Source: an uncultured Eubacteriales bacterium
Lineage (GTDB): Bacteria; Bacillota; Clostridia; Peptostreptococcales; Anaerovoracaceae
Reading direction: 5' to 3'
Length of the DNA stretch: 38,602 bases
Assembly: GCA_902795265.1 (NCBI GenBank)
Contig: CADBKM010000025.1
Coordinates: 1 to 38,602, forward strand
The position numbers and the translations under genes were made by a program. The notes beneath the pieces are model-generated. The model was not told the DNA's origin and searched no databases. It saw only the letters and a program-made list of their open reading frames with translations. Every line of letters begins with the position of its first letter. Within the stretch, counting starts at the first letter, position 1. Positions 1 through 38,602 of the stretch are shown here, piece after piece.

Positions 1-62
1 GCAGACTGCTGACGACTGAGAGCTTGCTCTCTGTCTGAAGCTGTCTGCTGTTTACGTTAAGA

Positions 63-100
63 GGCTGCCACATTTTATTCAAATGCGACAGCCCCTTTTT
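63..100 (+). terminator. Rho-independent terminator of an upstream gene
   Basis: GGCTGCCACATTT pairs with AAATGCGACAGCC with two mismatches, and CCTTTTT follows. The matching gene lies left of the window. Confidence 0.7.
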
Positions 101-301
101 CTGTGCAATGAAAAAACGACTCTGAACAAGTTGAACCCCATCAACCTGCGCATAGCCGTTTCTTCAAAGCACTATCTCATATCGAGTTTTCAAATCGTAG
201 CTCCCCCGTAGACCCGGGAGCCGCTTTGTGTTATCCGCAAACATACTCTTGCGAGTTGAACTGACAGCCTGCAAAAACACAAAACTTACAATTACATTTT
301 A

Positions 302-328
302 TTGAATATGTCAGAGTGATGCTATAAT
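302..328 (+). promoter_or_regulatory. Probable promoter of the AraC-type regulator
   Basis: TTGAAT at 302-307 and TATAAT at 323-328 are separated by only 15 bases. The -10 is preceded by TG (TGCTATAAT), an extended -10 that could compensate for the short spacer. Transcription would start near 335, leaving a leader of about 36 nt. Confidence 0.5.
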
Positions 329-370
329 ATTATTGCGAATGCTGTAATAAAATTACGAAAAGAGACGGAT

Positions 371-1102
371 ATGGCTGAAAAAAGAACAGCGAATATGATA
401 CTTAGCCGCACGAGGAGAAATCAGATATATCTTCCTTATGCGCGCAAGAAACCTTACTTTGAAGCGATAGCGAGCGGAGATGAAAACACGATTGCCGAGC
501 TCTCGCAGAAGAATTATGAATACCCTACCGCTTTGTACAACAGATGCGGTTCGTACAGCGAGGCCATGAACAAGATGTACTATGAGGCTGTCGGAGCTGC
601 AAATGAGATGTGCCTTGTCGCGATACAGTCCGGCCTTCTTGATATGGTAGCCTATGATATACGCGACGAGTTCATAAAGGAATTCGACAATGCCGTGTCG
701 CTTCCCGACCTCTACGATCTGGTGCATGGCATGGCGCACAGCTACGCGATAAAAATGAAGTTCGTGCTCAAGGAAAAAAAGCGCTCGCCTAGGCTCGCCC
801 GTATGATGACATACATCGAGGAACACCTGACCGAAAAGATCGAGCTGGCAGATATAGCGGAGCACGTCGGCATAAGCCGCACCTACGCTTCGGCAGTCTT
901 CAAGGAAGAACTCGGCATCACGATCAGCGAGTTCATACTCAAGGAGCGCCTGCTCGAGGCAAAGCGCATGCTCAGAGATACCGACCTGCCGGTCGCGGTA
1001 ATAGCGGACAGGCTCGCATTCTGCTCGCAGAGCTACTTCACGAAGAACTTTACCGAAGCGGAGTCCATGACGCCTGTCGAATACCGCCGCCAATTCGGCT
1101 AG
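371..1102 (+). CDS. AraC family transcriptional regulator
   Basis: This is a 243-residue DNA-binding regulator. The last ~100 residues form a typical AraC double helix-turn-helix: the first helix region carries ELADIAEHVGISRTY and the domain ends with the classical SQSYFTKNF...MTPVEYRRQ signature. The N-terminal ~140 residues are helical-looking, have no cupin-like sugar-binding pattern and are not recognised, so the effector is unknown. The gene starts at ATG 371 behind a modest AGAGACGG ribosome site and has its own extended -10 promoter. The UmuC-like polymerase gene starts 15 bases downstream, so the two may be cotranscribed, but no functional link is known. Confidence 0.88.
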   Translation: MAEKRTANMILSRTRRNQIYLPYARKKPYFEAIASGDENTIAELSQKNYEYPTALYNRCGSYSEAMNKMYYEAVGAANEMCLVAIQSGLLDMVAYDIRDEFIKEFDNAVSLPDLYDLVHGMAHSYAIKMKFVLKEKKRSPRLARMMTYIEEHLTEKIELADIAEHVGISRTYASAVFKEELGITISEFILKERLLEAKRMLRDTDLPVAVIADRLAFCSQSYFTKNFTEAESMTPVEYRRQFG

Positions 1103-1116
1103 TACCGGGAGCAGGT

Positions 1117-2538
1117 ATGCTTTCCGGCATCAGCTTGCGCGTTAAAGATATGATGAATAGAGAAGACCATGTAATCGAATACGGCAACTGGGAGCGCTCG
1201 TATGTGTGCATCGACCTCAAGTCCTTTTACGCGTCTGTAGAATGCGTGGAGCGGGGCCTCGATCCGATGACGACCGATCTTGTCGTGGCCGATCCTACGA
1301 GGAGCGACCGTACCATATGCCTCGCCGTATCGCCTTCGCTCAAGGCCAAGGGTGTTCCCGGGCGGCCGAGGGTGTTTGAGATACCGAAAAGCTTCGAATA
1401 CATAATGGCTCCGCCGAGGATGAATCTGTACATGGAGTACGCGGCTGAGATCTACAAGGTGTATCTCGACTATATCGCGCCTGAAGACATGCACGTTTAC
1501 TCCATAGACGAGGTGTTCATAGATGTGACAGCGTATCTGAAGGGGCAGGGCAAAGATCCTAAACAGATGGCGGAGTTCCTCATGAACGAAGTCTATGAAA
1601 GGATAGGCGTCAGGGCGACGGCAGGCGTCGGGCCTAACATGTATCTGGCGAAGATAGCCATGGACATAATCGCCAAGCACTCGCCTGACTTCATAGGGGT
1701 GCTCGATGAAGACGCGTATAAGATCCGGCTCTGGGATCACAAGCCTCTGACAGATTTCTGGCGGATAGGCAGGGGAACTGCCCGCAGGTTTGAGCGCATA
1801 GGCATAACCACGATGAGGGGCATAGCCGAGCTTGCAGCCCGTGACGAAAACCTTTTGTTCAAGATGTTCGGGATCGATGCGGAGCTCATCATAGACCATG
1901 CCTATGGCCTGGAGCCGACTCTCATGTCGGATATAAAGGGCTATAAAAACAAGAGCCACTCGCTTTCACGGGGGCAGGTGCTGATGCGCGACTATACCAA
2001 TGAAGAGGGACAGCTCATAGCCAAGGAGATGACCGAGCTTCTGTGCCATGAGATGACTGATATAGGGATGCTGACGCAGAATGTATCGATTGCGGTCGGC
2101 TACAGCAATGCTTTTCAGCTGCCTATGGCGACAGGCTCCGTGTCTTTCGGCATGATGACAGATGCGGCTTCGGTGATCATGCCTGCAGTGGCCGATCTCT
2201 ATGATCGCATAACTGACCATGAGTACCCTGTAAGAAGGCTGTATATAAACTTCAACGACATAAAACCGAAAAATGCTGACAGGCAGATGACTCTCTTCGA
2301 CCTGACGGAAGCCGAAGACGTTGAAGAGGGTAAGACAAAAGGACAGATGCGGCTTGAGGGCATGGCTGACCCGGTAACGGAGACCCGCGCAAGACTGAAG
2401 CGCGACAGCGCTCTGCAGGAGGCAGTCAACTCCATAAGAAAGAAATACGGCAAAGATGCCATGATAAGAGGCATGGACCTCGAAGAAGCGGCCACCACTA
2501 TTGAGAGAAATCATCAGGTAGGCGGCCATAAAGAATAG
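1117..2538 (+). CDS. Y-family DNA polymerase (UmuC/DinB-like, ImpB/MucB/SamB family)
   Basis: This is a translesion DNA polymerase expected to bypass damaged template bases. The palm motif DLKSFYASVE (residues 33-42) supplies the first metal-binding Asp, and YSIDEVF (around 128-134) supplies the second acidic pair. A thumb with helix-hairpin-helix character (RIGRGTARRFERIGITTMRGIA) and a little-finger domain (SHSLSRGQVL onwards) follow. At 473 residues it is longer than DinB and fits the Firmicutes UmuC-like group often found with a YolD-like partner, which is the next gene. ATG 1117 has GGGAGCAGG upstream; the alternative ATG at 1150 has a weaker site. No LexA/DinR box was recognised nearby. 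Confidence 0.9.
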   Translation: MLSGISLRVKDMMNREDHVIEYGNWERSYVCIDLKSFYASVECVERGLDPMTTDLVVADPTRSDRTICLAVSPSLKAKGVPGRPRVFEIPKSFEYIMAPPRMNLYMEYAAEIYKVYLDYIAPEDMHVYSIDEVFIDVTAYLKGQGKDPKQMAEFLMNEVYERIGVRATAGVGPNMYLAKIAMDIIAKHSPDFIGVLDEDAYKIRLWDHKPLTDFWRIGRGTARRFERIGITTMRGIAELAARDENLLFKMFGIDAELIIDHAYGLEPTLMSDIKGYKNKSHSLSRGQVLMRDYTNEEGQLIAKEMTELLCHEMTDIGMLTQNVSIAVGYSNAFQLPMATGSVSFGMMTDAASVIMPAVADLYDRITDHEYPVRRLYINFNDIKPKNADRQMTLFDLTEAEDVEEGKTKGQMRLEGMADPVTETRARLKRDSALQEAVNSIRKKYGKDAMIRGMDLEEAATTIERNHQVGGHKE

Positions 2539-2548
2539 TGAGAACTCT

Positions 2549-2746
2549 GTGAAGATGATGAAAGACAGCCCGAAAAATAGTATAATCAGTAACGGTGGGA
2601 CTTGGGAACGGCCGTCTTCGGCACGCCCGAAGATGCCACGCTCCCAACGAGCCAAGCAATTTGCTCCGTTTGATTCGCTGACCGGTCTGTATGACCGGCT
2701 CGCACAGGCTGAGGAAGAGCACGAACGGGAGCGTGAAAGGAAGTAA
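2549..2746 (+). CDS. Small YolD-like protein
   Basis: This is a 65-residue basic then acidic protein lying 10 bases after the UmuC-like polymerase. The core RAKQFAPFDSLTGL matches the RAKQF-PFDAL-G motif typical of the small YolD-like proteins that accompany UmuC-like polymerases in Clostridia. The C-terminus is a charged helix (EEEHERERERK). A role as polymerase cofactor or regulator is inferred only from this recurrent pairing. The proposed ATG is preceded by GTGAGAACTCTGTG, which is a poor ribosome site, so translation may be coupled to the polymerase or start at the in-frame Met codon three codons later. Confidence 0.7.
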   Translation: MKMMKDSPKNSIISNGGTWERPSSARPKMPRSQRAKQFAPFDSLTGLYDRLAQAEEEHERERERK

Positions 2747-2755
2747 AGTTTCTCA

Positions 2756-3976
2756 ATGATCCAGGGAGTACACAATTATTCTGAGATAGGAAGGCTCAAA
2801 AAGGTGCTGCTTCACCGTATAGGTGTTGAAGTCGATGGTCTGGTACCTGACAACTTCGCGAGGCTCCTGTTTGACGACATCCCATATCTCAAGGTAGCAC
2901 AGCAGGAGCACGACCGCTTCGCCGACATTCTGAGGAATAACGGCGTTGAGGTCGTATATTATGTCGACGAGACGGCGAAGGCTATCAACAGTCCGGTTGT
3001 CAAGGACCGCTTTATTAGAGAGATGCTCGACGAAGTCAGCTTCTCATCACGCGGGGTGAAAGAAGCTGTTTATGCTTACCTCATCGGAATGCAGCCGCGC
3101 GATCTTATCGAAAAGGTGATCGCGGGCGTCAGAAAGAGCGATATAACCGAGTATACACCGAAGACACTCGCCGAAAAGATAGATGAGGCATATCCGTTCT
3201 ACATGGACCCTATGCCTAACATGTATTTCACGCGTGACCAGGGCGCATGCGTCGGAAACGGCATCACCATACATCATATGAGCACTGCCACCAGAAGGCG
3301 CGAGAGCCTGCTGCTCAAGTATATGTATGAGTACAACAGCGACTTTGCGCCTGCCGGAACCGAAAAATGGTTCGATTACAACGATCCGTACAGCCTTGAA
3401 GGCGGCGATATACTGGTGCTCAGCAAAGATATCGCAGCGGTGGGCCTTTCAGAAAGAACTACCGCCGCGGGCATAGAGACCTTCGCAAGAAACCTTCTGA
3501 CAGGCTCGGACTTCAAAAAGGTGCTGGTATTCAACATCCCTAAAAAGAGGGCGTTCATGCACCTCGATACAGTATTCACGATGGTCGATTACGATAAGTT
3601 CTCGATCCATCCTGAAATAGAAGGTCCTCTGCAGCTGTTCGAGCTGAGTCTCGGAGCTGGCGGAGAGATCAGCATGAAATCGATGACTGACGATCTGGCC
3701 TCAATACTGGCCTGCGAGCTCGGACTTCCGGCCGTAAAGCTGATACGATGCGGAGGCGATGACGCGATGGCTGCTCAGAGAGAGCAGTGGAACGACGGGT
3801 CGAACACCCTGTGCATAGCGCCGGGAAAGGTCATCACATACGAGAGAAACTATGTAACAAACGATCTGCTCGACAAAAGCGGCGTAGAAGTGCTGACAAT
3901 GCCGAGCTCAGAGCTTTCAAGGGGCAGAGGCGGCCCGCGATGCATGTCGTGCCCGGTCTTCAGAGAAGATCTGTAA
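2756..3976 (+). CDS. arcA: Arginine deiminase
   Basis: The enzyme hydrolyses L-arginine to citrulline and ammonia, the first step of the arginine deiminase route in the cytoplasm. The 406-residue length is normal. Guanidinium-superfamily landmarks are present: FTRDQG with the substrate Asp near 161, the SLEGGD segment, MHLDTVF with the catalytic His near 269, and C-terminal GGPRCMSCP with the nucleophilic Cys near 396. The gene begins 9 bases after the YolD-like gene, with GGAAG rather far upstream, so its start context is modest. The carbamoyltransferase follows 48 bases later. No arginine-repressor box was recognised. Confidence 0.96.
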   Translation: MIQGVHNYSEIGRLKKVLLHRIGVEVDGLVPDNFARLLFDDIPYLKVAQQEHDRFADILRNNGVEVVYYVDETAKAINSPVVKDRFIREMLDEVSFSSRGVKEAVYAYLIGMQPRDLIEKVIAGVRKSDITEYTPKTLAEKIDEAYPFYMDPMPNMYFTRDQGACVGNGITIHHMSTATRRRESLLLKYMYEYNSDFAPAGTEKWFDYNDPYSLEGGDILVLSKDIAAVGLSERTTAAGIETFARNLLTGSDFKKVLVFNIPKKRAFMHLDTVFTMVDYDKFSIHPEIEGPLQLFELSLGAGGEISMKSMTDDLASILACELGLPAVKLIRCGGDDAMAAQREQWNDGSNTLCIAPGKVITYERNYVTNDLLDKSGVEVLTMPSSELSRGRGGPRCMSCPVFREDL

Positions 3977-4024
3977 GCTGAAGAGAGTACGTTTGCACAT
4001 GCAATTTAAAGCGGAGGATAAATA

Positions 4025-5020
4025 ATGGCAGTCAATCTTAAAGGCAGAAGCTTTTTAACACTTATGGATTTCACACCGGCGGAGATCAGATACCTTCTCG
4101 ATCTCGCGCACGATCTTAAAAGCAAAAAGAGGCTTGGGATAAAGGGTAAATCACTCGAAGGCAAAAACATCGTGCTGCTCTTCGAGAAAACTTCAACGAG
4201 AACAAGGTGCTCGTTTGAAGTAGCGGCAATGGATGAAGGAGCAGGTGTCACATTCCTTGACAGCAAAAGCTCACAGATGGGTAAAAAAGAGACCATTGCC
4301 GATACAGCTAAGGTACTGGGACGAATTTTTGACGGAATTGAGTACAGGGGATACGATCAGGCTGTCGTAGAAGAGCTTGCGGCTGAGTCAGGAGTTCCGG
4401 TCTGGAACGGACTGACAGATATCGACCATCCGACTCAGATCCTCGCCGACCTCATGACCATCGAGGAGCACATCGCGAAACCGCTCAAAGACGTGAAGGT
4501 GGTATTCGTAGGAGATGTCAGAAACAACATGTCGTATGCATGGATGTACGGCTGTGCCAAGATGGGCATGGATTTTGTGGCATACGGGCCTGATGAGCTC
4601 TGCGACGCCGTAGACGGCGACGTAGTTGAGCGCGCAAGGGCTGTTGCCGCAGAGACAGGAGCGAGCATCACAGTCACGAGCGATGCCGAAAGTCTCAAAG
4701 GCGCAGATGTCATCTACACGGACATCTGGGCTTCGATGGGCGAAGAAGATCAGATCCCTGAAAGAGTAAGACTTCTCACTCCATTCAAGGTTACCGAAGA
4801 GCTCATGGCAAAGACCGGTAATCCTGAATGTCTCTTCATGCACTGTCTGCCATCGTTCCACAATTTCGACACTACAATGGCAGCTGAGCAGATGAAGCTG
4901 GGCTATGACATCAGAGAGGTCACCGAAGAAGTGTTCTCAGGAAAGAATTCCGTCGTATTCGACGAGGCCGAAAACAGGCTTCACACGATAAAAGCGGTTG
5001 TAGTAGCTACGCTTGCTTAA
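4025..5020 (+). CDS. Ornithine carbamoyltransferase
   Basis: Next to arcA, this enzyme probably runs in the catabolic direction: citrulline plus phosphate gives ornithine and carbamoyl phosphate. The carbamoyl-phosphate signature STRTR is at residues 57-61, HPTQILADLMTI near 138-149, and the ornithine-transcarbamylase signature FMHCLP around 271-276. These distinguish it from the aspartate enzyme encoded downstream. Its 331 residues are typical. The start follows GCGGAGG with good spacing. Whether to call it arcB or argF cannot be decided from sequence; context favours the catabolic arcB role. No carbamate kinase (arcC) gene follows, which is unusual for an arginine deiminase operon. Confidence 0.95.
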   Translation: MAVNLKGRSFLTLMDFTPAEIRYLLDLAHDLKSKKRLGIKGKSLEGKNIVLLFEKTSTRTRCSFEVAAMDEGAGVTFLDSKSSQMGKKETIADTAKVLGRIFDGIEYRGYDQAVVEELAAESGVPVWNGLTDIDHPTQILADLMTIEEHIAKPLKDVKVVFVGDVRNNMSYAWMYGCAKMGMDFVAYGPDELCDAVDGDVVERARAVAAETGASITVTSDAESLKGADVIYTDIWASMGEEDQIPERVRLLTPFKVTEELMAKTGNPECLFMHCLPSFHNFDTTMAAEQMKLGYDIREVTEEVFSGKNSVVFDEAENRLHTIKAVVVATLA

Positions 5021-5051
5021 AAAACACGTTACCGTTACAGAAGGAGAGAAT

Positions 5052-6164
5052 ATGGAATTCAAAATACCTGAGTACAAAGCACCTGATTTCACAAAGCCGG
5101 AGCTCGCAAACGCTCCTGACTGCAGACTCGAAGCGGCGGATATGGACGGCGTCGCGCCTGAGTATTATCACAGCACTTCGATGTTCCCTGAGTATTTCAA
5201 GATAAACGGAGAATGGAAGCTTGCCGAAGAGAGCCGTATGGACTCGAGCGTAGTCCTCAGACCGGATGGACACCTCGATGTAGTTGAAAACAGAAACATC
5301 CGCAAGGGCGACATGGTGGTCCTCGGCAGAAGCGAAGACGGCCATGAGGGCATCTATGTACATACAAAGGGCTTCCAGGAAGAAGAAGAAACACTCGAAG
5401 ATCAGTTCGTATTCCGCCAGGGCAGAAGCAGGGAGACTTCATATGCACGCGACTACGACAAGCTCTTCGAACTTCTCAGGCACGAGAAAGAGCACGGCAA
5501 TATCGTATGGGTAATGGGCCCTGCTTTCGCGTTTGACCATGACGCCAGAGCATGCATGCAGGCACTTGTAGAGAACGGCTATGTCGACGCTCTGCTCGCC
5601 GGCAACGCTCTTGCTACCCACGATCTCGAAGGAGCTCTTCTCAATACAGCCCTCGGACAGGACATCTACACACAGAAGTCACAGCCGAACGGCCATTACA
5701 ATCACCTCGATGTCGACAACAAGATCCGCAGAAGCGGCTCGATCCCTCAGTTCATCGAGGACTACAACATCGACAACGGCATCATCTACGGATGCGTAAA
5801 GAATAACGTGCCTATCGTTCTCACCGGATCGATCAGAGACGACGGCCCTATCCCTGAAGTATACGCTGACGTATACGAAGGTCAGAAGGCGATGCGAGAG
5901 ATAGTCAAGAAGTCTACTACAGTGATCTGCCTGGCAACGATGCTTCACACCATCGCCGTCGGCAACATGACACCTTCGTTCAGAGTCCTTGAGGACGGCA
6001 CGATCAGACCGGTATTCCTTTACACAGTAGATGCTGATGAATTCGTAGTAAACAAGCTCCTCGACAGAGGAAGCCTTGCAGCAACTACTATGGTCACAAA
6101 CGTACAGGACTTCATCACGATCGTAGCCAACGGCCTCGGTCTTGAGTGGAAGAGATACTCTTAA
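5052..6164 (+). CDS. Non-classical ornithine cyclodeaminase (TIGR00300, LOR/SDH-region family)
   Basis: This 370-residue protein matches from memory the TIGR00300/LOR-SDH family, whose characterised members (the archaeal enzyme and the C-terminal half of cyanobacterial AgrE/ArgZ) convert ornithine to proline and ammonia. Telling stretches are GVAPEYYHST with INGEWKL in the N-terminal part, and then YVDALLAGNALATHDLE, IIYGCVKNNVPIVLTGSIRDDG and MLHTIAVGN in the Rossmann-like half. It is unrelated to the mu-crystallin-type cyclodeaminase. The start was set at ATG 5052 because GAAGGAGAG precedes it. Lying between the ornithine-producing enzyme and pyrB, it fits a route from arginine to proline. 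Enzymatic activity is inferred. Confidence 0.82.
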   Translation: MEFKIPEYKAPDFTKPELANAPDCRLEAADMDGVAPEYYHSTSMFPEYFKINGEWKLAEESRMDSSVVLRPDGHLDVVENRNIRKGDMVVLGRSEDGHEGIYVHTKGFQEEEETLEDQFVFRQGRSRETSYARDYDKLFELLRHEKEHGNIVWVMGPAFAFDHDARACMQALVENGYVDALLAGNALATHDLEGALLNTALGQDIYTQKSQPNGHYNHLDVDNKIRRSGSIPQFIEDYNIDNGIIYGCVKNNVPIVLTGSIRDDGPIPEVYADVYEGQKAMREIVKKSTTVICLATMLHTIAVGNMTPSFRVLEDGTIRPVFLYTVDADEFVVNKLLDRGSLAATTMVTNVQDFITIVANGLGLEWKRYS

Positions 6165-6185
6165 TCTATACAGAAAGGGGACTTT

Positions 6186-7106
6186 ATGGGAGATATCAGA
6201 CATCTGATCAACATCACCGACCTCAGCGTAGAAGAGCTTAAGCATCTGATGGAGACAGCCGATGACATCATCGCGCATCCTGAAGATTATCAGAACATCT
6301 GCGCACACAAGAAACTCGCTACGCTTTTCTTTGAGCCAAGCACAAGAACGAGGCTCTCGTTCACGGCGGCAATGATGGAGCTGGGCGGAAACGTCCTGGG
6401 CTTCGACCAGGCACAGTCGAGCTCTTCTGCTAAAGGAGAGACCGTAGCAGATACCATTATAATGGCAGGCTGCTATGCCGATATCATTGCAATGAGGCAT
6501 CCGAAAGAGGGAGCGCCGGTAGTTGGTGCTGCTAAATCTTCAGTCCCTATCATAAACGCGGGAGATGGCGGACACTTCCATCCGACCCAGACGCTGACCG
6601 ACCTCATGACGATCCACCGCAAAAAGGGCGAGATCGGCAACTTCACGGTCGGCCTCTGCGGAGATCTCAAGTACGGCAGAACCGTTCACTCGCTCATCGA
6701 GGCACTGCTGAGATATGAGGGAGTCAAATATGTCATGATCGCTCCTGAAGAGCTGAGACTGCCGGCATATATCAGAGAGAAGCTCGACGCTGCCGGAGTT
6801 GAATGGCACGAAGTTACAAGCCTCGAAGACGCTATTCCTGAACTCGACATACTGTACATGACGAGGATCCAGCAGGAGCGCTTCCCTAGCTGGGAAGAAT
6901 ATGAAAAGCTGAAAGACAGCTTCATTCTTACAAGATCGATGCTCGCACCGGCGAAAGAAGACATGATCATTCTTCATCCGCTGCCGAGAGTCAACGAGAT
7001 AGACGTCGACGTGGATGACGACCCTAGAGCATGCTACTTCTACCAGGCACTCATGGGCAAGTACATCCGCATGGCGCTCATACTGTATCTGCTGGGTATC
7101 AAATAA
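6186..7106 (+). CDS. pyrB: Aspartate carbamoyltransferase catalytic subunit
   Basis: The enzyme condenses carbamoyl phosphate with aspartate to N-carbamoyl-aspartate, the committed step of pyrimidine synthesis. The carbamoyl-phosphate loop FEPSTRTRLSF spans about residues 49-59, the HPTQTLTDLMTI segment lies near 133-144, and ILHPLPRVNEI (His near 264) is the aspartate-type counterpart of the ornithine enzyme's FMHCLP. The 306 residues match the family. AAAGGGG lies before ATG 6186. The regulatory subunit follows 12 bases later, giving an E. coli-like PyrB-PyrI holoenzyme. The placement directly behind a carbamoyl-phosphate-generating arginine route is notable. Confidence 0.96.
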   Translation: MGDIRHLINITDLSVEELKHLMETADDIIAHPEDYQNICAHKKLATLFFEPSTRTRLSFTAAMMELGGNVLGFDQAQSSSSAKGETVADTIIMAGCYADIIAMRHPKEGAPVVGAAKSSVPIINAGDGGHFHPTQTLTDLMTIHRKKGEIGNFTVGLCGDLKYGRTVHSLIEALLRYEGVKYVMIAPEELRLPAYIREKLDAAGVEWHEVTSLEDAIPELDILYMTRIQQERFPSWEEYEKLKDSFILTRSMLAPAKEDMIILHPLPRVNEIDVDVDDDPRACYFYQALMGKYIRMALILYLLGIK

Positions 7107-7118
7107 AAGGAGGGACTT

Positions 7119-7541
7119 ATGAACATTGACGGAATCAATACGGGATACGTTCTTGACCACATCAAGGCCGGCAAAGGCATAGAGGTCTATCACCTCCTCA
7201 ATCTTGATAAAGTGGACGCAACAGTAGCTATCATTCAGCGCGCGACCAGCGGAAAGTACGGGCTCAAGGATATCATCAAGATCGATGCTGATATTCCTCT
7301 CGACTACGATCTTATCGGCTATGTCGATTCCAAGATCACAGTCAACTACGTAAAGGACCGCGAGCTTGTCAGAAAAATCAAGCCGGAACCGCCTGAAGTC
7401 CTTACAAATGTTATCGAGTGCACTAACCCTAGATGCATCACTTCGGTAGAGAGAGGCATTCCTCAGAGATTCAGGCTTGTCGACGGTGAGACACGCAGCT
7501 ACAGATGCGTTTACTGCGATACGCTCTTCCGCGAAAAGTAA
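7119..7541 (+). CDS. pyrI: Aspartate carbamoyltransferase regulatory subunit
   Basis: This 140-residue subunit binds nucleotides allosterically and joins PyrB trimers through a zinc site. The N-terminal allosteric domain (INTGYVLDHIKAGKG) is followed by the zinc domain with Cys at about residues 101, 106, 130 and 133, the usual CX4C...CX2C spacing. The start has AAGGAGGG upstream. It is the last gene of the arginine/pyrimidine run and is followed by a strong terminator at 7554-7582. Its presence implies feedback control of PyrB by nucleotides. Confidence 0.95.
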   Translation: MNIDGINTGYVLDHIKAGKGIEVYHLLNLDKVDATVAIIQRATSGKYGLKDIIKIDADIPLDYDLIGYVDSKITVNYVKDRELVRKIKPEPPEVLTNVIECTNPRCITSVERGIPQRFRLVDGETRSYRCVYCDTLFREK

Positions 7542-7553
7542 AAGTCATAACGG

Positions 7554-7582
7554 ACTCCATGGCCGCGTGCCATGGAGTTTTT
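7554..7582 (+). terminator. Terminator after pyrI
   Basis: ACTCCATGGC pairs perfectly with GCCATGGAGT around a 5-nt loop, followed by TTTT. It closes the arcA-to-pyrI transcription unit. Confidence 0.85.
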
Positions 7583-7626
7583 GGATAAGAGAAGGATCAG
7601 CCGGCAAAGATCAGGAGTAAACGGAA

Positions 7627-9012
7627 ATGAGTATAATAGCAGGATTCATGGTGCCTCATCCTCCTATGATAGTTCCTGCCGTTGGCAGGGGGAGTGAGGC
7701 GCAGGTGGCAGAGACCACTGCAGCCTATGAGAGAGTCGCGGATGAGATAGCCGCGCTCAGCCCTGAAACGATAATAATAACGAGTCCGCATTCGATAATG
7801 TATTCGGACTACTTTCATATATCGCCCGGAAAGGGTGCGCGGGGAAGCTTTGCGAACTTCAGAGCGCCGTCTGTCAGTTTTGACGAAGAGTATGACACCG
7901 AACTTGTAAGTGAGATATGCAGACTGGCTGATGCAGAGGACTTCCCGGCAGGCACGATGGGGGAGCGCGATAAGTCGCTCGACCACGGCACCATGGTGCC
8001 GCTCTGGTTCATACGCAGAAGGTATAAGGGCGGAAGAATAGTGAGGATAGGCCTTTCGGGTCTGCCGCTTATCGACCACTACAGGCTGGGCATGATAATA
8101 CGTGAGGCCGTTTCCAATACCGGCCGACGCACGGTGATAGTTGCAAGCGGTGATCTGTCACACAAGCTTCAGGACTACGGTCCGTACGGATTCGTTCCGG
8201 AGGGCCCGGCCTATGACGAACGCATAATGGATGTGATGGGTCGCGCGGCATTCGGAGAACTGCTCGATTTCGACAGCACATTCTGCGATAAAGCTGCAGA
8301 GTGCGGACACAGATCGTTCGTCATCATGGGCGGAGCGTTCGACGGCACTGCTGTAAGGGCAGAAAGACTGAGCCACCAGGATGTGACCGGTGTCGGCTAC
8401 GGTATCTGCACCTTCTATCCTGAAGGAGCCGATGAAAGCCGTCACTTCCTCGACGTTAAGCTGGAGGAGACAGAGAAAGAGCTGAACGCCAAGCGTGCAG
8501 CGTCTGACGAATACGTGAAGCTGGCCCGCGAGGCTGTTGAGGCATATGTGCTGAGACGCGAGGTGCTTAAGGCGCCGGCATGGCTGCCTGATGAGATGCT
8601 TTCGGTCCGTGCCGGAACTTTCGTATCGATACATGAGCACGGTGAACTCAGGGGCTGTATAGGTACCATTGCTCCGACCAGAAGCAGCGTCGCCGAAGAG
8701 ATAATTGGCAATGCCATAAGCGCTTCGACGAGAGATCCGAGATTCCCGGCCATAAAGGCGGACGAGCTGCCGTGGCTCGAGATAAACGTTGATGTGCTCG
8801 GCGAGCCCGAAGACATAGATTCAGAGGCTGAGCTCGATGTAAAGAGATATGGCGTCATTGTAAGCTGCGGACGAAAAAGGGGCCTGCTGCTGCCTGACCT
8901 CGACGGAATTGACACTCCTCGGCAGCAGGTCGATATAGCTATGAAAAAGGGCGGCATCAGCAGATTTGAAAAGTATAAATTGCAGAGATTCGAAGTGATA
9001 AGGCACTACTGA
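7627..9012 (+). CDS. AmmeMemoRadiSam system fusion protein: Memo-like domain plus AMMECR1 domain
   Basis: This 461-residue protein joins two domains usually described separately. Residues ~1-265 are Memo-like (class III extradiol-dioxygenase/LigB fold), with potential metal-binding histidines in VPHPPM, SPHS, DHGTMVPL and SGDLSH. Residues ~285-460 are an AMMECR1 domain with GTFVSIHEHGELRGCIG and a following RDPRFP. The molecular function is unknown for both families. They co-occur with a radical SAM enzyme in the AmmeMemoRadiSam system, and that gene follows with a 1-base gap. ATG 7627 lies behind CAGGAG. A role in modifying a molecule or protein with the radical SAM partner is inferred only. 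Confidence 0.88.
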   Translation: MSIIAGFMVPHPPMIVPAVGRGSEAQVAETTAAYERVADEIAALSPETIIITSPHSIMYSDYFHISPGKGARGSFANFRAPSVSFDEEYDTELVSEICRLADAEDFPAGTMGERDKSLDHGTMVPLWFIRRRYKGGRIVRIGLSGLPLIDHYRLGMIIREAVSNTGRRTVIVASGDLSHKLQDYGPYGFVPEGPAYDERIMDVMGRAAFGELLDFDSTFCDKAAECGHRSFVIMGGAFDGTAVRAERLSHQDVTGVGYGICTFYPEGADESRHFLDVKLEETEKELNAKRAASDEYVKLAREAVEAYVLRREVLKAPAWLPDEMLSVRAGTFVSIHEHGELRGCIGTIAPTRSSVAEEIIGNAISASTRDPRFPAIKADELPWLEINVDVLGEPEDIDSEAELDVKRYGVIVSCGRKRGLLLPDLDGIDTPRQQVDIAMKKGGISRFEKYKLQRFEVIRHY

Positions 9013-9013
9013 T

Positions 9014-9874
9014 ATGGCTGTATGCAAGGTTTGTTTCAGACACTGTAATATTCCCGAAGGCGGGCTCGGCTTCTGCGGAGCGCGGACCTGCAGCGGGGGA
9101 GAGGTGACTGCCGCGAATTACGGCAGAGTCACTTCGCTTGCACTTGATCCTATAGAAAAGAAGCCTCTGGCGCGGTTCAGGCCGGGCTCCATGATCCTCT
9201 CAGCCGGCAGCTACGGCTGCAATCTCAGATGCCCGTTCTGTCAGAACTATCAGATATCCTGGTCAGAAGAGGCATTCAGGTTTTCGGAAAGGGCCGGATA
9301 CATCTCTCCTGAAGAGCTTGCCGGAGCAGCGCTTTCGTGCAGAGACAGAGGCAACATAGGGCTTGCGTTCACATATAACGAACCGCTCATCGGATATGAA
9401 TACATACGCGATACAGCGAAGCTGGTACACGAGCAGGGCATGGCGAACGTGCTCGTCACGAATGGCACGGCTGATCTGTCCGTGCTTGCCGAACTCATCC
9501 CGTATATCGACGCGATGAACATCGACCTCAAGGGTTTCACCGACCATTACTACAACAAGGTACTGGGCGGCAGCCGCGCCATGACCATGGCATTTATTGA
9601 AGAGGCCGTAAAGCACTGCCATGTTGAGCTTACGACACTGATCGTTCCGGGAGAGAACGACACAGAGGACGAGATCAGAGATATGACAGAGTGGATATCC
9701 GGTCTCAGAGACAGCTCCGGCAATGTGAATGGGCCACGGATACCTCTCCATATATCAAGGTTCTTCCCGCGATTCAATATGACTGACCGCAGCGCGACGG
9801 ATGTGCGGCTGGTCTACAGGCTGGCAGAAGTCGCCCGCGAAAAGCTCAGCTATGTTTACACAGGCAATTGCTGA
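9014..9874 (+). CDS. amrS: AmmeMemoRadiSam system radical SAM enzyme
   Basis: The 286-residue protein has the radical SAM cluster motif CNLRCPFC (Cys 69, 73, 76), which would bind a 4Fe-4S cluster and S-adenosylmethionine. An N-terminal Cys-rich segment (Cys 4, 7, 11, 21 and 26; CFRHCNIPEGGLGFCGAR) is characteristic of the AmrS/PflA-like family and could hold another cluster or zinc. NGTADLSVL and MNIDLKGF fit the radical SAM barrel. It is shorter than many homologues of ~330 residues, mostly at the C-terminus. ATG 9014 lies one base after the previous stop, so translation is probably coupled. Substrate unknown. Confidence 0.88.
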   Translation: MAVCKVCFRHCNIPEGGLGFCGARTCSGGEVTAANYGRVTSLALDPIEKKPLARFRPGSMILSAGSYGCNLRCPFCQNYQISWSEEAFRFSERAGYISPEELAGAALSCRDRGNIGLAFTYNEPLIGYEYIRDTAKLVHEQGMANVLVTNGTADLSVLAELIPYIDAMNIDLKGFTDHYYNKVLGGSRAMTMAFIEEAVKHCHVELTTLIVPGENDTEDEIRDMTEWISGLRDSSGNVNGPRIPLHISRFFPRFNMTDRSATDVRLVYRLAEVAREKLSYVYTGNC

Positions 9875-9904
9875 CAATTTGATGCGTTACTTTTGCCTGC
9901 GGCG

Positions 9905-9913
9905 TGTTATAAT
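9905..9913 (+). promoter_or_regulatory. Extended -10 promoter upstream of hflX
   Basis: TGTTATAAT is a perfect extended -10 element. No good -35 is visible at 16-18 bases. Transcription would begin near 9920, 39 bases before the short AzlC-like reading frame. Confidence 0.5.
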
Positions 9914-9958
9914 CAGAGCCGTATATTTGCAAAAATAATCGCTGATGGGAGAAGGGAC

Positions 9959-10111
9959 TTGAGAAAAATTACAAAAAAGGATGTCGCGGCGGCATTCCGC
10001 ACATCTTCGCCTATCATTGTGACCTTTGTGGTATTGAGCATAGGATACGGCATACTTATGCAGAAACACGGGTACGGACCGCTGTGGTCCGTGCTTTCGG
10101 GATTTATATAA
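9959..10111 (+). pseudogene. Truncated AzlC-like N-terminus (remnant or leader ORF)
   Basis: From a TTG at 9959 behind GGGAGAAGGG, the frame encodes about 50 residues. They resemble the start of an AzlC branched-chain amino acid exporter subunit: AAFRTSSPI, then one hydrophobic segment IVTFVVLSIGYGILMQ, then HGYGPLWSVLSGF. It stops at TAA 10109-10111, exactly where an intact AzlC continues into its second membrane helix. No remainder of azlC or azlD is present downstream. It is either the stump of a deleted exporter gene or a short membrane peptide kept as an upstream ORF. The hflX GTG begins 3 bases after its stop. Confidence 0.5.
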
Positions 10112-10114
10112 ACA

Positions 10115-11377
10115 GTGAACGATCTTAATACAGAAAATACAGACAGAATAGAAAAATACATACTTGTCGCGGTGGCCACGGGCGATGAAGAGGCCGCATG
10201 GGACTCGCTTGACGAACTCTCCGAACTGCTCGATACAGCAGGCGGCATCTCCGTAATGCAGGTGGTGCAGAATCTGGCGCATCCCGACAAGTCTACTTAT
10301 ATTGGAAAGGGAAAGGCGGAGGAGATACGCGAGTCGCTCGAGATCCACGAAGCCGACGGCATCATCTGCGACGATGAGCTTACCGCATCGCAGATGCGCA
10401 ACCTTTCCGAACTGACCGGTGCGAAGGTAATCGACCGCACGACTCTCATACTCGACATCTTTGCTGCTCATGCCCGGACCAGAGAGGGCAAGCTGCAGGT
10501 CGAGATCGCCCAGCAGAAGTACAGATACGCAAGGCTTCGCGGCATGGGCGAGGCTCTTTCGAGGCTCGGAGCCGGAATCGGCACAAGAGGCCCGGGCGAA
10601 ACCAAGCTCGAGACAGACAGGCGTGTTATCCAGAAGCGTATAAAACTGCTCTCTGATGACATCGAGGTAATGAAGAGGGCCCGCGACACCGCGCGCAAAA
10701 AACGCTCCGCAAACGCGGTGCCTACGGCGGCTATCGTCGGCTATACCAACGCGGGCAAGTCGACACTGCTCAACCGGATCACCGGAGCCGACGTCCTCTC
10801 AGAGGACAAGCTCTTCGCGACTCTCGACCCGACTACAAGAGCAGCCCTGCTCCCTGACGGACAGCAGGTGCTCTTCACAGACACCGTCGGATTCATAAAC
10901 AAGCTCCCGCACAATCTGGTGGACGCTTTCCGAAGCACACTTGAAGAGGCGAGGTATGCAGATATCATAGTGCACGTAATAGACGCGTCAGACCCTCAGG
11001 CGGAGATGCACCGGAGGGTCGTATACGATACGCTGATCGATCTCGGCATCACCGACAAGCCTGTCATCGCGGTCTGGAACAAGGCCGATCTGGTAGAAGA
11101 GGGTGCCCTGTTCAGAGACTTCGGCGCAAATGCCTCGGTAAAGATCTCAGCAAAGACCGGAGAAGGGCTTGATGAGTTTTACGAGGCGCTTTCGAAAATA
11201 CTAAGAGAGACCCGTGTCAGCATAGACACAGTTATCCCGTACAAGGACACTGCCGTGGTCGCGGAGATCCGCAAGGCCGGACAGCTCATCTCGGAAGAGT
11301 ACGAAGAAGACGGCATACATGTGAAGGCATACGTGCCGCGCGCCCTGGCTGCAAAACGCGGGCTTACAGATAAGTAG
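10115..11377 (+). CDS. hflX: GTPase HflX
   Basis: This is a ribosome-associated GTPase of the Obg-HflX group, linked in other bacteria to rescue or splitting of stalled 70S ribosomes. The N-terminal HflX domain contains the glycine-rich GIGTRGPGETKLETDRR signature before the G domain. The G domain has GYTNAGKST (G1, about 209-217), the DPTTR switch, DTVGF (G3), NKAD (G4) and SAKTGEG (G5). It is 420 residues from a GTG start at 10115. There is no obvious ribosome site before the GTG, and the start lies 3 bases after the AzlC-like stop, so coupled translation is plausible. Confidence 0.93.
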   Translation: MNDLNTENTDRIEKYILVAVATGDEEAAWDSLDELSELLDTAGGISVMQVVQNLAHPDKSTYIGKGKAEEIRESLEIHEADGIICDDELTASQMRNLSELTGAKVIDRTTLILDIFAAHARTREGKLQVEIAQQKYRYARLRGMGEALSRLGAGIGTRGPGETKLETDRRVIQKRIKLLSDDIEVMKRARDTARKKRSANAVPTAAIVGYTNAGKSTLLNRITGADVLSEDKLFATLDPTTRAALLPDGQQVLFTDTVGFINKLPHNLVDAFRSTLEEARYADIIVHVIDASDPQAEMHRRVVYDTLIDLGITDKPVIAVWNKADLVEEGALFRDFGANASVKISAKTGEGLDEFYEALSKILRETRVSIDTVIPYKDTAVVAEIRKAGQLISEEYEEDGIHVKAYVPRALAAKRGLTDK

Positions 11378-11456
11378 AAAAGAGGATGAATAAGTAAGAG
11401 TACGGATTCGGTACCTGTTTTAAGAGCGGGCGACTGTAAATATTATTGATCTCTAT

Positions 11457-12146
11457 ATGACTATTGTAAAAAGATTAGGATTATTAACACTTGCGGTGGT
11501 TGTTACCGTGCTTGGATTGAGCGCTTTTGTGGCGCTGTCCGCTTCGCGTGATATAGCCGGAACCGATACGGGCAGCGGTATCACCGATGCTGAGGCAGAG
11601 ACGTGCAGGAGCATCGATCCGCAGTGCATTCTTGTGCTGGGCTGCGCGGTATGGCCGGGCAACGAGCCCTCACCGATGCTGAAGGACAGACTTGATACCG
11701 CCATTGCACTTTACAAACAGGGCGTCGCGCCTAAGCTCCTGCTGAGTGGTGACAACAGCGTAGTGGAATACAGCGAACCTGACTGCATGCTGCAGTATAC
11801 CCTGGCACAGGGTGTACCGGCAGAAGATATATTTCTTGATTATGCAGGCTTCTCTACATATGAGTCGGTATACCGATCGCATGCGGTGTTCATGGCAGAC
11901 CGCCTGATAGTGGTGACGCAGAAGTACCACCTGTTCAGAGCACTGAAGGCTTGCAAGGCGCTTGGCATAGAGGCGAAGGGCGTTGCTTCGAATCAGCGGA
12001 AATACGCGGGCAGGTATTACCGAGAGGCACGCGAAGTGCTGGCGCGTGTAAAAGACCTGTTCAAAGGTATGATAAAAGCGAAACCTACATATCTTGGCGA
12101 TGAGATACCCGTTGACGGTGACGGCAGAGTGACACATCTTAACTAA
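11457..12146 (+). CDS. SanA/YdcF-like membrane-anchored protein (DUF218)
   Basis: This is a 229-residue protein with one N-terminal hydrophobic segment (~residues 6-29) acting as signal anchor, followed by an extracytoplasmic DUF218 domain. Family landmarks are ILVLGCAVWPGNEPSPMLKDRLDTA, written here in parts: the G-C-A-V glycine turn, PSPMLKDRL, PKLLLSGD, DYAGFSTYESVYR and VTQKYHLFRAL. The SanA branch is connected with cell-envelope integrity and vancomycin exclusion in enterobacteria; the biochemistry is unclear. ATG 11457 has no recognisable ribosome site. TATTAT at 11441-11446 would start transcription only a few bases upstream, so a leaderless message is possible. Confidence 0.82.
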   Translation: MTIVKRLGLLTLAVVVTVLGLSAFVALSASRDIAGTDTGSGITDAEAETCRSIDPQCILVLGCAVWPGNEPSPMLKDRLDTAIALYKQGVAPKLLLSGDNSVVEYSEPDCMLQYTLAQGVPAEDIFLDYAGFSTYESVYRSHAVFMADRLIVVTQKYHLFRALKACKALGIEAKGVASNQRKYAGRYYREAREVLARVKDLFKGMIKAKPTYLGDEIPVDGDGRVTHLN

Positions 12147-12159
12147 AAGGAGACAGAAA

Positions 12160-12453
12160 ATGGCTGACGGCAAGTGGGTCATGACAGAAGAAGACGCGAG
12201 GAGGGTGGACCTCAGCCACAGCGGCACGGGCAACCAGCAGCTTCATAAGCTTCCTAATTACAGGCAGCACAGAGCAGTCGACGACCGTGAAGGCGGGGCG
12301 GCATTAAAGTGCGCATTCTGCGGCTCTGACGATCTGCAGACCGGCTTCGGAGGTTTCGGCGAAGGCTTCGGATACAAATCCTTCATATGCAGAGCCTGCG
12401 GCGGTACAACCGACTTCGTTTATAAAGATGAAACAGGAAAATACTTTAAATAA
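12160..12453 (+). CDS. Small zinc-ribbon protein of unknown function
   Basis: This is a 97-residue protein whose C-terminal half holds two Cys pairs, CAFC and CRAC, separated by a glycine/phenylalanine-rich stretch. That arrangement suits a zinc ribbon. The N-terminal half is polar and unrecognised. The start has AAAGGAG at ideal spacing. It sits 13 bases after the SanA-like gene and 11 bases before trmL, so it is probably in the same operon. No function can be assigned. Confidence 0.75.
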   Translation: MADGKWVMTEEDARRVDLSHSGTGNQQLHKLPNYRQHRAVDDREGGAALKCAFCGSDDLQTGFGGFGEGFGYKSFICRACGGTTDFVYKDETGKYFK

Positions 12454-12464
12454 AGAGTTTCAAA

Positions 12465-12935
12465 ATGGCATTACATATAGTACTTGTAGAACCTGAAATA
12501 CCGCCTAATACGGGCAATATAGCCAGAACGGCCGCCGCGACTGACAGCGTGCTGCACCTGGTAAAACCGCTCGGCTTCAGCCTCGACGAAAAGAGTCTGA
12601 GGCGCGCCGGCCTCGATTACTGGCCGTACGTAAAGCTTGAAGTCCATGAAAGCCTCGATGAGTTCCTTGAGAAGTATGAAGGCAGAAGAATGTGGCTCTC
12701 GACTACAAAGGGCGGAAAGTATTATACTGAAGCAGAGTTTAAGGATGAAGACATGATACTCTTCGGACGCGAAACCGCGGGGCTCCCGCGCGACTTCATA
12801 AATGAGCGAATGGAGTGGGCGATCCGCATACCGATGAGCAAAGATACACGGCTAAGGTCGTTCAATCTGTCGAACGCGGCAAACATAGTTCTGTTTGAGG
12901 CGCTGAGACAGCTTGACTTTCCGGGACTGGAGTAG
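12465..12935 (+). CDS. trmL: tRNA (cytidine(34)-2'-O)-methyltransferase TrmL
   Basis: This SPOUT-class methyltransferase uses S-adenosylmethionine to methylate the ribose of wobble nucleotide 34 in certain leucine tRNAs. It is 156 residues long, like the minimal TrmL/YibK enzymes. The N-terminal VEPEIPPNTGNIARTAAA motif, the central FGRETAGLP and the C-terminal RSFNLSNAANIVLFEA form the trefoil-knot cofactor site. GAGTTTC precedes the start and is a weak ribosome site. It lies in a tight run of housekeeping genes. Confidence 0.94.
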   Translation: MALHIVLVEPEIPPNTGNIARTAAATDSVLHLVKPLGFSLDEKSLRRAGLDYWPYVKLEVHESLDEFLEKYEGRRMWLSTTKGGKYYTEAEFKDEDMILFGRETAGLPRDFINERMEWAIRIPMSKDTRLRSFNLSNAANIVLFEALRQLDFPGLE

Positions 12936-12959
12936 ATAAGAAAAGAAAGGATATCGCGG

Positions 12960-13466
12960 ATGGCAGATTTTGAAGATTTTGAAAGTGGGACAGCTGTGCA
13001 GTACGCTCCTGAAGAGGAGAAAGCAGAGAGCAAGGAATCCGGGGTCGGCTATGATGTGGACCTTGGCAACAATATAGAATTTGAGGTCGAGACCGAGCCG
13101 GCACCTGAACCTGAGTATGATCCTGAAGAGGAATACAGAAGGCAGGCTGAAGATTCTGATGACTTCGGCAGGGACTACAGTGACGGATACGGCGGCGGTT
13201 TTTACGGCAGAAACAGAAGACCGGCATACAGAAGGATGAACAAGCACATCTTTACATGGGTGCTTTCGTTCTTTCTGGGCATTTACGGAGCGGACAGATT
13301 CGCCCGCGGACAGATCGGTCTCGGTCTGCTCAAACTTATGACATTCGGAGGATTTGGTTTCTGGTATCTGGCCGACGTGGTCATAGCCGCAATGAAGTCA
13401 TACATGGGTGAATACAGGGATGACGATGACGTATTGTTCGACCAGTACGGGCAATACACTTACTAG
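12960..13466 (+). CDS. TM2-domain membrane protein with acidic N-terminus
   Basis: This is a 168-residue protein in two parts. Residues ~1-90 are strongly acidic, rich in Glu/Asp/Pro/Tyr, and probably disordered and cytoplasmic. After a basic stretch (RNRRPAYRRMNKH) comes a TM2 domain with two helices joined by a short turn: FTWVLSFFLGIYGADRFARG and LGLLKLMTFGGFGFWYLADVV. TM2 proteins have no defined bacterial function. The acidic tail is unusual beside the plain ~70-residue TM2 proteins. GAAAGG precedes ATG 12960. Confidence 0.82.
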   Translation: MADFEDFESGTAVQYAPEEEKAESKESGVGYDVDLGNNIEFEVETEPAPEPEYDPEEEYRRQAEDSDDFGRDYSDGYGGGFYGRNRRPAYRRMNKHIFTWVLSFFLGIYGADRFARGQIGLGLLKLMTFGGFGFWYLADVVIAAMKSYMGEYRDDDDVLFDQYGQYTY

Positions 13467-13484
13467 AAAAAGGGGGATTGAACG

Positions 13485-14054
13485 ATGCTTACACTTGAAA
13501 GAGCAATAGAACTGAACGATTCCATGGTAACTCAGGACCATCTCAGGCTCCATGCGAAGAATGTAATGGCCGCCATGGGAGCCATGGCCGAGCACTTCGG
13601 CGAGGACAAAGAGCACTGGATGGCAGTCGGCTATCTTCACGACTACGATTACGATAAGTACCCTGAAGAGCACCTGCTCCACACAGAGCAGCCGCTGCTC
13701 GATGCGGGAGTCGATCCTGAAGATGTTCGCGCGATACTCGCTCACGGCTATGGACTGGTCAATGATGTGGAGCCTCTCACAAATATGGAGAAATCGCTCT
13801 ATACAGTAGATGAGCTTACCGGGATAATCCAGGCCTATGCTATTCTCAGAAGTGAGGGCATTATCGGCATGCAGGCCAAGGGATTCATGAAAAGGTTCAA
13901 GGATAAGAGATTTGCTGCCAAGTGTGACCGCGAGGTGATCAAGGACGGCTGCGCGCGTCTTGGCATGGAGGTCCGTGATGTGGCAGAGATCTGCATCCGA
14001 GGAATGGAGGAGCACGCTGAAGAGCTCGGACTTCTCGGAAAGGAAGACGAGTAA
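13485..14054 (+). CDS. HD-domain hydrolase
   Basis: The 189-residue cytoplasmic protein carries a compact HD-type metal-dependent phosphohydrolase fold. RLHAKNVMAAM supplies the first His, GYLHDYDYDKYPEEH the HD dyad, and ILAHGYG a further His. It resembles the predicted HDIG-like hydrolases found in Clostridia rather than SpoT or dGTPases. Its substrate is unknown. GGGGG lies before ATG 13485. The disrupted antiporter gene follows 27 bases later. Confidence 0.8.
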   Translation: MLTLERAIELNDSMVTQDHLRLHAKNVMAAMGAMAEHFGEDKEHWMAVGYLHDYDYDKYPEEHLLHTEQPLLDAGVDPEDVRAILAHGYGLVNDVEPLTNMEKSLYTVDELTGIIQAYAILRSEGIIGMQAKGFMKRFKDKRFAAKCDREVIKDGCARLGMEVRDVAEICIRGMEEHAEELGLLGKEDE

Positions 14055-14081
14055 GCGGCGGCGCGCTGAATGGGAGATAAG

Positions 14082-15057
14082 ATGAAATATCTGTATATAC
14101 TTCTTGTATTTATACCGGTGACTGTGATCGGAAAGATAATGGGCTTCTCTGAAACTGCGCTTTTCGTCTGCAGCGCGCTTGCTATAATCCCGCTGGCGGG
14201 AGTTATGGGCAAGAGCACGGACGATATAGCCTGCTACTGCGGCCAAAAGATCGGCGGCCTGCTGAACGCCACCTTCGGAAACGCGACCGAGCTCATTATT
14301 GCTTTTGTCGCTATGAAGGAGGGTATGTTTGACGTAGTAAAAGCGTCGCTTGCCGGCTCTGTGATCGGGAATATCCTGCTGGTGCTCGGAATGTCGATGC
14401 TTTTGGGCGGAATCAGACACAAAATACAGAGATTCAACATACATTCGATCAACATCACCTCGAGCATGCTGCTGTTTTCTGTGCTGGGACTGGGCATACC
14501 GGCAATATTCACGCACGCGCTGCCTGAGTCAAGCCTGACAACGGAGTATGAGGGGTTCAGCGTTATCGTAGCATTGCTGATGCTTCTGGTGTATGTGATG
14601 CAGTTCGTGTTTACTTTCGTGAATCATACTGCTGCTCGCATCTACTGCCTGCATCGCGGTAATCTCTGAGATCTTTGTAGGGACTGTGGAGCCTATGGCT
14701 GAGAGCGCGGGCCTTCACACTGCTTTTGTCGGTATCATACTGGTGCCGATAATCGGCAACGCAGCGGAGCACTCGTCTGCGATAATCATGGCTATGAAAG
14801 ACAAGATGAACGCCGCGATCGAGATCGCGCTGGGCTCGAGCCTGCAGATCGTTCTGTTCGTTCTGCCGGTGCTGACCCTGCTCAGTCTGTTCTTCACACC
14901 TATGAGCATAGTTTTCACGCCGTTCGAGCTGGTCGCTGTTACAGGCTCCGTGCTTATCGCGAATCGTGTAGCATCTGACGGAGAGTCAAACTGGCTCGAG
15001 GGGCTCCAGCTTGTGACAGTCTATATTATGATAGGAGCCGCTTTCTTCTTTGTATAA
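14082..15057 (+). pseudogene. Calcium/proton antiporter (CaxA), broken by deletion plus frameshift
   Basis: Two adjacent frames together make a CaCA-family Ca2+/H+ exchanger. Frame one, starting at ATG 14082 behind GGGAG, gives the first half with the acidic signature GGLLNATFGNATELI and helices to about QFVFTFVNH, then reads a stop at 14669. Frame two, open from about 14623, gives ASTACIAVISEIFVGTVEP, then the second signature VPIIGNAAEHSSAI and the C-terminal helices to 15057. Intact relatives have an acidic loop of about 20-25 residues between the halves, which is missing here. A deletion not divisible by three, near 14620-14640, explains both facts. Production of two half-transporters is possible but less likely; assembly error cannot be excluded. 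Confidence 0.75.
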
Positions 15058-15075
15058 GAGACGCGGTAAAAAGAT

Positions 15076-16014
15076 ATGAGCAGACACGATATAGTTTTCA
15101 TTGGAACGGCAATACTTGACACGGTCATAAAGGGCTTTGACCCTGAGCCGGTTTCCTCGGCAGGATTCCGCGCCGAAAGCGGATCCATCAATGCAGGGGG
15201 AGAAGGCGTCAACGGGTCGATAGCAGTCGCGAAGCTCGGCATGAACAGCGCCCTGCTGTGCTTCCTCGGGAAGGACCAGGCGGGAGATCTTATCGAGTCG
15301 GAGCTGGCAAAGCACGGAGTCGATACCGGGTATATAGTGCGCCCTGACGGGCATCCGACGCCTGTAACCACCATATTCGTGGCCGAAGACGGAAACCGCA
15401 GGTCAATCACAAATAATGCGCACCGCTACAACTTCCATCCGGAGCAGTATGCTGAGGCATTCAGAGACGCAAAGGCTGTGGTGCTCGGTTCGCTCTTCAG
15501 AGCACCGTTCAATGACCCTGAAGTGGTAAATGCCGTAGTATCTGAAGCTCACGAGAGCGGAGCCCTGATATTCGCGGATACAAAGCTGCCGAATTTTGCA
15601 AAGCTCAGTCTCGACGATCTCTCAGGATCACTTCCTCTGATAGACTTCATAACGCCGAACGAAGACGAGGCAAAATACTATACAGGCGAAGAGGATCCTG
15701 AGAAAATGGCGGATGTGTTCCTGTCGAAAGGAGTCAGGAATGTCATCATTAAGCTGGGTGGCAGGGGATGCTTCTTTAAAAACAGTGAAGTATCGATGAT
15801 GCTTCCGGCTCACGGCATAGACGTGGTCGATGCTACAGGAGCAGGAGATAATTTCATGGCGGGGCTCGTAACGGAGCTTATCCGCGGAAGCGATATGGAA
15901 GACGCGCTGGTTTTCGCAAATGCGTGCGGCGCCATATGTACAACAGCAGTAGGAACAGGAACAGCGCTTCGCTCCAGGGAGCAGGTGCTTGAATTCATAA
16001 AGGGACAGAGATAA
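15076..16014 (+). CDS. PfkB-family carbohydrate kinase
   Basis: This is an ATP-dependent sugar kinase of the ribokinase/PfkB family, 312 residues. The N-terminal INAGGEGVNGSIAVAKLG contains the sugar-binding glycine pair. Signature 2, DVVDATGAGDNFMAG near residue 255, carries the catalytic Asp and anion hole. The substrate could be fructose, ribose or another sugar and cannot be told from sequence. The gene overlaps the next (esterase) by one base in TAATG, so the two are co-translated. A role in phosphorylating a sugar released by the neighbouring hydrolase is speculative. Confidence 0.88.
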   Translation: MSRHDIVFIGTAILDTVIKGFDPEPVSSAGFRAESGSINAGGEGVNGSIAVAKLGMNSALLCFLGKDQAGDLIESELAKHGVDTGYIVRPDGHPTPVTTIFVAEDGNRRSITNNAHRYNFHPEQYAEAFRDAKAVVLGSLFRAPFNDPEVVNAVVSEAHESGALIFADTKLPNFAKLSLDDLSGSLPLIDFITPNEDEAKYYTGEEDPEKMADVFLSKGVRNVIIKLGGRGCFFKNSEVSMMLPAHGIDVVDATGAGDNFMAGLVTELIRGSDMEDALVFANACGAICTTAVGTGTALRSREQVLEFIKGQR

Positions 16015-16784
16015 TGATAATAAAACAGGACTTCTGGTTCAATTCGCTTGGAGCGAACAGGCCACTGCATATAAGAGTGCCGGATCACGGTGAACCGCCG
16101 TTTCCGGTGTTCTACTTTTTTGACGGCCACAATCTATTCAGAGATGAGGACGCGACTTACGGAAAGTCGTGGGGCATCGATGATTACTGCAGGGACTGGG
16201 ACAAGCAGATGATAATCGTAGGCATTGAGTGTGCCCACGGGCCGGGAGAGCGCCTTTCGGAATTCCTTCCGTATGGTTCAAACATGGGCTGGCTCAGAGG
16301 GATCGAACCTAAGGGCGAAGCTACCATGCATGGCATCATACACGAGCTTAAGCCGTACATCGACGCGAACTTCCCGACCATACCGTTCAGGGAATGCACT
16401 GCGATCGGCGGTTCGAGCATGGGCGGACTCATGGCTGCATACGCCGTGGTCAGATACAATCAGTATATTTCGAAGGCAGCGTGCCTCTCGCCTTCGCTCG
16501 GAAGCGTCAGCGGCAAGCTGTGGCACGAGATGAACGAGACTTATATGAGCCCTGACACACGGGTCTACCTTTCATGGGGGACTATGGAAGGCTACGGAAA
16601 AATAAAGGACCCTGACAAAGAGGACCGCTCGAGCTGGATATATAAGACATGCCGCGGAACGGCAAACAAGGTAATCGCCGCCGGCGGAGCCGTAAAGCTC
16701 TACTGCCAGGTAGGTGGGCATCACTGCGAAGCGGACTGGGAGAAGCAGCTCGGCATCTTTATGCCTTTCCTGTGGCAGGAGTAG
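16014..16784 (+). CDS. Putative esterase, alpha/beta hydrolase
   Basis: This is a 256-residue cytoplasmic serine hydrolase of the esterase D/Fes-like group. The nucleophile elbow is IGGSSMGGLMA, with the catalytic Ser in the middle of GSSMG near residue 131. VYLSWGTMEG and GGHHCEADW near the C-terminus probably provide the acid and the catalytic His. An early FFDGHNLF motif is typical of this esterase group. The start codon overlaps the stop of the PfkB-type kinase by one base. No signal peptide is present. The substrate is unknown. Confidence 0.82.
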   Translation: MIIKQDFWFNSLGANRPLHIRVPDHGEPPFPVFYFFDGHNLFRDEDATYGKSWGIDDYCRDWDKQMIIVGIECAHGPGERLSEFLPYGSNMGWLRGIEPKGEATMHGIIHELKPYIDANFPTIPFRECTAIGGSSMGGLMAAYAVVRYNQYISKAACLSPSLGSVSGKLWHEMNETYMSPDTRVYLSWGTMEGYGKIKDPDKEDRSSWIYKTCRGTANKVIAAGGAVKLYCQVGGHHCEADWEKQLGIFMPFLWQE

Positions 16785-16815
16785 AATCGCATAACAGAAA
16801 ACTCAACATGAAAAG

Positions 16816-16851
16816 AAAATGCCCCGGAGTATCATGCTCCGGGGCATTTTT
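16816..16851. terminator. Bidirectional terminator between esterase and ene-reductase genes
   Basis: AAAATGCCCCGGAG and CTCCGGGGCATTTTT form a long GC-rich stem with T-runs on both strands. It can end the plus-strand esterase operon and the minus-strand ene-reductase gene. Confidence 0.9.
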
Positions 16852-16884
16852 AAAGGAGTGTATTTATGAATGAGGTTTTACTTA

Positions 16885-18879
16885 TTAGTCAATGAAGCCC
16901 TTCTTCTTGAGAACCTTTACGATAGCGCGGGCTTCTCCCGTACCTTCGATGATCCTTCTCTGTCTCTTGGAGTCACCGATGTTCATGAGCTCAACATCAG
17001 CAAACTCTTCTTTCAGCATGTCGAGTACCGGGTTGTTGGACTTGAGTCCCATGCAGATGCATCCGTAATCGAACTCAACTTCTTCCATACTTCCGTCCGG
17101 ATTCTTGACTACGAAGCAGTCAGGCTTTACTTCCTGCAGAGCTGTGGACGGTCTCTGGTGTACGTTGTACTTATTCATCAGATCAGCAATGCTGACCTTT
17201 GTGATAGGATCGAGTGCCGGTCCGACGATATACGGTAGCATCTCGATTACCGTGGTGTCCGCTCCTCTAGGCGCGAAGAACTCCACTACATCGAGTCCTA
17301 CGGCGCCGGCGCCGATAACAACGACCTTCTTGCCCGTGCAGTCTTCAGGATAGTTGTCCAGATTATCGATAACGCCGAGTACTGTCTGTACCTTGCCCTT
17401 GCCAACGTTTTCCTTGAGTCCAGGGATCGGCAGGATCAGAGGCAGCGAACCTGTGGAGTTCACGATGATGTCCGGGTTGAGTGTCCTGATGAACTCAGGA
17501 GTAGGCTCTGTGTTCAGGAACACATGCAGGTTGTGGAGCTTCTTGATCCTTCTCTCAAGGTAATCAGGGAAGTCTCTCAGTCTGCTCTTGTCAGGGAACT
17601 TCGAGATCTCATATGCGAGTCCGCCGAGGTGATCGGCCTTCTCGATCAGGAATGCCGTACAGCCTACTTCAGCAGCTGTGCATGCAGCTTCCATGCCTGC
17701 TGTGCCGCCGCCGATAACGACAACGTTGCATGGCTTGTTGACCTTGAGCTTCTTATACTCATCGCCCTCGATGACTGCAGGGTTGACTGTGCATCTGATC
17801 GGCTTGTTGTTCTGGATACGGTTTCCAGCGCATCCGATGTTGCAGCTGATGCACTTTCTGATGTCACATTCGTGACCGAATTCAGCCTTGTTTACCCAGT
17901 CAGGGTCAGCAATCAGGCCACGGCCGATACCGATGAAATCAGCGTCGCCTCTTTCGAGGATGTCGTTTGCTACCTTAGGGCTTCTGATGTTGCCCATTGT
18001 GACGACCGGCTTGCCGTATCTTTCCTTAACGGCCTTAGCCATGTATGCACGCCATCCATCAGGGTAGCAGTTGCTGTCGATCTGATACTGCAGCGAAGGG
18101 TTGAGAGCTGCAGATACGTTGTATACATCGACCTCGTCTCCGAAGTACTGCAGATACTCGAGGCAGTCGTCGAGGTTGTTTCCGCCCTCGAGGAACTCGT
18201 CGGCACTGATCCTTGCGAAGATAGGAATGAATGGTCCTACCTGCTTTCTGACTTCGTCGATGACCATTCTGGCGAGACGTGCTCTGTTCTCAGCACTTCC
18301 GCCGAACTCGTCAGTTCTCTTATTGTAGATAGGCGAGAGGAACTGGCTGATGAGATAGGAATGTCCGCAGTGAACTTCGATAGCGTCAAATCCTGCCTGA
18401 ACAGCGCGCTTTGCAGCTTCGCCGTACTTCTTTACGATAGCTTCGATCTCATCCTTCTCGAGCGGACGAGGTGCCTCACCGCCGATCTTTGACGGAACTG
18501 TCGAAGATGATACAGTAGGAACTCCCGTACGTGCGGATGAAGCAGATGCTCCGGCGTGGTTGATCTGAACAGCGATGAGTCCGCCTTCTTCGTGGACTGC
18601 TTCTGTCAGCTTATAGAGCTTAGGCATGAACATGTCGTGGTCGAGTCTGAGCTGGCTTGTGCCGTTGGAGCCTGTAGGGAAGTCTACGCAGACGTTCTCT
18701 ACGATGATGAGGCCTGTGCCGCCTTTAGCTCTGAGTCTGTAATAGTTGATGTGGTCATCATTGATGCCGCCGTCCGGATCAGCGTAGTTTGTACCCATAG
18801 GAGTCATGAGGACTCTGTTCTTGAAGGTAGTCTTTCTTACTGTGATCGGCTCGAAGATATGTGGATAATCCTTCTTCAT
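16885..18879 (-). CDS. 2-enoate-reductase-like flavoenzyme (Old Yellow Enzyme family, FMN/4Fe-4S/FAD)
   Basis: This 664-residue NADH-dependent ene-reductase belongs to the 2-enoate reductase/2,4-dienoyl-CoA reductase/BaiCD group. Residues ~1-335 form the FMN-binding TIM barrel, with VHCGHSYLISQFLSP (His170, His173, Tyr175) at the active site. Cys343, 346, 350 and 363 in the CX2CX3CX12C pattern bind a 4Fe-4S cluster. A dinucleotide motif GGGTAGMEAA (near 390) binds FAD and GAGAVGLDV binds NAD(P)H. ATG 18879 was chosen over an upstream ATG because GGGAGGG precedes it. It is separated from the LysR gene by a terminator and has its own LysR-type box. The substrate is unknown; context suggests shikimate or dehydroshikimate. 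Confidence 0.88.
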   Translation of the reverse strand: MKKDYPHIFEPITVRKTTFKNRVLMTPMGTNYADPDGGINDDHINYYRLRAKGGTGLIIVENVCVDFPTGSNGTSQLRLDHDMFMPKLYKLTEAVHEEGGLIAVQINHAGASASSARTGVPTVSSSTVPSKIGGEAPRPLEKDEIEAIVKKYGEAAKRAVQAGFDAIEVHCGHSYLISQFLSPIYNKRTDEFGGSAENRARLARMVIDEVRKQVGPFIPIFARISADEFLEGGNNLDDCLEYLQYFGDEVDVYNVSAALNPSLQYQIDSNCYPDGWRAYMAKAVKERYGKPVVTMGNIRSPKVANDILERGDADFIGIGRGLIADPDWVNKAEFGHECDIRKCISCNIGCAGNRIQNNKPIRCTVNPAVIEGDEYKKLKVNKPCNVVVIGGGTAGMEAACTAAEVGCTAFLIEKADHLGGLAYEISKFPDKSRLRDFPDYLERRIKKLHNLHVFLNTEPTPEFIRTLNPDIIVNSTGSLPLILPIPGLKENVGKGKVQTVLGVIDNLDNYPEDCTGKKVVVIGAGAVGLDVVEFFAPRGADTTVIEMLPYIVGPALDPITKVSIADLMNKYNVHQRPSTALQEVKPDCFVVKNPDGSMEEVEFDYGCICMGLKSNNPVLDMLKEEFADVELMNIGDSKRQRRIIEGTGEARAIVKVLKKKGFID

Positions 18880-18956
18880 AGTTACTTTCCCTCCCCGAAA
18901 GATCGCTGTGTGAATTTGTAAGGTCATCTTCTTTTCTTGTGGTACTTATATGTTAA

Positions 18957-18995
18957 TAAAAAAACGAGCAGATGAAAAATATCAAAACTGCTCGT
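18957..18995 (-). terminator. Terminator after the LysR gene
   Basis: Read on the minus strand, ACGAGCAG and CTGCTCGT form a perfect 8-bp stem followed by a run of seven T. It separates lysR from the ene-reductase gene, implying a separate promoter for the latter. Confidence 0.75.
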
Positions 18996-18996
18996 A

Positions 18997-19019
18997 ATTG
19001 ATAGCCTGAATGCATCAGT
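18997..19019. promoter_or_regulatory. LysR-type binding box upstream of the ene-reductase gene
   Basis: The dyad ATTGAT-N11-ATCAGT fits the T-N11-A rule for LysR-type regulators. It matches the box at 20000-20022 in 18 of 23 positions. Its centre at 19008 is about 65 bases upstream of a possible start near 18943 (minus-strand TAACAT at 18950-18955), the usual LysR recognition distance. The promoter itself is weakly defined. Confidence 0.6.
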
Positions 19020-19043
19020 CTTCTGATATTGATCAGCTTTACC

Positions 19044-19952
19044 CTAAGTGATCGTTTTCAGCGTAGTTGAATCGAGGTCGGATCCGCTTATCATGAAGTC
19101 TATGAACCTTTGCGTCGCAGGCATCAGGTAGTGGTTCTTCATCCATGCTATGGTTACATAATGCACAAGATCTACATCAGAAACACTGTGTATTTTAAGT
19201 TGTTTCTCATTCAGCACGTCGACTCTTGCCACGAGCGCGATGCCGAAGTGCTCACGGACAAGGGCCTGTATGGAGTTTTCGTCCGAGCATTCGCATATGA
19301 TGTCGGGCTTTATCCCCAGACTTCTGTAAAGCCGCTGTGTATATCCGCCGAGGCCTGATATGCGGTCATATCCGATCACGGGGTAATTCTCAAGTTCTCT
19401 GATGGACAGCTCGTCCTTATCCGCAAGAGGGTGGTCAAGCGATGTGATTATCACCATCTCCTGCTTCAGTATCGGCACGAATTCAAGCTCTTCCTCATTC
19501 CCTGCATAAGCACAGAAGCCGACATCGAGTTTTCCGTTCTTGATATCTCTGATGATCGAGGATGTCCTGTTCTGGGTAAATCCGAAAGTTACTTTTTCAT
19601 TACCAGGGATCTCAAGAAAGGAGCGCACCTTGTGCGGTATGTAGTAGTTGGCAAGAGGGAATACATATCCGATGTCTATGCGGCCGCCCGATGAAGAAAG
19701 TTCTTTCATCTTATATACGGCTATGTCGCAGTCCTCCAGTATGCGGTCTGCATATTCAAGAAACATCCTGCCGGCTTTGGTCAGCACTATGCCGCGGCCG
19801 GATTTTTCAAAAAGCGAAACGCCAAGCTCGCTCTCCAGCGAGTCGATCGAACGCGAAAGGGACGGCTGTGATATATACAGCCTTTCAGCAGCAGCTCTTA
19901 TGTTTTCGAGTCTGGCGACTTCCTGGAAATATTTAAGTTGATTAAGAGTCAT
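19044..19952 (-). CDS. LysR family transcriptional regulator
   Basis: This is a 302-residue regulator with an N-terminal winged helix-turn-helix (LNQLKYFQEVARLENIRAAAERLYISQPSLSRSI, residues 3-37, given as the classical LysR pattern) and a C-terminal periplasmic-binding-protein-like effector domain. ATG 19952 follows GGGAGG with 8-base spacing; 28 further in-frame codons upstream have no such site and were excluded. It is divergent from the aroE-type gene and precedes the ene-reductase gene on the same strand. With matching boxes before both arms, it is the likely regulator of the module. A hydroaromatic acid such as shikimate or quinate is the plausible inducer, by inference. Confidence 0.93.
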   Translation of the reverse strand: MTLNQLKYFQEVARLENIRAAAERLYISQPSLSRSIDSLESELGVSLFEKSGRGIVLTKAGRMFLEYADRILEDCDIAVYKMKELSSSGGRIDIGYVFPLANYYIPHKVRSFLEIPGNEKVTFGFTQNRTSSIIRDIKNGKLDVGFCAYAGNEEELEFVPILKQEMVIITSLDHPLADKDELSIRELENYPVIGYDRISGLGGYTQRLYRSLGIKPDIICECSDENSIQALVREHFGIALVARVDVLNEKQLKIHSVSDVDLVHYVTIAWMKNHYLMPATQRFIDFMISGSDLDSTTLKTIT

Positions 19953-19977
19953 ATAGACGACCTCCCGGCGCATCATA

Positions 19978-19983
19978 AGTATA
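19978..19983 (-). promoter_or_regulatory. -10 element of the LysR gene promoter
   Basis: Minus-strand TATACT. The position expected for -35, 17 bases upstream, overlaps the LysR-type box at 20000-20022, which is typical of autoregulated LysR genes. Confidence 0.5.
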
Positions 19984-19999
19984 ACAGAAGATTCCTGCA

Positions 20000-20022
20000 A
20001 TTGATACATTGAGTGCATCAAT
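20000..20022. promoter_or_regulatory. LysR-type binding box in the divergent lysR/aroE intergenic region
   Basis: This is an imperfect dyad, ATTGATACA-N5-TGCATCAAT, in the form T-N11-A. The centre at 20011 lies about 65 bases before the predicted aroE start and overlaps the predicted lysR -35. A further half-site TGTATCAA lies at 20047-20054 and may be an activation site near the aroE -35. Confidence 0.65.
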
Positions 20023-20039
20023 TCGCTATATAACAAGCA

Positions 20040-20069
20040 TTGGATTGTATCAAATAAAGAAGTTAAAAT
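20040..20069 (+). promoter_or_regulatory. Probable promoter of the aroE-MFS-aroD operon
   Basis: TTGGAT at 20040-20045 and TAAAAT at 20064-20069 have an 18-base spacer. Transcription would start near 20076, leaving a leader of about 90 nt. An overlapping alternative is TTGTAT at 20045-20050. Confidence 0.4.
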
Positions 20070-20165
20070 ATTATCAGGAACTAGTTAAAGTATTAACAAT
20101 GTTGTCTTCCGACTTGTGGTAAATCAGAAGAAAACGATTCATAAGCTGAAACAAGGAGAAGAAAA

Positions 20166-21044
20166 ATGGCAGAAAGAATCACAGGACATACTGAACTTAT
20201 CGGACTTATGGCATATCCTATCCGTCACTCAAGCTCGCCTGCAATGCAGAACGAAGCATTCGCAGAGGTCGGTGCTGACTACGCATACCTCGCATTCGAA
20301 GTAGGCGCTGACGAGATCGAAGATGCTGTAAAGGCTATCAGAACACTCAAGATGAGAGGCTCCAACGTATCGATGCCTAACAAGACATTGGTAGGTCAGT
20401 ACCTCGATGAACTCGACCCTGCAGCTGAACTCTGCGGAGCTGTAAACACTATCGTAAATGACAATGGTCACCTGAAGGGATACATCACAGACGGTATCGG
20501 ATTCATGGCAGCCATGAAGGACAACGACATCGATCCTATCGGCAAGAAGATGACCATCGTAGGAGCAGGCGGTGCTGCTACAGCTATCGAGATCCAGGCC
20601 GCACTCGACGGAGTTGCTGAGATCTCCATCTTCAACATCAAGGATAAGTTCTACGAAGTCGGAGAAGAGACAGTCAAGAAGATCAATGAGAACACAAACT
20701 GCAAGGCAAAGATGTTCGACCTCGCAGATACTGAGGCTCTCCGCGCAGAGATGGCAGACAGCTACCTCTTCGTAAACGCTACAGGCGCAGGCATGAAGCC
20801 GCTCGAAGACGTTTCGGTAGTTCCTGACAAGAGCTTCTTCAGACCGGAGCTCATCGTTGTAGACGTTCCTTACGGAACACTCCTCACAAAGATGAGAAAG
20901 ATGGCTAAAGAAGTAGGATGCAAGACCATGAACGGACTCGGCATGATGCTCTTCCAGGGCGCAGCAGGATTCAAGCTGTGGACAGGCAAGGAAATGCCTA
21001 TCGAGCACATGAAGGAAGTCCTCGGCATCAGTTATGATGACTAA
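20166..21044 (+). CDS. ydiB: Quinate/shikimate dehydrogenase (YdiB/AroE family)
   Basis: This NAD(P)-dependent enzyme interconverts shikimate with 3-dehydroshikimate and, in YdiB-type members, quinate with 3-dehydroquinate. The 292 residues align by eye with E. coli YdiB along most of their length: LIGLMAYPIRHS-SP at the start, MRGSNVSMPNK with the catalytic Lys at 73, NTIVND at 94-99, TDGIGF with the partner Asp at 109, and the nucleotide loop VGAGGAATA near 134-142. AAGGAGAAG precedes the start. The order dehydrogenase-MFS-dehydroquinase echoes the E. coli ydiN-ydiB-aroD neighbourhood. Codon use is strongly biased (ATC, TAC, AAG), as in highly expressed genes. A catabolic role is favoured over biosynthesis. 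Confidence 0.9.
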   Translation: MAERITGHTELIGLMAYPIRHSSSPAMQNEAFAEVGADYAYLAFEVGADEIEDAVKAIRTLKMRGSNVSMPNKTLVGQYLDELDPAAELCGAVNTIVNDNGHLKGYITDGIGFMAAMKDNDIDPIGKKMTIVGAGGAATAIEIQAALDGVAEISIFNIKDKFYEVGEETVKKINENTNCKAKMFDLADTEALRAEMADSYLFVNATGAGMKPLEDVSVVPDKSFFRPELIVVDVPYGTLLTKMRKMAKEVGCKTMNGLGMMLFQGAAGFKLWTGKEMPIEHMKEVLGISYDD

Positions 21045-21090
21045 TTTGACGGAATCACTCAGTTAATTGTTATATGAAAGGTTTGAAAAA

Positions 21091-22305
21091 ATGACTAACA
21101 AGAAATATTTACCAAGCGTAATCGTGCTGTATCTCAACTACTTCCTGCACGGTATCGGATGCTCCATCCTCGGACAGGTAGCTATCAAGGAAGCTCTTTC
21201 AGCAAGCTGGGGCGTTGAAGTAATGGCCATCACAGCTATCTCCGCAGCACTCGGTCTCGGAAGACTCATCGCTCTTCCGTTCGCAGGACCTCTCTCCGAT
21301 AAGTTCGGACGCAGAGTATCCACTGTTATCGGAAGCTTCTCATACGCTGTATATCTGATCGGTCTCGCTCTCGCATTCAACGCAGGCGGAGCAGGCGGAT
21401 ACAGAATCGCTTACATCTGCGCTATCGTTGGCGGTATCGCAAACTCATTCCTCGACACAGGTATCTACCCGGCTGTTGCTGAGATCATCAACAAGGCTCC
21501 TGGCGTAGCTACAATGGGAATCAAGTTCGCTATTTCCGGTTCGCAGTTCCTGCTGCCATTCTTCCTCGGAATCGCTGTAGGCCAGACTGCAGGCGGCCTC
21601 GTAAGCTACAACGCACTGTTCTACGCTGTAGGTATCTGCTACCTCGTACTCATGGCACTCATCATCTTCTTCCCGCTGCCTGACGCAGATCAGAAGGCTG
21701 AGAAGAAAGAGGGTCTCATTGAGGGAATCAAGAAGGCAAACTTCTCTGCAGGTTCGATCGCTATGATCCTCATCGGATTCACATGCACAGGTACATTCCA
21801 GCTCTGGCTCAACTGCGCTCAGAACTTCGCAAAGGAAGTCGTCGGCTGGGCTCAGCCTGAGATCATGCAGTCGTTCTACTCCGCAGGTACAATGATCGGT
21901 CTTATCGTTACAGCTCTCCTGACAAGAAAGGTCAAGGATGTAAGATTCGTAATGGTATACCCTGCAATCTGCCTCGTAATGATGCTCGCAGTTCTCATGA
22001 TGCCTTCACAGGCTCTCTGCAAGGTCGGATCCTTCGTTATCGGATGGGCAGGAGCCGGCGGACTCCTTCAGATCGCAACATCGGTCTGCAACATGCTCTT
22101 CCCGAAGATCAAGGGAACAGTTACTGCTCTCGTTATGATCGCATCGTCGCTCTGCAACTACACTATCCTGACAGCTGCTGCACAGATGACTCCGTCCGGA
22201 GTAATGACAATGAACATCATCTTGACAGCTGTAGGCGTACTGCTCGGACTCTTCGTAAACAAGAACTACGCAAAGATGCTCAAAGCAGCAGAAGCAGACG
22301 CGTAA
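21091..22305 (+). CDS. MFS transporter, YdiM/YdiN-like (putative quinate/shikimate carrier)
   Basis: This is a 404-residue major facilitator with about 12 hydrophobic segments. The loop-2 signature DKFGRRVS is at ~71-78, followed by typical glycine-rich helices. Position between a YdiB-type dehydrogenase and type I dehydroquinase parallels ydiM/ydiN of enterobacteria, so transport of quinate, shikimate or a product is inferred; direction is unknown. ATG 21091 has GAAAGG upstream; an in-frame TTG at 21067 was not chosen. Codon use is as biased as in the flanking enzyme genes, unusual for a membrane protein. A 26-base perfect-ended stem-loop follows. Confidence 0.85.
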   Translation: MTNKKYLPSVIVLYLNYFLHGIGCSILGQVAIKEALSASWGVEVMAITAISAALGLGRLIALPFAGPLSDKFGRRVSTVIGSFSYAVYLIGLALAFNAGGAGGYRIAYICAIVGGIANSFLDTGIYPAVAEIINKAPGVATMGIKFAISGSQFLLPFFLGIAVGQTAGGLVSYNALFYAVGICYLVLMALIIFFPLPDADQKAEKKEGLIEGIKKANFSAGSIAMILIGFTCTGTFQLWLNCAQNFAKEVVGWAQPEIMQSFYSAGTMIGLIVTALLTRKVKDVRFVMVYPAICLVMMLAVLMMPSQALCKVGSFVIGWAGAGGLLQIATSVCNMLFPKIKGTVTALVMIASSLCNYTILTAAAQMTPSGVMTMNIILTAVGVLLGLFVNKNYAKMLKAAEADA

Positions 22306-22317
22306 CAAAGAAGACAG

Positions 22318-22343
22318 GCAGCCGCGTGGTACCATGCGGCTGC
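22318..22343 (+). other. Intercistronic stem-loop between the MFS and aroD genes
   Basis: GCAGCCGC...TGG and CCA...GCGGCTGC form a near-perfect hairpin around a tight TA loop with no T-run after it. It is not a terminator by itself. It may protect the 3' end of the upstream message or set differential expression. Confidence 0.6.
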
Positions 22344-22377
22344 ATAAGCTGAACTTTGGACAGAAAGGAACAGAACT

Positions 22378-23139
22378 ATGAATACTGTTAAAGTCAGAAA
22401 TACAGTTATCGGCGAGGGAATGCCTAAGATCTGCGTTCCTATCGTAGGAGTAACAAAGGAAGCCATTCTCGAAGAGGCCAAGGCAATCACAAAGCTTCCG
22501 GCTGACGTAGTTGAATGGCGTATCGACTGGTTCGAAAACGTATTTGACTTCGCTGCACTTGAGGACGTTATGAAGGGCCTCCGCGAGGTTCTCGGCGACA
22601 TGCCTATCCTCATGACATTCCGTACTTCGAAAGAGGGCGGAGAAAAGGCCATCGAAGACGAAGTTTACGCTGACATCAACATCAGAGCTGCTCAGACAGG
22701 ACTGATCGACATGGTAGACGTTGAAGTCTTCACAGGCGATGAGATCGTAAAGAAGATCATCGACGGAGCTCACGCTGCAGGCGTTAAGGTTGTTGCTTCG
22801 AATCACGATTTCTTCAAGACTCCTGACAAGGACGATATCGTAGGCCGCCTCTGCAAGATGCAGGAGCTCGGCGCAGATATCCCTAAGATCGCCGTTATGC
22901 CGCAGAACAAGAAGGACGTTCTTACACTTCTTGCTGCAACAGAAGAGATGGCAAATGAGCATGCCGACCGTCCGATCATCACAATGTCGATGGCAGGAAC
23001 AGGCGTTATCAGCCGTCTTGCAGGCGAGGTGTTCGGATCCGCTCTCACATTCGGAGCTGCCGCAAAGGCATCCGCTCCGGGACAGATGGGAGTAGAGGAT
23101 CTCAAGCAGGTGCTCACACTTCTCCACGGAGCACTGTAA
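22378..23139 (+). CDS. aroD: Type I 3-dehydroquinate dehydratase
   Basis: The enzyme dehydrates 3-dehydroquinate to 3-dehydroshikimate through a Schiff base. The 253-residue length, His143 in SNHDF and Lys170 in IPKIAVM coincide with the numbering of the E. coli and Salmonella enzymes. WRIDWFEN supplies substrate-binding residues and PGQMGVEDL is the usual C-terminal loop. Between the quinate/shikimate dehydrogenase and a transporter it most likely serves quinate/shikimate use. AAAGGAACAG lies before the start. Codon bias is strong, and a GC-rich hairpin follows at 23157-23198. Confidence 0.95.
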   Translation: MNTVKVRNTVIGEGMPKICVPIVGVTKEAILEEAKAITKLPADVVEWRIDWFENVFDFAALEDVMKGLREVLGDMPILMTFRTSKEGGEKAIEDEVYADINIRAAQTGLIDMVDVEVFTGDEIVKKIIDGAHAAGVKVVASNHDFFKTPDKDDIVGRLCKMQELGADIPKIAVMPQNKKDVLTLLAATEEMANEHADRPIITMSMAGTGVISRLAGEVFGSALTFGAAAKASAPGQMGVEDLKQVLTLLHGAL

Positions 23140-23156
23140 TCGATCGTTTATCTGAT

Positions 23157-23198
23157 ATGCTCCGCCCCGGTTATCCATCAACCTCCCGGGCGGAGCAT
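23157..23198 (+). other. GC-rich hairpin after aroD (weak terminator or processing site)
   Basis: ATGCTCCGCCC pairs with GGGCGGAGCAT across a 20-base loop. The following GTTTATAAG is a poor T-run, so partial termination or an mRNA boundary between aroD and the TRAP genes is more likely than a full stop. Confidence 0.55.
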
Positions 23199-23220
23199 GT
23201 TTATAAGAGAAGGGAGAGCC

Positions 23221-23796
23221 ATGAAAAAAGCAATAAAATGGCTTGATCACAACCTCGAGGAATTCCTTCTTACGATCCTGCTGCTTGCTATGGTTCTTAT
23301 CATGGGGCTGCAGGTTTTCTCAAGATTCGCATTGAAGGCGTCGCTGTCATGGACTGAAGAGCTTACGAGATACATGTTCATATGGGCAGGTTTTCTCAGC
23401 GTCAGCTATTGCAGCAAGAGGTGCATTTCGATCAAGATAGAACAGTTCGTGGCAAGATTCTCAAGACGTACGAAGGCGGCTATCAAGCTGGTCAACCATA
23501 CGATCGAGCTGGCATTTTTCTTTTACATGATACCGTTTGCTTTTTCGTATATGATGTCGGCCGTCGAGAGCGGGCAGGTGAGCCCGGCACTCGGAATACC
23601 TATGTATTATATACAGGCCGCGCCTTTCGTATCGTTCATACTGGTAGCATTCAGGATAATCCAGAGGTGGATCATAGAGCTTAAGTTCACACTCGGAAAG
23701 CCGGTGTACGACCCGGCACATCCTGAGCGCAATACTCCTGAATCATTCATACAGGCAGGAAAGGCTGTTAACGCAGCTGATGCCGGAAAGGAGTAG
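23221..23796 (+). CDS. TRAP transporter small permease (DctQ)
   Basis: This is the small membrane subunit of a tripartite ATP-independent periplasmic transporter. It has 191 residues and four hydrophobic segments, beginning with LEEFLLTILLLAMVLIMGLQ and including WTEELTRYMFIWAGFLSVSY, the typical DctQ signature region. ATG 23221 was preferred over the upstream in-frame ATG because AAGGGAG precedes it. The C-terminal tail is hydrophilic. dctM follows after 2 bases. It uses more ATA codons than aroD upstream, hinting at weaker expression or a different origin. Confidence 0.9.
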   Translation: MKKAIKWLDHNLEEFLLTILLLAMVLIMGLQVFSRFALKASLSWTEELTRYMFIWAGFLSVSYCSKRCISIKIEQFVARFSRRTKAAIKLVNHTIELAFFFYMIPFAFSYMMSAVESGQVSPALGIPMYYIQAAPFVSFILVAFRIIQRWIIELKFTLGKPVYDPAHPERNTPESFIQAGKAVNAADAGKE

Positions 23797-23798
23797 CC

Positions 23799-25088
23799 AT
23801 GCCGGTAGGATTATTGTTCATACTGTTCGTGATATTTCTCATAATAGCCATACCTGTGGGCATCACACTCGGCATAACGGCTGTGCTGCCTCACATCTTT
23901 GATCCGTCGTTCACGGTGGGAGCGAAGTATCTCATAAGAGCGATGTTCGGCGGACTCGACAGCTTCCCTTTGCTGGCTGTGCCGATGTTCGTGCTCTCGG
24001 GCATCATAATGGCCAAGGGAGGCATATCACGAAAGATATTCGATATATTTGCATACTTTTTCGGCAGATTCACTGCCGGAATGCCGTGCGCTGTCATAGT
24101 GACATGCCTGTTCTACGGCGCGATCTCCGGGTCTGCTCCGGCGACCGTTGCTGCCGTAGGCAGCATGACCATCCCGATCCTGATCGGGCTGGGCTACGAC
24201 AAAACATTTTCTACATCTGTCGTAGCGGTCGCCGGCGGACTTGGTGTAATCATCCCGCCTAGCATTCCGTTCATCATGTACGGAATGGCGTCGGGAGCAT
24301 CCGTAAGCGACCTGTTTCTGGCGGGCATCATCCCGGGGCTTGTGATAGCGGTTCTGCTCATGGGTTACGCCATTTTCTACTGCAAAAAGAACGGAGAAGA
24401 CAGAGTAAGGATACAGGCCGAGATAGGGAAGCTCCACGAGATGGGCTTCGGAAAAGTATTCAAAGAGAGCTTCTGGGCCATACTGAGCCCGGTCATAGTT
24501 CTCGGATGCATTTACTCAGGCGTCACATCACCGACAGAAGCAGCTGTTATCTCGGTGTTCTACGCGTTGATAGTCAGCCTGTTCATATACAAAGAGATAA
24601 AGTTCGGAGACCTTTGGGGCATACTCGTAGAGGCTATAAAGACGTTCACTCCGATACTGTTCATACTGGCGGCATCGACAGCATTCTCGAGAGTGCTGAC
24701 ACTGATGCAGGTGCCGCAGACGGTAAGCTCCTTCATACTCGGAAACTTCTCGAGCAAGGTAGTTATACTGCTGGTGATCAACCTGTTCCTGCTGATCGTG
24801 GGAATGGTCATGGATACCACACCGGCAATACTGATCCTCACTCCGATACTGCTGCCTATAGCGCAGGGCATCGGCATGGATCCTATCCAGTTCGGTGTAA
24901 TAATGGTAGTCAACCTGGCTATCGGATTCGTTACTCCGCCGATCGGTGTAAACCTGTTCGTTGCCAGCGCGCTCACCGATGTTCCGGTCATGGAGATCGC
25001 AAAAAAGGCACTGCCTATGATAGGCTTGTTCCTTGTAGCGCTGCTGCTGTTCACTTTCGTTCCGGCGTTCTCGCTGGCGCTCATTTAG
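23799..25088 (+). CDS. TRAP transporter large permease (DctM)
   Basis: This is the large channel subunit, 429 residues, with about 12 membrane helices. Landmarks are GLDSFPLLAVPMFVLSG, GSAPATVAAVGSMTIP, GVIIPPSIPFI and the C-terminal GFVTPPIGVNLFVASAL. It would use a Na+ or H+ gradient to import a carboxylate handed over by the DctP lipoprotein. AAGGAG overlaps the end of dctQ. Given the aroE/aroD neighbours the ligand may be a hydroaromatic carboxylate such as quinate or shikimate; this is inferred from context. Confidence 0.93.
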   Translation: MPVGLLFILFVIFLIIAIPVGITLGITAVLPHIFDPSFTVGAKYLIRAMFGGLDSFPLLAVPMFVLSGIIMAKGGISRKIFDIFAYFFGRFTAGMPCAVIVTCLFYGAISGSAPATVAAVGSMTIPILIGLGYDKTFSTSVVAVAGGLGVIIPPSIPFIMYGMASGASVSDLFLAGIIPGLVIAVLLMGYAIFYCKKNGEDRVRIQAEIGKLHEMGFGKVFKESFWAILSPVIVLGCIYSGVTSPTEAAVISVFYALIVSLFIYKEIKFGDLWGILVEAIKTFTPILFILAASTAFSRVLTLMQVPQTVSSFILGNFSSKVVILLVINLFLLIVGMVMDTTPAILILTPILLPIAQGIGMDPIQFGVIMVVNLAIGFVTPPIGVNLFVASALTDVPVMEIAKKALPMIGLFLVALLLFTFVPAFSLALI

Positions 25089-25101
25089 CAGGAGGTGTGT
25101 T

Positions 25102-26139
25102 ATGAAGAGAAAGAATTCAGTACATGCGTCCGTCCGCTTCAGCGTAATAATAGCCTGCCTGATTCTTATGGGGATCGTGATGACAGGCTGCGGAAAGAAT
25201 GACGGAGAACAGCGCTACGCTTATCCGCTTGCGACAGCAAGCCCTGAGGATACGGTCACACAGCTCTACGCCGAGAAGTTCGCCGAAGAAGTTGACAGGC
25301 TCAGCAACGGAGAGATCAAGATCCAGGTCTATGCGAACTCGACTCTCGGAGGCGACCGCGAGCTTCTGGAATCGTGCAAGGACGGAGACATTCCGTTCGT
25401 TGTGCAGAACACTGCGCCTCAGGTCACTTTCATGCCTGACCTTGCGGTATTCGATGTCCCATGCGCGTTCGAAAACCTCGATGAATGCAGAGCGGTGCTC
25501 GATGATCCGGACTTCAGCGGTCTGGTCAGCAATGTCTATGAGGACGGCGGATACAAGCTGCTCGGCATAGCCGATCAGGGCTTCCGCGTCATGAGCACTA
25601 ACAAGCCTGTAAAGTCGATTGGCGACTTCAAGGGGCAGAAGATCCGCACAATGGAGAATCCGTTCCACCTCGACTTCTGGAAATCGATCGGAGCAAACCC
25701 GACACCTATGAGCTTTGCTGAGGTGTATATCGGACTTCAGCAGCACACCATCGATGCCCAGGAGAACCCGTACGAGGTAATCGTCTCGAACAGGCTTTAC
25801 GAGCAGCAGGATTACGTTGTCGAAACGAATCATCTGCCTCACCTGATAACCCTGATCATGAATGACGAATTCTTTAAGGATATGCCTGAAGAACATCAGG
25901 AGATCCTGAAAGAGGCAGCTGCGACCGCGACTGAATACGCGCGTCAGGCGTCTGATGACAGGATCGCGGACAGGGTAAAGACCATCGAAGACAGCGGCAC
26001 AGAGATCCTTAAGATCGACGATGAGACCTATGATGCCATCGTTGAGGCAAGCTCGGGTGTCCGTGAAGAGATCAAGAGCAAGGTAGATAAGAAGGTCTAC
26101 GATACATACATCGAGTGCATAGACAAGGCACGCAAGTGA
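25102..26139 (+). CDS. TRAP transporter solute-binding lipoprotein (DctP)
   Basis: This extracellular binding protein is anchored by lipid: a signal peptide ends in the lipobox MTGC with Cys30. The mature part has the DctP hallmarks: FAEEVDRLSNGEIKIQVY near the start, GFRVMSTNKPVKSIGDFKGQKIRTMEN in the ligand region including the Arg that binds the substrate carboxylate, and QQHTIDAQENPYEVI. It has 345 residues. GCAGGAGG precedes ATG 25102. The conserved Arg implies a carboxylate ligand. A terminator follows at 26161-26190 and ends the cluster. Confidence 0.93.
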   Translation: MKRKNSVHASVRFSVIIACLILMGIVMTGCGKNDGEQRYAYPLATASPEDTVTQLYAEKFAEEVDRLSNGEIKIQVYANSTLGGDRELLESCKDGDIPFVVQNTAPQVTFMPDLAVFDVPCAFENLDECRAVLDDPDFSGLVSNVYEDGGYKLLGIADQGFRVMSTNKPVKSIGDFKGQKIRTMENPFHLDFWKSIGANPTPMSFAEVYIGLQQHTIDAQENPYEVIVSNRLYEQQDYVVETNHLPHLITLIMNDEFFKDMPEEHQEILKEAAATATEYARQASDDRIADRVKTIEDSGTEILKIDDETYDAIVEASSGVREEIKSKVDKKVYDTYIECIDKARK

Positions 26140-26160
26140 GAGCTGACTCACGCCTCAAGA

Positions 26161-26190
26161 TAGTCCCGGACTGATGCCGGGACTATTTTT
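26161..26190 (+). terminator. Terminator after the TRAP operon
   Basis: AGTCCCGG and CCGGGACT pair around a 7-base loop, with ATTTTT following. TATAAT at 26202-26207 just downstream is a candidate -10 for the thioesterase gene, though no clear -35 is seen. Confidence 0.85.
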
Positions 26191-26242
26191 GTGCTATTAT
26201 ATATAATCGGAGCCGGAAAACGGCAGACGAAAGGGGCATCAA

Positions 26243-26956
26243 ATGAAACTTGTAAAGACAGACAGACTGCCTGCGAGCTACTGCGGAGCCGATGTGAAGC
26301 TCTCGGTAGAAGGCGCTTTCAGAATAGTTGAAGACATGGTCACCGAAATAATGGGAGACCAGCATATAGACGGAGTCACATGCATGCGCGAGTACGGCGG
26401 CATGTGGGTGTTCGTCCGCAACCGCATCGAGATGGATCAGCCGCTCGAGTGGATGGAGACATACACGGCGACGAGCTATATAAGCTCCTTCTCAAAGATA
26501 AGGCTGTATATAGACACGGTGCTTCAGAAAGAGGACGGAAGCATCGCCCTGAAATCGAGACTCGAGATGTGCGCCGTAGACCTCGAGACCGGCAAGATAA
26601 GAAAGTCGGAGAGCGTTGGAGTAGGAGACAAGACTCCGCCCGAAGAGCCGATGTTCGACATTGCGTATTCTAAGGAGAAGCCTGTACGCGAAGAGCTTAT
26701 CGACGAGATAACAGTGCGCTCGGCAGACATCGACTACTGCCACCATACCAACAACATCTCGTACGTGCGCTACTTCATGAACCAGTTCAGAGTAGATGAT
26801 CTGATCGAAAAGCCGGTGAAGGCGATCGAAGTGCAGTACGCTGCTCAGACTCACGAAGGAGACAGACTCAGCGTTTACCGCTGCAGCTCCAAAAACGAAG
26901 CCTTTGTCATAGAACTCGAAGGAACAAAGGCAGTAAGCTGCATAATAAACAGATGA
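26243..26956 (+). CDS. Acyl-ACP thioesterase family protein
   Basis: This 237-residue protein consists of two hot-dog domains as in bacterial FatA/FatB-type thioesterases, which release fatty acids from acyl carrier protein. The first half ends near DLETGKIRKSE. The second carries the catalytic region VRSADIDYCHHTNNISYVRYF, with Asn and His in the DxNxHxNN-like motif. GAAAGGGG lies before the start. The gene is convergent with the Lrp-type regulator, with 6 bases between the stops. Chain-length specificity cannot be read from sequence. Confidence 0.85.
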   Translation: MKLVKTDRLPASYCGADVKLSVEGAFRIVEDMVTEIMGDQHIDGVTCMREYGGMWVFVRNRIEMDQPLEWMETYTATSYISSFSKIRLYIDTVLQKEDGSIALKSRLEMCAVDLETGKIRKSESVGVGDKTPPEEPMFDIAYSKEKPVREELIDEITVRSADIDYCHHTNNISYVRYFMNQFRVDDLIEKPVKAIEVQYAAQTHEGDRLSVYRCSSKNEAFVIELEGTKAVSCIINR

Positions 26957-26962
26957 GTCTTT

Positions 26963-27391
26963 CTAAAAGCGCTCAAGCACTGTGGAGAAAACCACCTGCG
27001 TCTCGGTCCTTCCGAACGCCTGAAGCTCACCAATTAGAGTGTCGAGCTCGGATGTTGACGGCGTTACGACCTTGAGGAGCATGGAATACGGCCCTGTTAT
27101 GTGGCTGCATTCAAGAATGAAGTCCTTGCGCTGGATGAAGTCGTAGAATTTCCTCTGATCGTCGGGCTGCACCGACATCTGGATGAAGGCTTTTATCTTG
27201 TAGCCGATCTTTTCCAGATCGATATCTGCATGATATCCCTTTATGAAGCCGGCAGACTCGAGTTTATCGATACGTGAGGCGATAGCCGGCGTCGTGAGAT
27301 GAACTTCAGACGAGAGATCTTTGAGTGAAATACGTGCGTTCATTTTTAGAAGATTAAGGATCTGAACATCCATTTCGTCAATATTCTTCAT
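26963..27391 (-). CDS. Lrp/AsnC family transcriptional regulator
   Basis: This is a 142-residue regulator with an N-terminal helix-turn-helix (NARISLKDLSSEVHLTTPAIASRIDKLE region, residues ~18-45) and a C-terminal RAM ligand-binding domain typical of feast/famine proteins. It starts 15 bases after pckA on the same strand, so it probably shares the pckA transcript. It may sense an amino acid and adjust gluconeogenic or amino acid genes; this is inferred. GAAAGG precedes the ATG. Confidence 0.92.
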   Translation of the reverse strand: MKNIDEMDVQILNLLKMNARISLKDLSSEVHLTTPAIASRIDKLESAGFIKGYHADIDLEKIGYKIKAFIQMSVQPDDQRKFYDFIQRKDFILECSHITGPYSMLLKVVTPSTSELDTLIGELQAFGRTETQVVFSTVLERF

Positions 27392-27406
27392 GGCGATTCC
27401 TTTCTG

Positions 27407-29080
27407 CTAGTGCGCCGGCCCTGCCGCTGTTATATCTGCAGGCATGTCAGGATATTTCTTGTTGAAGTTGTCGATGAACATTGCGGCAAGCTCATCCGCC
27501 TGTCTGTCGTAAGCGGCGGTGTCATCCCAGGTGTTCCTCGGGATCAGGATCTCATCGGGAACTCCGCTGACCCTGACAGGAACCTCAAGATTGAATCTGT
27601 CGTCGTGTACGTATTCGGAGGTTTCAAGTTCGCCGTTCAGAGCTGCCGTTACCATGGCCCTTGTATATGCGAGCTTGATGCGGCTGCCCGTGCCGTATGA
27701 ACCACCCGACCAGCCGGTGTTTACCAGATATACCTGTGTGCCGTATTCATCGAGGCGCTGACCGAACATCTCGGCATAGCGCTCGGTCTTAAGCGGCATG
27801 AACGGTTCTCCGAAGAGGGTCGAGAATGTCGGCTGCGGCTCTTTGACTCCGCGCTCTGTGCCGGCCAGCTTTGCGGTGAATCCCGTAACGAAGTGATAGA
27901 TCGCCGCATTCCGTGTCAGCCTCGAGATAGGAGGGAGTACTCCAAACGCGTCAGCGGTGAGGAAGAAAACGACTTTAGGTATGCCACCTCTGCCGGTGGT
28001 GCTTGCGTTTGGAATGAATTCGATAGGGTAGCCTACGCGTGTGTTCTCGGTAAGCGATCTGTCCGCATAGTCGGGAACATGATCGGTATTGGTAACAACA
28101 TTTTCGAGTACCGAGCCGAAGTGGATGGCGCGGAATATCTCAGGCTCCTTGGCTTCTTCGAGGTCAATGCACTTGGCGTAGCATCCGCCCTCGAAATTGA
28201 ATACGCCGTTTTCAGACCATCCGTGCTCGTCATCGCCTATGAGCTCGCGGCCCGGATCCGCTGAAAGGGTGGTCTTGCCTGTTCCGGAGAGCCCGAAGAA
28301 TATGGCGGTATCGCCTGTCACGGAATCCATGTTGGCCGAGCAGTGCATAGGGAGCACATTGTCTTCGATCGGCATCGCGAAGTTCATGATCGAGAATATG
28401 GTCTTCTTGATCTCGCCGGAGTACTGCGAACCGGCAATGATCGCGAAATGCGCTTCGTAATCGATAATGATAGCTGCCTCGGAGTTTATGCCGAAGCGTC
28501 TGGCGTTGCACTTGTAGCCCGGCGCTACGAGTATCGTATAATCTGCTTCGCCGAAGGTGGCGAGCTCCTCCGCGGTAGGCCTTATGAGAAGGTCGCGGAT
28601 AAACAGGTTCTGTGACGGAAGCTCATTTATGACGCGGAACTTGCGCCTGTGCTTAGGGTCGGCGCCAGCGAAACCGTCAAAAATATATATCTCCTGACCT
28701 TCAAGGTAATCGACCATTTCTTCTTTGATCGCGTTGAAGACTTTTCTGTCGATTGGGTGATTTACTGCTCCCCAGTTTATGAGATCGTATACACCGTCTG
28801 TATCGACTATATACTTGTCGTTAGGGGAGCGGCCTGTGAATTTGCCTGTTGTCACGGCGAGGGCACCGGTGTCGGTAAGGATGCCTTCTCCGTTTATTAT
28901 GGATTTTTCAATAAGAACAGTAGAACTGAGATTGCGGTGCACGACCGACGGAGCTATACCGAGCTCATCGAGGCCGTAAGTCTCTCTGTAGCTCTCCTGG
29001 ATGCTCTCGGAGTTCTGACTGTCCATGGCGATAGCGGGATCGATTCGGAAGAAACCTTTATTCTGCGCGTTTATGCTCAT
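27407..29080 (-). CDS. pckA: Phosphoenolpyruvate carboxykinase (ATP)
   Basis: The enzyme interconverts oxaloacetate and PEP using ATP/ADP; in anaerobes it can serve gluconeogenesis from amino acids or PEP carboxylation. The 557-residue chain has the PCK Walker A GLSGTGKTTLS, the kinase-2 motif IGDDEHGW, GRSPNDKYIV near residue 80 and GYPIEFIPNAS in the C-terminal half. It is the ATP type because it lacks the GTP-enzyme's CysXLeuArg-type loop. AGGAGG lies before the ATG, and a good promoter with 17-base spacing lies upstream. The N-terminus is about 15-20 residues longer than the E. coli enzyme. Confidence 0.95.
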   Translation of the reverse strand: MSINAQNKGFFRIDPAIAMDSQNSESIQESYRETYGLDELGIAPSVVHRNLSSTVLIEKSIINGEGILTDTGALAVTTGKFTGRSPNDKYIVDTDGVYDLINWGAVNHPIDRKVFNAIKEEMVDYLEGQEIYIFDGFAGADPKHRRKFRVINELPSQNLFIRDLLIRPTAEELATFGEADYTILVAPGYKCNARRFGINSEAAIIIDYEAHFAIIAGSQYSGEIKKTIFSIMNFAMPIEDNVLPMHCSANMDSVTGDTAIFFGLSGTGKTTLSADPGRELIGDDEHGWSENGVFNFEGGCYAKCIDLEEAKEPEIFRAIHFGSVLENVVTNTDHVPDYADRSLTENTRVGYPIEFIPNASTTGRGGIPKVVFFLTADAFGVLPPISRLTRNAAIYHFVTGFTAKLAGTERGVKEPQPTFSTLFGEPFMPLKTERYAEMFGQRLDEYGTQVYLVNTGWSGGSYGTGSRIKLAYTRAMVTAALNGELETSEYVHDDRFNLEVPVRVSGVPDEILIPRNTWDDTAAYDRQADELAAMFIDNFNKKYPDMPADITAAGPAH

Positions 29081-29111
29081 GGCTGATCACCTCCTGACGC
29101 TCTATAATTTG

Positions 29112-29140
29112 TTTATACATAAAAACAAGACCGCTTTCAA
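29112..29140 (-). promoter_or_regulatory. pckA promoter
   Basis: Minus-strand TTGAAA and TATAAA are separated by exactly 17 bases, the best -35/-10 pair in the window. Transcription would start near 29105, leaving a 25-nt leader that contains AGGAGG. Confidence 0.7.
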
Positions 29141-29201
29141 TATCAATGTTCAAAAACAAAAACAACGGGCAAAAACACTCGTCTGACTTAACAAAAATAA
29201 G

Positions 29202-29277
29202 TGAGTCAGGGGACGTACCCGCTGACTCACTTCGCGCGTTGACTCATTTTGAGTCAGCGGGTACGTCCCCTGACTCA
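29202..29277. repeat. REP-like palindromic element
   Basis: Two 28-base arms (29202-29229 and 29250-29277) are perfect reverse complements. Each arm has the core GGGGACGTACCC flanked by TGAGTCA/TGACTCA, itself nearly palindromic. The 20-base loop contains a further GACTCA. It lies between the divergent pckA and tex genes. The form resembles extragenic palindromes moved by REP-associated tyrosine transposases in gut bacteria; no transposase is in the window. Confidence 0.7.
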
Positions 29278-29344
29278 TTCGTACTGGCATATCGGCAATG
29301 CATGCTTTACAATAATAGGGATCGCAAAAATGAGGAGGCAGAAT

Positions 29345-31519
29345 TTGGATAATAATATTCTGAAAAAAATAGCTGAAGAACTTGATATAAAACTGTGGCA
29401 GGCTGAAGCAGCCGCAGAACTCATAGACGGCGGAAGTACGATCCCGTTCATAGCCCGTTACCGCAAGGAAGCTACAGGTGCGCTTGACGATGAGGTGCTT
29501 CGTAACTTTGACGAGCGCCTTAAATATCTGCGCAATCTCGAGGAACGCAAGCAGACTGTGCTTGCTGCCATAGACGAGCAGGGCAAGCTCACTGATGAAT
29601 TGCGCGATAAGATACTGAATGCCGAAACTGCTGCCGTGCTTGAGGACCTTTACAGACCATACAAACCAAAGCGCAAAACGCGCGCGAGCATAGCCAGAGA
29701 GAAGGGCCTTGAGGGCCTCGCGGATTACCTGCGCTCGAAGGACTCCGTTGACCCGCTGGCCGAAGCCGAAAAATACGTCTCCGAAGAAAAGGAGATACCG
29801 GACGCAAAGACGGCTTTGGGAATGGCGCAGGATATAATCGCGGATGATATATCCGATGACGCGGATGTAAGAGCGTGGATCAGAAAGAAGACACTCGCAA
29901 AGGGTCAGCTGGCATGCGGCCTGGGTGCTGAGGGCAGGAAGATCGCTGAAGCCGGCGAAAGGTCAGTATATGAGAACTACTTCGAATACAGCGAACCTGT
30001 TTCGAAAATACCGGGACACAGAGTGCTGGCGGTAAACCGCGGAGAGAAGGAGAAAGTGCTTTCCGTATCTGTCGACGCACCTGAAGAGGAAATCATAGAT
30101 TACATAGACCGCAAAACACTCCGAAAGGTCACTGATGCCTGCAGACCCTACGTCGAGGCAGCGATAGAAGACGGGTATAAGAGGCTTATAGCTCCGTCGA
30201 TCGAGACTGAGATCCGCGGAGGACTTACCGAGACTGCCGAGGAGGGCGCCATAAAGGTGTTCGGCTCAAACCTTGAGCAGCTGCTGATGCAGCCACCTCT
30301 TAAAGGAAAGACAGTGCTCGGATGGGACCCGGCATTCAGGACCGGCTGCAAGCTGGCTGTATGCGACCCTACAGGAAAGATCCTGAAAACGGCTGTCATT
30401 TATCCGACAGCTCCTCAGAACAGAGTAGCAGAGTCTGTAAAGACACTTGAAGAGCTCTGCGATAAATACAATGTGGATGTTATCTCGGTAGGCAACGGAA
30501 CAGCTTCAAGAGAGTCCGAAAAGATTATCGCAGATTTCATTCGCAGCTACGAAAAGAGCAGACGCGGCAGAAAGCTTCACTATGCAATAGTCAATGAAGC
30601 AGGAGCGTCGGTATACTCCGCGAGCAAGCTCGCGACAGAAGAGCACCCTGATCTGAACGTAGGGGAGAGAAGTTCTGCGTCGATCGCGCGCAGGCTGCAG
30701 GATCCGCTCTCAGAACTTGTAAAGATCGACCCTAAGGCAATAGGTGTCGGCCAGTATCAGCACGATATGAACCAGAAGCGTCTGGGTGAAGCGCTTAGCG
30801 CCGTGGTGGAGAAGTGCGTCAACATGGTAGGTGTTGATGTCAATACTGCATCGCCTTCACTGCTTGGATACGTATCGGGCATCAGCAAGCAGGTCGCCGC
30901 AAACATAGTTGCATACAGAAACGAGAACGGCAGATTCACATCGCGCAAAGAACTTCTCAAGGTGCCTAAGCTCGGGCCTAAGGCGTACGAGCAGTGCGCG
31001 GGATTCCTCAGAATAACGGACGGCAAGGAGCCTCTCGACGCTACCGCGGTTCACCCTGAGAGCTACGATGCAGCAAGAGCAGTGCTGAAAGAGTGCGGTT
31101 ATGAAGTGAAGGATATTCTCGAAGGAAAGGTAAAGGGCCTGGCCTCGAAGAAGGATATTGCCGACAAGCTCGGCATAGGCAAGTATACCTTTGCGGATAT
31201 AGCCGCTGAGCTTGAGAAGCCGGGAAGAGACCCGCGAGACGCAGTGCAGGCACCTGTACTGAGAAGCGACGTTCTCGACATGGCCGATCTTACTCCGGGC
31301 ATGGAGCTGAAGGGAACCGTGCGCAACATAGTCGATTTCGGCGCCTTCGTTGATATCGGCGTGCATCAGGACGGACTCGTTCACATATCCGAGCTGGCTG
31401 ACAGATTCGTAAAGCACCCGCTCGACGTGGTCAAAGTCGGTGACATAGTCAATGTAAAAGTGCTGTCAGTAGATGAAAAGCGCGGCAAGATATCGCTGTC
31501 GATGAAGGGCCTTAACTGA
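29345..31519 (+). CDS. tex: Tex family RNA-binding transcriptional accessory protein
   Basis: This is a 724-residue nucleic-acid-binding protein of the Tex/YhgF family. In order it has an N-terminal helical region (IAEELDIKLWQAEAAAELIDGGSTIPFIARYRKEATG, residues 5-41), a YqgF-like RNase H fold (LGWDPAFRTGCKLAV), a helix-hairpin-helix segment (VNTASPSLLGYVSGISKQVAANIV) and a C-terminal S1 domain (GMELKGTVRNIVDFGAFVDIG). TTG 29345 was chosen because AGGAGG lies 6 bases upstream; the in-frame ATG 29330 would place that site inside the gene. A strong terminator follows. It may help tolerate stalled or damaged transcription. Confidence 0.94.
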   Translation: MDNNILKKIAEELDIKLWQAEAAAELIDGGSTIPFIARYRKEATGALDDEVLRNFDERLKYLRNLEERKQTVLAAIDEQGKLTDELRDKILNAETAAVLEDLYRPYKPKRKTRASIAREKGLEGLADYLRSKDSVDPLAEAEKYVSEEKEIPDAKTALGMAQDIIADDISDDADVRAWIRKKTLAKGQLACGLGAEGRKIAEAGERSVYENYFEYSEPVSKIPGHRVLAVNRGEKEKVLSVSVDAPEEEIIDYIDRKTLRKVTDACRPYVEAAIEDGYKRLIAPSIETEIRGGLTETAEEGAIKVFGSNLEQLLMQPPLKGKTVLGWDPAFRTGCKLAVCDPTGKILKTAVIYPTAPQNRVAESVKTLEELCDKYNVDVISVGNGTASRESEKIIADFIRSYEKSRRGRKLHYAIVNEAGASVYSASKLATEEHPDLNVGERSSASIARRLQDPLSELVKIDPKAIGVGQYQHDMNQKRLGEALSAVVEKCVNMVGVDVNTASPSLLGYVSGISKQVAANIVAYRNENGRFTSRKELLKVPKLGPKAYEQCAGFLRITDGKEPLDATAVHPESYDAARAVLKECGYEVKDILEGKVKGLASKKDIADKLGIGKYTFADIAAELEKPGRDPRDAVQAPVLRSDVLDMADLTPGMELKGTVRNIVDFGAFVDIGVHQDGLVHISELADRFVKHPLDVVKVGDIVNVKVLSVDEKRGKISLSMKGLN

Positions 31520-31555
31520 TAGAAGGGCCTCAGCATATGCAGACCGATGAAAAGC

Positions 31556-31580
31556 GGGCATCACATGATGCCCTCTTTTT
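31556..31580 (+). terminator. Terminator after tex
   Basis: GGGCATCA and TGATGCCC form a stem with a tiny loop, followed by TCTTTTT. Confidence 0.85.
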
Positions 31581-31591
31581 AGTTCAGTTAT

Positions 31592-32419
31592 TTAGTACCA
31601 GCCTCTTGAGCAGAAGTGCGCCCATGCCGCGGACGGTGATCCGTATCTGCCGGCTATGTATTTAAGACCCCATCTGATCTGAGGTTCAGGATTGGTCCTG
31701 TAATCGCTTCCCTCGGACGCCATCTTTGAGCCCGGCAGCGCCTGCGGTATGCCGTGTGCGCCGCTGCTCTTGTTGTGCGAGTTCGGATTCCAGCCCGACT
31801 CTTTGTTCCACAGGTATATCAGAGGTTCAAGCTCTGAGGAATCCCATCCGAAATCAGGGAGCAGCGAAAGCGCGTATTTCTGGTATTCACCCTTGACACC
31901 CGACGCGATAGGCAGGCTTTCAGGGATATCTGCTGACAGGGTCCCTGCCGGAACGTAATACTCTTCATCATCCAATGCGATGCGGCTCCAGCCGTTATGA
32001 GTGATGCCCGTGCGCCTTACCATCTTGTCTTTATCAAGCTTGCCGGCGCTCTTGTAAGATTTGTTGGCGCCTTTTCTGTACTTGACCTTTTTGGTCGTCC
32101 ACACGTACTCATAGACTTCCTCATCGACGCTTTCAAGATATGAGTTTACGACATCTGTCGTCTGACCCTGCATGCTTACAGAAGCATTTGCGACGGTAGC
32201 AGAACAGACCTGTCCGAAGGCGCGCATCTCAATATTGTGACACCAGATGCTGTAGATAAACCCGCATGCCAGTATCACGGATATCAGCTCGATCGAGACT
32301 ATTGCCTTAAGCACTTTGCGCCTGGCCGCGCGCCTGACGCTGACCATGTTGATGTGCCGCGGCTTTGAGCTGTCGGGCTTGTAATGCTTTGGAGCTATGA
32401 CTGCCTGTTCGATCTGAAT
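31592..32419 (-). CDS. Membrane-anchored transglycosylase SLT-like protein, probable ATT start
   Basis: This is a cell-wall hydrolase candidate. After a short basic cytoplasmic segment comes one membrane helix (LKAIVSIELISVILACGFIYSIW), a Lys/Tyr-rich linker, and a C-terminal lysozyme-like domain with the catalytic Glu in WNKESGWNP, followed by SSGAHGIPQALPGSKM and AAWAHFCSRGWY. The first in-frame ATG (32347) has no ribosome site. AGGAGG lies 8 bases before an in-frame ATT at 32419, giving a 275-residue protein, and no ATG, GTG or TTG occurs between that ATT and the upstream stop. The C-terminal domain resembles actinobacterial-type SLT proteins. Starting at 32347 would give 251 residues. Confidence 0.78.
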   Translation of the reverse strand: MQIEQAVIAPKHYKPDSSKPRHINMVSVRRAARRKVLKAIVSIELISVILACGFIYSIWCHNIEMRAFGQVCSATVANASVSMQGQTTDVVNSYLESVDEEVYEYVWTTKKVKYRKGANKSYKSAGKLDKDKMVRRTGITHNGWSRIALDDEEYYVPAGTLSADIPESLPIASGVKGEYQKYALSLLPDFGWDSSELEPLIYLWNKESGWNPNSHNKSSGAHGIPQALPGSKMASEGSDYRTNPEPQIRWGLKYIAGRYGSPSAAWAHFCSRGWY

Positions 32420-32460
32420 GACGCTTACCTCCTGCTTCCAGATTACATACTACTAACCAA

Positions 32461-32488
32461 ACTATCACATAAAGGACTGAAAATTCAA
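32461..32488 (-). promoter_or_regulatory. Probable promoter of the transglycosylase gene
   Basis: Minus-strand TTGAAT (32483-32488) and GATAGT (32461-32466) have a 16-base spacer. A start near 32454 would leave about 35 nt containing AGGAGG before the ATT codon, consistent with initiation there. Confidence 0.4.
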
Positions 32489-32631
32489 CGAAATGCGGGC
32501 ATTTCAACGCTCCTGAGAGCAAAACCTTTTGCGTCAGAAGGGTATATCGGGGCTTATCCTATGCTATACTTCTATATAAAGGGTGGCTCTGTACATAACA
32601 ATACAACGGAGTGATTTTCCATAGCACCACG

Positions 32632-32709
32632 GTGAACGACCTTGTGGCTGTAGTCACGTATTACGGAATGAGCTGGCTGCTGCTGCTCAATATTATGCAT
32701 CTGGCTTAA
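32632..32709 (+). CDS. Possible 25-residue hydrophobic peptide
   Basis: A GTG-initiated frame encodes MNDLVAVVTYYG followed by MSWLLLLNIMHLA, enough for one membrane helix. The ribosome site is not convincing: the nearest GGAGTG is about 20 bases upstream. It lies inside the putative short transcript, between a possible promoter and terminator. It resembles the size and character of type I toxin or regulatory membrane peptides, but no family is recognised. Treat as a candidate only. Confidence 0.25.
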   Translation: MNDLVAVVTYYGMSWLLLLNIMHLA

Positions 32710-32720
32710 AATATAAAGAA

Positions 32721-32761
32721 AAAACGGGCCTGCCGTACAGTCAGTGCGGCAGACCCGTTTT
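32721..32761. terminator. Bidirectional terminator
   Basis: AAAACGGGCCTGCCG and CGGCAGACCCGTTTT form a long stem with one bulged position and A/T runs on both sides. It can end the MFS gene on the minus strand (stop at 32774) and the short plus-strand unit. Confidence 0.85.
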
Positions 32762-32773
32762 GTATTGCTCAAA

Positions 32774-34150
32774 TCATTTGTCACGTGCAAGCGAGAAGAA
32801 GAGGCCGGTCACGCATATAACGGCAAATACGAGGAACGATGTGTGCATCATGTGCAGGATATTCTCTTTTGGCGAAGTTTCAAGAGCGCCGCTGCCCAGC
32901 GTGAAAGCGGTGATCATGCTGAGTATCGCCATGCCTAAGGACTGGCCGTACGTCCGCATGGTGGCAATGATTGAATTTGCTACTCCGTAATCCTTCTCCT
33001 GTACACAGCTCAGAATGGCGTTGGTGTTAGGCGATGAGAAAAGGGCGAAGCCGAATCCAGTCAGGCACATGACTGCCATTACGTAAGGCACTCCCGTGCC
33101 GGCATTGATACGCGAGAACAGCAGAAGTGTGCAGGCGCATATGCCCATTCCCGAGCTGGCCAGAATGGCAGGGCGTATGCGGTCCGACAGGCTGCCTGTA
33201 AACGGTGAGAATATAGCCTGAGCTGCAGGCATGACTATCATCATGAGACCCGCTCTGTCTGAAGGAATGCCGAGTATTACCTGCAGGAATATGCTCATCT
33301 CGTAACTGATGGCGAATGTGGCCCCGTAGTTGAGAAGGGCGGCCAGGTTGGAGAAGGTGAAAGTCCTGCTTTGCCTGAACATGCTGACGCGCATTACTAC
33401 AGCTGAGCCGGCACTTTCGCGTCTGTTCTCATATATGAAAAATGCAGCGAGCAGAATGATTCCGCAGACCAGCATAAACGGAGCGGCTTTGCGGCTTCCG
33501 AGCATGGTCAGTCCGCACAGACTGGAGATAATGGATAAAATATACAGCGATACGCCCGCGGTATCGAAAGCTGCGGGTTTTGAGTTTTCAGCGTGATTTT
33601 CCGGAACGGCTCTGAATGCCGCAAGGAAAGCTGCGATTGATATGAGGACAGAGGCTGCGAATATCGATCTCCAGCCGAACGTACTGTTGAGAACGCCGCC
33701 TGCGACCGGACCGGCAGTAAGGCCGGTATAGGTTGCCGCAACAGAGAAACCGAGCATCCTGCCCTGAATGCTATGCGGAAATGAGCTGATCAGAATTGCG
33801 TTGTTGGTGGCAAAGATCATTGCTGCGCACATACCAGTAAGAGCTCTCAGCGTGATAAGTACTCCGATGGTTGGAGCGAAGATGCTGGCGGCTGAGAGTA
33901 TGCCGAAACCGGTAATGCCGGTAATAAAGATAGTCCTGCGGCTGGTTATATCTGAGATCTTTCCGAATGGAAGACTCATAGCCGCGATGGTTATCGTATA
34001 TGAGCTGACTATCCAGCTGACAGAGCCGGCGCTGACACCGAAAAAACTCTCAAGCGACGGGACTGAGAGGTTGAGAGCGCTCGACATAAAAGTCGTCATG
34101 AATGATGTGATCATCGCAGCTGCGAGAATGTTCTTCTGGTTTCTGTTCAT
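32774..34150 (-). CDS. MFS multidrug-type transporter (DHA2-like)
   Basis: This is a 458-residue integral membrane transporter with about 14 hydrophobic segments, consistent with the DHA2 (EmrB/QacA) drug:H+ antiporter branch. The N-terminal MITSFMTTFMSSALNLSVPSLE contains the usual ALNLSVP helix-1 pattern, the loop-2 motif is FGKISDITSRR, and a motif-C-like TGLTAGPVAGG occurs in helix 5. ATG 34150 starts at the natural MNRNQKN; a further 34 in-frame codons upstream look like non-coding sequence. The ribosome site is weak for either start. Substrates are unknown. It is divergent from the GNAT gene. Confidence 0.87.
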   Translation of the reverse strand: MNRNQKNILAAAMITSFMTTFMSSALNLSVPSLESFFGVSAGSVSWIVSSYTITIAAMSLPFGKISDITSRRTIFITGITGFGILSAASIFAPTIGVLITLRALTGMCAAMIFATNNAILISSFPHSIQGRMLGFSVAATYTGLTAGPVAGGVLNSTFGWRSIFAASVLISIAAFLAAFRAVPENHAENSKPAAFDTAGVSLYILSIISSLCGLTMLGSRKAAPFMLVCGIILLAAFFIYENRRESAGSAVVMRVSMFRQSRTFTFSNLAALLNYGATFAISYEMSIFLQVILGIPSDRAGLMMIVMPAAQAIFSPFTGSLSDRIRPAILASSGMGICACTLLLFSRINAGTGVPYVMAVMCLTGFGFALFSSPNTNAILSCVQEKDYGVANSIIATMRTYGQSLGMAILSMITAFTLGSGALETSPKENILHMMHTSFLVFAVICVTGLFFSLARDK

Positions 34151-34279
34151 GCTGTAATTATCTGACCGCCGGGAGCCCGTGTCAATCACCAGCTCCGAAG
34201 CATGGAACTCAAAGGCATCTGCTTGTGATATTATAAAGGCGGGCGAATACATCGCAGATAATTATAAACGGGGGTACGC

Positions 34280-35002
34280 ATGAATCTGTCGGAATATGAT
34301 GGTAAGTATGTTCGCATTTGCGATATATATGGGGACACTTTTTCGGGCCGCGCATCATACGGATCTGCCGAATTCATTGAATGTGAATACGGCGGGGATG
34401 AAGACGGTATCTTCATTGAAGATGTCCTGATTTACAACTCTCAGATCAGAACGATCGAGGAGATCGTACCGCACGGAACGGCCGAGTTATGGACAGAACA
34501 TCTTGTGCTGAGAAGATACCGCCCGGATGACGCTGAACAGCTGCATCAGTATCTCGGATCAGACCCTGAGATGTATAAGTACTCCGGCTGGAATCCATAT
34601 GCGACTCCTGAAATGACGAAAGATACAGTGCAGCATTTTATTGAAAGCTATGACGATGAACATTCATACTCGTGGGTGATCGATGCGAATGGTGATGACG
34701 TTGTCGCAGGTACGATCGGAGCCTATGATTATGAGGATGATCAGATCGAGGTAGGGTTCAGCGTTTGTAAAGGCTGGCAGGGCCGCGGCTTTGCGACTGA
34801 GGCGCTAACGGCGGTTCTGAAGTATCTGACGGAGAACGAGGGTATCGCCTGTGTGACTGCCTGGTGTGCTGCGGATAATATCGGCTCGCGCAGAGTGCTT
34901 GAAAAAAGCGGAATGAAGCTGGTCCGGACGGAAAAGGACGGGCTCAGAGTCGGTGACAACGTATACGACAAGCTTATATATGAATACCGCAGACCGGCTT
35001 GA
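34280..35002 (+). CDS. GNAT acetyltransferase with N-terminal small beta domain
   Basis: This is a 240-residue two-domain protein. Residues ~1-60 (LSEYDGKYVRICDIYGDTFSGRA... IRTIEEI) look like a small beta-barrel, resembling an LSm/SH3-like fold seen at the front of some Firmicutes acetyltransferases; this is a visual judgement. Residues ~70-240 are a RimJ/RimL-type N-acetyltransferase with LVLRRYRPDDAEQL, the acetyl-CoA loop KGWQGRGFATEAL and VTAWCAADNIGSRRVLEKSGM. Substrates could be ribosomal protein N-termini, amino acids or antibiotics. AACGGGGG is the start context. The SGNH gene follows 39 bases later. Confidence 0.85.
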   Translation: MNLSEYDGKYVRICDIYGDTFSGRASYGSAEFIECEYGGDEDGIFIEDVLIYNSQIRTIEEIVPHGTAELWTEHLVLRRYRPDDAEQLHQYLGSDPEMYKYSGWNPYATPEMTKDTVQHFIESYDDEHSYSWVIDANGDDVVAGTIGAYDYEDDQIEVGFSVCKGWQGRGFATEALTAVLKYLTENEGIACVTAWCAADNIGSRRVLEKSGMKLVRTEKDGLRVGDNVYDKLIYEYRRPA

Positions 35003-35041
35003 GCATATGTCATACCCGACTGGGGACATAATGGGAGATCT

Positions 35042-35614
35042 ATGAAAATACTTTGCATTGGAGACTCGAATACGTACGGATTTGACCCGAGGTCATATAT
35101 CGGATCGCGGTATCCGGAAAATGTGCGATGGGCAGATCGGCTGACAGGCCATGAAGTGATCAACTGCGGGCTTAACGGAATGACTGTGCCGCGCAATCAC
35201 AACAGGGCAATCGGTCTCATAAAGAGCAATGAGCCTGACCTTGTTGTTGTGATGCTCGGGACCAACGATCTGACCGGCGGTCTGAGTGCGGAGCGGATCG
35301 CAGAACGTATGGGAGATTTTCTTGACTCGATCAGCAGCCTTGGGCGGCCTGTCCTTCTGATCGCTCCACCGGTCCTGCAGTATGGCGAGTGGGTGATGGA
35401 CGATGATATCATCGAAGAATCTCAGCAGCTTGGGGATGAATACCGGAAGCTGGCAGAAAGAAAGGGCTGCCTGTTTGACGATGCAGGCAAATGGGGCATA
35501 GACCTGACGTACGATGGAGTACATTTTTCACCTGAAGGACACACTGCTTTCGCGGAGCATATGAACAACCTATTCCGATCAAAACGGACAGACTGTGGAG
35601 GCGATGCTCACTAA
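35042..35614 (+). CDS. SGNH/GDSL hydrolase
   Basis: This is a 190-residue lipase/esterase-like hydrolase of the SGNH superfamily with no signal peptide. Block I has the nucleophile in CIGDSNTYG (Ser8), block II is the Gly in CGLNGMT, block III is VVMLGTNDL with the oxyanion Asn, and block V is DGVHFSPEGH with the catalytic Asp-X-X-His. It may deacetylate carbohydrates or cleave esters; the substrate is unknown. GGGAGATCT precedes the ATG. It is probably in an operon with the GNAT gene. Confidence 0.9.
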   Translation: MKILCIGDSNTYGFDPRSYIGSRYPENVRWADRLTGHEVINCGLNGMTVPRNHNRAIGLIKSNEPDLVVVMLGTNDLTGGLSAERIAERMGDFLDSISSLGRPVLLIAPPVLQYGEWVMDDDIIEESQQLGDEYRKLAERKGCLFDDAGKWGIDLTYDGVHFSPEGHTAFAEHMNNLFRSKRTDCGGDAH

Positions 35615-35708
35615 TCCGGGTGACCACACATTCAAAGTGGGAGACAAACTAAGGATAAAGTATCTTCCGGAACGGCCGGATTATCCTGTATGGGTAAAGT
35701 CCTACTAA
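35604..35708 (+). pseudogene. Short fragment resembling a protein C-terminus
   Basis: An ATG frame overlapping the end of the SGNH gene encodes about 34 residues including FKVGDKLRIKYLPERPDYP, reminiscent of the terminal segment of DUF3592-like membrane proteins (VGD-x-x-x-I/V-x-Y-x-P). There is no preceding membrane part. It is probably a gene remnant. The family link is uncertain. Confidence 0.3.
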
Positions 35709-35799
35709 CGCTTGCTTGACTTATACATACGGAAAATCATTGAATCATTTGCCAGTATACTTATGGTAAAATCTGGCGAAAACCTAATGAAAGAAATAT

Positions 35800-35839
35800 A
35801 AAAAGGCGCGAAGTCTCATTTCTGAGATCGCGCCTTTTT
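35800..35839. terminator. Terminator in the convergent intergenic region
   Basis: AAAAAGGCGCGA pairs with TCGCGCCTTTTT across a loop that itself contains TCTCATTTCTGAGA. A and T runs on the two sides allow termination in both directions. Confidence 0.85.
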
Positions 35840-35927
35840 AATACTTAATATATAGAGTTTTATTTGCAAGGGTTACGGACTCTCTTTGGTGGTTGATCAG
35901 CCGTGAGTCGCAGCCGCTCCCGGTGAT

Positions 35928-36355
35928 TTTATTACCTGCTATTTGGAAAAACCTTTTAGGTAATACAGCAAATATCTTTTGTATTGCTTAAGTATTATCG
36001 GTTGGCACAGAGGCAATACATATATTTCGATATCAATAGTTCTTGTATTGCCAGACGGTAGCAATTGCCGCCTGCAGGCAATACAACTAAGCGGTTCGAA
36101 TTCGGATCTGTATTGCCTCGGAATGAATCCTGAGTCTCGGGCAATACATCACTGTATTTTGAGGACGTGTCTGTATTGCCTGGGAATTAATCCTGAGCTT
36201 CGGGCAATACATCACTGTATTTTGAGGACGTGTCTGTATTGCCTAGAAATAAATACTGAGCCTCGGGCAATACATCACTGCATTTTGAGACCGGGTTTGT
36301 ATTGCCTTAGAACTAATCCTGTGTTTCAGGCAATACAATGGTTTGTTGTATTGCC
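35928..36355. repeat. Phased array of alternating inverted 9-mers (63-bp tandem units)
   Basis: TGTATTGCC and its complement GGCAATACA alternate strictly. TGTATTGCC-type sites start at 35980, 36044, 36109, 36172, 36235, 36298 and 36347 (the first is TGTATTGCT). GGCAATACA starts at 36012, 36077, 36140, 36203, 36266 and 36329. Degenerate members start at 35928 (TTTATTACC) and 35959 (GGTAATACA). Neighbouring sites are 31-33 bases apart, about three DNA turns; the spacings at the edges are 21 and 18. The last units repeat with a 63-base period including similar spacers (ATCACTG...GAGGACG). Repeats are too short, and spacers too alike, for CRISPR. Confidence 0.9.
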
Positions 36356-36376
36356 GTTGCCGTTTACAAAGCGCAA

Positions 36377-36407
36377 GAAAAAAGCGGACATCTTTCGATA
36401 TCCGCTT
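36377..36407 (-). terminator. Probable terminator for the Crp/Fnr gene
   Basis: On the minus strand AAGCGGATATC pairs with GATGTCCGCTT around a GAAA-type loop with one mismatch, followed by a T-rich run. It lies about 205 bases beyond the stop codon. Confidence 0.6.
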
Positions 36408-36421
36408 CGTTGGTGGATGAT

Positions 36422-36468
36422 AAGGTTCCCTACGAATCATACGGCGTTGCCGTAATGTAGGGAACCTT
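36422..36468. repeat. Nested perfect inverted repeat
   Basis: AAGGTTCCCTAC and GTAGGGAACCTT form a perfect 12-bp outer stem, and ACGGC/GCCGT an inner stem in the 23-base loop. There is no T-run, so it is not an obvious terminator. It may be a small mobile palindrome or a protein site. Confidence 0.6.
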
Positions 36469-36612
36469 GCGAAATACTCGACAAGTTCATATTTCGACAG
36501 GGGATCGAAGTCTGGTGCAGAGCCTGAAACCCAGTAAAGAGAGGAGGTTCAGCGACATCATCCCATCCATTCCTCAAGCTTTCCTCAAAACACCTTGCTT
36601 TTATTCTTTTTA

Positions 36613-37296
36613 TTACGACTCATAACCAGGCCTAGAAAAAGGCGATAAGAGGCTGAAATGTCTCTTTTTTGTTTTGATCAATCCGTCTTTCTGCATCTTT
36701 CCAAGCTCCTTGGATAAGGCGGTACGCTCTACATTCAGGTAATCTGCCAGCTGCTGCCGGTCGAATGGAATATCGAATTCATCTGAACTCTCCTGCAGCG
36801 ACACGCTGTTCAGATATGCCATTACTCTGCCACGGATACTCTTCGGCGAAGTGTGAAAGCTTCTGCCCGCCAGCATAAGGTTTTTGTGCATGAACACATC
36901 CAGTATGTTGGTGGCCAGCTTGAGTCTCCAAAGGGATGGATCCTGACTGTACATACCTAAAGATTCTATTCGGAGCATCAATACTCTGCATTTTTCGTTC
37001 GCAACTGCATCAACCAGCATGGGCTCATCTTTGGCCATAGCATATGTCTCTGCAAATACCTGCCCTTTTCCTACATGACTCAGAATAGTCCTGTTTCCCC
37101 ACATGTCATTACTTTCTATGCGAACACTGCCTTCAAGCACCAGGCCCATCATATCTGTTGTGCTCCCGGCATACAAAATGACTTCGTCTTTTAAGAATTC
37201 CTTCTCAGATGACTTAAGTGCAGATAAAGCCGTATCCAGCTCATTATCATTCATACCGCGGAATATAACAGTCTTTTTAAGTAAATCCTTATCCAT
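36613..37296 (-). CDS. Crp/Fnr family transcriptional regulator
   Basis: This 227-residue regulator has an N-terminal cyclic-nucleotide-binding-like barrel (KDEVILYAGSTTDMMGLVLEGSVRI) and a C-terminal winged helix (FDRQQLADYLNVERTALSKELGKMQKDGLI, near 177-206). The N-terminal Cys cluster of FNR is absent, so it is not an FNR-type 4Fe-4S oxygen sensor; the ligand is unknown. It is divergent from the ferredoxin-like gene, and a perfect 16-bp palindrome lies between them 25 bases from its start codon, suggesting autoregulation. The ribosome site is weak (AAGAG). Confidence 0.92.
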   Translation of the reverse strand: MDKDLLKKTVIFRGMNDNELDTALSALKSSEKEFLKDEVILYAGSTTDMMGLVLEGSVRIESNDMWGNRTILSHVGKGQVFAETYAMAKDEPMLVDAVANEKCRVLMLRIESLGMYSQDPSLWRLKLATNILDVFMHKNLMLAGRSFHTSPKSIRGRVMAYLNSVSLQESSDEFDIPFDRQQLADYLNVERTALSKELGKMQKDGLIKTKKRHFSLLSPFSRPGYES

Positions 37297-37320
37297 AAAA
37301 ACTCTTGCAATTTTTCAAAA

Positions 37321-37336
37321 TGTGGTTATAACCACA
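37321..37336. promoter_or_regulatory. Crp/Fnr-type operator in the divergent intergenic region
   Basis: TGTGGTTATAACCACA is a perfect 16-bp palindrome. Its centre (37328.5) is 41.5 bases before the start predicted from the TATACT at 37358-37363, the standard class II activator position for the ferredoxin-like gene. Confidence 0.75.
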
Positions 37337-37357
37337 TACTTACAATACATACTTTAC

Positions 37358-37363
37358 TATACT
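37358..37363 (+). promoter_or_regulatory. -10 element of the ferredoxin-like gene promoter
   Basis: TATACT, with no good -35 because that position abuts the palindromic operator. This suggests activator-dependent transcription starting near 37370, with a leader of about 37 nt. Confidence 0.55.
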
Positions 37364-37406
37364 GACATTGGATAAACAAGAGACAAGTAATACGGAGGAT
37401 ACTGCG

Positions 37407-38132
37407 ATGATCAGGAAGATAATCCATATAGATGAAGAGAAATGCAACGGCTGCGGACTGTGCGCAGAGGCCTGCCACGAAGGCGCCATAGATATAGTTG
37501 ACGGCAAGGCGAAGCTTATGAGAGAACACTTCTGCGATGGCTTCGGCGACTGCCTTCCGAACTGCCCGACAGGAGCAATCACTTTCGAGGAGAGAGAAGC
37601 ACCGGCATATGACGAGGCGGCAGTCAAGGCAGCACAGGCGAAGAAAGAGGAGAAGAAGATGATGGAGCATGTACATGAGGGTGGATGCCCGGGATCAAAG
37701 ATGATGCAGTTCAAAGCGACGCAGGAAGAAAGCACACTTGAGCAGAGCCAGACCTATATGAAGCCTGTTTCCAGACTCGGTCAGTGGCCTTGCCAGATCA
37801 AGCTCCTACCTACAGAGGCACCGTTTTATAACGGAGCCAAACTCCTGATTGCGGCCGACTGCACAGCCTATGCTTACGCAAACATGCATGAGGACTTCAT
37901 GAAGGGAAAGATCACTGTCATAGGCTGCCCTAAACTTGATGCGATAGATTACAGCGAGAAACTTACAGACATTATCAGGAATAACGACATAAAGAGTGTG
38001 ACTATTGTACGCATGGAGGTGCCTTGCTGTGGCGGACTTCAGAGAGCGGCAGAAAACGCACTCAGAAACAGCGGCAAATTCATACCATGGCAGGTAGTCA
38101 CTATTTCAAGAGACGGAAGGATACTGGATTAG
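37407..38132 (+). CDS. Ferredoxin-like 4Fe-4S protein with Cys-rich C-terminal domain
   Basis: The 241-residue protein begins with a two-cluster ferredoxin domain: CNGCGLCAEAC at residues ~12-22 and C-x-x-x-x-x-C-x-x-x-C in FCDGFGDCLPNCPTG near 43-57. The charged helical linker (AKKEEKKMMEHVHEGGCPG) leads to a C-terminal domain with further Cys (QWPCQ, AADCTAYA, IGCPK, PCCGGL) that could hold another cofactor. Such proteins lie beside Crp/Fnr genes and hybrid-cluster or sulfite-reductase genes in Clostridia. It is probably an electron carrier for the reductase starting at 38325. ATG 37407 was chosen for GGAGG 8 bases upstream. Confidence 0.85.
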   Translation: MIRKIIHIDEEKCNGCGLCAEACHEGAIDIVDGKAKLMREHFCDGFGDCLPNCPTGAITFEEREAPAYDEAAVKAAQAKKEEKKMMEHVHEGGCPGSKMMQFKATQEESTLEQSQTYMKPVSRLGQWPCQIKLLPTEAPFYNGAKLLIAADCTAYAYANMHEDFMKGKITVIGCPKLDAIDYSEKLTDIIRNNDIKSVTIVRMEVPCCGGLQRAAENALRNSGKFIPWQVVTISRDGRILD

Positions 38133-38184
38133 TTTTCGTCGAAACAGATGCGGTATTATGGTTTTTTTATATACAAACTCAGCG

Positions 38185-38200
38185 CGTAATCATGGTTACG
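38185..38200. promoter_or_regulatory. Second Crp/Fnr-like palindrome, upstream of asrA
   Basis: CGTAATCATGGTTACG is a palindrome apart from one mismatched base pair. Its centre (38192.5) is 41.5 bases before the start expected from TATAAT at 38222-38227, the same geometry as the operator at 37321-37336. Half-sites share the pattern YGTRRYYA. Confidence 0.5.
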
Positions 38201-38221
38201 GAAATCAAAAAATAATGCATA

Positions 38222-38227
38222 TATAAT
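38222..38227 (+). promoter_or_regulatory. Candidate -10 of the asrA promoter
   Basis: A perfect TATAAT without a clear -35. The start would be near 38234, immediately at the 5' side of the hairpin at 38232-38268, leaving an unusual structured leader of about 90 nt. Confidence 0.45.
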
Positions 38228-38231
38228 CGAA

Positions 38232-38273
38232 TAGGGTACGGACATTGCTCGTAAAATGACGTGCCCTACTTTT
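38232..38273 (+). terminator. Hairpin with short T-run between the ferredoxin gene and asrA
   Basis: TAGGGTACG pairs with CGTGCCCTA (one G-T pair) over a 19-base loop, then CTTTTA follows. It may end the ferredoxin-like transcript or act as an attenuator just inside the asrA transcript. Confidence 0.55.
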
Positions 38274-38324
38274 ATATATGTGGATGTAATAATGTGTAGA
38301 TTGCTGCAGAAACGGAGGGAAACG

Positions 38325-38602
38325 ATGGGTTTTGTTTACAAGACTGAAGAGTTCAACAAAGTCATCGAAGTTCTTGAAGGTAAGTACAGGATATTCGCGC
38401 CGGTGTTAAAAGTCGGAGAGGGCCGCTTCAGAGACACCGATGTGATCCGCTACGACTACATCAGCCGCATCGAAGATGCCGAGCTGGAGGAACGTTCGGA
38501 TTTCTCCTTTAAGGAGATCCTGATACCTCTTTCGGAGACTATGTTCTACTTTACAGAGAACGAGATAAAGGAAGCGGATTATGATGCCCGTCCTGTAATC
38601 GT
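38325..38602 (+). CDS. asrA: Anaerobic sulfite reductase subunit A (5' part, cut by window end)
   Basis: The first 92 codons, starting at ATG 38325 behind CGGAGGG, read like AsrA, the ferredoxin-like subunit of the cytoplasmic dissimilatory-type AsrABC sulfite reductase. YRIFAPVLKVGEGRFRDTDVIRY and LIPLSETMFYF match the N-terminus of the Salmonella protein, written here in segments. The iron-sulfur cysteines lie beyond the window. The gene presumably continues into asrB and asrC. Together with the ferredoxin-like protein and the Crp/Fnr gene it forms a sulfite-reduction locus. Confidence 0.85.
   Translation, partial: MGFVYKTEEFNKVIEVLEGKYRIFAPVLKVGEGRFRDTDVIRYDYISRIEDAELEERSDFSFKEILIPLSETMFYFTENEIKEADYDARPVI

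Follow-up and report, generated by a model that had tools for sequence, protein, structure and literature searches.

What is a regular array of short inverted sequences doing between two convergent genes of a clostridial genome, and does it stand alone? The array lies in the window, by which we mean the whole stretch of 38,602 nucleotides that was analyzed. We give a probability of about 0.6 to the reading that it is a dispersed non-coding DNA element working with a nuclease of the PD-(D/E)XK type whose gene lies elsewhere in the genome, on contig C40. Below we describe the array and its relatives, the gene family found beside them and the other explanations that the same evidence has to be weighed against.

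Structure and setting of the array

A half-site scan found 15 half-sites in strictly alternating orientation at 35928-36355, TGTATTGCC on the plus strand and GGCAATACA on the minus strand, just as an initial sequence-only reading had described. Twelve of these are exact, those at 35959 and 35980 carry one mismatch and the one at 35928 carries two. The count of half-sites matching in at least 8 of 9 positions is therefore 14 and not the 13 first reported, and only the half-site at 35928, rather than two at the left edge, falls below that level. Eight further half-sites of at least 8/9 occur in the window outside the array. Successive half-sites are spaced by 31, 21, 32, 32, 33, 32, 31, 32, 31, 32, 31, 32, 31 and 18 bp. 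The near-constant spacing of 31-33 bp thus holds for 12 of the 14 spacings and breaks down at the edges, with 21 bp at the left and 18 bp at the right, where the terminal plus-strand half-site (36347..36355) is out of phase with the one preceding it.

The half-sites pair into hairpin units. The leftmost unit (35928..35967; TTTATTACC...GGTAATACA) is degenerate, and the half-site following it lies one helical turn closer than elsewhere, with a core gap of 16 instead of 27. An exact pattern search returned a 42-bp unit of TGTATTGCC-N24-GGCAATACA at 36044..36085 and 40-bp units at 36109..36148, 36172..36211, 36235..36274 and 36298..36337. The proposed tandem expansion of a 63-bp unit was recovered by Tandem Repeats Finder, which reported 3.7 copies at 36107-36337 with a score of 322.

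The flanking genes, named from their sequences, encode an SGNH-hydrolase-like protein (35042..35614, plus strand) and a Crp-like regulator (36613..37296, minus strand); they end at 35614 and 36613, in keeping with the convergent setting first proposed. Terminators had been placed on both sides of the array. On the minus strand a terminator scan flagged a hairpin with a T run at 36381..36408, while the similar hairpin and T run of the plus-strand gene, at about 35800..35839, was seen by eye and was not flagged by the scan. Homologs of the Crp-like gene are present in 25 of 47 genomes of the genus, and no TGTATTGCC array was found downstream of it in the nine relatives examined. A separate element 3' of the Crp-like gene, at about 36430-36640 of the window, is partly common to G046, G015, G011, G057 and G007 at the same place; what comes after it differs among those relatives.

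Related arrays and a neighboring gene family

The sequence-only reading had proposed searching the genome and its relatives for pairs of half-sites. In the draft genome of 1,950,639 bases the exact pattern TGTATTGCC-N20..26-GGCAATACA matched 17 times, and a reversed control pattern 0 times, so that the window array is not a product of chance. Six arrays were recognized in this genome (G000): the window array on C25, one shared by C5 and C40, and those on C15, C36, C48 and C58. The pieces on C5 and C40 are counted as one array since the starts of the two contigs overlap by about 95 bases, as judged by eye. A run of N interrupts the C48 array (L015, about 1521-1592) and the C5 and C40 contigs break inside theirs; the arrays are therefore not reliably assembled, and their unit numbers are minimum values.

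Using the relaxed pattern TATTRC-N-GYAATA-N-TATTRC on the 47 genus genomes, we detected arrays in three: G000, G002 (C41, C86 and C139, with the core drifting to TATTAC) and G044 (C3, C9, C27, C33 and C34). The remaining genus genomes yielded no arrays and one isolated forward match, in G014. A wider contig scan for the exact TGTATTGCC array returned ten stretches, of which four were taken to be the G044 genome itself; the other six were set aside as seemingly coding sequence or chance matches in other taxa. No such array was found in the viral contigs scanned. The genes flanking arrays of this family may be convergent, co-directional or divergent. A further dispersed hairpin, TGAGTCAG...CTGACTCA, was observed in L013 (about 2570-2610 and 3126-3158), L032 (about 455-495) and L218; it adjoins two TGTATTGCC arrays and lies near one distant relative of the nuclease described below.

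The arrays on C5/C40 in G000, C27 in G044 and C41 in G002 occupy the same orthologous place, between a PTS-IIC-like gene and the gene of a solitary 273-aa protein, which in G000 lies on C40. Of 30 PTS-IIC loci, 28 could be properly read, three with the array and 25 without it; the downstream stretch was misplaced in G047 and only 125 bases long in G052, and these two were left out. Among the 47 genomes, close orthologs of the 273-aa gene were found in G002 and G044 (at 76% and 67%), and the next best match was at 48%. Close orthologs are thus present in exactly the three genomes that carry arrays, an agreement expected once in 16,215 cases if random. Diverged members of the family are widespread, with at least one match in 43 of the 47 genomes and up to seven paralogs per genome. 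In the PTS-IIC tree the array-bearing genomes do not form one clade; three changes are needed, at least two of them forced by well-supported branches. The association does not, therefore, simply reflect shared recent ancestry, and loss or transfer has occurred.

Arrays beside other members of the family were sought with a motif-free detector, which requires exact 7-mers in alternating orientation at a constant period in chains of at least four half-sites. It was positive at 24 of 70 family loci of the genus and at 0 of 70 shuffled family loci. The controls were 88 loci of three other genes, on average shorter than the family loci, and 3 of them were positive. Two of the three positive controls are known TGTATTGCC arrays, and a Fisher test of 24/70 against 1/86 gives a p value of 5e-9. 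Two control loci that the detector passed over nevertheless lie near repeats, namely L097 (G002, a drifted array) and L116 (G008, ACTTCCGTC repeats). No array was found by the detector at 46 of the 70 genus family loci. At the 24 positive loci, arrays were found on both sides of the gene, at distances of 40-504 bp. The positives include the TGTATTGCC array itself (L188) and what is probably an unrelated TGAGTCAG hairpin repeat (L218). In other genera arrays were detected at 15 of 50 family loci, each extending about 1.5 kb to both sides of the gene, and the longest array has 20 half-sites.

The half-sites beside relatives of the nuclease mostly differ from TGTATTGCC and include ATTAGTTAG, TTGGTCCG, TATGGTTCCC, TTCACGC, GGTCACGGTT and GAGTGAC, along with TTATATGG, ACTTCCGTCC, ATTACTTAA and TACGAACA. 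Their similarity tracks protein identity (r 0.29 over 25 loci, equaled in 0 of 5000 permutations), with the consensus half-sites of L186 and L187 set by hand. We consider it very likely that the arrays have a partner nuclease. A purely passive origin, in which tandem repeats expand by slippage and are scattered by chance, would account for the tandem structure and for the similarity of units inside an array. It is hard to reconcile with the constancy of half-sites and gap lengths across arrays and species whose linkers differ, or with the concentration of arrays beside one gene family, and we regard it as the least probable of the explanations considered here.

A second family, ACTTCCGTC-N-GACGGAAGT, was detected in 14 of the 47 genus genomes, with 21 copies in G008 and 19 in G006. 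It consists mostly of 65-bp units and mostly occurs without its nuclease, for instance in G008, G006 and G049 (L323-L333). Of the 47 genomes, just G013 and G060 yielded the nuclease clade that adjoins ACTTCCGTC arrays, and no member of the nuclease family was found in G008 with its 21 hairpins. Like the 46 family loci at which the detector found no array, this speaks against a strict pairing of array and nuclease. The ACTTCCGTC arrays may persist after their nuclease is lost, move independently of it or depend on an enzyme that our searches missed.

Helical phasing of the arrays

The periods of 39 arrays cluster at 52-53, 62-65 and 73-76 bp, and in other genera also at 84-96 bp. A Rayleigh test gives R 0.763 at 10.5 bp, with a p value of 1.4e-10 that is optimistic because the arrays are not all independent; the best fit is at 10.55 bp, and none of 5000 random sets of periods fitted equally well. 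For the 22 genus arrays alone, R is 0.866 at 10.5 bp and slightly better, 0.904, at 11 bp. Distances within the TGTATTGCC family were read from 13 array pieces, leaving out G044 C34 and G002 C86. Because the TATTRC core served to select half-sites, its conservation is uninformative in this set. For neighboring units, 38 of 43 core-to-core gaps measure 27 and the others 26, 26, 37, 37 and 16; large jumps are thus rare and amount to +10 or -11 bp, which is one helical turn. Within a unit the gap stays at 23-26 throughout the 53 hairpins.

A chain of hairpins could also be transcribed and act as RNA. Folding of the plus strand of the window array is indeed far better than that of shuffled sequences (z -6.4), although good folding is expected of any inverted repeats. 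The 53 hairpins contain 430 Watson-Crick cells against 431.5 expected under within-array shuffling, which is to say no covariation, and no Rfam family matched window positions 34900-37400 at E <= 1. The spacing between hairpins is fixed and changes in jumps of 10-11 bp, which also argues against an RNA element, and we consider this explanation very improbable. With periods at multiples of 10.5 bp and no covariation, what has been conserved seems to be a helically phased stretch of DNA. A role at the DNA level, as originally suggested, is supported by the whole-turn spacing across unrelated arrays, the lack of covarying base pairs and the variety of gene settings. The arrays also lack the direct repeats and unique spacers of a CRISPR, since repeats alternate in orientation and the linkers within an array are related copies; the sequence-only reading had likewise seen no fit to CRISPR.

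What kind of protein would use such DNA? The sequence-only reading favored a platform for a nucleoid, partition or regulatory protein. If such a platform serves the host, the nuclease would be just a neighbor. Helical phasing and fixed linker length are what such a platform might require, and one TGTATTGCC array sits between genes read as recF and gyrB, where origins are often near. However, TGTATTGCC arrays occur in only three of the 47 genus genomes, close relatives have the same places without an array, and paralogous nucleases adjoin arrays with other half-sites. The evidence thus gives no specific backing to a platform for nucleoid, segregation or regulatory proteins, since arrays go with one nuclease-like gene, and we consider it unlikely.

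The nuclease-like protein and known systems

The 273-aa protein has no match at or above cut-off in Pfam or NCBIfam, and a PDB sequence search gave no meaningful match. An AlphaFold2 model has a mean pLDDT of 91 but a pTM of 0.56, so the domains are confidently predicted and their arrangement is not. The model consists of a helix (2-29), three strands and a second helix (69-100), followed by a nuclease-like domain, and shows a predicted PD-(D/E)XK-like nuclease domain behind an N-terminal coiled-coil/beta domain. Residues E168, D198, E214, G217 and Y224 are invariant in all 52 aligned members. The core fold of the predicted model and these invariant acidic residues are those expected of PD-(D/E)XK enzymes; by our own reading of the 52-member alignment, the usual catalytic lysine is absent from its usual place. 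Foldseek against viral structures returned ten matches at E <= 0.001, the best to a homing endonuclease and TnsA N-terminal nucleases and lower ones to Vsr-type nucleases, with weak TM scores of 0.24-0.34 over the full length for the top matches. Against the PDB there was no match at E <= 0.001, the best (1.4e-3) being Bax1, the nuclease partner of XPB.

In an order-wide survey scoring up to six candidates per genome, which makes copy numbers minimum values, 125 of 393 genomes in 38 of 158 genera had a match at E <= 1e-20; two of these genomes lie outside the family to which the window belongs. One possible function is defense or self-marking, with the nuclease attacking foreign DNA and chromosomal arrays docking, titrating or marking it. 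Residues 145-267 match the C-terminal nuclease domain of the PADLOC candidate PDC-S68 (E 8e-22), and the fast divergence of a family with up to seven paralogs per genome would fit such a role. The resemblance is confined to that end, however: PDC-S68 models are about 1,200 aa long, whereas the solitary 273-aa protein has its own N-terminal domain, and PADLOC gave no full-length match, only C-terminal matches to PDC-S68/S69 and weaker ones. No neighboring gene recurs across nuclease clades, the recurrent neighbors belonging to syntenic loci of one clade each. There is no phage link either, as phage records gave two weak matches to the nuclease domain only. Plasmid records likewise gave two weak matches, to the nuclease domain only, and no single PHROGs family was matched by more than 2 of the 52 members. 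We consider defense improbable, if slightly less so than the host platform.

We return to the nuclease as partner of the arrays. It probably binds its half-sites. The N-terminal coiled-coil/beta domain would do so along a single helix face, a nuclease dimer perhaps bridging neighboring inverted half-sites, and the C-terminal domain would cut DNA. Cutting followed by repair could then expand arrays in tandem and copy them to new intergenic sites, as in a REPIN/RAYT-like or homing-like pair that spreads itself and whose protein and half-site diverge jointly. We put a mainly selfish pair, spreading through cutting, at about even odds; neither a target-site duplication nor a clean empty site was found for any dispersed array.

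According to two papers (PMC2817692, PMC3116915), REP, BIME and REPIN elements are extragenic inverted half-sites that alternate, have less conserved spacers and occur in several copies per genome, and RAYT enzymes each lie beside their own repeat type, with apparent co-divergence of enzyme and repeat. As far as those descriptions go, the present arrays are alike in being extragenic and alternating, in spacers less conserved than half-sites, in having several copies per genome, in an enzyme beside its own repeat type and in the apparent co-divergence of the two. They differ in forming many ordered units at periods of 53, 63 or 74 bp where REPs are mostly singlets and doublets, and in occupying few loci where REPs have hundreds of copies. 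By definition (PMC2817692) the palindrome of a REP carries a GT(A/G)G tetranucleotide head; this head is absent from the TGTATTGCC half-site and its flanks. An inverted pair beside an enzyme gene, the other hallmark, is found at 24 of the 70 genus loci, by analogy only as the enzyme differs: RAYT (TnpA-REP) is a Y1 HUH transposase, whereas the enzyme here is predicted to be PD-(D/E)XK-like. A RAYT partner was also considered and rejected, as the array's own genome (about 86% complete) has no Y1 tyrosine transposase of the IS200/IS605-like kind; Y1_Tnp (PF01797) gave 0 matches there and, as a control, was matched in 5 of 14 genomes. The initial verdict that the array does not fit REP therefore stands for membership and not for architecture and partner logic, which are much like those of BIMEs and REPINs.

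The predicted fold and patchy presence in relatives also recall homing endonucleases of the Vsr/TnsA-like PD-(D/E)XK kind, from which the present system differs in having a repeat-array partner and no intron, intein or single insertion target that we could find. NIME/dRS3 of Neisseria, BOX and ERIC are likewise dispersed intergenic repeats with short inverted parts. They are not known to have a partner nuclease or helical phasing of alternating half-sites. The best reading, by analogy, is a REPIN/RAYT-like partnership with an unrelated nuclease in place of the HUH transposase, and such an enzyme-and-repeat pair appears to be new for bacteria. Our search of the open-access literature did not find a nuclease-partnered array, though one may already have been described. 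That solitary PD-(D/E)XK-type nucleases maintain and disseminate phased arrays of their own half-sites, as a new class of self-spreading DNA and an independent REPIN/RAYT-like or homing-like drive, we would put at even odds.

If so, partnerships of the REP/RAYT kind between enzyme and repeat have evolved more than once, and a set of intergenic arrays that had been puzzling in Clostridia of the gut and rumen would be accounted for. The family would offer many naturally diverged pairs of protein and half-site, from which a DNA-recognition code could be learned, and would make it testable whether selfish spread, defense or chromosome function sustains such pairs.

A further feature was observed at the nuclease genes themselves. 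Direct repeats of about 21 bp containing [AT]AGTGC precede the start by no more than 160 bases at 28 of 65 nuclease loci (e.g. L202, L203, L204 and L217) and 2 of 51 control genes. They form a tandem pair at 17 of the nuclease loci and at none of the controls, and are possibly a shared promoter or operator.
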